A stretch of 64,000 bases of DNA from Chitinophagaceae bacterium. Lineage in GTDB: Bacteria > Bacteroidota > Bacteroidia > Chitinophagales > Chitinophagaceae. The notes below the pieces were generated by a model. The model searched no databases. It had not been told where the DNA came from and saw only the letters and a list, made by a program, of their open reading frames with translations. Both the position numbers and the translations under genes were made by a program. The stretch's first letter is position 1; each line of letters opens with the position of its first letter. Positions 1 through 64,000 of this stretch are shown here, piece by piece. The DNA is taken from positions 62,001 to 126,000 of the forward strand of contig JAFMJI010000002.1 in NCBI GenBank assembly GCA_017853575.1, given 5' to 3'.

Positions 1-1
1 A

Positions 2-721
2 GGCAACGCAAGGCTTAGTGCTTCTTGGCCCAAAACACATATTGTTATAACCGGAATTGAAAAGGTAATTCCTAGCTTACAGGATCTCTCTCTCTTCTGG
101 CCATTGCTTTCAACATTTGGAACTGGACAGCAGATTACAGTATACAATTCCATCATCAGTGGACCCCGTCAGTCACATGAAGAAAATGGTCCGGATGAAA
201 TGTATGTGATCTTATTGGACAATGGACGAACCTCCATCCTTCAAGATCCTGTTTCTAGAGAAAGCTTATACTGTATTCGTTGCGGTGCTTGTTTAAATGC
301 TTGTCCTGTTTATAAAAATATAGGAGGACATAGTTATGAGACTACCTATAGTGGCCCTATTGGAAGTGTAATTACTCCGCATCTAAAAGATATGAGTGAG
401 TGGAAGCACTTGAGCCATGCTTCTTCCTTGTGCGGCAATTGCACGGAGGTTTGTGCTGTGAAAATCAACTTGCATGAATTGCTTCTGGAAAATAGGCGAG
501 AGGCGGTGAAGACGGGGAAGGGAGATGTGTTGGAAAAAGTTGCCTGGTCAATGTGGCAGCAGGCAATGTTGTTCAGGCCTGTAATGAATATGGGTAACAA
601 GAAAATGAAAAATTGGATGGTGAATAAGTTGTTCAAAGGTTGGACTGCTCATCGAGCAGATATGGATTTTCCGGAGAAATCTTTCAATCAACTTTGGAAA
701 GAAAAACAAAAAGCTAACTGA
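2..721 (+). CDS. lutB: Lactate utilisation iron-sulfur protein LutB (5'-truncated by window edge)
   Basis: The frame is open from the first bases, so the N-terminus lies outside the window; 239 residues are visible. LutB is the iron-sulfur subunit of the LutABC system that oxidises L-lactate to pyruvate in the cytoplasm. The visible part carries a ferredoxin-like cluster motif, C-x2-C-x2-C-x3-C-P (CIRCGACLNACP, about 272-304), and a second cysteine group (CGNC-x3-C, about 431-454) followed by the typical L-x3-NR stretch. The upstream HIV-x3-GIEKV-P-S-L segment also fits LutB/YkgF. lutA may lie before the window. The lutC-like gene is not adjacent; it sits 38 kb away at 38693. The stop overlaps the convergent exporter gene by 8 nt. 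Confidence 0.9.
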   Translation, partial: GNARLSASWPKTHIVITGIEKVIPSLQDLSLFWPLLSTFGTGQQITVYNSIISGPRQSHEENGPDEMYVILLDNGRTSILQDPVSRESLYCIRCGACLNACPVYKNIGGHSYETTYSGPIGSVITPHLKDMSEWKHLSHASSLCGNCTEVCAVKINLHELLLENRREAVKTGKGDVLEKVAWSMWQQAMLFRPVMNMGNKKMKNWMVNKLFKGWTAHRADMDFPEKSFNQLWKEKQKAN

Positions 722-1625
722 CATTTTTCCTGAAACTATTGTTTACCAAGAAGACTCCCAACAGGGTTGCAAGTGTTCCCATGGCAATGTTGGCAGTTAG
801 GCGTTCATCTAACATGACGCTTCCAATAATCAAAGCAACAATTGGATTGATATAAGCGTGAACAGTTACCAGTGCTGCAGGAAGTCGTTTCAATGCAAAT
901 ACGTATGCTCCAAATGCAATGACTGATCCAACCAATACCAGGTATCCAACAGATAACCATGCTTCAAGTGGTAAGTGGTTGATGGTAACAAAATCTCCCA
1001 ATGAATAGGAAATGAGATTCAACAGGATTCCGCTTATCAGCATCTGCCATCCCAAAGAAAAATAGGGATCTGTATCTTTCGCCTGTTTTGCAGTTAACAA
1101 TGCTCCAATCGCCCAGGTAATGCTTGATATCAATCCAAAAAATATTCCCAATGCAAAGTTTCCTTCTCTGATTTCATTGAAGTAATCATAAAAGCAGATA
1201 ACAACTCCTGCAAAGCCCAAAATAATTCCAATAATGGTTTGAGGTAAGAACGATGTTTTCTTTTGGAAGAGGTAACTGATGATCACAACCCAAATTGGGG
1301 CGATGGCTCCAACTACAGATGCAATACCACTGGGCATGTAAACGACAGACAACACACTTAATCCATTGCTTAACACAAACATGATTACGGCCATCATGAA
1401 AATTCTAAGAAATTGATCTTTTCTTAAAAACATTTTTCTGAATACTGCGAAATAGATTACATAAAGTCCGCCTCCGATGATATGGCGTAGTCCTGATAAT
1501 TGAAGTGCTGGCAAATATTTAATGCCAATTTTGGATGCCATCCAGGTTGTACCCCATAGAATAGATACAATACCAACTGCTGTTAGTCCCTGTGTACGTT
1601 CTTTTGAAGGTTGATGACTGTTCAT
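714..1625 (-). CDS. DMT-family (EamA) transporter
   Basis: A 303-residue integral membrane protein with about ten hydrophobic helices in two tandem EamA repeats (roughly residues 15-145 and 155-298). This is the usual layout of drug/metabolite exporters of the inner membrane. The first repeat contains the conserved helix start 'SILWGTTWMASKIG'. The substrate cannot be told from sequence; the family exports amino acids, nucleobases and other metabolites. The ATG shares one base with the purH stop (TAATG), so it is probably translationally coupled as the last gene of a leftward comEC-purH-DMT run. The 3' end overlaps convergent lutB by 8 nt. Confidence 0.85.
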   Translation of the reverse strand: MNSHQPSKERTQGLTAVGIVSILWGTTWMASKIGIKYLPALQLSGLRHIIGGGLYVIYFAVFRKMFLRKDQFLRIFMMAVIMFVLSNGLSVLSVVYMPSGIASVVGAIAPIWVVIISYLFQKKTSFLPQTIIGIILGFAGVVICFYDYFNEIREGNFALGIFFGLISSITWAIGALLTAKQAKDTDPYFSLGWQMLISGILLNLISYSLGDFVTINHLPLEAWLSVGYLVLVGSVIAFGAYVFALKRLPAALVTVHAYINPIVALIIGSVMLDERLTANIAMGTLATLLGVFLVNNSFRKNVS

Positions 1626-3145
1626 TAATGTCTGAAGTGACGTAAACCAGTTATAACCATTGCCAAACCATGTTGCTTGCAGTACTCAATTGAATCCTTG
1701 TCTCTTATAGAACCCCCTGGTTGGATAAATGCATTGATATTTTCAGCATGACTCATTTTTACACAGTCATCAAATGGGAAGAATGCATCACTTGCCAATA
1801 CTGCACCTTTCAAATCAAAATCAAATTGTTTCGCTTTCTCGATGGATTGTCGCAATGAATCAATTCTGGAAGTTTGTCCACAGCCTTTTCCAATGAGCTG
1901 TTTGTTTTTTACCAAAGCGATGGCATTTGATTTAAGATGTTTGCATACTTTATTGGCAAATATCAAATCATCTTTTTCCTCAGGGCTAGAATTTCTTCCA
2001 CCTACTTCTTCCCAGTTCGCAAAATTTCCAGCGTCATGTTCTTGTGTAAGTACCCCATTGAGAATGGATTTGAACTGGATACTTGTTTTTAATTGATTTT
2101 TTTGAGATAGAAGGATTCGGTTCTTTTTGCTTTTCAAAAGATCAAGTGCATCTTGATTGAACGAAGGTGCAATCAGTACTTCAAAAAATATTTCATTGAT
2201 CAGAGTAGCCGTCTCCAGGTCTATTGAGTGATTGCATACCAACACACCTCCAAAGGCACTTTCTGGATCACCAGCAAGGGCTTGCTTCCAGGCTTCTGCT
2301 GTAGTACCTCTTGTTGATATGCCACACACATTTGTATGCTTGATGATAGCAAAAGTTACTTCCTTTTCATCCTGAAATTCATTGATGAGATGAATAGCAG
2401 CATCTACATCTACCAAATTATTATAGGATAATTCCTTTCCGTTGAGTTGTTGAAAGAGTTCATTTAAATTACCGTAGAAAACACCGTTTTGATGTGGATT
2501 TTCGCCGTATCGCATTATATGCGGATTTCTTGCTGCATATAAAAACTCCTGACCACTATTTTTGTTGAAATAGTTTGAAATGGCAAAGTCATAGTGCGCA
2601 ACTATTTCAAATGCTTTTGCTGCAAATGATTTTCGCTGTTCAAGGGTTGTCTGGCAATCTTGAGCAGAAAGTATTTCAATTGCGTTTGAATAATCTGCTT
2701 TGGACGCAATGACAAACAGATCACTGAAATTTTTTGCAGCAGCTCTGATCATCGATGGACCCCCAATATCAATTTTTTCAATGATTAGTTTTTCTTCATC
2801 AGTTTGAGAAAGGGTTTCTTCAAATGGATATAGGTCAACAATGACCAGATCAATTTCAGGAATTTCGTATTCCTTCATCTCGTTGATATCTTGAGGAACA
2901 GCTCTTCTGCCAAGAATTCCACCAAATATTTTTGGATGAAGTGTTTTTACCCTTCCTCCTAGTATGGAAGGGTAGTCGGTTACAGATTCAACCGGTATGC
3001 AATCCAACCCCAATTTTTCTATAAATTGTTGGGTGCCTCCAGTTGAATAAATGGCTATGCCATTCTCGTGTAATAATTTGACAAGTGGCTCCAACCCATC
3101 TTTATAAAAGACTGAAATAAGAGCGGAACGAATTTTCTTTTGCAT
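1625..3145 (-). CDS. purH: Bifunctional AICAR transformylase / IMP cyclohydrolase
   Basis: PurH carries out the last two steps of de novo purine synthesis, formylating AICAR with 10-formyl-THF and closing the ring to IMP. The N-terminal MGS-like cyclohydrolase domain (about residues 1-140) has the STGGT and LGGRVKTLHPK signatures. The transformylase part has RYGENPHQ (about 213) and the KH pair in IKHTNVCG (about 270). I chose the ATG at 3145 (506 residues). A TTG at 3154 would overlap the comEC stop and add only three residues before 'MQKKIRSALISVFYKDG', where the family normally begins. The gene starts 5 nt after comEC and shares a base with the downstream exporter gene. Confidence 0.96.
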   Translation of the reverse strand: MQKKIRSALISVFYKDGLEPLVKLLHENGIAIYSTGGTQQFIEKLGLDCIPVESVTDYPSILGGRVKTLHPKIFGGILGRRAVPQDINEMKEYEIPEIDLVIVDLYPFEETLSQTDEEKLIIEKIDIGGPSMIRAAAKNFSDLFVIASKADYSNAIEILSAQDCQTTLEQRKSFAAKAFEIVAHYDFAISNYFNKNSGQEFLYAARNPHIMRYGENPHQNGVFYGNLNELFQQLNGKELSYNNLVDVDAAIHLINEFQDEKEVTFAIIKHTNVCGISTRGTTAEAWKQALAGDPESAFGGVLVCNHSIDLETATLINEIFFEVLIAPSFNQDALDLLKSKKNRILLSQKNQLKTSIQFKSILNGVLTQEHDAGNFANWEEVGGRNSSPEEKDDLIFANKVCKHLKSNAIALVKNKQLIGKGCGQTSRIDSLRQSIEKAKQFDFDLKGAVLASDAFFPFDDCVKMSHAENINAFIQPGGSIRDKDSIEYCKQHGLAMVITGLRHFRH

Positions 3146-3150
3146 TGAAA

Positions 3151-5181
3151 TCAATTTTTACGGGAGAATTCATGGAAGTCCTGACAATCAATGAAAATCG
3201 GGCCTGTTTCTGCCGTGTGTAGGAAACGCAAATGTAAGTTTTGTGCCTGTTTTCGCCATTCCCTAATTTTCCACAGTTTTGTGCTTCCATCCAGGATCCA
3301 ATATGTATTTCTTTTGAATAGATCCTTATTTAATCGTATGTCCATTATGGATGTATTGATTAAAATGGCTCGACCCACCCTCTTTTGTTCGACAAACAAA
3401 GGTTGATCAGGCAGTTTACTAAAACTACTTTTTTCAACACCTAATTTTTTTAAAGCATTTTTTATGCTTTCTAATGAGGACTTGTTAATCATATTGGTAT
3501 TTCCATATACATACAACTTGGCCTCGGTTCCATGTTGATGAATGATAGTTCCTCCATTTTTTAGATTGAGTAACACAATTTGATGTCTTTTTTTCAGTTC
3601 ATACCTGAGAGAGAGGTTTAAAAATAATATAAACCAAATTGAAACAAGTGTTGTAATCAATGCACCATAACCATGATCATACTTTAAGTAAATCAGCAAT
3701 GAAATCACGCATATTGACCATATCAATAATTCATACCATTCCAACGATGGGAAGCCGAGGATGGAAAATGGTACTTTGTTCATGGTGGATGCAAATGCAT
3801 TCATCCATCCAATGATCAGGTTGATCAGAGGTGCAAGAATTTTTGAAGAAATGATTGAAACCGGGCATAGGCATAAGATAATTTCTAGCACCAGCACAGT
3901 GCTTGACAATGGAACAATGACAATATTGTTTAACAACGAATACGTAGAAAACTTTTGAAATTGAAAGATCGCAAGAGGTGTAGTTATTATTTGCGCCGCA
4001 ATAGATAGTGCCACAAAATTCCATCCCATTTGCAGCAATTTGTTTTTGGTGTAAACTGTGTTTCTAATCGGTTGGTAGAATAGAATTATTGATAAAACAG
4101 CTGCAAAGCTCAATTGAAAGCCTAAGTCGTTTAAAATATCAGGCCAGATCACATTCATCATGAAACCTGCACCCAGAAGGGAATTAAGGGGATTGCTTTT
4201 TTTTGAAATTGCATCTCCAACAATAATAAAACTGTACATCATTGCACTTCTTACAACAGAGGCGCTTGATCCGGTAACCATTGAAAACAACCACAACAAA
4301 GGGAGTGTGATCATAATCGCAATGATGTGTAAAGATCTCTTTCGAAAAAAGTACGCAAAAAATTGATGAATGATCAGGTAGATGAGCCCTAGGTGCATTC
4401 CTGAAATCGCTATAACATGGCTGACGCCTGCATTGGAGTAGGTACTATTTAATAATGGAGTTAAATCTGATTTATATCCTATAAGCATTGCTTCTGCAAT
4501 ACCCAATCGATCACCTGATGTTATATATTTTCTTATGGTGCTAAGAATATTATTTCTAACTTGAAAGACAAGTTCTTCCAGCATTCCTCTAAATCTGCCC
4601 ACGTAGAGGTACATGTCTTCATGAAAGATTGTCGTTGAGTAAAATATTCCATTCATTACACTGAATGAGTAATAATCGAACGCTCCCGGATTATGATTTT
4701 TTTTGATGATAGATGGGTGTTGTCTTGTAAGAATGACATCCCCTTTTTCAAGTAGAATTTTTGTTTTTATAAATAGATCGGTTTTACCTCTTTTTATAAA
4801 TTCAGATTTGTCTTTTTCAAAGATGGTTGCAATATATCTGGCTCCATCAATCGACTCTTTTCTTGCCTCTTCGATTTTCAATAGCGTGCTGCCTTGTATC
4901 TCAACTATTTTTTGTCTGAAAAATGAATTTGAATGGTAGTTAATCCAAGCAGTGGTAATAATGTAAATTATGATCGTGAAAGAAATGTATGGTACTAGCT
5001 TCCATTTAGTACTAATATTTATAAATGAGGAAACAAGAATAAGGGTTGCCAATCCTACATGAACACAGATTAAAATTTGTGCATCTATAGGAAAATGTTT
5101 CCCCAAGATACTGCCCATAAAGTAGCACAGGACTAATTTTAAAAAAGGCAGGCTTTTTGCCACTCGGGTGTATTTTCCCAC
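3151..5181 (-). CDS. comEC: ComEC/Rec2-family DNA uptake channel protein
   Basis: A 676-residue inner-membrane protein of the ComEC/Rec2 family, which moves single-stranded DNA across the membrane during natural transformation. Helices occupy most of residues 10-520, with the family signature 'HVIAISGMHLGLIYL' near residue 260. The C-terminal 150 residues occupy the place of the metallo-beta-lactamase domain found in longer homologues, but no HxHxDH motif is present, so this part looks non-catalytic. Translation probably starts at GTG 5181: an in-frame TAA lies just upstream and no ATG comes between. It is the first gene of the run with purH and the exporter. Confidence 0.85.
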   Translation of the reverse strand: MGKYTRVAKSLPFLKLVLCYFMGSILGKHFPIDAQILICVHVGLATLILVSSFINISTKWKLVPYISFTIIIYIITTAWINYHSNSFFRQKIVEIQGSTLLKIEEARKESIDGARYIATIFEKDKSEFIKRGKTDLFIKTKILLEKGDVILTRQHPSIIKKNHNPGAFDYYSFSVMNGIFYSTTIFHEDMYLYVGRFRGMLEELVFQVRNNILSTIRKYITSGDRLGIAEAMLIGYKSDLTPLLNSTYSNAGVSHVIAISGMHLGLIYLIIHQFFAYFFRKRSLHIIAIMITLPLLWLFSMVTGSSASVVRSAMMYSFIIVGDAISKKSNPLNSLLGAGFMMNVIWPDILNDLGFQLSFAAVLSIILFYQPIRNTVYTKNKLLQMGWNFVALSIAAQIITTPLAIFQFQKFSTYSLLNNIVIVPLSSTVLVLEIILCLCPVSIISSKILAPLINLIIGWMNAFASTMNKVPFSILGFPSLEWYELLIWSICVISLLIYLKYDHGYGALITTLVSIWFILFLNLSLRYELKKRHQIVLLNLKNGGTIIHQHGTEAKLYVYGNTNMINKSSLESIKNALKKLGVEKSSFSKLPDQPLFVEQKRVGRAILINTSIMDIRLNKDLFKRNTYWILDGSTKLWKIREWRKQAQNLHLRFLHTAETGPIFIDCQDFHEFSRKN

Positions 5182-5215
5182 TTGGCTAACATAGCAAGGC
5201 CTATTGGGTTATTGA

Positions 5216-5233
5216 ACAGTGATTAAACACTGT
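5216..5233. repeat. Short perfect inverted repeat upstream of comEC
   Basis: ACAGTG-ATTAAA-CACTGT: two 6-bp arms around a 6-nt spacer, in the 88-nt gap between the 3' end of the envelope protein gene and the comEC start. No U-run follows it on the minus strand, so it is not a standard terminator. It could be an operator or a processing hairpin. Confidence 0.4.
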
Positions 5234-5269
5234 CGCAGGGTTTTTTTCTTTTCTGGCCGTAGAATAAAA

Positions 5270-8200
5270 CTAAAAATCTAACCCCAGTGCGAAATACCAG
5301 TAAGGCTTTCCTTTGAAAATAGTACCCATTGGCCATCCTGCATCAACTCTGAGGAAATATCCCAATAATGTACTTCTGGCACCGAAACCATACCCACCCA
5401 CAAATGGACCTAATCCACCTGTTTTGATGTTTACCTGAACATTGGTTCCTTCACCATATACATTGCTTGGCCTCTGAATTTTATCAAATTTTCCATTCCA
5501 TGCTGTACCAAGATCTGTAAACTGTATCAACTGAAGGTTTCTGAGGAATGCATTGTTGATGGGGCGATTGAGTAACGTAGTAAAAATTGGAAACCGGAAT
5601 TCTGAATTCAAAACAATATTATTGTTGCCATTAGCAATGTTCTGTTGATGTCCTCTAAGGTTTAATGCCAGTGTTTGAAAAGCATAGTCGACATCTGGAT
5701 CGGGTCGAATATTTGGATTGAATTTCGGATTCAACCAACCCTCAACTCCACCCAAATAATAAATGAGTTTCTGTGTTCCCCACGAAAAATCTGCAGCTGC
5801 TCTTACTGCCCATGTAAAATTTCTGTAGATGGGATAATAGTAGCGGGCGTCTGTTCCAAGGTTGATCATGTACTTACCAGTTTGATCTGCACGTACCATT
5901 CTGGAATTGACATCTCCGTATATTTTATAGCGTAGTCCATTCCAAATGTTCAAAGTTGGATTTAATGTATTGTCATGAACATATTCTAATTTAAGGAGCG
6001 CATATTTTAAAACGGTATCTGACATGGTGAGAGAGGGGTAGTAGTTCCCATCAGAAAGAATGGTAACCCTATCGGTTCTATAACCTACCATTGCTCTTAG
6101 GCTTTTCACCTCATTCAATGGGTAGCTGATATTCAGTTGGTATAAATTAGAAGCCAGTTTATTGTTTAACTGAGACTTTATATCGTCTGGGGGATAAATG
6201 GGATAATACCTTTGGTTGCTCCTGTAATAGGTGAGTCCCCAATCATATCTCTTTTTTAAATTTTGATAAGAAGCCAGATAGTCGTTGTCTTTCAAATTGG
6301 TTGCCAATCTGAAGCCGCCGATAAACTTTTTATCTTCCATGATATCTGATATGCCCATTCTTAAAATTCCATTCAAATTATTTGAATTGGATAGATAAAT
6401 CGGACCAGCCCCACCCGCATAAGGCTGAAAACGATTTACTAGAACTGAATTATTGAAACCTGATACCACATAATCTGATCCAAATTTTAGTTTGTAATCA
6501 AATTGTTTAGAATTTTTAAGATAATCGACTCTTGTCGCAGCAATCGCTGCATCATCAATTGGTTTTATACTATCCTTTGCTTCTTCTGCAAATTCAGTTT
6601 GAAAGAGGGCAACTTTTTTATTTCCTTCAGTTTTGTTGAGATCTGTCAATTGCGACTGGAAATGATTTGCTTCTGCCTTTTTCTCATCTTCCATCAATTT
6701 CTTGATATAGGCAGTTGGCCTAGCATTTATATTTCTTCTCAAAAGTGCAGCATCATTTACTCTTAGTTTATACAAAAATTTCATGTCACCTTCTTGCCTT
6801 ACTTCACTCACTAAATTATTATCTCCGGCACCTCTGCTCTCCTGTAGTCCGCTCTCATAGTTGGTTATCGGAAATACATAAGTGCTATCATTTGAAATAG
6901 AAATAAAACCAATGGAATCTGGTTCCGTTTTTTGAAACGCCTTTAAGGTTGAATCCAATTCTTTAGGCATTGGATTTCTCAAATATTCATCACCAACTTT
7001 GTAAATCGTATCCAATCCATCTTTTTTCGTTGAAAAGAATCCGGCATAGCGGTTACCGATACCATTTGCATCACTCACGAAAGTGAAATGATTTACGTTG
7101 TATTGTAAAGGGAACCTGGCCTGTCCGTATTTCTGATTGGTCAGTTGAGTGATCTGTCTGAATTCACTTTTGGTCCAGTTGTCAACCAGGAAAATATTGA
7201 AATTGTTTCTTGATGGAATTGAGGTGTCTGCCCTGGAGGCTTTGGCTGTAGGGCGGTTGGATGAAAAAATGATTCCAGTCTTGTTGGGAAATGCAACAAA
7301 GGAAGCGTCTAAATCATCATATACGTCGTTGGTAATTTGTTCAGCTGTTTGCTCAGCAATTTTATATGCGAAAATATCAGATTGACCATTTTTTACTGCA
7401 CTCAAGATCAAGGTGTTATTATCCAGCATAAATTTTGCATCCTGTATAATTTGAAATCCTTCCAAAATTTGCTTTGTTTGTTTAAACCTGGTTACAGCAT
7501 CGTAAACAAACAATTTTATTTTTCCTTCCTCTGTATATATCACCAATAATCTTGAGCCTTTGGAATCCCATGCAAGCAGTGGGTAATGAGGATTTACTTC
7601 ATCCTGATTGTTTAAGATGCCGGCTTTGAGTAAGATTTTTCTTTTTTCTGAAAGGTCTTCGAAAACAACTTTGTATATCCCTTTTTTATATTCTACCATT
7701 GCATAGGTATTGTTCCTAACAATTGGATTCGCCTGGAAACGATAGTAATCCTGTTTGGGCTTAACAGTTTCAATGGCAACTACATTGCCTCTGGGTTGAT
7801 TTCTTCTTCCTTTGAGATCGGCCAGGTATTTGTCAGATTCGATTTGCATGAATTCCTTCAATACATCTCGGAATTTTTTCTTGGTTACTTTGAGACTGGC
7901 AGTATTGAGACTTTTGTATATCCTGGATAAATACAAAAAGTATGTAACACTTTCCTTTTTGTATTGATCTGCCATGAATTTCCAAAATGCATGTCCTGCA
8001 AATACAGGCTCTCTGAAAGCAAACTGGTAAAAGGTTTTGTATTTGCCGGATAGCAGTGCAGATTTGAGTTTATCATCCATTGCGGGACTCCATTCTTCTC
8101 CTACATATGATACATATCCATCAGTCAACCATTTTGGAAGATCCAGCAAAGCCTGGTTGCTTGCGAATTCTCCTAGATCGTCACCAAATAAAAGATTTTC

Positions 8201-8635
8201 AACAAGTACTTTCGCAATCCCCTGACGAATGCTTGTTCTCAGATGATTCAGGTTGCCATCGTAATAAAGAAGAATTTTATTATTGACTAATTTGGTAACT
8301 CCACCAGTATTTTGCCAATCAATTCCCAAACCAATATTGGATTGTTTGTAATCGGTGAAACTGTTGTAAATGACAATGTTTGCACGTCGTTGTAAGCCAT
8401 ATTCAATAAACTCTTCAATATTGCTCAATTCTTCTTCTGCAACCTGGGCAGTAAATTTTGCCAGTTGATTGCCTTCTTCATAGTAATACGTGTTGAAATT
8501 TCTGGTTTGATAGTAGGTCCATTTGAAATTTTTATATTGAACCCTGTTTCTTCCGTATTCGACAGTACTTACTTGCGCATTTGCAAAAAATACACAAATA
8601 AACAACAATGATATGATGAGCACAATTTGACGCAT
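5270..8635 (-). CDS. Envelope protein: peptidase-MA-like + TolB-like propeller + C-terminal outer-membrane barrel
   Basis: A 1121-residue secreted protein. ATG 8635 gives a clean signal peptide ending FFANAQ near residue 21; the TTG further upstream was rejected. Residues about 30-270 resemble gluzincin 'peptidase MA-like' domains, with a matching 'LPKWLTDGYVSYVGEEWSP' segment. However, the place where HExxH is expected reads RQGIAKVL, so the domain is probably inactive. Residues about 290-560 look like TolB/PD40 repeats (LLVIYTEEGKIKLFVYDA, IIFSSNRPTA). After a charged linker (about 640-720), the C-terminal third is beta-strand rich and ends FALGLDF, with FRFPIF, FTDLGTAW and GYGFGAR resembling Omp85-type surface-antigen barrels. 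Function is unknown; such proteins are often labelled TolB in Bacteroidota. Confidence 0.7.
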   Translation of the reverse strand: MRQIVLIISLLFICVFFANAQVSTVEYGRNRVQYKNFKWTYYQTRNFNTYYYEEGNQLAKFTAQVAEEELSNIEEFIEYGLQRRANIVIYNSFTDYKQSNIGLGIDWQNTGGVTKLVNNKILLYYDGNLNHLRTSIRQGIAKVLVENLLFGDDLGEFASNQALLDLPKWLTDGYVSYVGEEWSPAMDDKLKSALLSGKYKTFYQFAFREPVFAGHAFWKFMADQYKKESVTYFLYLSRIYKSLNTASLKVTKKKFRDVLKEFMQIESDKYLADLKGRRNQPRGNVVAIETVKPKQDYYRFQANPIVRNNTYAMVEYKKGIYKVVFEDLSEKRKILLKAGILNNQDEVNPHYPLLAWDSKGSRLLVIYTEEGKIKLFVYDAVTRFKQTKQILEGFQIIQDAKFMLDNNTLILSAVKNGQSDIFAYKIAEQTAEQITNDVYDDLDASFVAFPNKTGIIFSSNRPTAKASRADTSIPSRNNFNIFLVDNWTKSEFRQITQLTNQKYGQARFPLQYNVNHFTFVSDANGIGNRYAGFFSTKKDGLDTIYKVGDEYLRNPMPKELDSTLKAFQKTEPDSIGFISISNDSTYVFPITNYESGLQESRGAGDNNLVSEVRQEGDMKFLYKLRVNDAALLRRNINARPTAYIKKLMEDEKKAEANHFQSQLTDLNKTEGNKKVALFQTEFAEEAKDSIKPIDDAAIAATRVDYLKNSKQFDYKLKFGSDYVVSGFNNSVLVNRFQPYAGGAGPIYLSNSNNLNGILRMGISDIMEDKKFIGGFRLATNLKDNDYLASYQNLKKRYDWGLTYYRSNQRYYPIYPPDDIKSQLNNKLASNLYQLNISYPLNEVKSLRAMVGYRTDRVTILSDGNYYPSLTMSDTVLKYALLKLEYVHDNTLNPTLNIWNGLRYKIYGDVNSRMVRADQTGKYMINLGTDARYYYPIYRNFTWAVRAAADFSWGTQKLIYYLGGVEGWLNPKFNPNIRPDPDVDYAFQTLALNLRGHQQNIANGNNNIVLNSEFRFPIFTTLLNRPINNAFLRNLQLIQFTDLGTAWNGKFDKIQRPSNVYGEGTNVQVNIKTGGLGPFVGGYGFGARSTLLGYFLRVDAGWPMGTIFKGKPYWYFALGLDF

Positions 8636-8659
8636 GGTATGTAAATTCAAATGATTGGG

Positions 8660-8667
8660 TACCTTTG
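8660..8667 (+). promoter_or_regulatory. Predicted sigma-A -7 element (TACCTTTG)
   Basis: Exact TAnnTTTG match, 43 nt before the metallo-hydrolase ATG at 8711, in the divergent gap. No clear -33 TTG is visible at the usual distance. Confidence 0.5.
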
Positions 8668-8710
8668 CATGTGTCTACAAAATAACGTATTTAGACCAGA
8701 ATTAAACCCA

Positions 8711-9352
8711 ATGTTAAACGTTAAAATTTTTCAATTCAACCCCCTGCAGGAAAACACCTACTTGATCTTCAATGAAGAGCAATATTGTATCATCGTAGAC
8801 CCTGGTTGTTATACTGATCAGGAACGTCAACAGCTGCTTCAATTTATAGCCAGTAAAGCGCTTCGCCCTGTTTTACTTGTAAATACACATTGTCATTTGG
8901 ACCATGTTTTTGGGAATAAGTTTATTCATGAGCAATTTGGATTGGAATTGCATATTCACGAGTGTGAACAGAAGGTTTTGGACATGGCGCCAACCAGTGG
9001 ATTGATGTGGAATCTGCCTTTTGATAATTATCAGGGGAAACTGCATTTTATTGATGAATCCTTGCCTCTTCAACTGGGAAATGATCGGTTGGAAATTTTA
9101 TTTACTCCAGGACATTCGCCTGCAAGTATTAGTTTATACTCACATAAGGATGATCTTCTGATCGCAGGAGATGTTCTGTTCAGAGAAAGTGTTGGCAGGA
9201 CGGATTTACCAGGAGGTAATCCAGATATTTTATCCCATAGTATCAGGACAAAACTTTATACTCTGCCGGATGAAACGATTGTCTATCCTGGTCATGGAAT
9301 TCCAACAACCATTGGTCATGAAAAACATCACAACCCGTTCATCACTGTTTGA
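8711..9352 (+). CDS. MBL-fold metallo-hydrolase (glyoxalase II-like)
   Basis: A 213-residue cytoplasmic hydrolase of the metallo-beta-lactamase superfamily, close to the short glyoxalase II/YcbL type that hydrolyses thioesters. Zinc ligands are visible as THCHLDH (His60, His62, Asp64, His65), then GHSP, AGDVLF and YPGHG in the correct order. I chose ATG 8711 because the protein then begins at the family start (MLNVKIFQFNPLQENTYL). The same frame is open upstream to 8651, but that stretch contains the predicted promoter core. The stop abuts the convergent flippase stop with no gap. The substrate is not determined; glyoxalase II lacks its C-terminal extension here. Confidence 0.85.
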   Translation: MLNVKIFQFNPLQENTYLIFNEEQYCIIVDPGCYTDQERQQLLQFIASKALRPVLLVNTHCHLDHVFGNKFIHEQFGLELHIHECEQKVLDMAPTSGLMWNLPFDNYQGKLHFIDESLPLQLGNDRLEILFTPGHSPASISLYSHKDDLLIAGDVLFRESVGRTDLPGGNPDILSHSIRTKLYTLPDETIVYPGHGIPTTIGHEKHHNPFITV

Positions 9353-10864
9353 TTAATTATTGAAATAAATTTTTTGCAGGTATGGTATCTTTTTAAATTC
9401 CTGCTTTTCTAAGACCAGAACGATTACAATAAATACCATGGATAGTGCTACTCCCATTAAATGAATCATAAATAAATCCGAGGATTGTGCTCTGTAAAAA
9501 TGATGCGCAAGATAGAGTAGGTATGAAGAAACCATATAACCGAGACTCTTCATCCAATGATAAGGGATGGAATAATACTTGTTGCCTAGCCAGTAACTCA
9601 TCAACATCATGATGCCGTAGCAGCTGATGTTTGCAATGGCGCATGCAAGATATCCCAATGATGGAATGAATAGATAATTAATCAAAATGGTTACCCCAGC
9701 TCCTATCATCGTTATAACAGCACCTATGGTATTTTTATTTGTCAGCTTATACCAGATGGAGAGGTTATAATATATTCCAAGAAAAATTTTGGAGACCATC
9801 AACACAGGAACGATATATAAACCTTCAGCATATGATGGATTATTTTTAACACCCATAAAATATTTCCAGACGTCTAAAAACAATACTACGCCCAAAAAGC
9901 AGCAACAACAAGCGATTACAAATAAATTCATAATCCTTGCATATGTAATTTTTGCATCTTCCTTCGCCGAAGTTTTAAAGAAAAATGGTTCAGCTCCCAT
10001 CCGAAAGGTTTGGATGAAAATCACAATCAAGATAGCAAGCTTATTGTTGGCGCTATATATGCCATTGGCAGCTTTTGCTGCTTCGACAGAGCCATTGAAA
10101 CGTTGAATAATCATAAAGCGATCAATTGTTTCATTGATCATGCCTCCAAAGCCTACAATGATAAGTGGACTTGAGTAAATAAAAATTTCTTTAAACAACT
10201 TTTTGTCAATATCAAAACGATATGATTTTAATTCATTGACAAGTAACAAAATCGTACATCCACTTGCAACCAATTGTGATATAAAAACATATCCAATTCC
10301 AATATTTGGATCATAAAATTGTTTCCACACAGTATCATCTCCACGCTCGTATGCTGGTTTACAAATTTGTAAAAAGAAAATTACAAGCAGTACATTGATC
10401 AGGATATTAGAAATTTTGATGAAGGCAAATTTTCTCGGTCTTCCTTCGTGTCTTAATTTGGAGAAGGGTAAAACAGACAGTGTATCCAATCCTACTATTC
10501 CAACTACATATAATATGTATTCATTGTGTCCATTCAGTGATAGGTAGGTTGCAATGTTGTTAGAAGGAACAATGAGCAATGTTGAAAAAAGCAATGTTGT
10601 TAGTAGTAGGCTTGAAAAGGCATTGTTGAATACTTTGTTTTCATCCTGTATTTGGTTGAACCTGAAATAGGATGTTTCCATCCCGTAGGTATAGATGATA
10701 TTCAAAAATGCTGCTATAGCAAATAAAAGTGAAATATCTCCGAAGGCAGCAGGAGCATAAATACTTGTCAAAATTGGCGTCAACAAATAATTGATGAACC
10801 TGCCGATGATATTGCTTAGGCCATACCAGGCAGTTTGATTTGCAAGTTGTTTAATGCCAGACAA
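9353..10864 (-). CDS. Polysaccharide flippase-like membrane protein (MATE/Wzx type), TTG start
   Basis: A 503-residue membrane protein with about 12-14 hydrophobic helices. The family start 'MSGIKQLANQTAWYGLSNI' and the following FINYLLTP are typical of polysaccharide biosynthesis (Wzx/RfbX-like) flippases that move lipid-linked glycans across the inner membrane. The start codon is TTG at 10864: an in-frame TGA lies 16-18 nt upstream and no ATG or GTG is available, while the residues after TTG match the family N-terminus. A TACATTTG promoter core 16 nt upstream supports this. There are no glycosyltransferase neighbours, so the cargo is unknown. Confidence 0.82.
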   Translation of the reverse strand: MSGIKQLANQTAWYGLSNIIGRFINYLLTPILTSIYAPAAFGDISLLFAIAAFLNIIYTYGMETSYFRFNQIQDENKVFNNAFSSLLLTTLLFSTLLIVPSNNIATYLSLNGHNEYILYVVGIVGLDTLSVLPFSKLRHEGRPRKFAFIKISNILINVLLVIFFLQICKPAYERGDDTVWKQFYDPNIGIGYVFISQLVASGCTILLLVNELKSYRFDIDKKLFKEIFIYSSPLIIVGFGGMINETIDRFMIIQRFNGSVEAAKAANGIYSANNKLAILIVIFIQTFRMGAEPFFFKTSAKEDAKITYARIMNLFVIACCCCFLGVVLFLDVWKYFMGVKNNPSYAEGLYIVPVLMVSKIFLGIYYNLSIWYKLTNKNTIGAVITMIGAGVTILINYLFIPSLGYLACAIANISCYGIMMLMSYWLGNKYYSIPYHWMKSLGYMVSSYLLYLAHHFYRAQSSDLFMIHLMGVALSMVFIVIVLVLEKQEFKKIPYLQKIYFNN

Positions 10865-10880
10865 GTGAAGTAACTTTTGT

Positions 10881-10888
10881 CAAATGTA
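10881..10888 (-). promoter_or_regulatory. Predicted sigma-A -7 element (TACATTTG) of the flippase gene
   Basis: Exact TAnnTTTG match on the minus strand, 16 nt before the TTG start at 10864. The same spacing is seen at mfd, apaG, merR and serS. Confidence 0.5.
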
Positions 10889-10970
10889 AGACAATGATTG
10901 ATTTGTGATCTCATTGCTCAAATTATCAGGTCTCCATACAATTTGATAACTTCAATCACAAATTATAAAC

Positions 10971-11423
10971 ATGCGAGCAGTGATTCAAAGAGTAGCCCAT
11001 GCTCAGGTTGATGTGGACGGAAAAACAGTTGGGGCCATAAGAAACGGACTCCTAGTCTTGGTTGGAGTTGAAGATGCAGATCAATTGGAAGATGTAGAAT
11101 GGTTGGCTGGTAAAATTGCCAACATTAGAATATTTAATGACGAACAGGGTGTAATGAATGTTTCTGTCAAAGACATCAACGGGGAAGTACTTGTGGTGAG
11201 CCAGTTTACTTTACATGCATCAACAAAAAAAGGGAACCGACCATCCTATATCCGGGCATCCAAAGCTGACCATGCTGTGCCCATGTATGAATTGTTCAAG
11301 CAAAAACTTTCAATGGAAATTGGTAAAGAAGTTCAAGCGGGAATTTTTGGTGCAGATATGAAAGTTTCTTTGTTGAATGATGGTCCCGTGACAATTGTAA
11401 TGGACACAAAAAATAAAGAGTAA
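10971..11423 (+). CDS. dtd: D-aminoacyl-tRNA deacylase
   Basis: A 150-residue protein, full length for DTD, which removes D-amino acids (and glycine) mis-attached to tRNA. Diagnostic motifs are the N-terminal MRAVIQRV, SQFTLHA (catalytic-pocket motif SQFTL) near residue 79, and NDGPVTI near 138, which supplies the cross-subunit Gly-cisPro element. The stop shares one base with the following mazG-like start (TAATG), so the two are probably coupled. A near-match promoter (TACAATTTG, one extra base) lies about 34 nt upstream. Confidence 0.96.
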   Translation: MRAVIQRVAHAQVDVDGKTVGAIRNGLLVLVGVEDADQLEDVEWLAGKIANIRIFNDEQGVMNVSVKDINGEVLVVSQFTLHASTKKGNRPSYIRASKADHAVPMYELFKQKLSMEIGKEVQAGIFGADMKVSLLNDGPVTIVMDTKNKE

Positions 11424-11752
11424 TGACAATACAAGAGGCACAAAAAAATGTTGATCATTGGATCAAGACCGTCGGTGTCAGGTACTTTAGTGAGCTAACC
11501 AATATGGCCATCCTGACTGAAGAAGTTGGCGAACTCGCTCGCATCATGGCAAGAAAATACGGCGACCAGTCTTTTAAAAAAGGGGAGTCGAGCGATAACC
11601 TGGCAGATGAAATGGCAGATGTACTTTGGGTATTGATTTGTCTTGCTAATCAAACAGGTGTCAACCTGGAGGATGCACTGCAAAAAAACTTCGACAAAAA
11701 ATCCACTCGTGATGCGCAGCGACATCAGCAAAATGAAAAACTAAAAGGCTAA
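11423..11752 (+). CDS. MazG-like nucleotide pyrophosphohydrolase
   Basis: A 109-residue all-alpha NTP-PPase of the single-domain MazG-like type. It has the metal-binding pattern EEVGE (about residues 33-37) followed by DEMADVLW (about 62-69), that is EExxE plus DExxD. Such enzymes hydrolyse nucleoside triphosphates to monophosphate and pyrophosphate, for example damaged dNTPs; the substrate here is unknown. It overlaps the dtd stop by one base, and both could serve quality control. It is followed by 18 nt and then the separately promoted glyS. Confidence 0.85.
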   Translation: MTIQEAQKNVDHWIKTVGVRYFSELTNMAILTEEVGELARIMARKYGDQSFKKGESSDNLADEMADVLWVLICLANQTGVNLEDALQKNFDKKSTRDAQRHQQNEKLKG

Positions 11753-11756
11753 TGCT

Positions 11757-11764
11757 TACCTTTG
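11757..11764 (+). promoter_or_regulatory. Predicted sigma-A -7 element (TACCTTTG) of glyS
   Basis: Exact TAnnTTTG match ending only 6 nt before the glyS ATG at 11771. The predicted transcript would have almost no leader. Confidence 0.5.
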
Positions 11765-11770
11765 CGACCT

Positions 11771-13216
11771 ATGATTATCAATGATCAGCATAAGTTCCAG
11801 GCAATTATTTCTCATGCCAAAGAATATGGTTTCGTATTCCAATCCAGTGAAATTTATGACGGACTCAGTGCAGTCTACGATTATGGACCTTGGGGCAGTG
11901 AGTTGAAAAAAAATATTCGTGAATCATGGTGGAATGCCATGACCCGCATGCACGACAACATTGTTGGAATTGATGCAGCCATTTTCATGCATCCAACAAC
12001 ATGGAAGGCATCAGGACATGTTGATAATTTCAGTGATCCGATGATTGACAACAAGGATTCCAAGAAAAGATACCGCGTTGATCATTTGTTGGAAGCTGCT
12101 GCAGATGAATTGGTAAAAGCAGGTAAGCAGGCAGATGCAGAGAAAATGCTTACTGATATGGATACACTGTTGGCAGCAAATGATTTTGCTGGACTGAAGC
12201 AATTGATTGAAACGAATAAGATCAAATGCAGTGTAAGCGGAACATGTCACTGGACAGATGTTCGCCAATTCAATTTGATGTTCTCTACCCAACTTGGCTC
12301 TGTTTCTGAAGAGGCAAGTGAAATATATCTCAGACCTGAAACTGCTCAGGGTATTTTTGTGAATTTTTTGAATGTACAGAAGACCGCAAGGATGAAAATT
12401 CCTTTTGGTATAGCACAAGTTGGAAAAGCATTCCGAAATGAAATTGTTGCAAGACAATTTATTTTTAGAATGAGGGAGTTCGAACAAATGGAAATGCAAT
12501 TTTTCATTCGCCCTGGTACTCAAAAAGAGTGGTATGCTTATTGGAAAGAAGAACGAATGAAGTGGCATCAGTCATTTGGTATTCCTGCTGATAATTATCG
12601 TTTTCATGACCATGTGAAACTGGCACATTATGCAGATGCGGCGGTTGATATTGAATTTGCATTCCCAATTGGTTGGAAAGAAGTGGAGGGAATCCACAGC
12701 AGGACCGATTTCGATCTAAAAAATCATCAACAATTCAGCGGAAAAAAATTGCAGTATTTTGATACAGAGATCAATCAACATTATATCCCATATGTAATTG
12801 AAACCTCTATTGGTCTTGACAGAATGTTTCTTCTAACACTTTGTCACGCCTATCAAGAGGAAAAATGGCAAAAGGAAGATGGAACTGAAGACAGCAGGGT
12901 GGTATTGAAAATTCCTGCAAAAGTCGCACCAATCAAATTGGCAGTGTTGCCTTTACTCAAAAAAGAAGGTCTTCCAGAAATTGCCAGAGAAATCATGGCT
13001 TCTTGCAGAGATGAGTTTTACTGTTTCTATGAAGAAAAAGATACCATCGGAAAAAGATATAGACGCATGGATGCATTGGGAACACCATTCTGTGTTACAG
13101 TAGACCATCAAACAAAAGAAGATAGGACTGTTACCATCAGATATCGTGATACCATGCAGCAAGAACGTATTCCAATGGATGGATTGGCACAATTCATCAA
13201 GAAAAAAATGAGCTAA
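11771..13216 (+). CDS. glyS: Glycine--tRNA ligase (homodimeric class II)
   Basis: A 481-residue alpha2-type glycyl-tRNA synthetase that charges tRNA-Gly. The N-terminus has the family signature AKEYGFVFQSSEIYDG-x4-YDYGPWG. Motif 2 is in 'FRNEI...FRMREFEQMEMQFF' (about 227-250), motif 3 is IGLDRMFLL (about 350), and an anticodon-binding domain makes up the last 110 residues. I start at ATG 11771; a TTG at 11762 lies within the -7 promoter element. The gene is followed directly by a strong bidirectional terminator. It is separate from the dtd/mazG genes upstream, although all three concern tRNA or nucleotide fidelity. Confidence 0.96.
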   Translation: MIINDQHKFQAIISHAKEYGFVFQSSEIYDGLSAVYDYGPWGSELKKNIRESWWNAMTRMHDNIVGIDAAIFMHPTTWKASGHVDNFSDPMIDNKDSKKRYRVDHLLEAAADELVKAGKQADAEKMLTDMDTLLAANDFAGLKQLIETNKIKCSVSGTCHWTDVRQFNLMFSTQLGSVSEEASEIYLRPETAQGIFVNFLNVQKTARMKIPFGIAQVGKAFRNEIVARQFIFRMREFEQMEMQFFIRPGTQKEWYAYWKEERMKWHQSFGIPADNYRFHDHVKLAHYADAAVDIEFAFPIGWKEVEGIHSRTDFDLKNHQQFSGKKLQYFDTEINQHYIPYVIETSIGLDRMFLLTLCHAYQEEKWQKEDGTEDSRVVLKIPAKVAPIKLAVLPLLKKEGLPEIAREIMASCRDEFYCFYEEKDTIGKRYRRMDALGTPFCVTVDHQTKEDRTVTIRYRDTMQQERIPMDGLAQFIKKKMS

Positions 13217-13247
13217 AAAAAGCCCGGTTAAAACCGGGCTTTTTTTT
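13217..13247. terminator. Bidirectional intrinsic terminator between glyS and the BNR protein gene
   Basis: A 9-bp stem AGCCCGGTT (13221-13229) / AACCGGGCT (13232-13240) with a 2-nt AA loop. It is flanked by an A-run on the left and a T-run (13241-13247) on the right, so it works on both strands for this convergent pair. Confidence 0.9.
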
Positions 13248-16173
13248 ATTGTTTGATAATCTTTTTAACCGTTTGGTATTTCCGGTCAGAACTTGTTATA
13301 GTTAGTACATAAGCGCCGGCAGGTAGATTGCCAAGGTTCAGCCAACCATTTTCATATCCAGTCTCTTTCTTCATCACAACTGTACCTGATAAATTGGTAA
13401 CTTGCAATGAGATTTTCTTTACACTCATCATGTTTCCAATTTTATAATTTACAGAATTGCTGGTAATAGTTGGATATACATTATTTATGAACGCCGCGCT
13501 GTTCATGATTGGGTTAAATACCGCTGTTGTAATCGAAGATGGAGAAATTGCATTTCCGAGGGTGGCTGCAAACATTCCATTCCCATGGGTTCCAACAACC
13601 ATGGTATTGTCGGACCATCTGCTGGCAATGGAATTGACTACTGCATTGTTCATCATTTCTGAAGGTTTACCTGTAGCACCCACTTCTCTACTCCAAGAAG
13701 TGCTTGATCCATTGATTTTTGTGGTACTGAATAATCCCACTGAAGTACCAACATAGTATTCAACACCTGTTGTTTTAGCGATGATCTCGCATGCCCTGAC
13801 TGATGGGATATCAATATTCCCCTCAATCATTTGCCAAGTTGGTGATGCCGATGTTGCATTCCCAGTCCAAAAAATGCTGTTTGCCCCATAATTGGAAACG
13901 ACCGCCATGACGGTGTCTTGATTTCTTGGATTTACTGCAATATCTCTTACGAGTGGACAAACACTATTCGAGCAGGCAGACATAGAACTGGGCGTTATAT
14001 CAATTGGAGTTACGGTAGTTGCCGCACCTTGAGGATCTTTGATCTTATAAATTTTTCCATCTCCAGTTCCTATAAACAAATGACTATTGGTTGAATAGGG
14101 TCCTCTGGTGGTTTCCATTGCATATATATCGCCAGTGAGTGTTGCAGCAACGCCAGTCATCAATGTCCAATTCGAGGATGATACAGTAGACGAATTACTG
14201 GTTCTGAAAATTGAATCATCTGTTGCGTAGTATAGGTAATTTGTATTATCTGGATCTAGATGAAAATAAGTAACAAAGATGCCTTCACCAGTATTGTCAG
14301 GTTTAATCTTAGTATAGATTGAACTCGAGTTGCTAAAGTCAAATAATTTCATTCGATAAATCTGTCCTTGCTGAGCAGCACAAATTAGATATTGTTGATT
14401 GGATACATTTTTCTTTGTGAGACCCACCTGGCATCCATCTCCACCTAATAAAATATAATGATCGTTGCTGTCTGGCAAATTTCCACCCAAGATGGAAGTC
14501 CTGTCTCTTAAAGTAGTTGAATTGTCTTGGGCTCCACCAATGAAAGTTCTGCTTTCGTTTGTGGGGTCAATTCCTACATGATAGTATTGCAGTGTTTGGT
14601 ATTGACTTGCACTTAACGACCAAGACGGTTTAGTGAGGGATATATCATCGATTAGTCCAATGCCGCCATCCGATCCAATTAGTATTCTATTGGGGCTTCC
14701 AGGGTCAAATGCAAAACTGTGAAAGTCTGCATGGCTTACTCCATCATCATCGATGTATGTATCGTCTGATGAAAGTCCGCCAACAAAAGTTACATTCTCT
14801 TTTGTTTGAAATCCATCGGTTGATTTATAAAGATTGACACCTCCTGCAAGCACAAGATTTGGATTTGTAGGATGAACCGCTAATAGCATATCATACCCGC
14901 CTTGCAGTTCCATGTATTTATCTGTAGCTGAATTATTGTTACTTCTTTTGCCAACAAGGTTTGAGCCTAAATTTCCAGACCATTTATATGGTTTGCTCGA
15001 CATGTCAACCTTAAACAAATCTGCTTCTGGTTTTGAGGCTGAAGCGGATTCCCCATTTTCCACCATGGTATACAAGAGGTTTTGGTTGGAAGGAGACAAT
15101 GCCAATACAATTCTTCCCCATCCACCCGTGAAATCTCCAGATGAATTGGTGCTGTTATCGTATGCTCTCCAACCTGCCACTGAGTCTGCTGCATCTTTTT
15201 CACCACCAGCGATGCGAACAAAGCTTGTAGAGTCACCAGTAGTCGATTCCCATATTCCAACTAAATGTCTTGTGTTATTTCGACCAGTAATGGCAGCAAA
15301 AATTTTTGATCCGTCAGCTTTGATGACAAGATCTCCAACACCAGCACTACTGGTAGATGCACATGCGCCGCCACTTGCGAGTATATTAACGTTGCATGAG
15401 AGTACAGTTTCCCATGTTGATCCGCCGTCTTTTGAGCGCATGATTTTTCTATGAATTGCCGCATACACATAACTGTTGGTAGGGTGTACAACTATTTTGT
15501 GTATAATATCAAAAAATCCAAAGTTGTTTGGAATGTTATCTGCCGTAATTGCAAGGGTAGTCCATGTTTTACCATTGTCAGTGGATTTCAAAATTCCATT
15601 TCCATAGACAAATGCATTCGGATAAGCAGCAGATACTCCAATTGCCTCTCCAGTTCCTGCATACCAAGTATCAGGTTTGCTAGGGTCTTGCGCCAATGTT
15701 GAAACACTTCTCACTTCATTGACAGGATGAACGAACTTCCATGTGGTACCTCCATCTTCACTTCTAAAAATTCCCCCGGAGATGCCTCCTGCCATTACAA
15801 CCTTGTTGTTTCTTTTATCGAAAACAATCGTTCTGGTTCTGCCTCCGTTTTGTGTCGGTCCTACTGCTTCATAACTGTTGGCTACGACCGATTGAAAAAG
15901 ACCACTGTTGTTTACTGGTTGAGATTTTAACCACTCCAACTCTTTTGCATGTATTCCTTCTGGAATTTGCCCGGTTTTTAAATCCCTTGAAATGGTCCAT
16001 TCATATTTAGCCCTTAAAAAAGAGTTTTCTGTTTCAAGCTCTTCGTTCTCATCATTGAGGATGACCATTTTCTTTTGAGGCCATGATGATTTTTTATCAT
16101 CACGAGAAAGATAGACCATGCTGCCAATCAGCCCAAGTGCGAGTCCAGTTGCTACAATATATTTTTTATGCAT
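13246..16173 (-). CDS. T9SS-exported sortilin/BNR beta-propeller protein with type A sorting domain
   Basis: A 975-residue extracellular protein. It has a hydrophobic N-terminal segment (about residues 6-23), a short charged region, and RAKYEW...RDLKTGQIPEGI, which is common before propellers in T9SS cargo. Sortilin/VPS10-like BNR repeats follow with several Asp-box motifs (SEDGGTTW, STDNGKTW, SKDGGSTW) between about 135 and 260, and weaker ones later. The last 75 residues form a type A T9SS C-terminal sorting domain, with GTVVMKKETG, LPAGAYVLTI and the basic end. The substrate is unknown; Asp-box propellers bind glycans or proteins. The signal segment lacks an obvious cleavage site. It is bounded by a terminator shared with glyS. 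Confidence 0.85.
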   Translation of the reverse strand: MHKKYIVATGLALGLIGSMVYLSRDDKKSSWPQKKMVILNDENEELETENSFLRAKYEWTISRDLKTGQIPEGIHAKELEWLKSQPVNNSGLFQSVVANSYEAVGPTQNGGRTRTIVFDKRNNKVVMAGGISGGIFRSEDGGTTWKFVHPVNEVRSVSTLAQDPSKPDTWYAGTGEAIGVSAAYPNAFVYGNGILKSTDNGKTWTTLAITADNIPNNFGFFDIIHKIVVHPTNSYVYAAIHRKIMRSKDGGSTWETVLSCNVNILASGGACASTSSAGVGDLVIKADGSKIFAAITGRNNTRHLVGIWESTTGDSTSFVRIAGGEKDAADSVAGWRAYDNSTNSSGDFTGGWGRIVLALSPSNQNLLYTMVENGESASASKPEADLFKVDMSSKPYKWSGNLGSNLVGKRSNNNSATDKYMELQGGYDMLLAVHPTNPNLVLAGGVNLYKSTDGFQTKENVTFVGGLSSDDTYIDDDGVSHADFHSFAFDPGSPNRILIGSDGGIGLIDDISLTKPSWSLSASQYQTLQYYHVGIDPTNESRTFIGGAQDNSTTLRDRTSILGGNLPDSNDHYILLGGDGCQVGLTKKNVSNQQYLICAAQQGQIYRMKLFDFSNSSSIYTKIKPDNTGEGIFVTYFHLDPDNTNYLYYATDDSIFRTSNSSTVSSSNWTLMTGVAATLTGDIYAMETTRGPYSTNSHLFIGTGDGKIYKIKDPQGAATTVTPIDITPSSMSACSNSVCPLVRDIAVNPRNQDTVMAVVSNYGANSIFWTGNATSASPTWQMIEGNIDIPSVRACEIIAKTTGVEYYVGTSVGLFSTTKINGSSTSWSREVGATGKPSEMMNNAVVNSIASRWSDNTMVVGTHGNGMFAATLGNAISPSSITTAVFNPIMNSAAFINNVYPTITSNSVNYKIGNMMSVKKISLQVTNLSGTVVMKKETGYENGWLNLGNLPAGAYVLTITSSDRKYQTVKKIIKQ

Positions 16174-16270
16174 AGAATTCAGGTATACAGCAAGTTAACC
16201 AAAAAATTCAGCTAAAATGTCAAATTATTGCTATAAAAAAAGCAACATGAAAGCAGCAAAATCTTTGGCG

Positions 16271-16278
16271 TATCTTTG
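16271..16278 (+). promoter_or_regulatory. Predicted sigma-A -7 element (TATCTTTG) of mfd
   Basis: Exact TAnnTTTG match, 15 nt before the mfd ATG at 16294. Confidence 0.5.
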
Positions 16279-16293
16279 CCCTCTTGTTGAGGC

Positions 16294-19200
16294 ATGAACC
16301 TGGAGTTTCTTATTGAAAGTTATACACGATCCCCCCGCATTTTGGAGATTGCGGACAAGATTGTATTGCCCGGATCCAAGAAGATTTCATGTACAAAGCT
16401 TGCTGGTTCCTTTTCTTCATTTCTTTTTTCTTCCTTGTATCGAAATCCTCATTTACAGGCATTCAATCACATCATCGTCCTGGAAGATGCTGAAGAAGCT
16501 GCCTATTTTCACAATGACGTAGACCAACTCATTAATCCTGTTGATCTATTTTATTTTCCCTCTTCATTTAAGACCAATAAAAATATCCGTGAGCAAAGCA
16601 GCAGTCATGTAATGTTGCGCACCGAAGCACTTGCCAGATGGGCTAACCCAGGAAATAAAAAAATTATTGTCACATATCCCGAAGCGCTCACAGAAAAAGT
16701 AGTCAGCTCTTCAGTAATTAATCAACATACTATTTCAATCAAAGTAAACGATAGGCTTAATACGGAGCTGTTGATGGGAAAATTGATTGAATATGGATTT
16801 GAGAGATCTGATTTTGTATACGAGCCAGGTCAGTTTGCAATGCGGGGGGGCATTTTTGATATTTACTCTTTTGGTAATGAAAAGCCTTATCGAATAGAGT
16901 TATTTGGTGATGAAGTTGATTCAATTAGAATTTTTGATCCAGAAACACAATTGAGTGAGCGAAAACTGTTGCAGGTAAATCTGATACCAAAATTTGATCA
17001 ACCAACAGAAGAACAACCAAGACAGGATATTTTATCATTTATTCCTTCGAATACCATTGTTTATTCGTCCAATTGGGGAATAATGACGGATAGATATGAT
17101 GATTTTTATACCAGCGTTGATGATGAACGTAAGGATGAATTTACGTCATTTGAAAAGTTCTCTCAAAGTATCAAATCATTTAATTGCCTTGAATTATCAT
17201 CTAACTGTTCAATTGATGAACCCGCTTTTAATTTTTCATTTGATGTAGTTGAACAACCTTCTTTCAATCGCCAATTCGATTTACTGATCAAAAATTTAAA
17301 GGAGCACGAATCAAGTAAACGTCCCATTTATATATTTTCTGAAAATCCTAAACAGTCTGAACGACTCTATTCAATTTTTTCTGACCTCAAAGCTGAAATA
17401 TCATTCGTTCCAGTTCCTGCCGCACTACACCGCGGGTTTTACGACAGGTCCTCAGGTACTGTAGTATACACTGACCATCAGATTTTTCAGCGCTATCACA
17501 AATACAAAATCAAGCAGGCATATAACAAAAGCAAGGCCATTACCATTCGTGCATTAAAAGAATTACAGCCGGGAGATTTTGTAGTGCACATTGATCATGG
17601 TATCGGTGTCTTTAGTGGTTTGCAAAAAGTGAACAACAATGGTCAGGTTCAAGAAGCTATGAGAATCATCTATCGCGACAATGATATTTTATATGTGAAC
17701 ATCAATTCACTCCATAAAATTTCAAAATTCACCGGTAAAGAGGGCCATGTTCCCAAGATAAATAAATTGGGAAGCGATGCTTGGGTGAAGCTAAAAGAAA
17801 AAACAAAGGGAAAGGTAAAAGAAATTGCTTTTGACCTCATTAAACTTTATGCTGAAAGAAAAGCCCAGCAAGGCTTTGCTCATAGTCCAGATAATTACCT
17901 GCAAACAGAATTGGAGGCATCCTTCATGTATGAAGATACTCCTGATCAAAGCAAGGCAATCACAGATGTAAAAACCGACATGGAAAGTCAATCTCCCATG
18001 GACCGGTTGGTATGTGGAGATGTTGGATTTGGGAAAACAGAAGTTGCTATAAGAGCAGCTTTTAAAACCTGTGTAGATGGTCGACAAGCTGCTGTGTTGG
18101 TTCCTACAACCATCCTGGCTTATCAGCATTATAAAACTTTCAGTGAAAGATTGAAAGATTTTCCTGTTACGGTTGACTATGTTAACAGATTTAAATCCAC
18201 CAAAGAAAAAAAGGAAACACTCAAAAAACTTCAGGAGGGAAAAATTGATATCATCGTTGGTACGCATTCACTGATCGCAAAAGATGTTCAGTTTAAAGAC
18301 CTGGGTTTATTGGTAATAGACGAAGAGCAAAAATTTGGTGTAGCGCACAAAGAAAAAATCAAAACTTTAAAAACCAATGTTGATTGTTTGACGCTGACAG
18401 CAACACCCATACCTAGAACACTTCAGTTCAGTTTAATGGGTGCCAGGGATTTGAGTATCATCAATACTCCTCCTCCCAACAGACAACCCATCCAAACTGA
18501 AGTACTGGTGTTTAATGAAGATTTGATTCGAGATGCCATTTATTTTGAAATTGAGAGAGGCGGTCAGGTATTTTTCATTCACAACAGGGTGAACGGTCTG
18601 GCTGAAATGGCAGAGATCATCAAAAGGCTTTGTCCAGACATTGAAGTTGGGTTTGCTCATGGTCAATTGGAAGGTCATGAACTGGAAGAGAGAATTTTTG
18701 ATTTTATTCACAAGAAATATGATGTGTTGGTGTGTACCAATATTGTAGAAAGCGGAGTTGATATTCCGAACGTAAACACCATCATTGTAAACAACGCACA
18801 CCAATTTGGATTGAGTGATTTGCATCAATTGAGAGGAAGGGTTGGCAGAAGCAACCGTAAGGCATTTTGCTATTTGCTGGCGCCACCCATCAGTACTTTG
18901 CCTGCAGATTCCAGAAAGAGGCTTCAAACACTTGAGCAGCACTCTGAATTGGGAAGTGGTTTTCAGATTGCCATGCGTGATCTTGATATCCGTGGCGCCG
19001 GTAACATGTTGGGTGGAGAGCAGAGTGGTTTTATGCTTGAAATTGGATTTGAAATGTATCAGAAAATCCTTGATGAAGCCATCAGAGAATTAAAGCGAAC
19101 TTCTTTCAAAGAAGTATTCAAAGAGGAGATCAGCAAGCAAGATGATTTTGTGCATGATTGCACCATCGATACAGATCTTGAAATACATATTCCCGATCAT

Positions 19201-19638
19201 TATGTAGATCAGATTACTGAACGACTGGTTTTGTATACCAGATTAGACAATTGCAAAGACGAAGAAGAATTAAAAAAGTTTCATCATGAAATGGAAGATC
19301 GATTTGGTTCTGTGCCTGAATGTGTGGAAGATCTGTTTACAACAGTCAGGTGCAGAAAATTGGCAGTTGAATTAGGTTTTGAGAGAATGACGTTAAAGAA
19401 TAAAACGCTCAGGTGTTATTTTGTGAACAATCCTGAGTCCCCATATTTTCACTCAGCCACTTTTCATTCGATTTTATTACATATCCAAACCAAGACAAAC
19501 AAATCACATTTAAAGCAGGTTGGAAAAAATTTCATGCTTGTTACTGAAGATGTAAGAAGCATGAAATTATTACTTGAGTTTCTGCAGCACATGATTCAAA
19601 CTGTCAATCAGAATGAATCAGCGATTAAAGAGGTCTGA
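16294..19638 (+). CDS. mfd: Transcription-repair coupling factor
   Basis: A 1114-residue ATP-dependent translocase that removes RNA polymerase stalled at lesions and recruits UvrA. In order: UvrB-like N-terminal module (residues 1-350, with [15 protein letters not shown] near 183), CarD-like RNA-polymerase interaction domain near 415-480 ([14 protein letters not shown]), superfamily 2 helicase with Walker [10 protein letters not shown] near 575 and DEEQ box near 677, the second RecA fold ([10 protein letters not shown] near 845), and the C-terminal TRCF domain. Length and domain order are normal. The 3' end overlaps the convergent DUF1080 gene by 14 nt. Confidence 0.97.
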
Positions 19639-20368
19639 TCCAGATATTTCTATAACTTACTGGATCACCATGATCTTGCAGGCTGATGGGTTCTTTTGCG
19701 CCATGTGATTTGTAGTTTGCAATGCCTATATATTCAGTTCCACCCCAAATGGCAGCATTGTTCTGAACAAGAACTCCATTATGGATGACAGTAATTCTTG
19801 CTTGAGATTGAAGTATGCCGTTTTCTGAAAACCTTGGCGCAGTAAAAATGACATCATACGTTTGCCATTCACCAGGCCCACGGCTGGCGTTTACCAAAGG
19901 AACCAGTTGCTTATATATACTACCTGCTTGTCCATTTGAATAAGTTTTGTTGTTGTAACTGTCTAGTATTTGCAGCTCATATTTACCCATTAAAAATATT
20001 CCACTGTTTCCTCTTCCTTGACCATCGCCTTTTACTTCAGCAGGAGTTCTCCATTCGATGTGCAATTGGCAATCCCCAAAACTTTGTTTTGTGGTGATGA
20101 GTCCTGCGCCACGTTTAACAGTCATCGCACCATCTGCCAGTGTCCAATCGGCCGGAGCACCATTTCTCCCAATCCAATTTGAAAAATCTTTCCCATCAAA
20201 TAAAATAATCGCGTCAGAAGGAGGTTCTGCATTTGTTTTACCAGGTGAAATAACCGCAGGTGCCGGGTCATAAATTTCAGACAGCTTGGGATCGCCTCCC
20301 ATCCTTACTTGTGCCAACAGCAATTGGGAAGCAATGCTTCCGCAAATAAGCATCAATATTTTTTTCAT
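19625..20368 (-). CDS. Secreted DUF1080 (3-keto-disaccharide hydrolase-like) protein
   Basis: A 247-residue exported protein with a signal peptide ending LLLAQ near residue 20. The single DUF1080 domain (about 50-245) is a concanavalin-like beta sandwich, recognised by [30 protein letters not shown], and the C-terminal [10 protein letters not shown]. Some DUF1080 proteins hydrolyse 3-keto-glycosides in the periplasm after a flavin dehydrogenase oxidises the sugar, but no such dehydrogenase is nearby. Function is therefore inferred from the family only. It overlaps the mfd 3' end by 14 nt, so the two transcripts must be antisense at their tails. Confidence 0.82.
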
Positions 20369-20448
20369 AATGACAGTTTTAGAGCAATGAATTTACACAA
20401 TAAAATCACAAAAACAATTCGACCAAAAAATTCCAACTTTCTTATATT

Positions 20449-20456
20449 TATCTTTG
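20449..20456 (+). promoter_or_regulatory. Predicted sigma-A -7 element (TATCTTTG) of apaG
   Basis: Exact TAnnTTTG match, 16 nt before the apaG ATG at 20473. Confidence 0.5.
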
Positions 20457-20472
20457 ATAAAAGATCTGATGA

Positions 20473-20859
20473 ATGATATCTAAAGTAACAGAAGGTGTGA
20501 AAATTTCAGTAGAGCAATTCTATCAGCCAGAATATTCAAATCCTGTTCAAAGTGAATTTATGTTCGCCTATAGGATTACGATTGAGAACAACAATGCTTT
20601 CCCCATTCAATTGCTCAAAAGGCATTGGTGGATAGTTGATAGCAATGCAGATCGGAGAGAAGTTGAAGGGGATGGTGTTATCGGGGTTCAACCCATCATT
20701 GCGCCTGGCGAAAAGTATCAATATATCTCTGGTTCCAATCTCAAGTCAGAATTTGGTATAATGACTGGAATATATCTCATGGAAAATATGGTTTCCAGAA
20801 AAAAATTTGAGGTGAATATTCCTTCATTTCAAATGGAGGCACCATTCAAAAGAAATTAA
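20473..20859 (+). CDS. apaG: ApaG-family beta-sandwich protein
   Basis: A 128-residue single-domain ApaG protein. Typical features are the start 'VTEGVKISVEQFYQPEYS', the YRITIENN strand, and LLKRHWWIVDSN, VEGDGVIGVQPII and PGEKYQYISGS. The family has a fibronectin-III-like fold. It was linked genetically to Co2+ resistance and Mg2+ efflux, but its biochemical role is unsettled. The gene stands alone between the divergent DUF1080 gene and the desaturase, 53 nt upstream of the latter. Confidence 0.93.
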   Translation: MISKVTEGVKISVEQFYQPEYSNPVQSEFMFAYRITIENNNAFPIQLLKRHWWIVDSNADRREVEGDGVIGVQPIIAPGEKYQYISGSNLKSEFGIMTGIYLMENMVSRKKFEVNIPSFQMEAPFKRN

Positions 20860-20912
20860 TTTTTCTGGTGTTCAACAAGTAACTTCGTTCAATCTTTAAA
20901 ATTCGTTAAGCA

Positions 20913-22001
20913 ATGTCTGTATTAGGGTATAAAGTTAGTTTCAACAACAAGCAAAGAGATTTTTTCAATGCACTGAAATCAGAAGTAGATGCATATTTTG
21001 AAAAGAACGGACTGAAAAAGACCGGTAATTGGAAGTTATATGCTAAAACTTTGATTTTGATCCCATCGGCTTTGGGCATCTATATAACCCTCATGACGGT
21101 TCCTATGTTTTGGGCATTTTCTGCTGCACTTTGGGTTCTGTTTGGTTTGAACATGGCTGCTATCGGCTTCAATGTGATGCATGATGCATGTCATGGAAGT
21201 TTTTCAACAAGAAACTGGGTCAATGAATTGTTTGGGCTCACCAATAATTTTTTGGGAGGCAATGCATTTTTATGGAAACTGAAGCATAATATCATTCACC
21301 ATACCTATACCAATGTTGATGGGGTGGATGACGATATTAATAATATGCCTTTCATGCGTCAATGTGAAACCCAGGCATGGAAGCCAATGCACCGGTTTCA
21401 GGGTGTCTATATGTTTATATTGTATGGCTTTACCTCGCTGTTTATGTTTTTCATGGATTATGTAAAATATTTTTCAAAGCGTGTCCATACAACTCCTTTG
21501 AAAAAAATGGATGCGAAAGAGCATATCATCTTCTGGGGCGGAAAATTATTCTTCATATTTTTCTATATAATTCTTCCAATTGTATTGATTGGATGGAAAG
21601 CGTGGTTGGTTGGGTTCTTGATCAGTCAGTTTACTCTCGGCCTTACACTAGCAGTTGTATTTCAGTTGGCACACGTTGTTGAGCATGCTGAATTTCAATC
21701 AGCAGGAGTGGATCCTGTAAAAATTGAAAACGAGTGGGCAATTCATCAAATTAAGACAACAGCCAATTTTGCATTCTCCAATAAAATAATCACTTGGTTT
21801 GTAGGAGGATTAAATTATCAGATTGAACACCACCTGTTTCCACGTATCAGTCACATACATTATCCTGCCATCAGTAAGATCGTACGTGAAACCTGTTCAA
21901 AATTTGATTTGAATTATATCTATTTTCCTACAACACGTGCCGCAGTTGTGTCCCATGTCAAGTTTATGAATCAGATGGGGAAACGCCCTGGTGCTATTTA
22001 G
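20913..22001 (+). CDS. Membrane fatty acid desaturase (acyl-CoA/acyl-lipid, front-end type)
   Basis: A 362-residue di-iron membrane desaturase. All three histidine boxes are present: HDACH (near residue 91), HNIIHHTYTN (near 125) and QIEHHLFPR (near 305). The Q in the third box is typical of linoleoyl-CoA/front-end enzymes. Four or more transmembrane helices flank the boxes, and there is no fused cytochrome b5. It introduces double bonds into membrane acyl chains, probably adjusting fluidity; regiospecificity cannot be read from sequence. A weak promoter-like TAACTTCG lies at 20880-20887. The stop overlaps convergent gldB by 8 nt. Confidence 0.9.
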   Translation: MSVLGYKVSFNNKQRDFFNALKSEVDAYFEKNGLKKTGNWKLYAKTLILIPSALGIYITLMTVPMFWAFSAALWVLFGLNMAAIGFNVMHDACHGSFSTRNWVNELFGLTNNFLGGNAFLWKLKHNIIHHTYTNVDGVDDDINNMPFMRQCETQAWKPMHRFQGVYMFILYGFTSLFMFFMDYVKYFSKRVHTTPLKKMDAKEHIIFWGGKLFFIFFYIILPIVLIGWKAWLVGFLISQFTLGLTLAVVFQLAHVVEHAEFQSAGVDPVKIENEWAIHQIKTTANFAFSNKIITWFVGGLNYQIEHHLFPRISHIHYPAISKIVRETCSKFDLNYIYFPTTRAAVVSHVKFMNQMGKRPGAI

Positions 22002-23034
22002 GTCTATACTTAGATATTGCCAGTATTGTTTTTGGATCCAACTTTAAGAGTTCTTCTATGGATGTCTCTGGCTTTTGCTCCATATAGGCCCGAATAATCT
22101 GTCTACCCATGAATAAGGAAATGAATCCTGGTGATCCTATTCCAAATTCAGATGTAAATGGGCCATCCGTCACAAATGATCTGAACCTGAGTATATCTGT
22201 TTGATACAACAAGTTATTTTCTGTGAAATAATTCCATATGTATCCTTCATTTTCTGAAGTGCCTTTTAACTGCGCAGTGGTATAACCCAATTTGATTTCA
22301 TCTTTTTCAAATGGCATAAAAAGATCCAATAAGTACATTCTTTTTCCATGATCAATCAGGATATCCAGCATGGATCTGTTTGATGGCAATTCGGGATAGA
22401 TGTCATCAATGATATTTTTCATGCAATTGCTTGGTATGTATTCAGTAGTAAACTTTCTTGAGATGTACTCCGGGTATAGCTGCTGAGCAATCTCAGATTT
22501 GTAAATCTCTGAATTGTTTCCTAAATGCAATTGAAGTCCAGCACCAATTGCATCATGGGTGATAATTTCTCCAGAACCGCCAATGGCGCCGTATGCAAAG
22601 GCATCAATCGGTCCAACGAAAGTTATAAATTGTATAGGAAGTTGATAATTGGGAAAATAATAATGCACATACTGAAAACTTTTTTTCAAGGTATTCAGTG
22701 TCTGATCCAGTTGTGCATCCATCATCTTTGTACTGTCAAATACTGATGTGTAATCATGGATAAATTTTTTTATCATCATGATGTACTTCGTGCTATCTAG
22801 ATCTCTTAATACAAGGATATTGTTTTTGAAATCCTGAAAGAAAACAGGGTATTTGGTTTCAAGATTTTTTAAGCCACCCTCAATGTGATTGGTATCTATT
22901 TGGAAAAAGTCTTTTTCAAATCTCTTGGTAGTTAATTTAATCTCAATATTTTCTAGGTTAGGACGCTGATTGTTGTTGCAACCATAAAGAAGTGCAGCTC
23001 CCAGTACACAGATTATAATAATAAGCTTTTGCAT
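21994..23034 (-). CDS. gldB: Gliding motility lipoprotein GldB
   Basis: A 346-residue lipoprotein: MQKLIIIICVLGAALLYGC ends in a lipobox-like LLYGC with Cys19. The body matches GldB, with KLGYTTAQL, the ENEGYIWNYFTENNLLYQTD core (split here: ENEGYIWNYF / TENNLLYQTD), and the C-terminal pattern GSPGFISLFMGRQIIRAYM. GldB is needed for gliding in Flavobacterium and is tied to the GldK-N/T9SS machinery; its mechanism is unclear. ATG 23034 is preferred, because the upstream TTG 23049 lies in the predicted -7 element. It is divergent from nadE and no gldC is beside it. Confidence 0.88.
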   Translation of the reverse strand: MQKLIIIICVLGAALLYGCNNNQRPNLENIEIKLTTKRFEKDFFQIDTNHIEGGLKNLETKYPVFFQDFKNNILVLRDLDSTKYIMMIKKFIHDYTSVFDSTKMMDAQLDQTLNTLKKSFQYVHYYFPNYQLPIQFITFVGPIDAFAYGAIGGSGEIITHDAIGAGLQLHLGNNSEIYKSEIAQQLYPEYISRKFTTEYIPSNCMKNIIDDIYPELPSNRSMLDILIDHGKRMYLLDLFMPFEKDEIKLGYTTAQLKGTSENEGYIWNYFTENNLLYQTDILRFRSFVTDGPFTSEFGIGSPGFISLFMGRQIIRAYMEQKPETSIEELLKLDPKTILAISKYRPK

Positions 23035-23046
23035 CACATTTTCTTT

Positions 23047-23054
23047 CAAAAATA
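23047..23054 (-). promoter_or_regulatory. Predicted sigma-A -7 element (TATTTTTG) of gldB
   Basis: Exact TAnnTTTG match on the minus strand, 12 nt before ATG 23034. Confidence 0.45.
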
Positions 23055-23126
23055 TGTAATAATGATGCTTTTTTATTTGCAGATTGTTTTTAATGTTTAT
23101 TCAAGGTATTTTCTCAACTTTGCACC

Positions 23127-24839
23127 ATGAAAGTGTTGGTTTCTCAACAAAATTATCATATTGGGAATTTTGCGTCCAATGTAGAGAAGATTGGTGCTGT
23201 AATTACTGAGGCAAAAAAATCAAATGTCGACTTGGTGGTTTTCTCTGAGCTCTCTGTATGTGGCTATCCTCCACGAGATTTTTTGGAATTCAATGATTTT
23301 ATCAAATTGGTTGATGAAGCAATAGAGCATATTGCCAAAATGACAAAAGGCATTGGGGTATTGATCGGATCGCCTACAAAGAATACATTTCAAAAAGGAA
23401 AACCACTTTTCAATTCAGCTGTATTGTTACATGAAGGCAAAATACAAGGAGTTGTTCATAAAACCTTGCTCCCTAATTATGATGTGTTTGATGAGTACAG
23501 ATACTTTGAGCCATCATTCACTTGGAACGTAATTGAATTCAAAGGAAAGAAATTAGCTATTACAATTTGTGAAGACATCTGGAATCTTGGGAACAACTCC
23601 CTTTATAGGGTTTGCCCAATGGATGAATTGATGAAGTTCAATCCAGATCTGATGATCAATATTTCTGCTTCACCTTTTGATTATGATCATGATATTGATC
23701 GAAAAGAGGTAATACGTCAAAATGTAAGGAAGTATAACCTTCCTATGATATATTGTAATGCCGTTGGAGCTCAAACAGAAATTGTATTTGACGGAGGAAG
23801 TATGGTAGTTGATCAAAGTGGAAATATTCAACATGAACTCAACTATTTTACAGAAGACGCCCATGTTGTAGAAACAGATGTTTTGTACAATCAGCATCCT
23901 GTTGTTTCAACGGATGCCAATCTGGCCATGGATACTGAAATGAGAGTGGCCAAGGCAAATGATCCAGATCAAATTATCAAGTATCTGACCAATAGCAACA
24001 ACATTGATCAAGTAAAACAGGCACTTATACTTGGAATCCAAGATTACTTCAGTAAAATGGGATTCAAAAAAGCAATCTTAGGAAGCAGTGGAGGAATTGA
24101 TTCAGCAGTGGTTTTAGCATTGGCATGTGAAGCATTGGGAAAGGAAAATGTAACGGCGATTTTAATGCCTTCGGCATATTCTACTTCGCATTCTGTAGAT
24201 GATGCACGCCTACTAAGTGATCGATTGGGCAATCCATATCATATCTTGCCAATAAAAGAAGTATATAAAAGTTTTATTGAAACATTGAATCCATTGTTTG
24301 CAGGCACACCCTTTGGCATTGCTGAAGAAAACATTCAAAGTAGATCAAGGGGGAATTTATTGATGGCAGTTGCAAATAAATTTGGTTATGTGCTGTTGAA
24401 TACATCCAATAAAAGTGAGTTGGCAACAGGTTATGGCACACTGTATGGAGACATGGCTGGAGGATTGAGTGTTTTGGGAGATCTATACAAAACCCAGGTC
24501 TATGCTTTGGCCAGATACATCAACAAATCCAAAGAAATCATTCCAATCAACATCATTGAAAAAGAACCATCCGCAGAATTGAGGCCCAATCAAAAGGATA
24601 GCGACAGCCTTCCTGATTACGACACACTAGACAGAATATTGTATTTATACATCGAGCGTCGAAAAGGCCCATTTGAAATCATTGCCTGTGGATTCGATGA
24701 AGCATTGGTGAAAAAAACTTTGAGGATGGTAAATGCCAATGAATACAAGAGGAATCAGTTTTGTCCAATCATTCGTGTCAGTACAAAAGCATTTGGCGTT
24801 GGAAGAAGAGTGCCCATTGTTGCAAAATATTTAAGTTAA
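23127..24839 (+). CDS. nadE: Glutamine-dependent NAD+ synthetase
   Basis: A 570-residue two-domain enzyme that amidates nicotinic acid adenine dinucleotide to NAD+. The N-terminal nitrilase-type glutaminase domain (about 1-270) shows the Glu41-Lys112-Cys148 triad (FSELS, HKTLLPNY, TICEDIW). The C-terminal synthetase domain has the ATP-pyrophosphatase loop SSGGIDS near residue 320, plus NKSELATGYGTLYGDMAG. Glutamine rather than ammonia is therefore the likely nitrogen donor. A degenerate promoter CAACTTTG ends 4 nt before the ATG. rsgA follows after 11 nt and is probably co-transcribed. Confidence 0.95.
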   Translation: MKVLVSQQNYHIGNFASNVEKIGAVITEAKKSNVDLVVFSELSVCGYPPRDFLEFNDFIKLVDEAIEHIAKMTKGIGVLIGSPTKNTFQKGKPLFNSAVLLHEGKIQGVVHKTLLPNYDVFDEYRYFEPSFTWNVIEFKGKKLAITICEDIWNLGNNSLYRVCPMDELMKFNPDLMINISASPFDYDHDIDRKEVIRQNVRKYNLPMIYCNAVGAQTEIVFDGGSMVVDQSGNIQHELNYFTEDAHVVETDVLYNQHPVVSTDANLAMDTEMRVAKANDPDQIIKYLTNSNNIDQVKQALILGIQDYFSKMGFKKAILGSSGGIDSAVVLALACEALGKENVTAILMPSAYSTSHSVDDARLLSDRLGNPYHILPIKEVYKSFIETLNPLFAGTPFGIAEENIQSRSRGNLLMAVANKFGYVLLNTSNKSELATGYGTLYGDMAGGLSVLGDLYKTQVYALARYINKSKEIIPINIIEKEPSAELRPNQKDSDSLPDYDTLDRILYLYIERRKGPFEIIACGFDEALVKKTLRMVNANEYKRNQFCPIIRVSTKAFGVGRRVPIVAKYLS

Positions 24840-24850
24840 TCTATACCAAT

Positions 24851-25780
24851 TTGAAAGCAACAGTATATAAATCCACCGGAAGCTGGTATGTTCTAAAAGG
24901 TGAGGACGGACAATTTTACAATGCCAGACTGAAAGGAAAATTTAAAATGGATGAAATCACATCTACCAATCCAATTGCAGTTGGAGATCACGTCGCATTT
25001 GAATTAGAAACTGATCAGCAAGATGCTGTAATTATCACTGACTTATTTCCAAGAAGCAACTATGTAAATCGTATTTCACCCGCGAATCGACGGATGCATC
25101 ACATCATTGCATCAAATATTGATCAATCTGTATTGATAGCCACCATCAAAGATCCAAAAACATCTACCGGATTTATAGACCGTTTTCTGGTGACATGTGA
25201 AGCTTTTCATATTTCAGCTATTATTTTATTTAACAAGGCTGATATATATAAAGACAAAGAGCGTAATCTTTTTGAAGAGCGCAAGGATGCCTATGAAAAG
25301 ATTGGATACAAAGTATTGCTTAGTTCTGTCAATGATGATCGTGGAATGGATGATGTTAAAAATGTTCTTCAAGATCGAATTACCCTGATCAGTGGACATT
25401 CTGGCGTGGGTAAATCCAGTTTAATCAATAAAATACTTGGAGACAGCAATATTAAAACCAGTGAAGTGAGCAATTGGAGCGGAAAGGGAATGCATACAAC
25501 TACTTTTGCTGAGATGTATGACCTACCATTTGGGGGACAGATCATTGATACACCTGGTATGCGTGAACTTGCCATTGCTGATATTCCTCGTCATGAACTT
25601 GCTCATTATTTTCCGGAAATGCGTGCGTTGATGAATGAATGTCAATATAATAATTGCATGCATATCAATGAACCTTCATGTGCTATAAAGGAGGCAGTCT
25701 CAGAAGGAATTATCAACGAAGAACGGTATATCAATTATTGTACGATACTTGATTCAATCAAAGAAAACGATTGGGAGTAG
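24851..25780 (+). CDS. rsgA: Small-ribosomal-subunit biogenesis GTPase RsgA, TTG start
   Basis: A 309-residue circularly permuted GTPase that acts in late 30S maturation. An OB fold at the N-terminus is followed by G4 FNKAD (127-131), G1 GHSGVGKSS (182-190), G3 DTPG (233-236), and a zinc finger Cys264-Cys269-His271-Cys277. The start is inferred as TTG 24851, giving (M)KATVYKSTGSWYVL, the family N-terminus. The frame is open further upstream inside nadE, but those residues do not resemble RsgA. No ATG is available near the domain start. It ends 1 nt from the convergent acyltransferase-like gene. Confidence 0.93.
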   Translation: MKATVYKSTGSWYVLKGEDGQFYNARLKGKFKMDEITSTNPIAVGDHVAFELETDQQDAVIITDLFPRSNYVNRISPANRRMHHIIASNIDQSVLIATIKDPKTSTGFIDRFLVTCEAFHISAIILFNKADIYKDKERNLFEERKDAYEKIGYKVLLSSVNDDRGMDDVKNVLQDRITLISGHSGVGKSSLINKILGDSNIKTSEVSNWSGKGMHTTTFAEMYDLPFGGQIIDTPGMRELAIADIPRHELAHYFPEMRALMNECQYNNCMHINEPSCAIKEAVSEGIINEERYINYCTILDSIKENDWE

Positions 25781-25781
25781 T

Positions 25782-26294
25782 TTATTTAAACCAACTGCTG
25801 TATTTCACATAATTGTTTGAAATGCGTTCTATTTCACCTTTGATTTTATCTGGAGTGATGTCTTTCACTTTTTTTGCCGGCACTCCCGCATAAATACAAC
25901 CTTCAGGTATGATGGTTCCTTCCAACACAACGGCACCAGCAGCAACAATCGAATTGCTGCCAACTACAGCCTGATCCATTACTATAGCGCCCATCCCAAT
26001 CAACACATTATCGTGGATGGTGCATCCATGAACAATCGCGCTATGTCCAATGCTGACGTTGTTACCAATAAGGGTTGCATTTTTTTCAAATGTTCCATGA
26101 ATGACTGCATTGTCTTGAATATTTACTTTATTGCCCATTTTTATGGAGTTGACATCACCTCTTACTACTGCATTAAACCAAAAGCTGCATTCGTCGCCCG
26201 TTTCAACATTTCCTACAATGGTGGCATTGGGTGCTATGAAATTATTGCTGCCAAATTTGGGGTGTACATCATTTACAGGTAAAATAACTGGCAT
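25782..26294 (-). CDS. Gamma-carbonic-anhydrase-like / hexapeptide-repeat protein
   Basis: A 170-residue left-handed beta-helix protein built from hexapeptide repeats (NATIVG, NAVIHG, NVSIGHSAIVHG, NVLIGMGAIV). It belongs to the YrdA/PaaY/CaiE group related to gamma carbonic anhydrases. Metal-ligand-like histidines are present in HGTF, GHSAIVHG and the RGDVNSI segment. The C-terminal helix (residues about 148-168) is usual. Carbonic anhydrase activity varies within this group and cannot be asserted. It is convergent with rsgA (1-nt gap) and divergent from the aminotransferase. Confidence 0.85.
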   Translation of the reverse strand: MPVILPVNDVHPKFGSNNFIAPNATIVGNVETGDECSFWFNAVVRGDVNSIKMGNKVNIQDNAVIHGTFEKNATLIGNNVSIGHSAIVHGCTIHDNVLIGMGAIVMDQAVVGSNSIVAAGAVVLEGTIIPEGCIYAGVPAKKVKDITPDKIKGEIERISNNYVKYSSWFK

Positions 26295-26337
26295 CTTTTT
26301 TTCTTAAAGTTATTTCATAATGCTGAACTTCGTGTCA

Positions 26338-27528
26338 ATGAACCAGCGTGAACTCTTTTTAAGAAATGTTGCGCAGACATCCGATGCACCTCTTGCACTG
26401 GAAATTGTAAGAGCAAAGGATGTAACATTGTGGGATGTCCACGGAAAAGCATACTTAGATCTCATCAGCGGAATCAGTGTCAGTAATATCGGGCATTCCA
26501 ATACGGAGGTGATCGAGGCAGTAAAAAAACAGGCAGAGCTTTACATGCATATAATGGTGTATGGTGAATTGATTGAATCGCCCCAAGTTCAATATGCAAC
26601 TGAGTTGATCTCACATTTGCCTTCCACCCTCAACAGTGTCTACTTTACCAATTCTGGAACAGAAGCAACCGAAGGTGCTATGAAATTAGCAAAGAGGGTA
26701 ACTGGCAGAACACAGATCCTGGCTTTCCATAATTCATATCATGGATCCACACAGGGCGCTCTTAGTGTGATGGGCAGTGAATATTGGAGGAATGCATTTC
26801 GTCCACTGCTGCCCGGGATCATTCATGCTGAATATAACAGTATTGAGTCAATTGATTTAATTGATGAAAACCTGGCATGCATCATTCTAGAACCCTTGCA
26901 GGCAGAGAAGGGGGTCAATGTTCCATCAATTGAATGGATGCAAGCGATTAGAAAAAAATGTGATGAAAAAGGTGTCTTGATGATTCTTGATGAAATTCAA
27001 ACTGGATTTGGAAGAACTGGTACACTTTTTTCATTTCAACACAATGATATTATTCCGGATATACTCTTATTGGGTAAAGCATTGGGTGGTGGTATGCCGC
27101 TGGGTGCATTTATTGCAAGTCGTTCAATGATGGATGCATTTACCAACAATCCTGTGCTCGGTCATATCTCAACTTTCGGTGGTCATCCTGTAAGTTGTGC
27201 TGCTGGGCTCGCTGCCTTAAAATATCTTCTGAATAATCACTTGATCGATGGTGTAGAGGGAAAGAGAAAAATATTTAGAGATAAATTGATTCATCCACTG
27301 ATCAAGGAATTTCGTTCATATGGCTTGCTTATGACCATTGAGTTTGAATCTTGGGATATCAATAAAAAAATAATTGACTTGTGTATTGAGGGGGGAGTTT
27401 TTACCGACTGGTTCCTATTCGCTCCAAATTGTATGAGGTTGGCGCCACCATTGATCATTTCTGATGAGGATATTTACAAGGCATGTGAAATAATTCTCTC
27501 AGCTTGTGATTCGTATGCTAAAAAGTAA
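26338..27528 (+). CDS. Class III PLP-dependent aminotransferase (acetylornithine/4-aminobutyrate type)
   Basis: A 396-residue fold-type I aminotransferase. It has NSGTEATEGAMKLAKR (PLP phosphate binding, near 100), HNSYHGST, the DEIQTGFGRTG box with the cofactor-contacting Asp (near 215), and LLLGKALGGGMPLGA with the Schiff-base lysine (near 245). It resembles ornithine/lysine/GABA-type enzymes; the substrate is not predicted. I prefer ATG 26338 (MNQRELFLRNVAQTSDAPLA) as the family start. ATG 26320 is possible, but a degenerate promoter GAACTTCG lies between them. No arginine genes are adjacent. The 3' end overlaps the convergent gene by 11 nt. Confidence 0.85.
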   Translation: MNQRELFLRNVAQTSDAPLALEIVRAKDVTLWDVHGKAYLDLISGISVSNIGHSNTEVIEAVKKQAELYMHIMVYGELIESPQVQYATELISHLPSTLNSVYFTNSGTEATEGAMKLAKRVTGRTQILAFHNSYHGSTQGALSVMGSEYWRNAFRPLLPGIIHAEYNSIESIDLIDENLACIILEPLQAEKGVNVPSIEWMQAIRKKCDEKGVLMILDEIQTGFGRTGTLFSFQHNDIIPDILLLGKALGGGMPLGAFIASRSMMDAFTNNPVLGHISTFGGHPVSCAAGLAALKYLLNNHLIDGVEGKRKIFRDKLIHPLIKEFRSYGLLMTIEFESWDINKKIIDLCIEGGVFTDWFLFAPNCMRLAPPLIISDEDIYKACEIILSACDSYAKK

Positions 27529-30025
27529 ATCTGAAGCTTCCGAAAATTCCAAATCGTTTATATAGTTCCGTGGGCAATGGCCTGGGCAGTACTCGCCAAG
27601 TAAAATCAATTCTAAAGAACCTGAAAATATTATCAACACCCGTTCCCACTTCCATAAAGGTTTTATTGTCCAAGGTTGTAAAATTGGAAAAATTTTTCAG
27701 ATTGAGTTCTTTGTTCTCCTGGCTCAAACCGCCCCAGAGCATTTTTGCATTCCAAAATTGACGGAGTTTTAATTTCTTATTATGGGGGAAAAACCTGAAC
27801 AGTCCGCTTCCTATTACATGTTCAACATTCAATCCTGCATATTTATCAAATAAGTATTCGAATCTGTTCATTGTATTGAATGCATACTTGTTATAATAAT
27901 AGATTTCATTTCCAGGGGCCATTGAAAGCAGCATGTAAGGCAGCGTTCCAAATATTTTTCCGGCGTATGCATTGTAATAAAAATTACCTGCAGGAGGAAT
28001 TTTTAAGTAGTCGCTGATGCTGAAACTAATTTTTGAGTAGGAATAATTGCTGCTTAAAACTCCTTTAAGTCCTTTTGTGTATTGCAACTCAGTTACTGGA
28101 TAATCGCTTCCCAAACTTCTTCTGAAAAAATCATCCTGTAAAAATTTTTCCAAGTAGGCAAAACGAAGCTTGAGATTTATTTGAAAGTCATTGAAGTTCC
28201 CAGCCTGCAGATTTCCTACCATGTCCTTTGCAGTTGGTAGATTTTGAATGGGCGTATATTTTTTATTCCAAACATTTGCGGTAAAAGAAAGTCCACTTTT
28301 CCACTCTTTGAAATATTCAATTTTTGTTTGTTTGATCTTGATGAGTTTTAATGGTACCTGGGATTTTCGGAAGATCATGGCAAAAAGATTATCATAACCA
28401 ATCTCATCATAATACGTTTGACCATAATCCATATCATTTTTAAAAATAAACCTGATACTGCTTCTTGGATTTTTGCCAATCATATACAATACTTCGGCTT
28501 TCCCTTTTATTTTCTGATCTTTTGTTCCATATGCGAGATAACTCCCTAAGTAAATTTTTTTATTGAAGTGGTAATTGGTTCCCAAGTCAAACCTCATTCT
28601 GAAGCCTTCATACTGATTAGAACTGATCCAATTCATCCAGGGACCTATTTCATAATTCCCAAGATATCTGTATCCAGTACCTATGAAGTACATCCATTCC
28701 CTGTAATTAACATATTCAGGCATTTTCAGGATACTGTCTGCCATCTTGTAGAAATTGGATTCATTCTTATTTAATGCCTGATGACGGTTTACCAACCAAA
28801 AACTATCCGATTTGAGTCCGGCTCCTTCTTTGATATCGATGATCTCACGTCTGTTGTCTTCCAGAATATCATCATTGAATGCTGATGGTATCGTATCGCT
28901 GTTTAAGACAACATTTTTATAATAGGTTGTTTTTTTGCCAATTAAACTGAGGTTCTTTTTGCTGGTTAAATTAATGTTTGCCACAAACTTGTCTTTGGAC
29001 AAGAACCAGATGCTATCATTGATCAATTGATACTCTTGGACAAGACTCAGTTTGTCGACAAAATTGATATTGGAGCCAGGTGAAACAAGCAAATTCATTT
29101 TCTGAACAGCAAAGCTTGAGTCTGCGATCCAGGCATCACCCTGAAAAGTGTTTTCTCCTCCTCTTTTTGGAGAAAATACCAAATGAAAATATCTTTTTCC
29201 AGCGATGAATTGGGTATCTGGCACTTTGTAATGGTAGTAAGTATCTCCATCATCACTGATGGGGCTTACATACTGTTTTTCAAAGACGGGTATGAAATTC
29301 TTGTATACATTGATATTTTGATACATGCCACCAGTAAACCTAGAAAAACTTTCATTATTGAAGCCGATCGTTTTACTTGCTTTGATAATTTCTCTTGATT
29401 TATATGGATTTGTTTGTTTGTAGTAATCAGAGATGGTTTCAATCAAATAAATGGGTAAAATCGGATTTTCTTCTGAAGTAGAATCAACGCTGTTGAGAAT
29501 GAACTTGAATGGTTTTGGTGGGAGAATACCTTTTTGCATTTTCTCAACATTCACATTGTTGAGATCAATTTCTAGTTTATTGTACAACTCATAACTGAAA
29601 CTGGTGAACCTGCTTCGGTCATTAATTGGTTTGTTTTTAACGATTTTTCTCCATAGAATCAGTCCTCTACCAATCTTACTCTTTACCACCACTTCCTTCA
29701 CAATTTTTTTTCTCTCCATTTTGATGACCAAGTCAATTTCAGAAAGGCTGGTATCGAGGTGTAAATAATTGTCTTCAAATCCTGCATAGCTGATCAATAA
29801 AGTATCTGAGGGCCATTTTTCAAGTATAAACCGAAAATTACCTGCAGAGTCACTCAACTTAGCAAAGTTGGTTCTATAAAATTGAACGGATGCGAAAGGA
29901 ACCGGCTCTTCCGAGTGCATGTCAAAAATTTTGGCGCGCAAAATCTTGACCTGTGCAAAATCTTGTTTAAAGATGATGAAGGTTAGCAATAAAAGTAGGA
30001 TGCGTTTGCTGGCAGTCCATTTCAT
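27518..30025 (-). CDS. DUF5686 outer-membrane protein with carboxypeptidase-regulatory-like domain
   Basis: An 835-residue secreted protein. The signal peptide ends KQDFAQ near residue 25, and a CarboxypepD_reg-like beta domain covers residues about 26-105 (VPFASVQFYRT, LSDSAGNFRF, DTLLISYAGF). The long DUF5686 region follows, rich in alternating beta strands with aromatic ends, and the protein ends SFRFTF, as outer-membrane barrels do. No TonB-dependent plug is evident. The family is common in Bacteroidota and its function is unknown. It starts 1 nt after carB and may share its transcript. It overlaps the convergent aminotransferase by 11 nt. Confidence 0.8.
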   Translation of the reverse strand: MKWTASKRILLLLLTFIIFKQDFAQVKILRAKIFDMHSEEPVPFASVQFYRTNFAKLSDSAGNFRFILEKWPSDTLLISYAGFEDNYLHLDTSLSEIDLVIKMERKKIVKEVVVKSKIGRGLILWRKIVKNKPINDRSRFTSFSYELYNKLEIDLNNVNVEKMQKGILPPKPFKFILNSVDSTSEENPILPIYLIETISDYYKQTNPYKSREIIKASKTIGFNNESFSRFTGGMYQNINVYKNFIPVFEKQYVSPISDDGDTYYHYKVPDTQFIAGKRYFHLVFSPKRGGENTFQGDAWIADSSFAVQKMNLLVSPGSNINFVDKLSLVQEYQLINDSIWFLSKDKFVANINLTSKKNLSLIGKKTTYYKNVVLNSDTIPSAFNDDILEDNRREIIDIKEGAGLKSDSFWLVNRHQALNKNESNFYKMADSILKMPEYVNYREWMYFIGTGYRYLGNYEIGPWMNWISSNQYEGFRMRFDLGTNYHFNKKIYLGSYLAYGTKDQKIKGKAEVLYMIGKNPRSSIRFIFKNDMDYGQTYYDEIGYDNLFAMIFRKSQVPLKLIKIKQTKIEYFKEWKSGLSFTANVWNKKYTPIQNLPTAKDMVGNLQAGNFNDFQINLKLRFAYLEKFLQDDFFRRSLGSDYPVTELQYTKGLKGVLSSNYSYSKISFSISDYLKIPPAGNFYYNAYAGKIFGTLPYMLLSMAPGNEIYYYNKYAFNTMNRFEYLFDKYAGLNVEHVIGSGLFRFFPHNKKLKLRQFWNAKMLWGGLSQENKELNLKNFSNFTTLDNKTFMEVGTGVDNIFRFFRIDFTWRVLPRPLPTELYKRFGIFGSFRFTF

Positions 30026-30026
30026 A

Positions 30027-32849
30027 TTACTTGCTGAGATGCATACTTCTTTCTTTGTACAAAGTTCTGAAATATGGGTCTTGTAAGTCCTTTACAAAGC
30101 GGATCGCTTCCCCTGTTGATTTCATTTCAGGTCCAAGCTCTTTGTTAACTCCTGGGAATTTTTCAAAACTGAATACTGGTTCTTTGATGGCAAATCCATT
30201 TAGTTTTTTCTCAAATTTGAAATCAGTCAGCTTATGTGTTCCCATCATTACTTTGGTGGCGATATTCAAATAAGGAATTTGATATGCTTTGGCAATGAAA
30301 GGTGTTGTTCTGGAGGCACGTGGATTCGCTTCAATTACATATACTTTTCCAGCTTTGATTGCAAATTGAATATTGATCAGTCCAAGAATATCCAATGCCC
30401 TTGCAATTCTTTCTGCGTATGACTCCATGGTACTTACTTCCATCGGACTCAAATTGAATGCAGGCAATACCGCATTGCTGTCTCCGCTGTGAATTCCAGC
30501 TGGCTCAATATGTTCCATTACTCCCATTACATGGAAGTTTTCTCCATCGAAGATGGCATCAATCTCAGCTTCCTGACACCTGTCAAGAAAATGATCAATA
30601 AGAATTTTATTTCCAGGAATATGTTTCAATAAACTTACTACGGCAGATTCAACCTCCTCATCATTGATGACAATTCTCATTCTTTGTCCACCTAATACAT
30701 ATGACGGCCTCACCAACACTGGGTAACCTACTTTATTTGCTACTTCCACTGCTTCATCTACTGTAAATGCAGTTCCATATTCAGGATAGGGAATTTCAAG
30801 GTTTTTCAACATGTCACTGAACCTTCCTCTGTCCTCCGCAATATCCATATTGTCATAAGAGGTACCAATGATTTTGATTCCCTTCTTGTGTAATTTTTCT
30901 GCAAGCTTCAACGCAGTTTGACCGCCCAATTGAACAATTACTCCTTCAGGTTTTTCATATTCAATTAACTCCCAAAGGTGTTCCCAAAATACAGGTTCGA
31001 AATACAATTTGTCTGCAATGTCGAAATCTGTTGAAACGGTTTCAGGATTGCAGTTCACCATAATGGCTTCATAACCACATTCCTTGATAGCCAACAAACC
31101 ATGTACACAGCAATAATCAAATTCAATTCCCTGTCCAATTCTGTTTGGTCCAGATCCAAGCACAATAATTTTCTTTTTATCGCTGACCTTGCTTTCATTG
31201 GTTCCCTCGTTTTCAAAGCTGCTGTAGAAATAAGGTGTTTTTGCTTCAAATTCAGCAGAGCAAGTGTCTACCATTTTATATACTCTCTTGATACCTGCTG
31301 CCTTCCTCTTTTCATACAGATCTTCTTCTGTGCCATCCTGCATGATCTTGCAAATTTGTTCGTCGCTGAAACCATGATGCTTTGCTTTCTTTATCAATGC
31401 GATTGGCAATGAGTCGAATTTATATTTTGCAATTTCTTTTTCTACATCGACAATTTTTTGGATTTCATAAATAAACCATGGATCAATTCGTGTTGCCTGA
31501 CAAATGGTTTTTACACTGATGCCCATCATCAGTGCATCCTTTATTCGAAATATTCTGTCCCATTTGGGTGTTTTCAAATATTCAATGATCTCGTCAGCAT
31601 GCATCATGCTTTTACCGTAATAACCCAACCCAACTGCATTGTTTTCGAGACTCTGACATGCCTTCTGTATTGCTTCAGTGAAACTTCTACCAATCGACAT
31701 CACTTCACCAACAGATTTCATTTGCAGACCCAATGTGTCATTCGCACCTTTGAATTTGTCAAAATTCCATCTTGGAACTTTTACAATTACATAATCGAGT
31801 GCAGGTTCAAAATATGCAGAGGTTGTTTTTGTGATTTGGTTTTTAAGTTCATCAAGTGTAAAGCCAAGCGCAAGTTTTGCAGCAATTTTTGCAATAGGAT
31901 ATCCAGTTGCTTTAGATGCAAGTGCTGAAGATCGGCTTACCCTGGGGTTGATTTCAATCGCGATGATTTCTTCTGTTTCTGGGTTTAATGCAAATTGAAC
32001 GTTACATCCTCCAGCAAAATTGCCAAGATTGCGCATCATGCTGATGGCCGTATTTCTCATCAGCTGAAATGCGGTATCACTTAAAGTCATTGCAGGTGCA
32101 ACCGTGATGGAATCACCTGTGTGCACACCCATTGGATCGAAATTCTCTACTGTACATATAATCGCCACATTGTCTTTTGAATCTCTCAGCAATTCCAATT
32201 CAAATTCCTTCCATCCCAGTACTGCTTTTTCAACCAATACTTCATGAATGGGGGATGCATTCAATCCTCTGTTCAATGCTTCATCTAAAAATTCTTTGCT
32301 GTGTACAAATCCACCTCCTGTACCTCCAAGTGTAAAAGAAGGTCTGATTACCAGTGGAAATCCAATTTCCTGTGCAAACTCTTTTCCTTCCAAAAATGAA
32401 TTGGCGGTTTTTGCTGTTGCCACAGGAATATTCATTTCAATCATCCATTGACGGAACAACTCTCTGTCTTCCGCCTTATCAATTGCCTTGATGTCAACAC
32501 CAATGAGCCTAACATTGTATTTCTCCCATATTCCTAATTCCTCTGCTTCTTTGGCCAAATTCAATGCAGTTTGTCCACCCATGGTTGGCAAGACTGCATC
32601 AATTTGATTCTCCTTTAGAATCTGTTCAATGCTTTCAACCGTGAGCGGTAAAAGATAAACCCTGTCCGCCATCATGGGGTCGGTCATAATGGTTGCAGGA
32701 TTCGAATTGATCAAAATCACTTTCACACCTTCCTCTCGAATACTTCTTGCTGCTTGTGAACCCGAATAATCAAACTCACAGGCTTGTCCAATTACAATCG
32801 GACCAGAACCGATGATGAGCACTGAGCGGATGGAAGTATCTTTTGGCAT
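30027..32849 (-). CDS. carB: Carbamoyl-phosphate synthase large subunit, lacking the allosteric domain
   Basis: A 940-residue CarB that makes carbamoyl phosphate from bicarbonate, ammonia (from CarA) and two ATP for arginine and pyrimidine synthesis. Two homologous halves each carry a biotin-carboxylase-like N fold (GSGPIVIGQACEFDYSG; GSGPNRIGQGIEFDYC) and an ATP-grasp (RPSFTLGGTGGG; RPSYVLGGQRM). The protein ends about 130 residues earlier than enterobacterial CarB (1073 residues), so the C-terminal MGS-like domain that binds UMP and ornithine is missing. carA is not in the window. The leader has an unusual hairpin described separately. Confidence 0.96.
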   Translation of the reverse strand: MPKDTSIRSVLIIGSGPIVIGQACEFDYSGSQAARSIREEGVKVILINSNPATIMTDPMMADRVYLLPLTVESIEQILKENQIDAVLPTMGGQTALNLAKEAEELGIWEKYNVRLIGVDIKAIDKAEDRELFRQWMIEMNIPVATAKTANSFLEGKEFAQEIGFPLVIRPSFTLGGTGGGFVHSKEFLDEALNRGLNASPIHEVLVEKAVLGWKEFELELLRDSKDNVAIICTVENFDPMGVHTGDSITVAPAMTLSDTAFQLMRNTAISMMRNLGNFAGGCNVQFALNPETEEIIAIEINPRVSRSSALASKATGYPIAKIAAKLALGFTLDELKNQITKTTSAYFEPALDYVIVKVPRWNFDKFKGANDTLGLQMKSVGEVMSIGRSFTEAIQKACQSLENNAVGLGYYGKSMMHADEIIEYLKTPKWDRIFRIKDALMMGISVKTICQATRIDPWFIYEIQKIVDVEKEIAKYKFDSLPIALIKKAKHHGFSDEQICKIMQDGTEEDLYEKRKAAGIKRVYKMVDTCSAEFEAKTPYFYSSFENEGTNESKVSDKKKIIVLGSGPNRIGQGIEFDYCCVHGLLAIKECGYEAIMVNCNPETVSTDFDIADKLYFEPVFWEHLWELIEYEKPEGVIVQLGGQTALKLAEKLHKKGIKIIGTSYDNMDIAEDRGRFSDMLKNLEIPYPEYGTAFTVDEAVEVANKVGYPVLVRPSYVLGGQRMRIVINDEEVESAVVSLLKHIPGNKILIDHFLDRCQEAEIDAIFDGENFHVMGVMEHIEPAGIHSGDSNAVLPAFNLSPMEVSTMESYAERIARALDILGLINIQFAIKAGKVYVIEANPRASRTTPFIAKAYQIPYLNIATKVMMGTHKLTDFKFEKKLNGFAIKEPVFSFEKFPGVNKELGPEMKSTGEAIRFVKDLQDPYFRTLYKERSMHLSK

Positions 32850-32870
32850 GTTTTAGGATTGAAGGGACAC

Positions 32871-32896
32871 AAAAAAACCGGGTATTACCCGGGGGG
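32871..32896 (-). promoter_or_regulatory. 5'-terminal hairpin with U-run in the carB leader
   Basis: On the minus strand CCGGGT-AAT-ACCCGG (32892-32878) forms a 6-bp GC-rich stem, followed at once by seven T (32877-32871) and then the carB ATG 21 nt later. The run of six C (32896-32891) between the -7 element and the hairpin places the predicted transcript start within or next to the stem. It has the form of an intrinsic terminator or attenuator; its regulatory role is inferred. Confidence 0.6.
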
Positions 32897-32904
32897 CAAA
32901 GGTA
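32897..32904 (-). promoter_or_regulatory. Predicted sigma-A -7 element (TACCTTTG) of carB
   Basis: Exact TAnnTTTG match on the minus strand, 47 nt before the carB ATG and directly before the C-run and hairpin. Confidence 0.55.
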
Positions 32905-33234
32905 CAATTTGACAGAGATTTCCGATGGGAAAAATTCTGAAATGAACAGCCAGTAACACTAATGTTGAAATGTGGTGGGTAATTAAGCTTGATTGTGAAA
33001 GGCGGCGATTTCATAATCTTCCATCAACCCATGCTGGGATTGATGCGGGAACATAATGGCATCATGTTCTGACCCTGAGTTCTTTTTCTTTTGAAATCCA
33101 ACTCTGCCCAAGAGGGAGGAGAAAGCCATTGATATATGTGTAAATAAACGTCTCATCTACATACTATAGACAATCAATGGGTAAAAAAAGTTGTATGACA
33201 CCCCATATTTATTTTTTTGGCACCCTTCATATGG
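32905..33234. other. Intergenic interval between carB and the M23 peptidase gene
   Basis: The only gene-free stretch above 300 bases (32850-33246 including promoters). Besides the carB promoter/hairpin at its left end and the -7 element of the peptidase gene at its right end, it holds one short minus-strand frame, 32983-33156, annotated separately. No tRNA, repeat or second hairpin with a U-run is seen. Confidence 0.6.
32983..33156 (-). CDS. Possible small protein of 57 residues
   Basis: ATG 33156 to TAA 32983 encodes 57 residues, beginning MRRLFTHISMAF and ending MEDYEIAAFHNQA. The composition is unremarkable: a basic N-terminal half (QKKKNSGSE), then a His/Gln-rich middle and an acidic end. 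I do not recognise a family. It lies between the carB promoter and the divergent peptidase promoter on the carB strand, with no TAnnTTTG element upstream. It may be a real small gene or a chance frame; no homology test was possible. Confidence 0.3.
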   Translation of the reverse strand: MRRLFTHISMAFSSLLGRVGFQKKKNSGSEHDAIMFPHQSQHGLMEDYEIAAFHNQA

Positions 33235-33242
33235 TAGTTTTG
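33235..33242 (+). promoter_or_regulatory. Predicted sigma-A -7 element (TAGTTTTG) of the M23 peptidase gene
   Basis: Exact TAnnTTTG match ending 4 nt before ATG 33247. A TTTG at 33216-33219 could be a closely spaced -33 element. The predicted start point coincides with the ATG. Confidence 0.5.
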
Positions 33243-33246
33243 CAAC

Positions 33247-34914
33247 ATGTTCAAATACCTTATAGCAGTATTTATCATGTGTTCTTGGCTACATTCCCAG
33301 GAACAGAACCGACCATTCGATTATCCACTTGCTGTTAAACCCTTGCTGAATGCAAATTTTGGAGAAATGAGACCAAATCATTTTCATATGGGGTTGGATT
33401 TGAATACCGGTGCCAGAGAAAATCTACCCATTTTTGCCCCCGCAGACGGATACCTCTCCAGAATAAAAATCGAATCAGGTGGATTTGGCCGGGCACTTTA
33501 TTTCAACCATAGCAACGGTACAACCACCGTTTATGCTCATATGAACAGTTTTCTGCCAGCTGTAGAACAATTTTTAGAGCAGCAGCAATACGAACAGGAA
33601 ACCTGGAAAATCGATTTACAGGTACCTGTCGGAAAATTCACGGTTAAAAAAGGGCAATTAATAGGGTACAGCGGAAATACTGGAGCATCTGAAGGTCCAC
33701 ATGTTCATTTTGAAGTGAGAAATATAAAAACTGAAAACAGTCTCAATCCTCTCCGAAATGGAATATCTATGGAAGACAACGTAGCGCCGGAAGTGTTAAA
33801 ACTTGCTGTGTATGACTATGACAAAAGTATATATGAACAAACCCCTGTTATAATACCCTTAATCAAAAAAGGATTAAGTTATGTTGCTGTAAAAAAAATT
33901 GAAGTTCCATTTGAGAAAGTTGTCATAGGAATAATTGCCATTGATCGAATGAGTGGAAGTTCAAATCCCAATGGTATCTATAAAGCCATTCTTAAAAAAG
34001 ACAAACTCCCAATTGCGGGATTTGAACTGGATAACATTTCATACGATTTTACCAGGAATCAAAATGGTCATATTGATTACCCATTGCGTTTCAAGGGTGG
34101 GCCATATGTTCAAATGCTTCATTGCCCTAAATTTTTTCAACTGAGCATTTATCCTGCATCATTTAATAAGCCATACATAGTTAACAGCAATAACTTTCAA
34201 GAATATCAGATAGATGTTTCCGATGCACATGATAACATATCAAAAGTTACATTTGATATTCGAAAGATTGGAACAACAGAACAAAGAAAATTTTCAGGCC
34301 AGGCAATGATGATCAATAAGAAAAATGTATTCGAATCATCTAATATTACATTTGAATTTTCACCTGATGCGTTTTATGATTCATTTCATATGGATGTTGT
34401 TTCTACTCCTTCAACACAAGTCTTTCAAAAGTCCAATCTTTATCAAGTTCAGCCATTCTCTGTTCCTGTAAACAGTTCTTTTCAGGTAGCCATCAAATCA
34501 TCTGTGGGAAAAATCGATACCACAAGGATGGTCATAAAAAAATCTATCAAAGGGAAGGATGAAATTAAAAAAGCCATCTACGGGAAAAATGGGTTTACTG
34601 CATCTTTTAAAGAATTGGGATCATTTCAATTGTTGGAGGATCTTGAACCACCAAGTATCTCCATCAATATTTCCAATGGCGCTCAGGTAAAGGGTGGCGA
34701 TCAGCTTGTTTGCAATGTTTCAGACAATTTTAAATCAATTCGATCTTTTGAAGCCAGGGTAGATGGCAAATGGCTCATGTTTAAGCCAAGAGGAAATTCA
34801 TACAGTTACCGCATTGATGAACATTTTCCGCTAGGTGAACATTTTCTCACAGTAATTGTTTTTGATGAAGCAGGTAATCGAAACAATTTGAAAATTCAAG
34901 TAAAAAGAAACTAA
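33247..34914 (+). CDS. M23 (LytM-type) peptidase-domain secreted protein
   Basis: A 555-residue exported protein with a short signal peptide ending SWLHSQ near residue 18. The M23 domain comes first (about 40-165): zinc ligands HxxxD as His47-Asp51 (HMGLD), and HxH in GPHVHFEV near 153, with the GYSGNTG turn between. This predicts endopeptidase activity on peptidoglycan cross-links in the periplasm. The remaining 390 residues are beta-rich, with a possible Ig-like domain at the end (DNFKSIRSFEARVDGKW); their role is unknown. A peroxiredoxin follows after 3 nt, so the two are probably co-transcribed. Confidence 0.88.
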   Translation: MFKYLIAVFIMCSWLHSQEQNRPFDYPLAVKPLLNANFGEMRPNHFHMGLDLNTGARENLPIFAPADGYLSRIKIESGGFGRALYFNHSNGTTTVYAHMNSFLPAVEQFLEQQQYEQETWKIDLQVPVGKFTVKKGQLIGYSGNTGASEGPHVHFEVRNIKTENSLNPLRNGISMEDNVAPEVLKLAVYDYDKSIYEQTPVIIPLIKKGLSYVAVKKIEVPFEKVVIGIIAIDRMSGSSNPNGIYKAILKKDKLPIAGFELDNISYDFTRNQNGHIDYPLRFKGGPYVQMLHCPKFFQLSIYPASFNKPYIVNSNNFQEYQIDVSDAHDNISKVTFDIRKIGTTEQRKFSGQAMMINKKNVFESSNITFEFSPDAFYDSFHMDVVSTPSTQVFQKSNLYQVQPFSVPVNSSFQVAIKSSVGKIDTTRMVIKKSIKGKDEIKKAIYGKNGFTASFKELGSFQLLEDLEPPSISINISNGAQVKGGDQLVCNVSDNFKSIRSFEARVDGKWLMFKPRGNSYSYRIDEHFPLGEHFLTVIVFDEAGNRNNLKIQVKRN

Positions 34915-34917
34915 ACC

Positions 34918-35379
34918 ATGGCATTGCAAGAAGGCAAAAAAGCTCCATCATTTACTGCAAAGGATCAGGATGGCGAAAGCATTAAGTTGTCAGACTTCAA
35001 AGGGAAAAAATTGGCACTTTATTTTTATCCAAAGGATGATACAAGTACATGTACTGTTCAGGCTTGTAACATTCGAGATGGATTCAAGATGCTTGCCAAA
35101 AAAGGCATTGAAGTAATTGGGGTGAGTCCTGATGATGAAAAATCACATACAAAATTCATTGCCAAACATAAATTACCATTTCGCATTATAGCGGATACTG
35201 GAAAAAAGTTGGTTGAAAAATATGGTGTTTGGGGTGAGAAGCAACTTTATGGAAACAAATATATGGGAGTGTTTCGCACTACTTTTTTAATTGATGAAAA
35301 CGGAGTAATTGTCAAGATTATTTCCAAACCTAAAGTGAAAGAACATTCCAAAGAAATTGCTGCAGGTTTTGGATTATAG
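34918..35379 (+). CDS. bcp: Thioredoxin-dependent thiol peroxidase (BCP/PrxQ)
   Basis: A 153-residue peroxiredoxin of the BCP/PrxQ type, which reduces hydroperoxides using thioredoxin. The peroxidatic Cys45 lies in PKDDTSTCT and the resolving Cys50 five residues later (VQACNIRD), the same pair spacing as in E. coli BCP. The usual TPGC is TSTC here. FRTTFLIDENG near the C-terminus is typical. It lies 3 nt after the M23 peptidase gene and overlaps the convergent birA stop by 6 nt. Confidence 0.95.
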   Translation: MALQEGKKAPSFTAKDQDGESIKLSDFKGKKLALYFYPKDDTSTCTVQACNIRDGFKMLAKKGIEVIGVSPDDEKSHTKFIAKHKLPFRIIADTGKKLVEKYGVWGEKQLYGNKYMGVFRTTFLIDENGVIVKIISKPKVKEHSKEIAAGFGL

Positions 35380-36108
35380 AAGCCATTCTATTTCTCCGTG
35401 TCTGATAGTTTCTGTTGTACTGTGTTGAATTTCAAGTTCCCCTTGCATATTGCTTTGCAAAACCGTTGCTTCAAAGACGATTTGATTTCTTCTGAATTTT
35501 ACAACCTGACCTTTTTTAAATAAACGCTTGTTGAATTCAAAAACAGTATTTGGAGTGGAATTTTTTTCCATCTCCTTGAATCTGTTTTCCAAATGGCTGC
35601 AAAGTTCTTGGGCCAATGCTATTGAATCGAAATGTTTTCCGGTTATTTGTTTCAGGGATACAGCTTTATGATGGTATGCATCAAAAGTCACTTGGTTGAT
35701 ATTGATCCCAATTCCTATTACAGACCATTTCCATTTTCCTTTACCAATGATGTTTTCTATTAATATACCCCCTGCCTTTCTGTCACGCCAGTAGAGGTCA
35801 TTCGGCCATTTGATGCATGTTTCTTCGCCTGCATATGCTGAAAAGAAATCATGACATCCCAAAATTACAGCTGCTGAAACAGGGAATTGATCCATTGGAG
35901 AGAACTGCTCAGCGTCCATTATAACTGTTAACATGATATTTTCTCCCTTGACACTTTCCCAAATTCGGCCTCTCTGTCCTTTTCCATTTGTTTGCTCCAG
36001 GGCAAAAATGGCCGTTCCTGATGTAGCCTTGCCATCCCGAATAAGCTGCATGGCATGATTATTGGTACTATCTATTGAAGACAATATGATGAAGGGTTTT
36101 CCTATCAT
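35374..36108 (-). CDS. birA: Biotin--[acetyl-CoA carboxylase] ligase
   Basis: A 244-residue biotin protein ligase that adenylates biotin and attaches it to the carboxylase carrier lysine. Motifs are SIDSTNNHA (near 12), GKGQRGRIWES (biotinoyl-AMP loop, near 43-53), KWPNDLYWRDRKAGGILIE (near 99-117) and GIGINI. A small C-terminal SH3-like domain follows. The N-terminal DNA-binding domain of E. coli BirA is absent, so it is a catalytic-only (class I) enzyme and not a repressor. Divergent from rsfS. Confidence 0.94.
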   Translation of the reverse strand: MIGKPFIILSSIDSTNNHAMQLIRDGKATSGTAIFALEQTNGKGQRGRIWESVKGENIMLTVIMDAEQFSPMDQFPVSAAVILGCHDFFSAYAGEETCIKWPNDLYWRDRKAGGILIENIIGKGKWKWSVIGIGININQVTFDAYHHKAVSLKQITGKHFDSIALAQELCSHLENRFKEMEKNSTPNTVFEFNKRLFKKGQVVKFRRNQIVFEATVLQSNMQGELEIQHSTTETIRHGEIEWLL

Positions 36109-36140
36109 TTTGTTGGCATCATAAGGAGTGAAATAATCCT

Positions 36141-36148
36141 TAATTTTG
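36141..36148 (+). promoter_or_regulatory. Predicted sigma-A -7 element (TAATTTTG) of rsfS-ftsH-lutC
   Basis: Exact TAnnTTTG match, 35 nt before the inferred TTG start of rsfS. Confidence 0.5.
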
Positions 36149-36183
36149 GCAAGTTACTCAACGAAAACTTAAAAAAACAACGT

Positions 36184-36639
36184 TTGGCATCAAGATCAGC
36201 AGAAACCGTATCTCCGAAGAAAATATCCAGGTTAACAAAGAACAGCAAAATTCTGAAAGTCATCACATCTGCCATACAGGATAGAAAAGGTGAACACATC
36301 GTGTTGTTGGATTTAAGAAAAATCTCCGAAGCGGTTTCAGACTTTTTCATTGTATGTGAGGCAAGTTCAACCGTTCAGGTGAGAGCGATTGCTGACTGGG
36401 TGGAAATGAAAGTAAAAAAAGAATTGGGTGAATTACCATATAGGCATGAAGGACAGCAAGCCAGTCAATGGATCTTGGTCGATTATGTAAACGTGGTGGT
36501 TCATGTTTTTTTAAGTGAAACGAGAAAATTTTATAAGCTAGAAGATATGTGGAATGATGGCGTAGAAATAGAATTAGAAGAGCCAACGCCCATGCCACAA
36601 CCTCCTGCATTTAAATCAATCAAGAAAAAGAACAAGTAA
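36184..36639 (+). CDS. rsfS: Ribosome silencing factor RsfS, TTG start
   Basis: A 151-residue RsfS/Iojap protein, which binds ribosomal protein L14 and blocks 30S-50S joining when nutrients are low. The core is KVITSAIQDRKGEHIVLLDLR (split: KVITSAIQDRKG / EHIVLLDLR), SDFFIVCEA, RHEGQQASQWILVDY and VHVFLSETRKFYKLEDMW. The start is inferred as TTG 36184: the reading frame has no ATG or GTG upstream before the promoter, and the next Met would remove most of the domain. The proline-rich and basic tail (about 125-151) is dispensable in other species. ftsH starts 5 nt downstream. Confidence 0.9.
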   Translation: MASRSAETVSPKKISRLTKNSKILKVITSAIQDRKGEHIVLLDLRKISEAVSDFFIVCEASSTVQVRAIADWVEMKVKKELGELPYRHEGQQASQWILVDYVNVVVHVFLSETRKFYKLEDMWNDGVEIELEEPTPMPQPPAFKSIKKKNK

Positions 36640-36644
36640 GCATC

Positions 36645-38687
36645 ATGAATAACGATTCTCGAAATAATGAAAAGAAAGGCGGTTCATTCAATCCATTTAA
36701 AAAGAAGGAAACAGGTGGCGAAGGCGGTTCTTCAAAAGGCCCGTCATTTAGTTTTTACTGGATATATGTAATCGCTGCGGTTGTATTGATCGGATATCAG
36801 GTAATGCGTGGAGTGAGCCCGGATGCCAGAAACATCACAGAACTTGAGTTCAAACAAAAAATGCTTAGCCAGAATGATGTTGCAAAACTTGAGCCTGTAA
36901 AAAACAAAGACATCGTTCGTGTATATATCACTCGTGATAGTTTGGATAAGAAAGTTTACAAAGACATGTTGGGTGATAAATTGGTGTACGCCAAATCATC
37001 AAAAGGCCCTCATTTCCAATTCGGATATTCCAAAATCGACGATTATCAGGAGAACCTGAACAAATATTTCACTGATCACCCCGAAGTGCGTGAAGTTCCA
37101 GTAGAACCCATCACTGATCCAGAATTTTTTGGCCCACTTGTAAATTTCTTGTTTCCGATTTTGATGTTCGGACTGTTAATGGTATTGATGATGCGTAAAA
37201 TGGGTGGAGGAGCCGGTGGCGGCGGCGGAGGCGGAATTTTCAGCATAGGAAAATCAAAAGCTCAGCTATTCGACAAAGGAACCAAAGTAAATATCACTTT
37301 TAAAGATGTTGCAGGTTTGGATGAAGCAAAGCAGGAAGTGATGGAAATCGTGGACTTCTTAAAAAATCCAAAGAAATATACTGCACTTGGAGGTAAAATT
37401 CCAAAGGGTGCATTGTTGGTCGGCCCTCCAGGAACTGGAAAAACATTGCTTGCTAAGGCAATGGCAGGTGAAGCACAAGTGCCATTCTTCTCCATGTCTG
37501 GATCTGATTTTGTTGAGATGTTTGTTGGTGTTGGTGCAAGCAGGGTAAGAGATCTTTTCAAACAGGCTCGTGAAAAAGCACCTTGTATTATTTTCATTGA
37601 TGAGATAGATGCCATCGGACGTGCAAGGGGAAAGAACGTGATGATGAGCAATGATGAACGTGAAAATACATTGAACCAATTGTTGGTTGAAATGGATGGA
37701 TTCGGTGGCGATAGTGGCATCATTATACTTGCAGCAACCAATCGTCCAGATGTACTTGATAGCGCATTGTTACGTCCTGGTCGTTTTGATCGTCAGATAA
37801 GCATTGATAAACCTGATGTTAAAGGAAGAGAAGCTATTTTCCTGGTTCACTTGAAGCCAATCAAACGATCAGAAACGCTCGACATTCACAAACTTGCTGA
37901 ACAAACCCCAGGATTTGCGGGAGCTGATATTGCCAATGTATGTAATGAAGCTGCATTGATTGCGGCTAGAAAAGGCAAAGATCAAGTTGAGATGGATGAT
38001 TTCCAAGATGCAATTGATAGAGTTATTGGCGGATTGGAAAAGAAAAATAAAATCATTCTTCCCGAAGAGAAGAAAATCATTGCCTATCATGAAGCAGGGC
38101 ATGCAGTTTGTGGTTGGTACCTTGAACACGCCTATCCACTTTTGAAAGTCACCATTGTTCCAAGAGGTGTTGCAGCATTGGGATATGCCCAGTATACTCC
38201 AAAAGAACAGTACTTATATAATACTGAACAACTCACTGATCAAATGTGCATGACATTGGGTGGCAGGGCTAGCGAAGAAATCTTTTTCAATAAAATTTCA
38301 ACAGGAGCCCAAAATGATCTTCAACAGGTTACCAAGCTCTCTTATGCTATGGTTACGGTTTACGGTATGAATGACAGGGTTGGAAACATCAGCTTCTATG
38401 ATCCTCAGCAAGATCAGTATTTCACCAAACCATATAGTGAAGAGACTGGAAAAATCATTGATGAAGAAGTAAGAAAACTGGTTGATCAAGCATACCAGCG
38501 AACCATTGAATTGCTCACAGAGAAAAAAGCTGAAGTAGAAAAAATTGCACTTGCCTTATTGGATCGTGAAGTGTTGCATCAACAGGATGTTGAAGATTTG
38601 ATTGGGAAACGACCATTCAGTGAAAAGAAAATTCTTGCAGATGATGAACCATCTCAAGACAGCAATCCATCAGCTCAAACTGAATAA
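36645..38687 (+). CDS. ftsH: ATP-dependent zinc metalloprotease FtsH
   Basis: A 680-residue membrane-anchored AAA+ protease that degrades misfolded membrane proteins and short-lived regulators. In order: low-complexity Gly/Lys-rich N-terminus, first helix about 31-51, periplasmic part about 52-160, second helix about 163-185, Gly-rich linker (GGGAGGGGGGG), Walker A GPPGTGKT (near 260), Walker [10 protein letters not shown], arginine finger region RPGRFDRQ, and zinc site HEAGH (near 482). The C-terminal tail is acidic. It sits in an operon with rsfS and a lutC-like gene. Confidence 0.97.
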
Positions 38688-38692
38688 ATTGT

Positions 38693-39355
38693 ATGCGTCG
38701 ATTAGATGAAAAAATAATCATGGAGTCGTCTTCTTCCAAAGAGAGGATCCTGACCAACATACGCAAGGCCTTAACACAGCCTACCGATCAACCATTTCCG
38801 GCGTTGGATAAAGTTGATTTCAATTTTGAACAAAAAGATGAAGACCTGGCTGTTCTTTTCGCAGAGAAATTCACCTCACTGATGGGAAAATTCTCGGTGT
38901 GTGAAAATGAAGAAGATCTGGTAAATCAGATCAATGGCCTAGCAATGGAAAGGAAGTGGAATGATATTTACTGTACAGATGAGAACATCCGTTCGGCATT
39001 CTCATCTTTTGGTTTCCAAAATTTTTCAAACAAATCACTTGCGGAAAGTGATTCAGCCATCACAAAATGCGAGTTGTTGGTAGCAAGAACCGGTTCGGTG
39101 GTATTAAGTAGTACTGTTTCCTCGGGCAGAACCACCAGTGTATACTCACCTGTTCATATATGCGTTGCAAAAACCAATCAGTTGGTTTTCGATGTGAAAG
39201 ATGCTTTGAAATTTCTTCAAAAAAAATATGGCGAACAGCTGCCATCCATGATTTCTTTTGCAACAGGGCCAAGCAGAACAGCAGACATAGAAAAAACATT
39301 GGTTGTTGGAGTGCATGGTCCGAAAGAAGTGTACTGTTTTTTGTTGGATAGCTAG
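38693..39355 (+). CDS. LUD-domain protein (LutC-like)
   Basis: A 220-residue protein of the LUD family (LutC/YkgG), which forms part of the lactate oxidase complex in some bacteria. Recognisable parts are KERILTNIRKAL near the N-terminus, then LLVARTGSVVLSS and PVHICVAKTNQLV, and near the end FATGPSRTADIEKTLVVGVHGP, a typical LutC signature. The start could also be Met10 (38720). It follows ftsH by 5 nt rather than lutAB; the partial lutB is 38 kb away. Whether it works with LutB or has another role beside FtsH is open. Confidence 0.85.
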   Translation: MRRLDEKIIMESSSSKERILTNIRKALTQPTDQPFPALDKVDFNFEQKDEDLAVLFAEKFTSLMGKFSVCENEEDLVNQINGLAMERKWNDIYCTDENIRSAFSSFGFQNFSNKSLAESDSAITKCELLVARTGSVVLSSTVSSGRTTSVYSPVHICVAKTNQLVFDVKDALKFLQKKYGEQLPSMISFATGPSRTADIEKTLVVGVHGPKEVYCFLLDS

Positions 39356-39382
39356 ATCCTTTTTCGCCATATCAATTCTCGG

Positions 39383-39390
39383 TATATTTG
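39383..39390 (+). promoter_or_regulatory. Predicted sigma-A -7 element (TATATTTG) of lpxH
   Basis: Exact TAnnTTTG match ending 3 nt before the lpxH ATG at 39394. The predicted transcript would be leaderless. Confidence 0.5.
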
Positions 39391-39393
39391 AAC

Positions 39394-40149
39394 ATGCAAG
39401 TCCCGCAAGGCAAAAAAATTTATTTTCTATCAGACTTCCATCTAGGTGTTCCTGATGCATCTTCCAGTTTATTAAGAGAAAAAAAAGTTGTAGCCTTTCT
39501 TGAAAGCATCAAAGCAGATGCATATATGGTATTTGTATTGGGTGATCTTTTTGATTTTTGGTTCGAATACAGAAAAGTAATTCCGAAAGGGTATGTCAGG
39601 ATCTTAGGAAAACTTGCCGAGCTTACTGATGCTGGAATCCCTGTTCACTTCTTTGTAGGAAATCATGATATGTGGATGTCGGGCTATTTTGAATCAGAGC
39701 TCAATGTTCCAGTTTATTTTGAACATAAAACCTACTTCTTTAATGAAAAGAAATTTGTGATAGGTCATGGAGATGGATTGGGCCCTGGAGACAACGGGTA
39801 TAAATTCCTTAAGCAAATCTTTAGAAACCCTTTTTGTAAATTTTTATTCGGACTCATACCGCCTTTTTTCGGAATATCCTTGGCGGAGTATTTCAGTAAA
39901 AAAAGTCGTATCGCAACTGGTCATACCGATGACCATTTTTTAGGAGAAGAGAAAGAATGGCTCTTGCAATTCTGCAAATCTGAACTTGAAAAAGGTCATG
40001 TTGATTATTTTGTTTTTGGACATCGGCATCTACCGATTGATTACTCGTTGAATGATCACAGCAGGTATATAAATTTGGGTGATTGGATTAAATATAATTC
40101 CTATGCTGTTTTTGATGGAAGTCAACTTAAGCTAATTCAACAACCATGA
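39394..40149 (+). CDS. lpxH: UDP-2,3-diacylglucosamine diphosphatase LpxH-like
   Basis: A 251-residue calcineurin-type metallophosphoesterase. LpxH hydrolyses UDP-2,3-diacylglucosamine to lipid X in lipid A synthesis at the inner membrane. Metal-binding blocks are FLSDFHLG (near 12), GDLFDFWFEY (near 49), VGNHDMW (near 88), IGHGDGLGPGD (near 124) and FGHRHLP (near 210), a full set of ligands. Insertion 'KFLKQIFRNPF' is the cap region of this family. ATG 39394 is chosen; the TTG six bases upstream is part of the promoter core. ATGA overlap couples it to the next gene. Confidence 0.88.
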   Translation: MQVPQGKKIYFLSDFHLGVPDASSSLLREKKVVAFLESIKADAYMVFVLGDLFDFWFEYRKVIPKGYVRILGKLAELTDAGIPVHFFVGNHDMWMSGYFESELNVPVYFEHKTYFFNEKKFVIGHGDGLGPGDNGYKFLKQIFRNPFCKFLFGLIPPFFGISLAEYFSKKSRIATGHTDDHFLGEEKEWLLQFCKSELEKGHVDYFVFGHRHLPIDYSLNDHSRYINLGDWIKYNSYAVFDGSQLKLIQQP

Positions 40150-40976
40150 ACAGGTTTTCTTTCATTTTGCTTTTAAGTCTGCTTCATGGCCTGCATCTTC
40201 ATTCGCAAGAAGTTAACTTGAGTTTGAAGTTGCAAAAAGAATTGCCAGGTAAATTCAATCAGTTCAGGGTAGATGAATTGGGCAGTGTATATGTGTTTAC
40301 TTCAACAGGGCAAATAAAAAAATACAATGCCAACCTTGATTCACTGGCTGTTTTCAACGATGTGAAAAGATACGGGCAGCTCTATAGTATTCATGCTGAG
40401 AACCCCTTGCGCACTATCTTATTTTTTAAAAATTTCAATACAGTTGTATTGTTGGATAGAATGATGCAAATGGTTCAAAAAATTGATTTACGCAAATTCA
40501 ACTTATTTCAAGTAAATGCAATCGCCCCCAGCTATGACAATCGACTGTGGGTCTTTGATCAGCAAAATTTTAAAATAAAAAAAATAAATTTTGACGGTTC
40601 CTTGGTGTTTGAGTCAACTGATTTACGCCTGGTATTTGATGAAGCCATTCATCCCTTTAAAATGATTGAGCACCAAGGATCATTGTATTTACTTGATTCA
40701 CTCACCGGTGTATATCAATTTGATTATTATGGAGGGTTTAAAAAGAAATTTTCATATCCACATACTTTAGATATTGAATCTTGGGGTAATGCTTTGATAG
40801 GAATTGAAAAAGATCGTATATGGCTCAAAAGGGAAAATGAACTGGAAGCAAAATGGGCCGATGTTTCTCGGCAATTTTTTAATGTAAAGCAATTGTATTT
40901 TAGTAATCAGATTGCATATTCTCTAGACGACCAGAAAATCTCACTATATTCATTTAATTTCAACACACGAGAATGA
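40146..40976 (+). CDS. Exported propeller-like protein of unknown function
   Basis: A 276-residue protein with a signal peptide (MNRFSFILLLSLLHG...HSQ, about 21 residues). The body has repeated beta-blade-like patterns (FRVDELGSVYVFTSTGQIKKY, in parts: VDELGSVYVF and GQIKKYNANL; DNRLWVFDQQNFKIKKI; GSLYLLDSLTGVYQFDYYG). This suggests an NHL/Kelch-like beta propeller in the periplasm. I do not recognise a named family. It overlaps both neighbours by ATGA (lpxH upstream, mscS downstream), implying tight co-translation with a lipid A enzyme and a mechanosensitive channel. Confidence 0.7.
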   Translation: MNRFSFILLLSLLHGLHLHSQEVNLSLKLQKELPGKFNQFRVDELGSVYVFTSTGQIKKYNANLDSLAVFNDVKRYGQLYSIHAENPLRTILFFKNFNTVVLLDRMMQMVQKIDLRKFNLFQVNAIAPSYDNRLWVFDQQNFKIKKINFDGSLVFESTDLRLVFDEAIHPFKMIEHQGSLYLLDSLTGVYQFDYYGGFKKKFSYPHTLDIESWGNALIGIEKDRIWLKRENELEAKWADVSRQFFNVKQLYFSNQIAYSLDDQKISLYSFNFNTRE

Positions 40977-42046
40977 AATCCTTGCTACAATATACTTTGT
41001 TCGACAACCATGTATCAGATTATCTCTTGATACTTGGAATCATTTTACTTGTATGGGTGCTGAAAAAGCGGGCAGGTAAAAACATAACCCGCCTGGTGTT
41101 TTATATATTCAAGAGAATGGACAGGGTGATCGATGAGAAGGAGTTTTTTAATTTGGTTTTGGCACCGCTGGAAAATTTTATACTTTTCCTGGCTGTTTAT
41201 ATTTCAATGAACAGCTTGAACTTTCCATCCATCCTGCATTTCAAACTGTTTAGGATTACCTCAGAGTTGTTGGTAGACCGCTTCTCAATTGGGTTGCTGA
41301 TTTTCTTCTTTTTTCATACGCTCTTGCGTGTGATAGACTATCTGGCCATTATTCTTGAAAAAAGAGCAAGCACAACTGAAGACACAACAGACGATCAACT
41401 CATTATATTTTTCAGGGAATTTCTCAAAGTAATTTTGGTGATCATTTGTATCCTGGTAATGATTCGTTTTGTACTTGATGAAGATATTACCAAAATACTC
41501 GCTGGTCTAAGTCTTGCAGGTGCCGCGATTGCACTTGCTGCAAAAGAAAGTCTTGAAAATCTCATTGCATCATTTATTATATTTTTCGACAAACCGTTTC
41601 GAGTTGGCGATCTTTTGAAAGTGCAACAAATCAATGGAACCGTAGAAAAAATCGGATTGAGAAGCACAAGAATCAGAACAAACGACAAAACCTACGTTTC
41701 CATTCCAAACAAACAAATGGTAGATACCATTGTAGACAATTTTTCATTGCGAAATAAGCGAAGAGGAGAATTGAATCTCTATCTTGATTTAAAAACATCG
41801 TTGAGTCAGATCAATCAATTGTTGAATGGGTTAGAGAAGGAATTGACTATAGAAGGAGTTACAGAAAAAACAATTCTATTGAACGATTTAAAGATTGAAG
41901 CGTATCAAATTTCAATTGAATACCTCACCGATCCAATACCTATGTCTTCTTTCAATGCAACTAAACAATTAATACATTTGAAAGTATTGGCTCTCTTGGA
42001 AGATCTCAACATTGAAATTGCAGGAAAAAATAAAATGATCGGATAA
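40973..42046 (+). CDS. MscS-family mechanosensitive channel
   Basis: A 357-residue inner-membrane channel of the small-conductance mechanosensitive family, which releases solutes on hypo-osmotic shock. Four or five hydrophobic helices (about residues 18-35, 60-80, 105-130, 150-170, 178-200) end in the pore helix ILAGLSLAGAAIALAAKESLENL, followed by the MscS beta domain (GDLLKVQQINGTVEKIGLRSTRIR, seen as GDLLKVQQINGTVEKIGL then RSTRIRT) and PNKQMVD. The C-terminal alpha/beta domain is short. The stop abuts the convergent merR-type stop with no gap. Confidence 0.93.
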   Translation: MKSLLQYTLFDNHVSDYLLILGIILLVWVLKKRAGKNITRLVFYIFKRMDRVIDEKEFFNLVLAPLENFILFLAVYISMNSLNFPSILHFKLFRITSELLVDRFSIGLLIFFFFHTLLRVIDYLAIILEKRASTTEDTTDDQLIIFFREFLKVILVIICILVMIRFVLDEDITKILAGLSLAGAAIALAAKESLENLIASFIIFFDKPFRVGDLLKVQQINGTVEKIGLRSTRIRTNDKTYVSIPNKQMVDTIVDNFSLRNKRRGELNLYLDLKTSLSQINQLLNGLEKELTIEGVTEKTILLNDLKIEAYQISIEYLTDPIPMSSFNATKQLIHLKVLALLEDLNIEIAGKNKMIG

Positions 42047-42583
42047 TCAGGATAGTCCTGCTTTTAGCTCCAGCAGCATTCCTTTTATGTTTTTTAAAAG
42101 TTCAATGGTTTCAAATTGTTCATTGACTTTTTTCCCTTTTTTAAGAAAGGTTTTGGCGCCTTCGATTGTATATCTTTTTTCTTTTAATAGAAAATAGATC
42201 AGTTTAAGATTTTTAACATCCTCTGGCCTAAATAAACGATCACCCTTTCTGTTTTTTCTGGGTTTTAATATATCGAATTCATTTTCCCAGAAACGGATGA
42301 GTGAAATGTTGACATTGAACATTTTCGCAACATCACCAATAGGGTAGTACAATTTGCTATACAGCTCATCGTCTTCAGGAATATTGATAAATGCAGCGTT
42401 GACTTCTATTGAAACAGTTGGCTCTTCAGCAATGGACCCCTGGTTAATTTCTTTTTTATGAACAGCCTCTTGATATGCCTCGGTAACTGGCATTGTTACA
42501 GGTTTCTCCTTTCTTTCCCGCACTGTCTTTTTTTCAGGATGTTGTGAAGGCTCTCCCCCAAATAGATCTAGCTGATGAAGCAT
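42047..42583 (-). CDS. MerR-family transcriptional regulator
   Basis: A 178-residue regulator with an unusual order for the family: a disordered, charged N-terminal segment of about 80 residues, then the winged-helix domain YYPIGDVAKMFNVNISLIRFW (start of HTH near residue 85; core motif IGDVAKMFNV), NRKGDRLFRPEDVKNLKLIYFLL, and a short helical tail. There is no metal- or drug-binding C-terminal domain, so the input signal is unknown. ATG 42583 is chosen with a TATTTTTG promoter core 15 nt upstream. It is downstream of the M23 peptidase gene on the same strand. Confidence 0.88.
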   Translation of the reverse strand: MLHQLDLFGGEPSQHPEKKTVRERKEKPVTMPVTEAYQEAVHKKEINQGSIAEEPTVSIEVNAAFINIPEDDELYSKLYYPIGDVAKMFNVNISLIRFWENEFDILKPRKNRKGDRLFRPEDVKNLKLIYFLLKEKRYTIEGAKTFLKKGKKVNEQFETIELLKNIKGMLLELKAGLS

Positions 42584-42598
42584 AAACGAATTTAAAAA

Positions 42599-42606
42599 CA
42601 AAAATA
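42599..42606 (-). promoter_or_regulatory. Predicted sigma-A -7 element (TATTTTTG) of the merR-type gene
   Basis: Exact TAnnTTTG match on the minus strand, 15 nt before ATG 42583, in the 54-nt gap after the M23 peptidase gene. Confidence 0.45.
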
Positions 42607-42637
42607 AACTCGTTATCAAGTAGTTATACACAATTCA

Positions 42638-43609
42638 TCAATCAAATGACTGATTTCTGGATGCTGCAAGTTTCAAAATCAGCTGATATTGTTCTGGTGT
42701 TAGGTCGGTGTAAAAGAAATAGATCGGATCCAGGTGTTTGTTTCTTTTGATGACTTCATAGTGAAGATGAGGACCGGTTGATTTTCCAGTATTTCCAACA
42801 TAACCAATTACTTCACCTCTTTTAACTTTTTGTCCTCTCTTAACTTTTATCTTATACAAGTGTCCATAAAGTGTATTGTAAGAATAACCATGATCAATCA
42901 CGATGTGGTTTCCATATCCATTGCCCAGGTTCCCAGCTATTTCAATAACTCCATCTGCAGTTGCATACACAGGGGTTCCTTGCGGTGCTGTAAAATCCAA
43001 TCCAGGATGGAATTTCACGGTTTTATACAAAGGATCGATTCTATATCCAAATCCAGAGCTTACACGATCCAGGTCTTTGTTGCTTAGTGGTTGAATGGCG
43101 GGAGTACTGGCCAGCAGTTTCTCTTTGTTTTTGACCATTTTCTCAATTTCATTGTACGATTTCTCCTGACTAATGAGTCTATTGTAAATACTGCTTAGTC
43201 TTTTTGCAATACCCTCAGTCAATTCTTCACTGTCCATTCCTGCCAAGATTTGCATCTCTTTTCTTCTTTCAAGTTGTCTCACCCTTAAACTATCGGGCAA
43301 GGGATTTGCTTCAAAAACTGTTCTGTAAACCTCATTGTCGCGCTTCTCCAGTTGTCTCAGTCGATCATCCAGATCCTTGTATTTACTGGCATAAACGTTG
43401 TTCAGATATTCAGCCCTTTCCAGCTGTATCTTCATGATTTTTTCCTTGGGAGAATCTACAAATCTGAAAGCGATGGTAACAATGATCAAACCCGTCACGA
43501 TAGCAGTGGAAATAAAGGCAAATATTCTAAGCAACGTCACCCTTAACGGAGTAACCTGCTTCTCATACCTCAGGGTCTGCGTGTTATAGTAATATTTGAT
43601 CTTCTTCAT
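42638..43609 (-). CDS. Membrane-anchored M23 peptidase with coiled coil
   Basis: A 323-residue envelope protein: one transmembrane helix (about 24-50), a charged coiled-coil stretch (about 57-165), then the M23 domain. The sequence SSGFGYRIDPLYK and the zinc motifs HPGLD (near 217) and GPHLHYEV (near 290) are complete, so it is predicted to be an active peptidoglycan endopeptidase held at the periplasmic face of the inner membrane. The layout resembles cell-division/elongation LytM enzymes, in contrast to the secreted M23 protein at 33247. Divergent from alaS. Confidence 0.92.
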   Translation of the reverse strand: MKKIKYYYNTQTLRYEKQVTPLRVTLLRIFAFISTAIVTGLIIVTIAFRFVDSPKEKIMKIQLERAEYLNNVYASKYKDLDDRLRQLEKRDNEVYRTVFEANPLPDSLRVRQLERRKEMQILAGMDSEELTEGIAKRLSSIYNRLISQEKSYNEIEKMVKNKEKLLASTPAIQPLSNKDLDRVSSGFGYRIDPLYKTVKFHPGLDFTAPQGTPVYATADGVIEIAGNLGNGYGNHIVIDHGYSYNTLYGHLYKIKVKRGQKVKRGEVIGYVGNTGKSTGPHLHYEVIKRNKHLDPIYFFYTDLTPEQYQLILKLAASRNQSFD

Positions 43610-43633
43610 CAGCTGCCCATCTATGAAATGATG

Positions 43634-43641
43634 TATTTTTG
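43634..43641 (+). promoter_or_regulatory. Predicted sigma-A -7 element (TATTTTTG) of alaS-gatB-tlpA
   Basis: Exact TAnnTTTG match, 64 nt before the alaS ATG. Confidence 0.5.
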
Positions 43642-43705
43642 CGACTTAGGGACCCCGCAAATATAACCTATTGTGCCTAGACCCTGATTTATAACCTGTT
43701 AAGCA

Positions 43706-46336
43706 ATGACATCAGCAGAGATAAGAAAGAAGTTTTTAGATTTTTTTGCGAGCAAGGGCCATCAAATTGTGCCTTCCGCACCCATCGTTTTGAAAGATGA
43801 TCCGACCTTGCTATTCACCAATTCAGGGATGAATCAGTTCAAAGATTATTTTCTGGGAAACAAAGTGGCGCCATTTAAACGTGTGGCAGACACCCAAAAA
43901 TGTTTGCGTGTAAGTGGCAAACACAATGATCTTGAAGAAGTAGGGGTAGATACCTATCACCATACCATGTTTGAAATGCTTGGCAACTGGAGCTTCGGTG
44001 ATTATTTTAAAAAAGAAGCCATCGAATGGAGCTGGGAACTGCTGACCGAAGTATTTAAAATGGATAAGTCGCGCTTATACGCAACTGTATTCGAGGGTGA
44101 TAAATCTGAAAACCTGCCACCATCTTCTGTTGCATTAGGAGTTTGGAAAAAATTACTTCCCGAAGAGCATATTGTCTTTGGGAATAAAAAAGATAATTTC
44201 TGGGAAATGGGCGATACTGGTCCATGTGGCCCTTGCAGTGAAATTCATGTCGATTGCAGATCAGATGAAGAGCGGGCAAAGTTGCCTGGTCATCTGTTGG
44301 TGAACAAAGATCATCCCCAAGTAATTGAAATTTGGAACAATGTATTCATACAATATAATCGTATGAAGGATGGTTCGCTTCAGCCACTTGCCTCCACACA
44401 TGTTGACACAGGTATGGGATTGGAGAGGTTGGTAAGGGTTTTGCAAGGCAAGCATTCCAATTATGAAACTGATATCTTTTCAGGTTCCATTCATGAGACT
44501 GAAAAAATTTCTGGTAAAAAATATACTGCAGGGGATAGCAAACAGGATGTTGCATTCAGGGTAATAGCAGACCATATCAGAGCAATTGCATTTACCATTG
44601 CTGATGGTCAACTTCCCTCCAATACAGGTGCAGGATATGTGATTAGGAGAATTTTGAGAAGAGCAGTAAGATATTATTACTCTTATCTGGATGTCAAAGA
44701 GCCTTTGTTGTATAAATTAATGCCTTTGCTCGCTGAACAGTTCAAAGATGTTTTTCCTGAATTAAATGCCCAGCTTGCATTTGTAAGTAAAGTTGTGAAA
44801 GAGGAAGAAGACACCTTTTTAAGAACCTTGGGCAAGGGACTCAAAAAGATGGATGATATCATTGAAGCAGCTGCATCCAATAATTTAATTGAAGGTGCTC
44901 CGGCATTTGAATTGTATGACACCTATGGATTCCCCTTTGATCTTACCAGGTTGATTGCACAGGAGAAAGGTATTTTGGTTGATGAAGCAGGCTTTGAAAA
45001 AGAAATGCAAGTACAAAAAAACCGAAGCAAGTCTGCCGCAACTGTAGATACCGGTGATTGGGTGGAAGTTAAAAAAACTGTTGGTGGTTTACCTGCTTTT
45101 GTAGGATATGAACATTTGTCGTATAAAACATCTTTGCTCAGATACAGAGCTATTCAGGCAAAGGGTCAATCTAGTTTTCAGGTTGTATTGGAGAGCAGTC
45201 CATTCTATGCAGAGAGTGGTGGACAAGTAGGCGATACGGGAATTATTCGAATGGGCAATTCCGTTTTAAAGGTTGTGAATACAAAAAAAGAAAATGATTT
45301 AATTGTTCATACAATAGAAAGTCTTCCAGAAGAAATCAATGCAGAAGTAATTGCTGAAGTGAATACCAATCGAAGAAAAGAAATTACCAAACATCATTCT
45401 CTTACACATTTGCTCCATGCTGCATTGAGAAATGTGTTAGGTAGCCACGTCGCTCAGAAAGGTTCATTGGTAAATGAGCAGGGAATGAGATTTGATTTTT
45501 CTCATTTTGCAAAAATGACTGATGAGGAGATCGCTGCTGTCTCAGCACTTGTTAATCAAAAGATCAGGGAAAACATTCCTGTTGTAATTCGTGAAATGCC
45601 AAAAGAAGAGGCTTTGAAACTTGGTGCCATTGCTTTGTTTGGAGAAAAATATGGTGATAGGGTGAGGGTGATAACCATTGATCCTGCATACTCAGTTGAA
45701 CTTTGTGGCGGAACACATGTTTGCAGTACCGGCGAATTAGGACACTGCATCATCACCTCTGAGTCGAGCGTGGCTGCTGGCGTTAGGCGCATTGAAGCAA
45801 TATGTTCAATCGCAACCGAAGAATATTTGTCGCAGCAACAAAATCTTATGAAGCAAGTAGCTGCTGCATTAAAAAATCCAAAAGATATTCTAAAGTCGAT
45901 CGAGCATCAGGTAGAAGACCTTACCCAGTTAAAAAAACAACTTGAATCAGCCGAATCAAGGTTGCTGGGATTTTTGAAAGATGAATTGGTTCAGCAATTT
46001 GAAAAAATCAATCAAATTTCATTCTTAGGGGCAAAAGTAGAAGTCACTTCTGTTGATGCGCTCAAGAAATTATGTAACGATATTAGGCTTTCAAATAAAA
46101 ATTCTGTTGTTGTGCTCGCTGCAATCATTGATGGCAAACCATCTGTTGCAATTGGCATTGAGGACGAATTGCAAAAATCATCTTCTCTGGATGCAAATGC
46201 GTTCATCAAAAACGAAGTAGCTAAAATCATTAAAGGCGGAGGCGGAGGTCAAAAATCATTGGCCGTAGCAGGCGGACAAGATGCGGGGGCATTGGCAACA
46301 GCCATTTCTGCAGTTAAAAATGCACTCCATGCATAA
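43706..46336 (+). CDS. alaS: Alanine--tRNA ligase
   Basis: An 876-residue class II synthetase. It begins TSAEIRKKFLDFFASKGH, as the family does. The catalytic core has GMNQFKDYFLG and EMLGNWSFGDYFK. The editing domain has the zinc ligands HSLTH (near 563) and CGGTHV (near 667), which clear Ser- and Gly-tRNA-Ala. The C-Ala oligomerisation domain ends with GGGGGQKSLAVAGGQDAG. Length is normal. Its last 8 nt overlap the start of gatB, and a promoter core lies 64 nt upstream. Confidence 0.97.
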   Translation: MTSAEIRKKFLDFFASKGHQIVPSAPIVLKDDPTLLFTNSGMNQFKDYFLGNKVAPFKRVADTQKCLRVSGKHNDLEEVGVDTYHHTMFEMLGNWSFGDYFKKEAIEWSWELLTEVFKMDKSRLYATVFEGDKSENLPPSSVALGVWKKLLPEEHIVFGNKKDNFWEMGDTGPCGPCSEIHVDCRSDEERAKLPGHLLVNKDHPQVIEIWNNVFIQYNRMKDGSLQPLASTHVDTGMGLERLVRVLQGKHSNYETDIFSGSIHETEKISGKKYTAGDSKQDVAFRVIADHIRAIAFTIADGQLPSNTGAGYVIRRILRRAVRYYYSYLDVKEPLLYKLMPLLAEQFKDVFPELNAQLAFVSKVVKEEEDTFLRTLGKGLKKMDDIIEAAASNNLIEGAPAFELYDTYGFPFDLTRLIAQEKGILVDEAGFEKEMQVQKNRSKSAATVDTGDWVEVKKTVGGLPAFVGYEHLSYKTSLLRYRAIQAKGQSSFQVVLESSPFYAESGGQVGDTGIIRMGNSVLKVVNTKKENDLIVHTIESLPEEINAEVIAEVNTNRRKEITKHHSLTHLLHAALRNVLGSHVAQKGSLVNEQGMRFDFSHFAKMTDEEIAAVSALVNQKIRENIPVVIREMPKEEALKLGAIALFGEKYGDRVRVITIDPAYSVELCGGTHVCSTGELGHCIITSESSVAAGVRRIEAICSIATEEYLSQQQNLMKQVAAALKNPKDILKSIEHQVEDLTQLKKQLESAESRLLGFLKDELVQQFEKINQISFLGAKVEVTSVDALKKLCNDIRLSNKNSVVVLAAIIDGKPSVAIGIEDELQKSSSLDANAFIKNEVAKIIKGGGGGQKSLAVAGGQDAGALATAISAVKNALHA

Positions 46337-47771
46337 ATATGAGGCAGTCATTGGTTTGGAAGTGCATGCTCAGTTAAAAACCCAGAGTAAGCTCTTAGCT
46401 TCAGATGGCACCAACTTTGACGCCCTACCAAATCAAAATGTTAGTCCCATTACATTAGGTCATCCAGGCACTTTACCTAAGATGAACAAGGAAGCAATTG
46501 CACTTGCCATTAAAATGGGACTGGTCTGTGCTTCTGAAATTTCTACCAACAATTATTTTGCGAGGAAAAATTATTTCTATGCTGATCTACCCAAGGGTTA
46601 TCAGATCTCCCAACATACCACTCCAATTTGCATAGGAGGTAAAATTCATATTCATACCTCTGCTGGCGAGCGTGATATTAAATTGACAAGAATTCATTTG
46701 GAGGAAGATGCTGGTAAAAGTATTCATGATCAGGATGATGAGTTGACCTTTTTGGATTATAACCGGGCAGGAATGCCATTGATAGAAATCGTTTCCGAGC
46801 CAGACATGCATACTGCGGAGGAAGCTGCCGCATACTTGACTCAAATTAGAAAACTTGTGAGATGGATTGGAATTTGTGATGGAAATATGGAAGAGGGCAG
46901 TTTGAGATGTGATGCAAATATTTCTGTTCGTCTGAAGGGCTCGAGCAAGTTGGGCACGAGGGTTGAAGTGAAAAATTTAAATTCCATCAAGCATTTGAAA
47001 CATGCTGTTGAAATAGAGATTGAAAGACTTTGCTCTCTTATTGATACGGGACATACCATCCTTCAGGAAACCAGAAGTTATGATGCTGATGCTGGTATAA
47101 CATTTTCAATTAGAACAAAAGAAGATGCTGAAGATTACAGATATTTTCCTGAACCCGATCTTGCTCCTTTTAAATTCACTCAAACATATATACAGGAATT
47201 AAAAGATCAGTTACCTCTTTTGCCGGAAGAATGTTTCAAAAAATATGTTGAGGCATATGGATTAAGCACTTACGATGCAGAACAACTTACTGAAGATAAA
47301 TCCTTGAGCGAGCTTTTTGAGAAAATTGCAATTATTACTACATACAAAAAGCAATGGGCAAATACTTTGCTTGGTCCTGTGCGGGCATTCTTGAATGCAG
47401 ATGGTAGATCTTGGGAAAATATTCGAGTTTCAAACGACCATTGGGTATCTTTTTTATCCCTTGTGGGTGAAGGAAAAATTAGTTTTTCTCAAGCATCACA
47501 AAAACTGCTTCCTCTTATGCTATCTGATGCATCCTCAGATCCAATGGAACTAGTAAAAAAATTAGATCTCATACAAGATGCTGGTGAGGAGCAAATCCAG
47601 CAATGGGTGAATCAAGTGATTGCATCCATGCCGGATAAAGTAGCTGAATATAAAAAAGGGAAAAAGGGATTGATAGGATTATTTGTCGGGGAAGTAAAAA
47701 AAGTATCCAAAGGGAAAGCAGATCCAAAAGTATCTACACAATTATTGGAGTCTATATTAAACGAAAAATAA
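46329..47771 (+). CDS. gatB: Asp/Glu-tRNA(Asn/Gln) amidotransferase subunit B
   Basis: A 480-residue GatB, the kinase/transamidase subunit of GatCAB that converts Glu-tRNA-Gln (and Asp-tRNA-Asn) to the amidated forms. It begins YEAVIGLEVHAQL and contains NYFARKNYFYADLPKGYQIS (split: NYFARKNYFYADL / PKGYQISQ), DYNRAGMPLIEIVSEPD and the YRYFPEPDL block, with the C-terminal YqeY-like tail. ATG 46329 gives the family start and overlaps the alaS stop by 8 nt; ATG 46320 is also possible. gatA and gatC are not in the window. Confidence 0.95.
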   Translation: MHKYEAVIGLEVHAQLKTQSKLLASDGTNFDALPNQNVSPITLGHPGTLPKMNKEAIALAIKMGLVCASEISTNNYFARKNYFYADLPKGYQISQHTTPICIGGKIHIHTSAGERDIKLTRIHLEEDAGKSIHDQDDELTFLDYNRAGMPLIEIVSEPDMHTAEEAAAYLTQIRKLVRWIGICDGNMEEGSLRCDANISVRLKGSSKLGTRVEVKNLNSIKHLKHAVEIEIERLCSLIDTGHTILQETRSYDADAGITFSIRTKEDAEDYRYFPEPDLAPFKFTQTYIQELKDQLPLLPEECFKKYVEAYGLSTYDAEQLTEDKSLSELFEKIAIITTYKKQWANTLLGPVRAFLNADGRSWENIRVSNDHWVSFLSLVGEGKISFSQASQKLLPLMLSDASSDPMELVKKLDLIQDAGEEQIQQWVNQVIASMPDKVAEYKKGKKGLIGLFVGEVKKVSKGKADPKVSTQLLESILNEK

Positions 47772-47775
47772 TAAA

Positions 47776-48900
47776 ATGAAAAAAATCATCATGCCATTAT
47801 TGGCTGCTTTGATGTTTGCATTTTTCTCTTGTAAGCAAACATCAAATAATCTTACAGTTAGCATACACGTAACAAACAATCCGCAGACACAGTATGCATA
47901 CCTAGATCTTGTTGAATTGGATGCCAATCCCATTACGATGGATTCTATAAAGATAAATGGGGCGGATGCGAATATCCATTTGAAAGGCGGAATCATGAAT
48001 CCAGAGGCGCTCTACCGGGTTAGATTCGAAAAAGATCAATATTTTTTTATTTTGATTGGAGACCAAAGCGAGCTTAAAATTGATTTTGACTGGAAGAATC
48101 CTGGTAATTATTCAACAAACTCAGGTGGCTCCAATTCATTTAAAAATTTGCTTACAGGGTTTAACAATCATCTTCAAGAAATGGATGATTTGAAAAATCA
48201 GATTCAAATGAAAGGGGAGATTATGGATAGTTCAAGGGTTTTGATGGAGCAGGAATTCAGAAAAAAAACAACTGCAACCGGAGTTTATTTATTGACATAT
48301 GCTGATACCACCAAAGCGGCAGCTGTGGCCATATATGCTCTTGGGATTTCAAAAAATTTGGTCACTGCTGAGCAATTGTTACCGGTTATAAAAAACATTT
48401 CTAAAAGATTTCCTGACTTGCAGAAAATTAAAAAAATTGCTGATGCTTTTCAGAAGCAGACGGACACGCCTGGTGTAGGTGATTTAATCGGGAAGCAGGC
48501 CCCTGACTTTTCTCTTGCATCACCAGAGGGCAAAATGATTTCAATGTCATCTTTCAAAGGAAAATATGTGTTGGTTGATTTTTGGGCCAGCTGGTGCAAG
48601 CCTTGTAGAATGGAAAACCCCAATGTTGTTGCAGCTTTCCAACAGTTCAAGGATAAAAATTTTACCATTTTAGGGGTCTCATTGGACAAAACAAAAGAAG
48701 AATGGGTGAAAGCAATTTCTGATGATCAATTGACATGGAGCCATGTCAGTGATTTAAAATTTTGGGATAGCCAGGTTGTGCCTCTCTATGGAATTGAGGG
48801 CATTCCATTTAATGTACTGGTGGATCCTTCTGGCAAAATTATTGCAACGGAATTAAGAGGTCCTGCGCTCTCTCAAAAACTCGCAGAAGTATTGCAATAA
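47776..48900 (+). CDS. TlpA-like thiol-disulfide lipoprotein with DUF4369-type N-terminus
   Basis: A 374-residue predicted lipoprotein (lipobox FFSC, Cys19). The N-terminal half (about 25-120) resembles DUF4369, a beta-rich domain common in Bacteroidota, and the C-terminal half (about 235-374) is a TlpA/AhpC-type thioredoxin fold. The active site WCKPC lies in DFWASWCKPCRMENP near 277. It should act as a periplasmic thiol reductant or, less likely, a peroxidase. It follows gatB by 4 nt and ends at a strong terminator. The link to translation genes is probably only operon position. Confidence 0.87.
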   Translation: MKKIIMPLLAALMFAFFSCKQTSNNLTVSIHVTNNPQTQYAYLDLVELDANPITMDSIKINGADANIHLKGGIMNPEALYRVRFEKDQYFFILIGDQSELKIDFDWKNPGNYSTNSGGSNSFKNLLTGFNNHLQEMDDLKNQIQMKGEIMDSSRVLMEQEFRKKTTATGVYLLTYADTTKAAAVAIYALGISKNLVTAEQLLPVIKNISKRFPDLQKIKKIADAFQKQTDTPGVGDLIGKQAPDFSLASPEGKMISMSSFKGKYVLVDFWASWCKPCRMENPNVVAAFQQFKDKNFTILGVSLDKTKEEWVKAISDDQLTWSHVSDLKFWDSQVVPLYGIEGIPFNVLVDPSGKIIATELRGPALSQKLAEVLQ

Positions 48901-48928
48901 AAAAAGCCGCACAATGTGCGGCTTTTTT
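48901..48928. terminator. Bidirectional intrinsic terminator between the TlpA-like gene and susD
   Basis: A 7-bp stem GCCGCAC (48906-48912) / GTGCGGC (48916-48922) with an AAT loop, preceded by five A and followed by six T. It serves both convergent transcripts. Confidence 0.9.
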
Positions 48929-48947
48929 GTAGATCTATTTATGAGGA

Positions 48948-50327
48948 TTAATATCCTGCTACCTGTGTAATTTGACCAGCACTGTTGATGATTTCTCTTT
49001 GAGGAGTTGGGTAGATTGCACGGAATGCATTCGCCCCAGAGAATCCAGTGAAAGTTGATGCAAGTCTGTTGGTTCTCTTGTAATCAAAGAAAGCATGGCC
49101 TTCGTGTGCGAATTCATAATATCTGTCTTCGTATACTTGTTTCAAGATATCAGCTGCAGTTGCTGCTGTTGAAGCTGCTAAACCTGCTCTTGCACGAATC
49201 ACGTTCAAGTCAGACAATGCACCAGTCAAATCTGGAGCAGCTTTCTTTGCTCTTGCTTCTGCACGGTTTAAGTACAATTCAGCAAGGCGTATGATGATTA
49301 CGTTATCTGTACCATTGATTCTTGAATACTTACCAGTCTTATTGCTCCCGCTTAGAACTTTCACATTGGTTGCCTTTCTCAAATCAGTCGCAGATTGAGC
49401 ATTGAGTGTAGTACTAGATCCAATTTCGTTTCTTCCACCCAATCCAGTTGGGAAATAGTAGAAAGCAATGGAGTTGGTGTTATTGATATCATATTGCAAC
49501 TCAAAAATGCTCTCGGGCTTGGTATTTTGAGTAGCCCAAAGTGCGCCGAAGTCAGATGCTAAACCAGTGCCAGTACCTTTAAGCGCATTGATTACTTCAG
49601 TTGATAAAGTTTCAGCTGTAGCCCAATCTTCCTTGTAAAGTGCAGCACGTGCCTTCAATGCTTTTGCGGCGTTCACTGTGGCTCTACCAGAAGTAGTAGC
49701 CGAAAGATTTGCAATGGCATAATCCAAATCTCCATCGATCAATTTCCAAACATCAGCCTCAGGAGTGAGTGCAATTGCACTAGCATCTTCTGGAGAAAGT
49801 GTAGGTGTAACCCTTACTGGGATACCACGTCCGTCTGCTTTATTGAAGCCAGTTGCAGATCCACCAAATGCTCGGAGCAAGTCGAAATGCATCAATGCTC
49901 TGAGGAACCTTGCTTCACCAACGGTTTGCATTTTGTTGAAGGCAGGGTCGTTCAATTTATCTGCAGAAGCGATAATGGTATTTACCCTGTTTATACCTCC
50001 GTAGATTGCATTCCACATATTTGTTACGTTGGTATTATCTGGAAGAAGTTGTTTGTTATTGAATTGAGCATAGGTAGGGAAAGTACCAGTATGTGTTATT
50101 ACACCAGCATACATATCCGAAAGTGCCCAAAATTCTAGTCCGTAGTAGCTTGTACTCTGCAATGCATTATAGCATCCCAGCAAACCAGCTTCAATACCCT
50201 GACGGGTAGTGTATGCTGTTTCAGCACTCAATGAAGTTTGAGGTTGCTGATCGATGATTTTTTCGCAAGATGAAAAAACGATCAATGCTGTCAGCAGAGA
50301 TAATTTTATGTTTAACATCTTTTTCAT
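48948..50327 (-). CDS. SusD/RagB-family nutrient-binding lipoprotein
   Basis: A 459-residue outer-membrane lipoprotein with lipobox SSC (Cys21). SusD-like features include the N-terminal TAYTTRQGIEAGLLGCYNAL, GEARFLRALMHFDLLRAFGG, the TPR-like helical region, and the C-terminal LNVIRARAGL and ILKQVYEDRYYEFAHEGHAFFDYKR (the last in parts). With the SusC partner it captures large nutrients for TonB-dependent import. It is 27 nt downstream of susC. No glycoside hydrolase, peptidase or regulator lies beside the pair, so its ligand is unknown. Confidence 0.95.
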   Translation of the reverse strand: MKKMLNIKLSLLTALIVFSSCEKIIDQQPQTSLSAETAYTTRQGIEAGLLGCYNALQSTSYYGLEFWALSDMYAGVITHTGTFPTYAQFNNKQLLPDNTNVTNMWNAIYGGINRVNTIIASADKLNDPAFNKMQTVGEARFLRALMHFDLLRAFGGSATGFNKADGRGIPVRVTPTLSPEDASAIALTPEADVWKLIDGDLDYAIANLSATTSGRATVNAAKALKARAALYKEDWATAETLSTEVINALKGTGTGLASDFGALWATQNTKPESIFELQYDINNTNSIAFYYFPTGLGGRNEIGSSTTLNAQSATDLRKATNVKVLSGSNKTGKYSRINGTDNVIIIRLAELYLNRAEARAKKAAPDLTGALSDLNVIRARAGLAASTAATAADILKQVYEDRYYEFAHEGHAFFDYKRTNRLASTFTGFSGANAFRAIYPTPQREIINSAGQITQVAGY

Positions 50328-50354
50328 TTCTGTATTTATTTAATGTTAATTGTA

Positions 50355-53300
50355 TTAGAAACCAGCATTGATACCAAATGTGATGATACGTGGCTGTGGG
50401 AATGTCAAGAAATCAGTTCCTTGTGATGTATTTGTTACAGTGAAGGTGCTGACTTCTGGATCAAATCCTTGGTATTTGGTCCAAGTGAATAAGTTTTGTG
50501 CTTGCAAGAAGAGTTTGAGAGAGTTGATCTTCATCTTCTTGACAGCATTTTGGCCAAAGTTGTAACCGATCAACAAATTTTTCAATCTGGTGAATGATCC
50601 ATCTTCGATCCATCTGTCAGAAGCTCTTCTGTTGTTTGCTGGGTCTCCATATACTGCTCTCGGCATGGTAGTAGATGGATTTGTAGGAGTCCATCTGTTC
50701 AAGATTGTAGCATACTGTCCAAATACACTGTTCATTCCTTCTGCAAACGATCTGTTGTAGTTTAGAATTTTATTTCCACCAACAAACTGGAAGAAGGCAG
50801 TCATTTCGAAATTACCATATGAGAAAGTATTGGTAAAGCTTCCGAAGTATTTAGGAAGTGCAGTTCCCAAGATCTCCTGATCAAGTGAATTGATCACGCC
50901 ATCACTGTTTACGTCTTTCCATTTGATGTCACCAGGCTTGGCTGATGTACCGTCACGTGCAGTTGATACGTCTGCAGCAGTTTGGAAAATTGCTTGCATT
51001 CTGTAACCTCTGAAAGAGCTCAAAGGATATCCTTGTTGCACCCAGCTCATGAAGCCAGTTCCAAATGGGTTACCACCATATATAGTATCAACATTGTTCT
51101 TTTGGAAAGTAAGTGTAAAGTTGGTATTCCAGTTGAAATTCTTTGTCTTTAAAACAGTTCCTTCCAAGCCCAACTCTATACCCTTATTGGTAATGGCACC
51201 AATGTTGTCATTCACAGAAAGGAATCCACTGTTTCCAACCAATTGACGGCTTGTAAGCAAGTCATTTGTTTTTCTGTGATAAACTTCAGCGATCAAGTTG
51301 ATGCGGTTGAAAAGTCCAAGTTCAAGTGCCAAGTCAGTTTGGATGGAAGTCTCCCAACCTAGGTTAGGGTTACCCAATTGTGATGGAGCCAAACCTGCAG
51401 AAGTCAAATAGTTTGCACCTGGGCTGATCAATGGCAATGATGCGAACAATCCGCCAGAGTTGCTACCACTGTAACCACGAGAACCTCTTAATTTAAGATT
51501 GCTGATGAAATCAACTTTCTTCATCCACTCTTCATCAGAAATACGCCAAGCAGCTGAGATAGCTGGGAAGGTACCCCATTTGGTGCTGCTACCTAAGTTA
51601 GAAGAACCGTCCCTTCTTACGCTAAAGCCAAGAATGTATCTTCCATCATAAGAATAGTTGAGTCGACCAACGTATCCAATGATACCGAATGAACTACCGC
51701 TTGTGGTCGCTTCTTTTTTCACTGAACCTGCAGAAAGTCTGCGGATAGAGTTACCTGGGAAGTTTTCAGCCAAAGCATAAATAGATTCGAAATTTTGAGT
51801 TTGATATGATGCTACGGCAATTGCATTGATACCATGTTTACCATAATCTTTTTTGAAACTCAGGATGTTTTCATTGATCAAGTTCATGCTCTTGTTATAA
51901 GCTTCTGTAGCCTGACCTCTAACACCAGCACCTGCGTTTGAAATCGATGGATAGAAACGCGCTTCGTTCAAACTTACATAGTCAGCACCCAAATTAACTT
52001 TGAAGCTAAATGCCTTAGAAATTTGATAGTCACCACTCAAGTTTGCCAACACACGTCCGTTGTTCACCTGGTTAAAGTTTTCCTTCGCTGCCAAAACAGG
52101 ATTTTCTGTAGAAGAGGTGGGATCTTTACCATATGTACCATCAGAATTGTAAACAGGAATATCAGAAGCCAACAAGATAGCAGTACTTAATACTCCATAG
52201 ATGTTGTTATCATTCTGAATCCTGTTTTGGATACTGTTGCTGATGGAGATACCACTACTGATTTTGAATTTTTCAGAAACAGTATTGTCAAGATTTACTC
52301 TGAAATTATAGCGCTGGAATCTTGAACCAACAATGGTTCCTTGTTGATCAAAGTAGTTTCCACCGGCATAGAATTTTGTTTTATCGTTTCCTCCCTGAGC
52401 ACTGATGTCATGGCTGTTGATCGGAGCTGTTCTGAAAATTTCATTCTGCCAATTGGTATTAACATAACCGTTGTCGTGTACGGTCGGTCCAAAGTAGAAT
52501 GAAGGCTCTTGGTTTCCATAAACAGAGCCGTATCTGTTGAAAAGAGATTCCTGCAAAATATCCTGGAAGTCTCTTCCAGAAAGTGGTTCAATTTTCTTCC
52601 ATACAGTTTGGTTACCGGAGTATCCACTGTAGTTCACACGTGTTTTCTGGTTTTTACCTCTTTTTGTTGTAATCAACACAACACCATTCGCACCTCTTGA
52701 ACCATAGATGGCAGTAGCTGACGCATCTTTTAAAATGTCGATAGATTCTATATCATTTGGGTTTACGTCCGCCAAGCTGTTCAGCACCTGGTTACCAACA
52801 CCCAATTGAGAGTAAGAGCCAGTAGCAATTGGAATTCCATCCAATACATAAAGTGGTTGTGAGTTTCCGCTAATGGTACCAATACCACGCACGTTGATAT
52901 TGACAGAAGAACCTGGTGTACCAGAGCTTGAAACTACGTTTACACCGGCTACTCTTCCCTGCAATGCTTGCTCAGGAGAAGTAAGTGAAAGGTTTTTGAT
53001 TTGGTTTGCACTTACATTTGAAATAGAACCAGTGAGGTCTCTTTTTCTCTGTGTACCATAACCAACAACCACTACTTCACCAAGATTTGATTCACTGGTG
53101 GTCAATGTAACTGAAATGGTTGATTTACCATTTAAAGCAACTTCTTCATTGTTGAAGCCGATGGAGCTGAACAACAAAGTTGACTGCAGTGAATTCACAT
53201 TCAACGTGAATTTTCCGTCTTTATCAGACGTAGTACCACCTCTTTGACCATTGATTTTAATGGTTACATTGGGGATACCTTTACCTTGACTGTCCTGAAC

Positions 53301-53384
53301 AGTACCCTGAACTTTTGAAGTTTGAGCCAGGGAAAACTGAAGCATAGAAGCAAGGGCTAGTAAAAATGAAAACAAATTCTTCAT
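50355..53384 (-). CDS. SusC/RagA-family TonB-linked outer-membrane protein
   Basis: A 1009-residue TonB-dependent transporter. ATG 53384 gives a signal peptide ending LQFSLAQ. In order: CarboxypepD_reg-like domain (about 25-110), TonB-box region GEVVVVGYGTQRKRDL, plug (about 125-230, with LQGRVAGVNV, VRGIGTISG, LKDASATAIYGSRGANGVVLIT, the last in parts), and a 22-strand barrel ending FGINAGF. There is no extended STN/FecR-signalling domain, so it is a pure transporter with the SusD lipoprotein. A TAAATTTG promoter core sits 33 nt upstream. Confidence 0.96.
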   Translation of the reverse strand: MKNLFSFLLALASMLQFSLAQTSKVQGTVQDSQGKGIPNVTIKINGQRGGTTSDKDGKFTLNVNSLQSTLLFSSIGFNNEEVALNGKSTISVTLTTSESNLGEVVVVGYGTQRKRDLTGSISNVSANQIKNLSLTSPEQALQGRVAGVNVVSSSGTPGSSVNINVRGIGTISGNSQPLYVLDGIPIATGSYSQLGVGNQVLNSLADVNPNDIESIDILKDASATAIYGSRGANGVVLITTKRGKNQKTRVNYSGYSGNQTVWKKIEPLSGRDFQDILQESLFNRYGSVYGNQEPSFYFGPTVHDNGYVNTNWQNEIFRTAPINSHDISAQGGNDKTKFYAGGNYFDQQGTIVGSRFQRYNFRVNLDNTVSEKFKISSGISISNSIQNRIQNDNNIYGVLSTAILLASDIPVYNSDGTYGKDPTSSTENPVLAAKENFNQVNNGRVLANLSGDYQISKAFSFKVNLGADYVSLNEARFYPSISNAGAGVRGQATEAYNKSMNLINENILSFKKDYGKHGINAIAVASYQTQNFESIYALAENFPGNSIRRLSAGSVKKEATTSGSSFGIIGYVGRLNYSYDGRYILGFSVRRDGSSNLGSSTKWGTFPAISAAWRISDEEWMKKVDFISNLKLRGSRGYSGSNSGGLFASLPLISPGANYLTSAGLAPSQLGNPNLGWETSIQTDLALELGLFNRINLIAEVYHRKTNDLLTSRQLVGNSGFLSVNDNIGAITNKGIELGLEGTVLKTKNFNWNTNFTLTFQKNNVDTIYGGNPFGTGFMSWVQQGYPLSSFRGYRMQAIFQTAADVSTARDGTSAKPGDIKWKDVNSDGVINSLDQEILGTALPKYFGSFTNTFSYGNFEMTAFFQFVGGNKILNYNRSFAEGMNSVFGQYATILNRWTPTNPSTTMPRAVYGDPANNRRASDRWIEDGSFTRLKNLLIGYNFGQNAVKKMKINSLKLFLQAQNLFTWTKYQGFDPEVSTFTVTNTSQGTDFLTFPQPRIITFGINAGF

Positions 53385-53417
53385 AGCTCTTTTTGTTAAT
53401 GATTTATTAAGAAGACG

Positions 53418-53425
53418 CAAATTTA
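53418..53425 (-). promoter_or_regulatory. Predicted sigma-A -7 element (TAAATTTG) of susC-susD
   Basis: Exact TAnnTTTG match on the minus strand, 33 nt before ATG 53384. Confidence 0.45.
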
Positions 53426-53594
53426 GGTTAAGACAAACAAGGAGAGGGTTTTGTTTACCGATTTTTCGGATACCTGCGATTATTGTATTCGAAGATATTT
53501 ATATATATACTTAAAATTTATATATATTCTAATAATGGATATGAAATATTAAAGAAATTAAATACTTCAACCCTTAAATTTTGAAAAACACTAT

Positions 53595-55922
53595 TTAATA
53601 CCTGATTTTCTTGATAAGTAGCAATATGACAGGCAATAGGATCAAATTGGTTAAAGTCGCTGCAAATAGGGTGAAGGATGTTAGCCACCCCAGCGCCTGG
53701 GTGCTTCCAAATCCGCTGAAGGCAAAAATGATGAATCCTGCCATCAAAACCAGAGAAGTATAAACAATACTGATCCCGGTATCCCGAATGGTCAAAACAA
53801 CCGTTTTCTTGATGTCTCCTTGAGCAATGGGCAGCTCTTGTTTAAAGTTCACCAGAAATCGAATGGTGATGTCAATGGCAATACCCAAGGCAACGCTGAA
53901 CACAAGCACGGTAGATGGTTTTATGTTAATGCCAACCCATCCCATAAGTCCTGCGGTCATAACCAACGGAATCAAATTCGGAATCAATGAGCAAACAAGA
54001 ATTCTTAAGTTCTTGAAGAGATAAAGCATGCACAATGAAATAAATAAAAATGCCCACATGATGCTTTCCTTCAAACCCTTAATGATGAATATGCTTCCCT
54101 CTAAAAATGTGATGCTGGAGCCAGTAAAATGTACATTGTACTTACTTGAATCAAAATAGTTGTTCGCTTCTTTTTCCAAACTATCAATCAGCAGAGGCAT
54201 TTTTTCACTTCCAATATCTGCCATGTTCAAACTAATTCTGGTGGTTTGTCGGTTGCTATCAACAAACGAAGACATGAGTTTTTGAAGTGAACTTTTCTGC
54301 TTATCATTTTCCTTGCTGGGTTTCATGTAGTCGGCAAGAAACGCTCCATCAAATGCATTGGGCATAGAGTAATTGTTGCTGTCTCCATCATAAAATCCCT
54401 GCTTTGCAAATTTTAAACCTTCTGCCAGCGAAAGAGGTTTTGCTATAGATCCATGAGTTGAAATCTGATCAGAGAAGGAAGCCACTTTTTCATAAACACC
54501 AAGTGCCCTGGAACCTGCAATTCCATTTTTCTTTTTCGTATCCACAATGATTTCCAGCGGGAGGATTCCTTTGAAATGATGTTCAAAAAAACGAAGATCT
54601 GCATAGATCTTATCTTCTTTGGGAAGATCGTCAACGATAAATGATTGTGTTTTTAGTTTAAAAATTCCTGCAATAGAAAATGCAATTAAGATGGCGGTGA
54701 CCAAATAAATTGTTTTTTGATGCGCAAATACCCATTTTTCAATGTTCGTCAAAATTGTTAACAACCATTTGTTGTCTAAATATTTTACATGTTTAGACGT
54801 TGGTGCAGCGAGATAATAAAGTGAAATAGGTACCAGAATGATTGTGATAAAAAACAGCATCATGATATTGACCCCTGCAACGATGCCAAATTCTTTCAAA
54901 ATCACACTTTTGGTCAATGCAAATACAGCAAAACCCAATGCAGCACTGATATTGCAAAAGAGGGTAACCACACCCATTTTGCTCACCATGTCAACAATGG
55001 CTTGATTTTTATCACCATTTTTTATGTAGGATGCGTGAAACTTATTTAAAAAATAAATGCAGTTTGGTATCCCAATCACTACGACCAATGGCGGGATCAA
55101 TGCGGTTAGCAAAGTGATTTTATATCCAAGCATTTGAATAGTGGCCAAGCTGTAGATTACTCCAATGATTACCACCCCAAGCGATAACAGAACTGTACTG
55201 AATGATCGAAAAAATAAAAATAAAATCAACGCTGAGAGAGCAAGTGAACCCAACAAAAACCATTTCATCTCGTTTGCAATTTTCATCGCAACATTTGTTC
55301 TTATCAAAGGCAAACCACTCAAATGAAGATCAAATCCTGATTGTTCTGCAAATAATTTTGAAGCTGATTCAATCTCACCCACTGTTTTTTCTCTTGCCTT
55401 TGAACCCAATATTTCTTTGTTGATCCTGACACCAAATAGATATGCATGGTTTTCTGCATTGTAAATAAGCCCTCTGTAAAATGGCAATGATAAAAACACA
55501 TTTTTAAGACTGTCTAATTGCGACTGCGATGTGATTTGATTTGGAAATATCCTTTGCGCATCTAATTTTGAAGTGCTTTCGTTTCTTTTTAACGTAACTG
55601 CCGATTGCACGCTGATGATGTCTTCTACACCATTGATCTTTTTCAAGGATTGCTGAAAGGCATAGGCGGCATTGAACTTATCAATCTGAAACATTGAATC
55701 TGTCTGAAAGCCAATGGTTAACAGGTTTCCATCCTCGCCAAAAGTTTTTTTGAAATCTAGATACTGAAGATATTTGGGATGGTCGGTCGGAATGGCACGC
55801 GAAAAATCATAACTCATCTTCACTTTGCTTGCCTCAAATGCCATAAAAGATGTGATCAAGGTAAGCAGGATTATGCATGCCCACCTGTATTTTAAAACAC
55901 CCTTGGCAATCTTTAACCACAT
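53595..55922 (-). CDS. MMPL/RND-superfamily transporter
   Basis: A 775-residue inner-membrane protein with the RND arrangement of two repeats. Each has one helix, a periplasmic domain of about 180 residues, then five helices (first helix about 12-32; cluster about 215-385; helix about 400-420; cluster about 625-772). GIPNCIYFLNKF and SVALGIAIDITIRFLVNF occupy the conserved helix-4 position. Bacterial MMPL/HpnN-type members export lipids or siderophores. No partner fusion or outer-membrane protein is encoded beside it. Divergent from porZ. Confidence 0.88.
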   Translation of the reverse strand: MWLKIAKGVLKYRWACIILLTLITSFMAFEASKVKMSYDFSRAIPTDHPKYLQYLDFKKTFGEDGNLLTIGFQTDSMFQIDKFNAAYAFQQSLKKINGVEDIISVQSAVTLKRNESTSKLDAQRIFPNQITSQSQLDSLKNVFLSLPFYRGLIYNAENHAYLFGVRINKEILGSKAREKTVGEIESASKLFAEQSGFDLHLSGLPLIRTNVAMKIANEMKWFLLGSLALSALILFLFFRSFSTVLLSLGVVIIGVIYSLATIQMLGYKITLLTALIPPLVVVIGIPNCIYFLNKFHASYIKNGDKNQAIVDMVSKMGVVTLFCNISAALGFAVFALTKSVILKEFGIVAGVNIMMLFFITIILVPISLYYLAAPTSKHVKYLDNKWLLTILTNIEKWVFAHQKTIYLVTAILIAFSIAGIFKLKTQSFIVDDLPKEDKIYADLRFFEHHFKGILPLEIIVDTKKKNGIAGSRALGVYEKVASFSDQISTHGSIAKPLSLAEGLKFAKQGFYDGDSNNYSMPNAFDGAFLADYMKPSKENDKQKSSLQKLMSSFVDSNRQTTRISLNMADIGSEKMPLLIDSLEKEANNYFDSSKYNVHFTGSSITFLEGSIFIIKGLKESIMWAFLFISLCMLYLFKNLRILVCSLIPNLIPLVMTAGLMGWVGINIKPSTVLVFSVALGIAIDITIRFLVNFKQELPIAQGDIKKTVVLTIRDTGISIVYTSLVLMAGFIIFAFSGFGSTQALGWLTSFTLFAATLTNLILLPVILLLIKKIRY

Positions 55923-56014
55923 ATAATAAATGTTTAATGCAAAGGAAAGAAAATTAATCGGCTTGCTTTTATCTTTTTAGTCACCTCCACCTCTTATTTG
56001 ATTAATTTTATCAT

Positions 56015-58279
56015 GTGAGATTTATTTCCTCCTGGATGTTATTTTTCTTGCTTTCTATTACAATGAAAGCACAAATCAAACCCATTGGAATATGGCGCGA
56101 TCATCTTTCCATGCAGCGTGTTTTTTATGTAGATACTCTTCATCAAACAATCTTGGCTGCTTCATCCAATGGTTATTTCATATTTGATCCACAGAAAAAT
56201 GAAATCTTCACCAGGTCTAAATCAACAGGGCTTTCAGATGTGCAAATCAGTGTTTTTTCAAAACAGCCCACCGGAAATAAAATCATTATCGGATATGAAA
56301 ATGGGAATATGGATGTGCTTGGTTCAGATCAGGTGCGAAACCTGCCGGAAATCCTTTTGAGCAAAATCACCACAAGCAAAAAAATATTTTCTATTTTCTG
56401 GAAGGATCAGCTGGCCTATGTTGCAACAAATTTTGGAATTGTTGTATTGGATCCTTATAAATATGAAATCCTGGATACCTATTTTCCAAGCAGGGATGGA
56501 AAAATGATTGATGTATATCATGTTGCCATCACCGCTGATAAAATCTACGCATCCACTTCTCAAGGAATTAAATCAGCTTTGCTGAACTCCGGAAAACTAA
56601 ATGACTTTCGAAGCTGGACTCAAGAAAATCCAACATCCAGCATTCCAAATTTTCATACGTTGTTGAAGTGGGGGGAGTCTTTGATTGCTTCAACGGACGA
56701 TTCTCTCTTTATCAATGAAAACGGATCCTGGAAGTTTTTTTATAGAACATCTTCAGGCATCTCTAAAATAAATTCCAGCGGAAAAAATTTATATATACAT
56801 GAAGCAAATGTCTTGACAAGTTTTTTTTCCTCATCAAGTGCTCCTCAAATCATCAAATCAACTTCCATTACCCAATCCAATTATTGTTTTTCTGATGGAA
56901 GCAACCTTTGGATAGGCGATGAAAACAATGGATTGATAAAACTCACTGGAACCAATTCGCAGATTATTTTTCCCAATGGTCCTGCTGGAATTGCCGAGGG
57001 ACAATCTGATGTTAAAGAAGGCATGCTGGCTGCAGTTGCCGGAGATCAGTTTGCACTTTCCAGCACAACACTTCAAAACAAACTGTATGTTCAAAAAGAC
57101 GATCGCTGGAAAAATTATACTGAATCATCCAATAAAACATTGGTTGGACTTGCAGATTTTTCATCTACTGCTATAGAATCTTCTACAGGAAAAATCTTTA
57201 TCGGAACAAGTGGCACTGGACTTGTTTCTGTTGATAAAGATGACAAGGCTGAAAAGTTTGGAGCAACAGCAGGTGGGCTCCAACCAGATCGCGACCAATT
57301 TGCATTTGTAAATATTTCAGGACTCGCCATCGACCCTTCATCCAATCTGTGGATGACCAATCCAAATACCAATACACCCGTTGTGGTCAAGAAGAAAGAC
57401 GGTACCTGGAAAAATTTTACAGTTCCATTTGCGGTTGATAAGAATCTCCTCAATAAAGTATTGGTTGACAAAGAAAATAGAAAATGGTTTACTACTTCAA
57501 ATGCTGGCGGACTCATTTGTTTCAACGACAACAATACAATTGATGTTACATCTGATGATCAGTGGCGCTTGTTTTTACAGGGAACAGGGAGAGGGAATCT
57601 GCCATCATCCAATGTGCTTTCAGTTGCAGAAGATCAATCAGGGAATATCTGGGTTGGAACCGACAGAGGCATTGGTATCATTCAATGTGGCTCGGATATT
57701 TTTAAAAACTGTGATGCAACATTGCCCATTGTTCAGCAGGACAATTTTGCTGGATTGCTGCTTGCCAATGAAGTCATTCATGATATTAAAATAGATGGAG
57801 CAAATCGAAAGTGGGTTGCATCCAACAATGGAGTTTGGTTACTGAGTGCAGATGCACAAAAAGTAATTTTTCGTTTCACAGCATCAAACAGCAAACTGTT
57901 GAATGATAAAGTAAATCAAATCGCGATCAATGGTGTTACTGGTGAAGTGTTTTTCATGACTTCTATGGGTATTTCTTCTTTCCGAAGCACAGCAACAGAT
58001 GCAATTGATCAAATCAAAAAGCCCATTGTCTTTCCAAATCCTGTTCCCGCCGGTTATTCAGGAACAATTGGAATCAAAGAGTTGCCTATCAATGCATGGG
58101 TTAAAATAACTGAGTTGGATGGCGGACTGGTTTATCAAACCAGGTCTTTGGGTGGACAAGCAATTTGGAATGGTAGCAATTATAAAGGAGAAAGAGTGAA
58201 CTCTGGTGTTTATCTGATCGTGATATCCAATGAAGACAACTCTGAGCATGTTGCAGGAAAAATATTTTTTATAAAATAA
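56015..58279 (+). CDS. porZ: Type IX secretion system protein PorZ, GTG start
   Basis: A 754-residue surface protein with two beta-propeller regions (about 25-620) of the ligand-binding/two-component-regulator type (GLSDVQISVF, IWVGTDRGIGII, WVASNNGVWLL). The C-terminal domain resembles a type A sorting domain (FPNPVPAGYSGTIGI, AIWNGSNYKGERVNSGVYLIVI). In Porphyromonas, PorZ delivers A-LPS to the PorU sortase at the cell surface, so this ties the window to T9SS. The start is GTG 56015: TAA lies upstream in frame, and the GTG supplies the basic residue of the signal peptide (MRFISSW...MKAQ). recO follows by 2 nt. Confidence 0.82.
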   Translation: MRFISSWMLFFLLSITMKAQIKPIGIWRDHLSMQRVFYVDTLHQTILAASSNGYFIFDPQKNEIFTRSKSTGLSDVQISVFSKQPTGNKIIIGYENGNMDVLGSDQVRNLPEILLSKITTSKKIFSIFWKDQLAYVATNFGIVVLDPYKYEILDTYFPSRDGKMIDVYHVAITADKIYASTSQGIKSALLNSGKLNDFRSWTQENPTSSIPNFHTLLKWGESLIASTDDSLFINENGSWKFFYRTSSGISKINSSGKNLYIHEANVLTSFFSSSSAPQIIKSTSITQSNYCFSDGSNLWIGDENNGLIKLTGTNSQIIFPNGPAGIAEGQSDVKEGMLAAVAGDQFALSSTTLQNKLYVQKDDRWKNYTESSNKTLVGLADFSSTAIESSTGKIFIGTSGTGLVSVDKDDKAEKFGATAGGLQPDRDQFAFVNISGLAIDPSSNLWMTNPNTNTPVVVKKKDGTWKNFTVPFAVDKNLLNKVLVDKENRKWFTTSNAGGLICFNDNNTIDVTSDDQWRLFLQGTGRGNLPSSNVLSVAEDQSGNIWVGTDRGIGIIQCGSDIFKNCDATLPIVQQDNFAGLLLANEVIHDIKIDGANRKWVASNNGVWLLSADAQKVIFRFTASNSKLLNDKVNQIAINGVTGEVFFMTSMGISSFRSTATDAIDQIKKPIVFPNPVPAGYSGTIGIKELPINAWVKITELDGGLVYQTRSLGGQAIWNGSNYKGERVNSGVYLIVISNEDNSEHVAGKIFFIK

Positions 58280-58281
58280 TC

Positions 58282-59028
58282 ATGTCCTCACTTCATCAAA
58301 CCAAAGGAGTTGTACTGCGGGCAGTAAAGTATGGTGAAACCTCTTTGGTTGTTTCCATTTTTACTGAACTTTTTGGTCTTCAACAATACATGGTCAATGG
58401 TGTGAGAACTTCCAAAAAGAATTTAAATATTTCTTCTTCACAATTGCAGCCAGGTAACCTGCTTGAATTGGTTGTTTATCAAAATGAAAAGCAAACATTG
58501 CAACGAATTAAAGAGTCTAAACTTGCTATTCAAATAAATGACGCATCTGCAAGCATCACCAAGAATACAGTGCTGTTGTACATGATGGAGCTGTTGCAAA
58601 ACTGCTTAAAGCAACCAGATTCCAATCCACCGCTTTTTTATTTTTTGGAAGATGTATTGAGTGGATTAAGTCATGCCAATGAAACCGAGACTGCCAATCT
58701 TCCTTTGTTTTTCACATTGCACTTGTCTCACTTCTTTGGATTCAGGTTGATGGATAATTTTTCAAGTACGAGTGATTGTCTTGATCTTAGAGAGGGTCAG
58801 TTTGTTGATACTATACCAATGCATCAATTGATTGTTCAAATGCCATTGAGTGAAAAAATAGCTCAATTGCTTCGGGTAATGCAAATAACGGAGTTGGGTG
58901 AAATAAAATTGAACAAGTATCAGCGAAACCAAATCCTAGACGATTTGCTTAAATTTTATGGATTGCATATTCATCCTTTTGGAAGTATTCGATCACTCGC
59001 AGTGATCAGAGCAGTTTTCGAAAATTGA
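58282..59028 (+). CDS. recO: DNA repair protein RecO
   Basis: A 248-residue RecO that helps load RecA onto SSB-coated single-stranded DNA in the RecFOR pathway. The N-terminal OB fold (about 1-80) has TKGVVLRAVKYGETSLVVSIFT (in parts) and LQQYMVNGVRTSKK. The helical C-terminal domain (about 85-248) lacks the four zinc-finger cysteines of some RecO proteins, as expected in this phylum. It is 2 nt from porZ and probably co-transcribed with it; the functional link is unknown. The stop directly abuts the convergent amidohydrolase stop. Confidence 0.92.
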   Translation: MSSLHQTKGVVLRAVKYGETSLVVSIFTELFGLQQYMVNGVRTSKKNLNISSSQLQPGNLLELVVYQNEKQTLQRIKESKLAIQINDASASITKNTVLLYMMELLQNCLKQPDSNPPLFYFLEDVLSGLSHANETETANLPLFFTLHLSHFFGFRLMDNFSSTSDCLDLREGQFVDTIPMHQLIVQMPLSEKIAQLLRVMQITELGEIKLNKYQRNQILDDLLKFYGLHIHPFGSIRSLAVIRAVFEN

Positions 59029-60207
59029 TCAGATCAGTCTTTTTGAAATAAATGCATCATCAATCACAACTACACCAGGTGTTTTCCCTTTTGTAAAGCT
59101 GCCCAAATCATCCTCCAATGCCAATGCCTTGGCACCATTGGAAGTTGCCCATTTCAAAATAGTTGGCAAAGAAATTTGTGGGTGCTTTTCTTTGATGGTT
59201 TTTATCTCGCTTGCAATACTTAATTGCCAATTGCTGCTATAACTGTCAGTACCCAATACAATTTCAGCATTGTTTTTCATCAGCAGTTCTATTGGAGGCA
59301 ATTTGTTTTCAATATAAAGATTTGCATTGATGCAAAGGCAGAAATGTATACCAGCGAGGTATTCATTGGCATATGTGTGAGCAAATGAAATATCATCCTG
59401 GGAGGTGAAGGTGTTGTGAACAAGGATCACCCGTTGCTTTTTATTAAAATGTGGTAAGCATGATTGTAAAGATGATTTTCCAGTGATGCGGAATGGAGAT
59501 TCATTGAATCCAAATTTTTGTAAAAATTTCAGATAATCCCCAGAGCCTTTCATATACAATTCATCTTCTGCAGGATTCTCTTGATTGTGCATGCTGATGA
59601 CTGCATGGGATGTTAGTTGATTGATTCTTTTGAATGTAATATCACTGATGGTATAAGGTGCATGCGGAACCAAATTTGAATTCCAGTGTTGAATCTCGAA
59701 TTCTTTTTCAGCTTTTTTGAATGATTCCAGCACACCCGTGTATTGATGCATTCTTTGAACAGACATGCCATCGCTGAAGCAAAGTACTTCTACAAAATTG
59801 TTCCACTTTATTTTACTCTTTATTTTTGTTTCAATGGTATGTGCAGTATTTCCAATGTCGCCAACTGCTACAATGCCATCTCTTGCCATTTCGGCTTCCG
59901 CATCCTGAATTTTTTCTAGAATCAATTCAAGAGGAAATTCTCTCTTCCCAACTACATCCAGTAAAAATGGGATGAGTCCGGTGTGCGGAGGAATGACATC
60001 CTTCATGTGGCTAAGTTCCAAATGACAATGTGCATTGATAAAACCAGGTGTTAGGATACCGCTTGTTTTCAGAATATCATCACCTGCTTCACCAAAATGA
60101 ACAATGTCAACAATTTTCCCGTTATCGTCTGTTATCAATACATGCTCTCGGTTCAACAATTCGTATCCATCAAAAATGTAATCTGCCTGAAACTTTCGGT
60201 AATTCAT
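59029..60207 (-). CDS. Amidohydrolase-superfamily deaminase/hydrolase
   Basis: A 392-residue TIM-barrel metal-dependent hydrolase of the TRZ/ATZ-cytosine deaminase group. Metal-site residues: [10 protein letters not shown] (HxH near 60-62), [23 protein letters not shown], and GTDSYSSN for the catalytic aspartate near 310. The N-terminal beta sandwich ([14 protein letters not shown]) is completed by the C-terminal strands ([13 protein letters not shown]). Related enzymes deaminate guanine, S-adenosylhomocysteine or aminodeoxyfutalosine; no menaquinone genes are nearby to favour the last. Substrate unassigned. Confidence 0.85.
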
Positions 60208-60219
60208 CTTAGAAAGAAG

Positions 60220-60227
60220 TAACTTTG
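60220..60227 (+). promoter_or_regulatory. Predicted sigma-A -7 element (TAACTTTG) of prfA
   Basis: Exact TAnnTTTG match, 42 nt before ATG 60270. Confidence 0.5.
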
Positions 60228-60269
60228 CGCACTAAATTAAAGATTTATCATCTGTATAGATGAATTAAT

Positions 60270-61328
60270 ATGTTAGACAAGTTAGAAGCTATAAAAGCCA
60301 AATTTGACGACATCGGAGTTGCACTCACCAACCCTGAGGTTGTAAACAACAACAAACGTTTCAGTCAGCTTTCAAAAGAATACAGAAGCCTGGAAAAAAT
60401 TGTGGTTGCTTATGAACAATACAAAAGAATTTTGTCTGACGTTGAATTCAACAAGGAAGCTTTGATGGGGGATGATGAAGAGCTTAGGGAATTGGCCAAG
60501 GCTGAAACAACAGATTTAGAAAACAGCAAGGAAGAATTGGAAAAGCAGATTCGAAACATGCTGATTCCGAAAGATCCCCAGGACGAGAAAAATGCAATTC
60601 TTGAAATCAGGGCAGGAACGGGAGGTGATGAAGCATCTTTGTTTGCAGGGGACCTGCTGAGAATGTACATCAGATATTGTGAAGGAAAAGGGTGGAAGAC
60701 CGCATTGCTTTCAGAAAACGAAGGAACTGTGGGCGGATACAAAGAAGCACAATTGGAAGTGACAGGTGACGATGTATATGGCACGTTAAAATTTGAAAGT
60801 GGTGTACATCGCGTTCAACGTGTGCCCGATACAGAAGCCAGCGGACGTGTTCATACCAGTGCGGCAACCGTGGCAGTAATGCCTGAGGCAGAGGAAGTGG
60901 ATGTCGAAATCAGGGAAAGTGATGTAAAAATGGAAACAGCCCGAAGCGGTGGTGCAGGAGGTCAAAACGTAAACAAAGTAGAGACCAAGGTAATGCTTAC
61001 CCACCTTCCCACTGGAACGGTGGTGATTTGTCAGACGGAAAGGACCCAGCTTGGCAACAGAGAAAAGGCAATGCAAATGCTCAGAACCAGGCTTTATGAG
61101 GAACAGGTGAGGAAACAGGAGGATGAAATATCCCGTCACAGAAAGAGTTTGGTTAGTACAGGAGACCGTTCAGCAAAAATCAGGACATACAATTTTCCTC
61201 AGGGAAGGGTGACCGATCACCGTATTGGAATGACCCTCTATAACTTACACGACGTTTTAAACGGAAATATTGGCGAATTAATTGATGCACTTCAGTTTGC
61301 AGAGAACGCCAGTAAGCTGACTCAGTGA
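60270..61328 (+). CDS. prfA: Peptide chain release factor 1
   Basis: A 352-residue class I release factor that reads UAA and UAG. It has the coiled N-terminal domain, [20 protein letters not shown] (split: [11 protein letters not shown] / SLFAGDL), the codon-recognition PxT tripeptide as P-D-T in [19 protein letters not shown], and the GGQ tripeptide in [11 protein letters not shown] near 230, which triggers hydrolysis of peptidyl-tRNA. RDQNRPL-type ends are absent but this is normal for the family. A structured non-coding interval with a terminator follows. Confidence 0.97.
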
Positions 61329-61338
61329 TTAATATCAC
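61325..61338. repeat. Short palindrome spanning the prfA stop
   Basis: GTGATTAATATCAC reads as GTGA-N6-TCAC, the pattern of CRP/FNR-family half sites, with 5-bp arms. It covers the prfA stop codon, so it is an unlikely operator for prfA itself. It may be a weak processing hairpin. Confidence 0.35.
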
Positions 61339-61379
61339 TTGCTATCATCAGAAAAATGCATCTATTTATGGAGTCTTTA

Positions 61380-61565
61380 ACAAACTAATAAGCCGCTCAC
61401 GCGTCTATATTAGTGTAACAGATGCGATTAAACCTATTAATAAATTTTTAACGAAGATGGTGACGGTAAGTGGAAAGGTTCAGCATCTAATTATATAGAA
61501 AAACAAAAGTTTTCTCATAAGCAGTTAGTTTTGGTTAACGGCCCCTATTTCAATAGGGGCTTTTT
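61380..61565 (+). ncRNA. Candidate structured RNA downstream of prfA
   Basis: The interval folds in a nested way on paper: hairpin 1, CTAATA (61385-61390) / TATTAG (61408-61413), with an inner CGC/GCG pair; hairpin 2, AGATGC (61420-61425) / GCATCT (61483-61488), continued inward by AACC/GGTT; then an intrinsic terminator at 61541-61565. It contains no convincing gene. No TAnnTTTG element precedes it, so it could be a prfA 3' UTR or a processed small RNA. It does not match 6S, SRP, RNase P or tmRNA by eye. Confidence 0.35.
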
Positions 61566-61582
61566 ATTTGAGAAAACTTTTG
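61504..61582. repeat. 14-bp perfect inverted repeat enclosing the terminator hairpin
   Basis: CAAAAGTTTTCTCA (61504-61517) and TGAGAAAACTTTTG (61569-61582) are exact reverse complements, with the 20-nt terminator hairpin between them. On the minus strand the second arm is followed by TTTTTC, so the outer stem could also end gcvH transcription. The arms could compete with or extend the inner hairpin. Confidence 0.75.
61541..61565 (+). terminator. Intrinsic terminator between prfA and gcvH
   Basis: GCCCCTATT (61541-61549) / AATAGGGGC (61552-61560), a 7-9 bp stem, is followed by five T on the plus strand. The minus strand also has an A/T-rich run (AAAAA upstream, T-run weaker), so termination is mainly rightward. 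Confidence 0.85.
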
Positions 61583-61587
61583 AGGAA

Positions 61588-61968
61588 TTATGCGCCAATC
61601 AAGGCTTTGTATGCTTGCACATCCATCAGGTTATTGAGCTGTGCAGCGTCTGTAATTTTCATTTTGATCATCCAGCCATCTCCATAAGGATCCTGGTTAA
61701 CCAATTCAGGCTGACTTTCAAGCAATGGATTTTTTTCCAGGATGGTTCCAGATACAGGTAAGAACAAATCGCTCACCGTTTTCACTGCCTCAACAGTACC
61801 AAATACTTGGTCCGCGCCCATTTCTTTTCCAACAGTTTCTATATCTATAAAGATGATATCACCCAATTCGCCTTGCGCAAATGCAGTGATTCCGATCGTT
61901 GCAACATCTCCTTCAACTGAAATCCATTCGTGTTCTTTGGTGTATTTGATTTGCTCAGGAAAATTCAT
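61588..61968 (-). CDS. gcvH: Glycine cleavage system H protein
   Basis: A 126-residue lipoyl carrier that shuttles the aminomethyl group between the P, T and L proteins of the glycine cleavage system. It begins FPEQIKYTKEHEWI and has the lipoylation site GTVEAVKTVSDL with Lys63, then LPVSGTILEKN and NQDPYGDGWMIKMK, all characteristic. Length is normal. gcvP and gcvT are not nearby. A weak promoter-like TAATCTTG lies upstream. The 3' end runs into the inverted-repeat/terminator region shared with prfA. Confidence 0.97.
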   Translation of the reverse strand: MNFPEQIKYTKEHEWISVEGDVATIGITAFAQGELGDIIFIDIETVGKEMGADQVFGTVEAVKTVSDLFLPVSGTILEKNPLLESQPELVNQDPYGDGWMIKMKITDAAQLNNLMDVQAYKALIGA

Positions 61969-62014
61969 ATTCTTTTTTTTGCAAGATTAAAGTTTTTATC
62001 GTCTCATTTAAACT

Positions 62015-62719
62015 TTAAGACGACTTTCTTTTCACCATTTTGGTTTTTAGAATTTTAATTGAACCAAGGGGCCTGTCACCGCCTGCCTTTCCAGAGGTGG
62101 GGGTGGACGCAATTTTATCCAACGCATCAAATCCGCTTACCAATTCTCCAAAAATGGTATAATTCTGATCTAGGTGCGGACTACCACCCAAGGTTTTGTA
62201 AACTGCTCTATGCATTTCGGGTAATTTTCTACCCTTCAGTCTGTATGTTTCAGTTGAATCCAGTGTAAAATCTGTGTGCACCCTTCCCTGAACAATATAA
62301 AACTGTACACCACTGCTGTTTCTTTTGGGGTTGATATCATCTCCCCACCTTGCTGCTGCGATGACACCCTTTTTGTGAAAAAGAGATGGCATGAATTCTG
62401 CCGGCAATGTATAGTCTCTCATAAACTTTGTGCTGTCGGCATTATCTCTGGATTTCTCATCTCCGGCCTGAATCATAAATCCACTGATCACCCTGTGAAA
62501 TGCAATTCCTTTGTAAAATTTCGATTTAATCAGTTTGATAAAATTGTCTCGATGAATGGGGGTTGAATCGCTTAATCTTATGATAAATGTTCCTGCGTCA
62601 GTGACCATCTCAACGTCTTTCTTGAAATCTGACTTTTTAATTTTTGCAACGGGTTGCGCAAGATTGATTTTTGAAAAAAGCAATGCCAGCAACAGGAGAG
62701 AGGTTAAGTGTATTTTCAT
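62015..62719 (-). CDS. Secreted cyclophilin-type peptidyl-prolyl isomerase
   Basis: A 234-residue exported cyclophilin: the signal peptide ends SKINLAQ near residue 22, and the catalytic domain covers about 35-225. Active-site signatures are GIAFHRVISGFMIQAGD (near 90-106), the RNSSGVQFYIV motif near 155 and YTIFGELVSGFDALDKIA near 200. It should catalyse proline isomerisation in the periplasm. The Arg of FHR and the Gln of VQFYI are conserved, so activity is likely. It overlaps the upstream hypothetical gene by ATGA. Confidence 0.92.
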   Translation of the reverse strand: MKIHLTSLLLLALLFSKINLAQPVAKIKKSDFKKDVEMVTDAGTFIIRLSDSTPIHRDNFIKLIKSKFYKGIAFHRVISGFMIQAGDEKSRDNADSTKFMRDYTLPAEFMPSLFHKKGVIAAARWGDDINPKRNSSGVQFYIVQGRVHTDFTLDSTETYRLKGRKLPEMHRAVYKTLGGSPHLDQNYTIFGELVSGFDALDKIASTPTSGKAGGDRPLGSIKILKTKMVKRKSS

Positions 62720-63063
62720 ATGAAATTGTTCTGTGAGAAATAAAACAGTACATGGTCTTTCATGAAGTTTTCCTGTTCAACTAAAGCCATGGGAGGCAAT
62801 TCTTTTAATTGTTTAAAATGCGGCCAACCATCCTCATCCCATCCCTCTTTTTCATAGTATCCACTTGCAGAAAGAATGGAACAAACCGCAACATGCATGA
62901 GATCCTGTTTTTGCTCTTTTGTAAATTCATGTCCGGCGCCTCCAACTTCCTGTACACCAATTAAAAACAAAATAGATTCCAAATCTGGTTTTTTACCAAA
63001 TCTTTCAATGAGTTTTTCTTCTAGCTTCCACCACCTGATTTGTAAATCTTCTGAGACCATCAT
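62716..63063 (-). CDS. Conserved-looking hypothetical protein
   Basis: A 115-residue soluble protein without signal peptide or membrane segments. Predicted helices include LQIRWWKLEEKLIERFG and TKEQKQDLMHVAVCSILSASG, followed by YYEKEGWDEDGWPHFK and VEQENFMKDHVLFYFSQ. I do not recognise the family. It is translationally coupled (ATGA) to the periplasmic cyclophilin and has its own TAGTTTTG core ending 4 nt before the ATG, so the pair forms a two-gene transcript divergent from serS. Confidence 0.7.
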   Translation of the reverse strand: MMVSEDLQIRWWKLEEKLIERFGKKPDLESILFLIGVQEVGGAGHEFTKEQKQDLMHVAVCSILSASGYYEKEGWDEDGWPHFKQLKELPPMALVEQENFMKDHVLFYFSQNNFI

Positions 63064-63067
63064 CCGA

Positions 63068-63075
63068 CAAAACTA
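63068..63075 (-). promoter_or_regulatory. Predicted sigma-A -7 element (TAGTTTTG) of the hypothetical-PPIase pair
   Basis: Exact TAnnTTTG match on the minus strand, ending 4 nt before ATG 63063. The element sequence and spacing are the same as at the M23 gene (33235). Confidence 0.45.
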
Positions 63076-63118
63076 ATCAACATTCTGATAAGGCGCATAA
63101 GGCAACTCCATGATTGCC

Positions 63119-63126
63119 TATCTTTG
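63119..63126 (+). promoter_or_regulatory. Predicted sigma-A -7 element (TATCTTTG) of serS
   Basis: Exact TAnnTTTG match, 15 nt before ATG 63142. Element and spacing are as at mfd. Confidence 0.5.
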
Positions 63127-63141
63127 CAAAAATTTCAGCAA

Positions 63142-64000
63142 ATGTTGCAACTGGGATTTATCAGATCAAACAGGGAAAAAGTATTGCAAGGCCTTCAAAA
63201 AAAGCATTTTCAAGATTTGCAGCTTGTGGATGAAATCATTACATTGGATGACCAGCGAAAAAAACTTCAAACCCAGTCGGATGATCTTTTGTCGCAACGA
63301 AATTCTGCTTCAAAATCTATTGGTGCCCTCATTGCACAAGGCAAAAAAGAAGAAGCAGAGGAGAGCAAATTAAAGGTTGCATCTTTAAAAGAGCAAATTG
63401 ATACGCTGACAACTGAACTCTCAAAAGTTGAAGAGCAACTTAATCAGTGTCTTTTAAAATTGCCCAATCTGCCCAATGAACTTGTTCCAAATGGAAAAGC
63501 TGCAGAAGAAAATACCGTTGTAAAACAATCAACCAATCTTCCTGCATTATTTCAGGGAGCAAAACCCCATTGGGATTTGATTACTCAATATGATTTGGTC
63601 GATTTCCAAACCGGTGTAAAAATTACCGGAAGCGGATTTCCTCTTTACAAAGGAAAAGGTGCAAAACTGCAGAGAGCTTTGATTCAATATTTTCTCGATT
63701 ACAATACTGCTGCCGGATATACAGAGTATATTCCACCCCATGTCGTAAATGCAAGCTCTGCTTATGGTACAGGGCAGTTGCCAGACAAAGAAGGTCAAAT
63801 GTATTTTATACAGGAAGATGATTTGTACTTGATACCTACCGCAGAAGTGCCGGTAACAAATATTTACAGAGATGAAATTGTTTCATCTTCTTCTCTTCCT
63901 ATAAAGATGACAGCATATACCCCATGTTTCAGGAGGGAAGCAGGAAGTTTTGGTAAAGATGTGCGTGGATTAAACAGGGTGCATCAATTTGATAAAGTTG
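63142..64000 (+). CDS. serS: Serine--tRNA ligase (3'-truncated by window edge)
   Basis: 286 residues of seryl-tRNA synthetase are visible; the gene continues past the window. The N-terminal tRNA-binding coiled coil (about 25-105) is followed by LPNLPNELVPNGK, and then the catalytic core with GSGFPLYKGKGAKLQRALIQY (in parts), the EYIPPHVVN motif 1 and IPTAEVPVTNIYRDEI leading to CFRREAGSFGKDVRGLNRVHQF of motif 2 (in parts). ATG 63142 gives MLQLGFIRSNREKVLQGL, the usual start. A TATCTTTG promoter core precedes it. Confidence 0.96.
   Translation, partial: MLQLGFIRSNREKVLQGLQKKHFQDLQLVDEIITLDDQRKKLQTQSDDLLSQRNSASKSIGALIAQGKKEEAEESKLKVASLKEQIDTLTTELSKVEEQLNQCLLKLPNLPNELVPNGKAAEENTVVKQSTNLPALFQGAKPHWDLITQYDLVDFQTGVKITGSGFPLYKGKGAKLQRALIQYFLDYNTAAGYTEYIPPHVVNASSAYGTGQLPDKEGQMYFIQEDDLYLIPTAEVPVTNIYRDEIVSSSSLPIKMTAYTPCFRREAGSFGKDVRGLNRVHQFDKV

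Follow-up and report, generated by a model that had tools for sequence, protein, structure and literature searches.

The window analysed here is a stretch of 64,000 nucleotides from a Chitinophagaceae genome of 2.3 Mb. It contains carB, the gene for the large subunit of carbamoyl-phosphate synthase (940 aa; 30027..32849, minus strand, with the ATG at 32849), and the short leader of this gene holds a hairpin followed by a run of T residues. This arrangement raises the question of what a terminator-like structure does at the very beginning of the carB transcript. The gene upstream of carB is divergent (33247, plus strand), so there is no upstream gene in need of a terminator in the carB orientation, and read on the other strand the hairpin has no T-run after it. 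We hold with high confidence that the block regulates carB from within the initially transcribed region. Judged from its sequence, the hairpin probably lets the cell switch off carB when pyrimidine nucleotides are plentiful.

Layout of the leader and the predicted start

The minus strand was read directly, and the layout claimed in the preliminary description, from the -7 element through six C, hairpin and seven T to the carB ATG, was found at the positions it had given. The -7 element TACCTTTG (32897..32904) fits the TAnnTTTG consensus of Bacteroidota sigma-A promoters, and this box is shared with relatives. It is followed by the C6 run (32896-32891), whose last two C residues are stem bases, so that four bases separate the element from CCGGGT-AAT-ACCCGG (32892-32878). 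The 5' arm CCGGGT (32887..32892) and the 3' arm ACCCGG (32878..32883), both read and folded and both kept in relatives, enclose the loop AAT (between 32887 and 32883). A T7 tract (32871..32877) abuts the stem, and the remaining 21 bases of the leader (32850..32870) consist of GTGTCCC and then an A/C-rich stretch. The stem has six base pairs, five of them G-C, with T7 directly on its 3' side; this is the G+C-rich hairpin and U-tract of a terminator, with a shorter stem than the 9-bp stems of the two convergent terminators in the window. Direct reading of this carB leader revealed no Shine-Dalgarno-like sequence. The folding energy of the 66-nt leader is unexceptional in single-sequence folding (z -0.65), so single-sequence statistics are insufficient and the case for the hairpin rests on comparison among relatives.

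In Flavobacterium psychrophilum, where sigma-A starts have been mapped, TAnnTTTG occupies -12 to -5 (PMC9723704), and the carB +1 would therefore be the fifth base after TTTG, namely the C at 32892, which is also the first base of the stem. This prediction is carried over from another class of Bacteroidota. Since 86% of the starts in Bacteroides thetaiotaomicron are purines (PMC7366714), a start region made up of pyrimidines and then GGG stands out as unusual. The first purine of the start region is the G at 32890, or +3, and the carB start region may thus offer RNA polymerase a choice between C at +1 and G at +3.

Conservation, register and gene specificity

We collected 89 carB leaders by means of the CarB protein, that is, independently of the element, and scored all of them with one script. 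The named relatives belong, like the window's genome, to the Chitinophagaceae (Bacteroidota). A leader was assigned to the hairpin class (class II) if a stem of at least 5 bp began at positions 4-7 after TTTG and was followed by T4 or more. This class includes 37 of the 89 leaders, and position 5 is the first stem base in every one of them. Since the register of the stem is exact while loops (3-8 nt) and leaders vary in length, the spacing between promoter and stem is constant to the nucleotide, and the first stem base coincides with the predicted +1, in agreement with the earlier proposal of a hairpin at the 5' terminus. The start region is constrained as well: in 61 of 61 leaders, positions 4 and 5 are C or T, position 6 is always C, and positions 7-9 are always GGG. 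The C-run had also been proposed as a functional part, and this did not hold up, because the six-C stretch is restricted to some genomes, relatives have GCGCT, GCACT, GCAAT, GCATC or GCTCT instead, and only Y-Y-C-G-G-G is kept.

The pairs of the stem differ in how often they have changed. The outer pair is C-G in 27 leaders and T-A in ten; this switch separates two clades, corresponds to about one event, and is the only variation within the otherwise invariant core. The sixth pair (C-G in 12, T-A in ten, A-T in six and T-G in one) has changed several times. The T-run is T6-T8 throughout the CCGGG group and T4-T6 in the TCGGGC group, and it has been lost with the hairpin kept in G344, G193, G389 and, within the window's genus, G032. 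Thus the earlier suggestion that the U-run may form a terminator stands as far as the tract abuts the stem and is conserved, and is weakened by its shortening or loss in part of the TCGGGC clade. A 5'-terminal hairpin could also act on mRNA lifetime, by protecting the 5' end or, when absent, exposing it, with or without a choice of start and with the T-run incidental. The conservation of the hairpin exceeds that of the T-run, and its position is exact at the predicted 5' terminus, as such a role would have it; a stabiliser, however, needs neither a constant YYCGGG start, nor restriction to carB, nor T6-T8 in the whole CCGGG group, and we consider this explanation rather unlikely.

The strictness of the association with carB was assessed at several taxonomic scales. 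The broadest scan covered 84,980 species, each represented by a single genome (257 Gb in all), with the pattern TTTGCNNYCCGGGN{3,9}CCCGGTTTTTT, and it returned 47 matching stretches, 46 of them directly before carB in Chitinophagaceae, with 51-167 nt between the start of the block and that of carB. The lone other match is in the unrelated alphaproteobacterium Cognatishimia; about 0.4 matches would be expected by chance, an estimate that assumes uniform bases, so a single stray match agrees with chance. A looser pattern that allows T at the first stem base matched in 24 of 149 family genomes, once in each and always at carB, and its control gave no match in the same 149. The carB placement at L351 and L363 was deduced from alignments that begin inside carB at the matching distance. 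Among 41 genomes of the window's genus, the pattern TTTGNNNNCCGGGNNNNNCCCGGTTTT was found exactly once in 24, with no match for the reversed pattern in the 41, and the matches that were retrieved lead into the carB start. The other TAnnTTTG sites in the 47 fetched stretches have no such hairpin (0 of 256). Order-level matches outside the family were set aside, as they resemble ordinary terminators or chance.

The preliminary description had named a lack of conservation of the C-run and stem in close relatives as its refutation. This outcome did not occur, as 21 of the 25 scored carB leaders of the genus keep the strict hairpin and T-run at the same place. The strict form is absent from the other four: L018 (G032) has the hairpin without a T-run, L020 (G033) has the hairpin with a long nested insert, and L023 (G021) and L024 (G007) have neither form. 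The carB layout is thus genuine and very unlikely to be a product of chance.

A pattern search of the window's genome found no copy of the element on other genes and no second perfect site. This bears on the view that the near-perfect inverted repeat at the predicted +1 is a palindromic DNA operator for a repressor bound at the start site. The symmetry of the repeat is what such an operator would show, but the half-sites stand 3 to 8 bases apart where a fixed spacing would be required, and the outer pair shifts from C-G to T-A jointly on both arms. In G033, moreover, an insert with a stem of its own occupies the loop while both outer arms and T7 are kept. Together with the single occurrence of the perfect site in the genome, these features make an operator highly improbable.

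Control by a PyrR protein or by a ribosome, as in the attenuators of Bacillus pyr operons or E. coli pyrBI, was considered as well. The window's genome encodes a PyrR homologue directly upstream of pyrB (L219, G000:C14; 1997-2527 minus and 1012-1947 minus), which is the point in favour of this possibility. Against it, the comparison with Rfam gave no match of the leader to a family of pyrimidine type up to E 5, including the PyrR-binding motif, and the leader has no room for a leader peptide. Furthermore, the CCGGG group has no consistent alternative helix that could act as a competing antiterminator, as shuffled downstream sequence mostly pairs equally well. We regard an attenuator of this kind as highly improbable. 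The pyrB leaders in the window's genus have neither the hairpin nor AATTTG.

One candidate alternative structure was noticed in the TCGGGC clade only (L330, L333, L335, L339-L341, L343, L344), where leaders with the loop GTTGA also share a conserved block further downstream, GCTCA[T/G]CGC. This block could pair with the loop and the 3' arm (GCGTTGAGC); leaders with other loops are without it.

A second start form at carB and carA

Relatives without the hairpin often bear AATTTG or GATTTT at the same place, as E. coli pyrBI and carAB do, the start of pyrBI being AATTTG. Within the set of 89 carB leaders, 33 have RRTTT at positions 4-8 and no hairpin, typically as TTTTGCGCAATTTGTTTTT. The literal pattern TTTGCGCAATTTRTTTT was searched in 99 family genomes and matched 23 times, 17 times before carB, four times before carA and twice in unrelated sequence. 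Under a slightly looser rule, a purine-purine-pyrimidine-T-T start is present at the same place in 21 of 40 carA leaders, and the RRTTT start at background TAnnTTTG sites amounts to 4 of 352. The carA leaders (L206, L210, L213, L214, L246-L285) often have purine-purine-T-run starts even where the carB of the same genome has the hairpin. In the window's genus, carA has neither a hairpin nor an RRTTT-type start.

The two forms repeatedly replace one another on the CarB tree: the hairpin label requires 11 changes, at least eight of which are forced by well-supported branches. Such interchange is what would be expected of functional equivalents, and the data point to a family-wide rule under which carB, and often carA, may begin with nucleotide-sensing sequences in two interchangeable forms. 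The hairpin with its T-run could instead be a fixed weakening of carB expression or a mere relic, with no regulation at all. So simple a structure might well act constitutively; its specificity for one gene across the family, its repeated gain and loss against a second start type and its exact register argue against this, and we find a constitutive or vestigial role very unlikely.

Two genomes, G413 and G304, carry TTTGCCCGGTTTTTT, which corresponds to the 3' arm and T-run with no 5' arm, and they group with the hairpin-bearing G380. This form suggests how one start form might turn into the other. It is also one of the features that would suit a start-anchored terminator sensing UTP, in which slippage or pausing in U7, a remnant of the RRTTT start that relatives have, would decide between release and read-through with no start switching. 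The retention of the T-run in nearly every form is a further point for such a device. On the other side, at least 15 bases separate the predicted start from the U-tract, which is not the case at known UTP-sensitive starts, and one clade has its T-run shortened to T4-T5 with the YYCGGG start invariant; UTP sensing of this kind therefore seems to us doubtful. As for the window's own carB, it lacks the purine start with three or more U immediately following that UTP-dependent reiterative initiation would use.

Feedback through the leader had been linked to the loss of the MGS domain from CarB. No match to this domain was found by Pfam in the CarB of the window, so its absence was borne out. It is not a sufficient explanation for the leader, because CarB proteins of similar length occur in relatives that have the RRTTT form and no hairpin. 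We also observed that much of the family encodes CarB in two unlinked genes, one for about residues 1-548 and the other for about residues 548-940, for example G203:C3:1010784-1012427 and G203:C3:1357300-1358481. Genes for the N-terminal half often keep an AATTT-type start, and those for the C-terminal half have similar TTTTGCGCAAT promoters.

Proposed control of carB and comparison with known systems

The reading we prefer is a start switch coupled to a terminator, a cis-acting pyrimidine-feedback device that would lie within the first ~22 transcribed bases of carB. The start site, the switching between starts, termination and CTP as the signal are the steps that we infer. Initiation at the C (32892) would give pppCCGGGU-AAU-ACCCGG-U7, with the hairpin at the extreme 5' end and flush with the U-tract. 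A 3' end 7-8 nt past the stem would correspond to intrinsic-terminator geometry, and an RNA of ~22 nt would be released, predicted as a ~22-23 nt species 5'-CCGGG...CCCGGUUUUUUU. When CTP is scarce, RNA polymerase would start two bases further on, at the G (32890); the hairpin would then lack its two outer C-G pairs, the stem would stand two bases off the U-tract, and transcription would read through into carB. In the CCGGG group, the mean predicted stem energy is -8.85 kcal/mol for the C start versus -4.85 for the G start. The weakening is smaller in the TCGGGC group, where a G start takes the predicted energy from -10.9 to -8.3. High CTP would thus shut carB and low CTP would open it, which is the direction in which feedback should act on a pyrimidine gene, here one that encodes an enzyme devoid of the MGS domain that binds UMP. 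We advance the full mechanism of start switch and terminator tentatively, as a real possibility that falls somewhat short of an even prospect.

The pyrC and pyrD genes have a pyrimidine at the canonical start and a G two bases later, and the outer pairs of their 5' hairpin need the C start. The carB block is similar in its sequence layout, with a pyrimidine at the predicted canonical start and G two bases downstream, and the outer pairs of its hairpin likewise depend on the C start, as the predicted loss of stability in the CCGGG group indicates. Bacteroidota mostly lack Shine-Dalgarno sites. In pyrC, the shift of start at high CTP blocks ribosome binding (cited in PMC4491880), the hairpin covering a Shine-Dalgarno site. 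At carB, in contrast, there is no Shine-Dalgarno sequence to occlude and the distance from hairpin to ATG is variable (~50 to 170 nt). Unlike in pyrC and pyrD, the carB hairpin is followed by a U-tract, which makes termination the likelier output, and the promoter is of the Bacteroidota type. The likeness to pyrC and pyrD drawn in the preliminary description therefore stands for the 5' hairpin, for the start with Y and then CGGG in all members and, beyond these, for a U-tract that abuts the stem; it fails for Shine-Dalgarno occlusion. On its layout, the carB block would work most like the start-site selection of pyrC and pyrD, yet we do not count it as a member of that class because the Shine-Dalgarno part is absent.

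Two further systems invite comparison. The E. coli carAB promoter P1 starts GUUUGC and is under UTP-sensitive control (PMC6245113). Purine-U starts of this sort are the basis of the UTP-dependent reiterative transcription, or slippage, of E. coli pyrBI, carAB P1, codBA and upp. With these genes the family shares the pathway, and carB and carA of relatives bear an equivalent start (AATTTG, GATTTTTTG) at the same place; the window's carB differs in having no purine-U3 start and a U-tract displaced behind the hairpin. In Bacillus subtilis pyrG, CTP-sensitive reiterative transcription adds extra G at the start and so prevents attenuation (PMC4448216). As in pyrG, nucleotide sensing at the first bases would decide the action of a leader terminator at carB. 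Unlike in pyrG, the predicted carB start is a pyrimidine and is at the same time the first base of the hairpin, and the C-run varies in length among relatives.

Our verdict is that the layout is confirmed, that the earlier interpretation is upheld in part and strengthened, and that carB probably has start-region pyrimidine control in a new version, specific to this gene in one bacterial family. Literature combining reiterative transcription, Bacteroidetes and pyrimidine was not found in a search that left most subscription journals outside, and novelty is meant as a statement on the literature searched. In its most specific form, the proposal describes a single ~22-bp cassette in which the starting base (C or G) would decide the completeness of a +1 terminator. 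CTP:GTP would set carB with no protein, ribosome or ligand-binding RNA, and over evolutionary time the cassette and a UTP-slippage start would be able to replace each other at one promoter; we regard this version as possible, with more doubt than belief. If the switch is true, it would amount to a metabolic sensor of very small size that works without protein, and to a convergent case of start-region control outside Proteobacteria and Firmicutes. It would also provide a natural evolutionary series of slippage start, displaced U-tract and start-anchored terminator. The carriers include the cultured genera Flavisolibacter, Cnuella and Pollutibacter, which makes the carB switch directly testable.

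The sequence RTGYCC after the carB T-run was considered as a specific signal and rejected, since, of the 68 further hairpin-T sites in these loci, 7 have a similar tail. Ordinary intrinsic terminators of the family thus show RTGYC after the T-run above expectation (7/68; L067, L071, L112, L277 and other loci).
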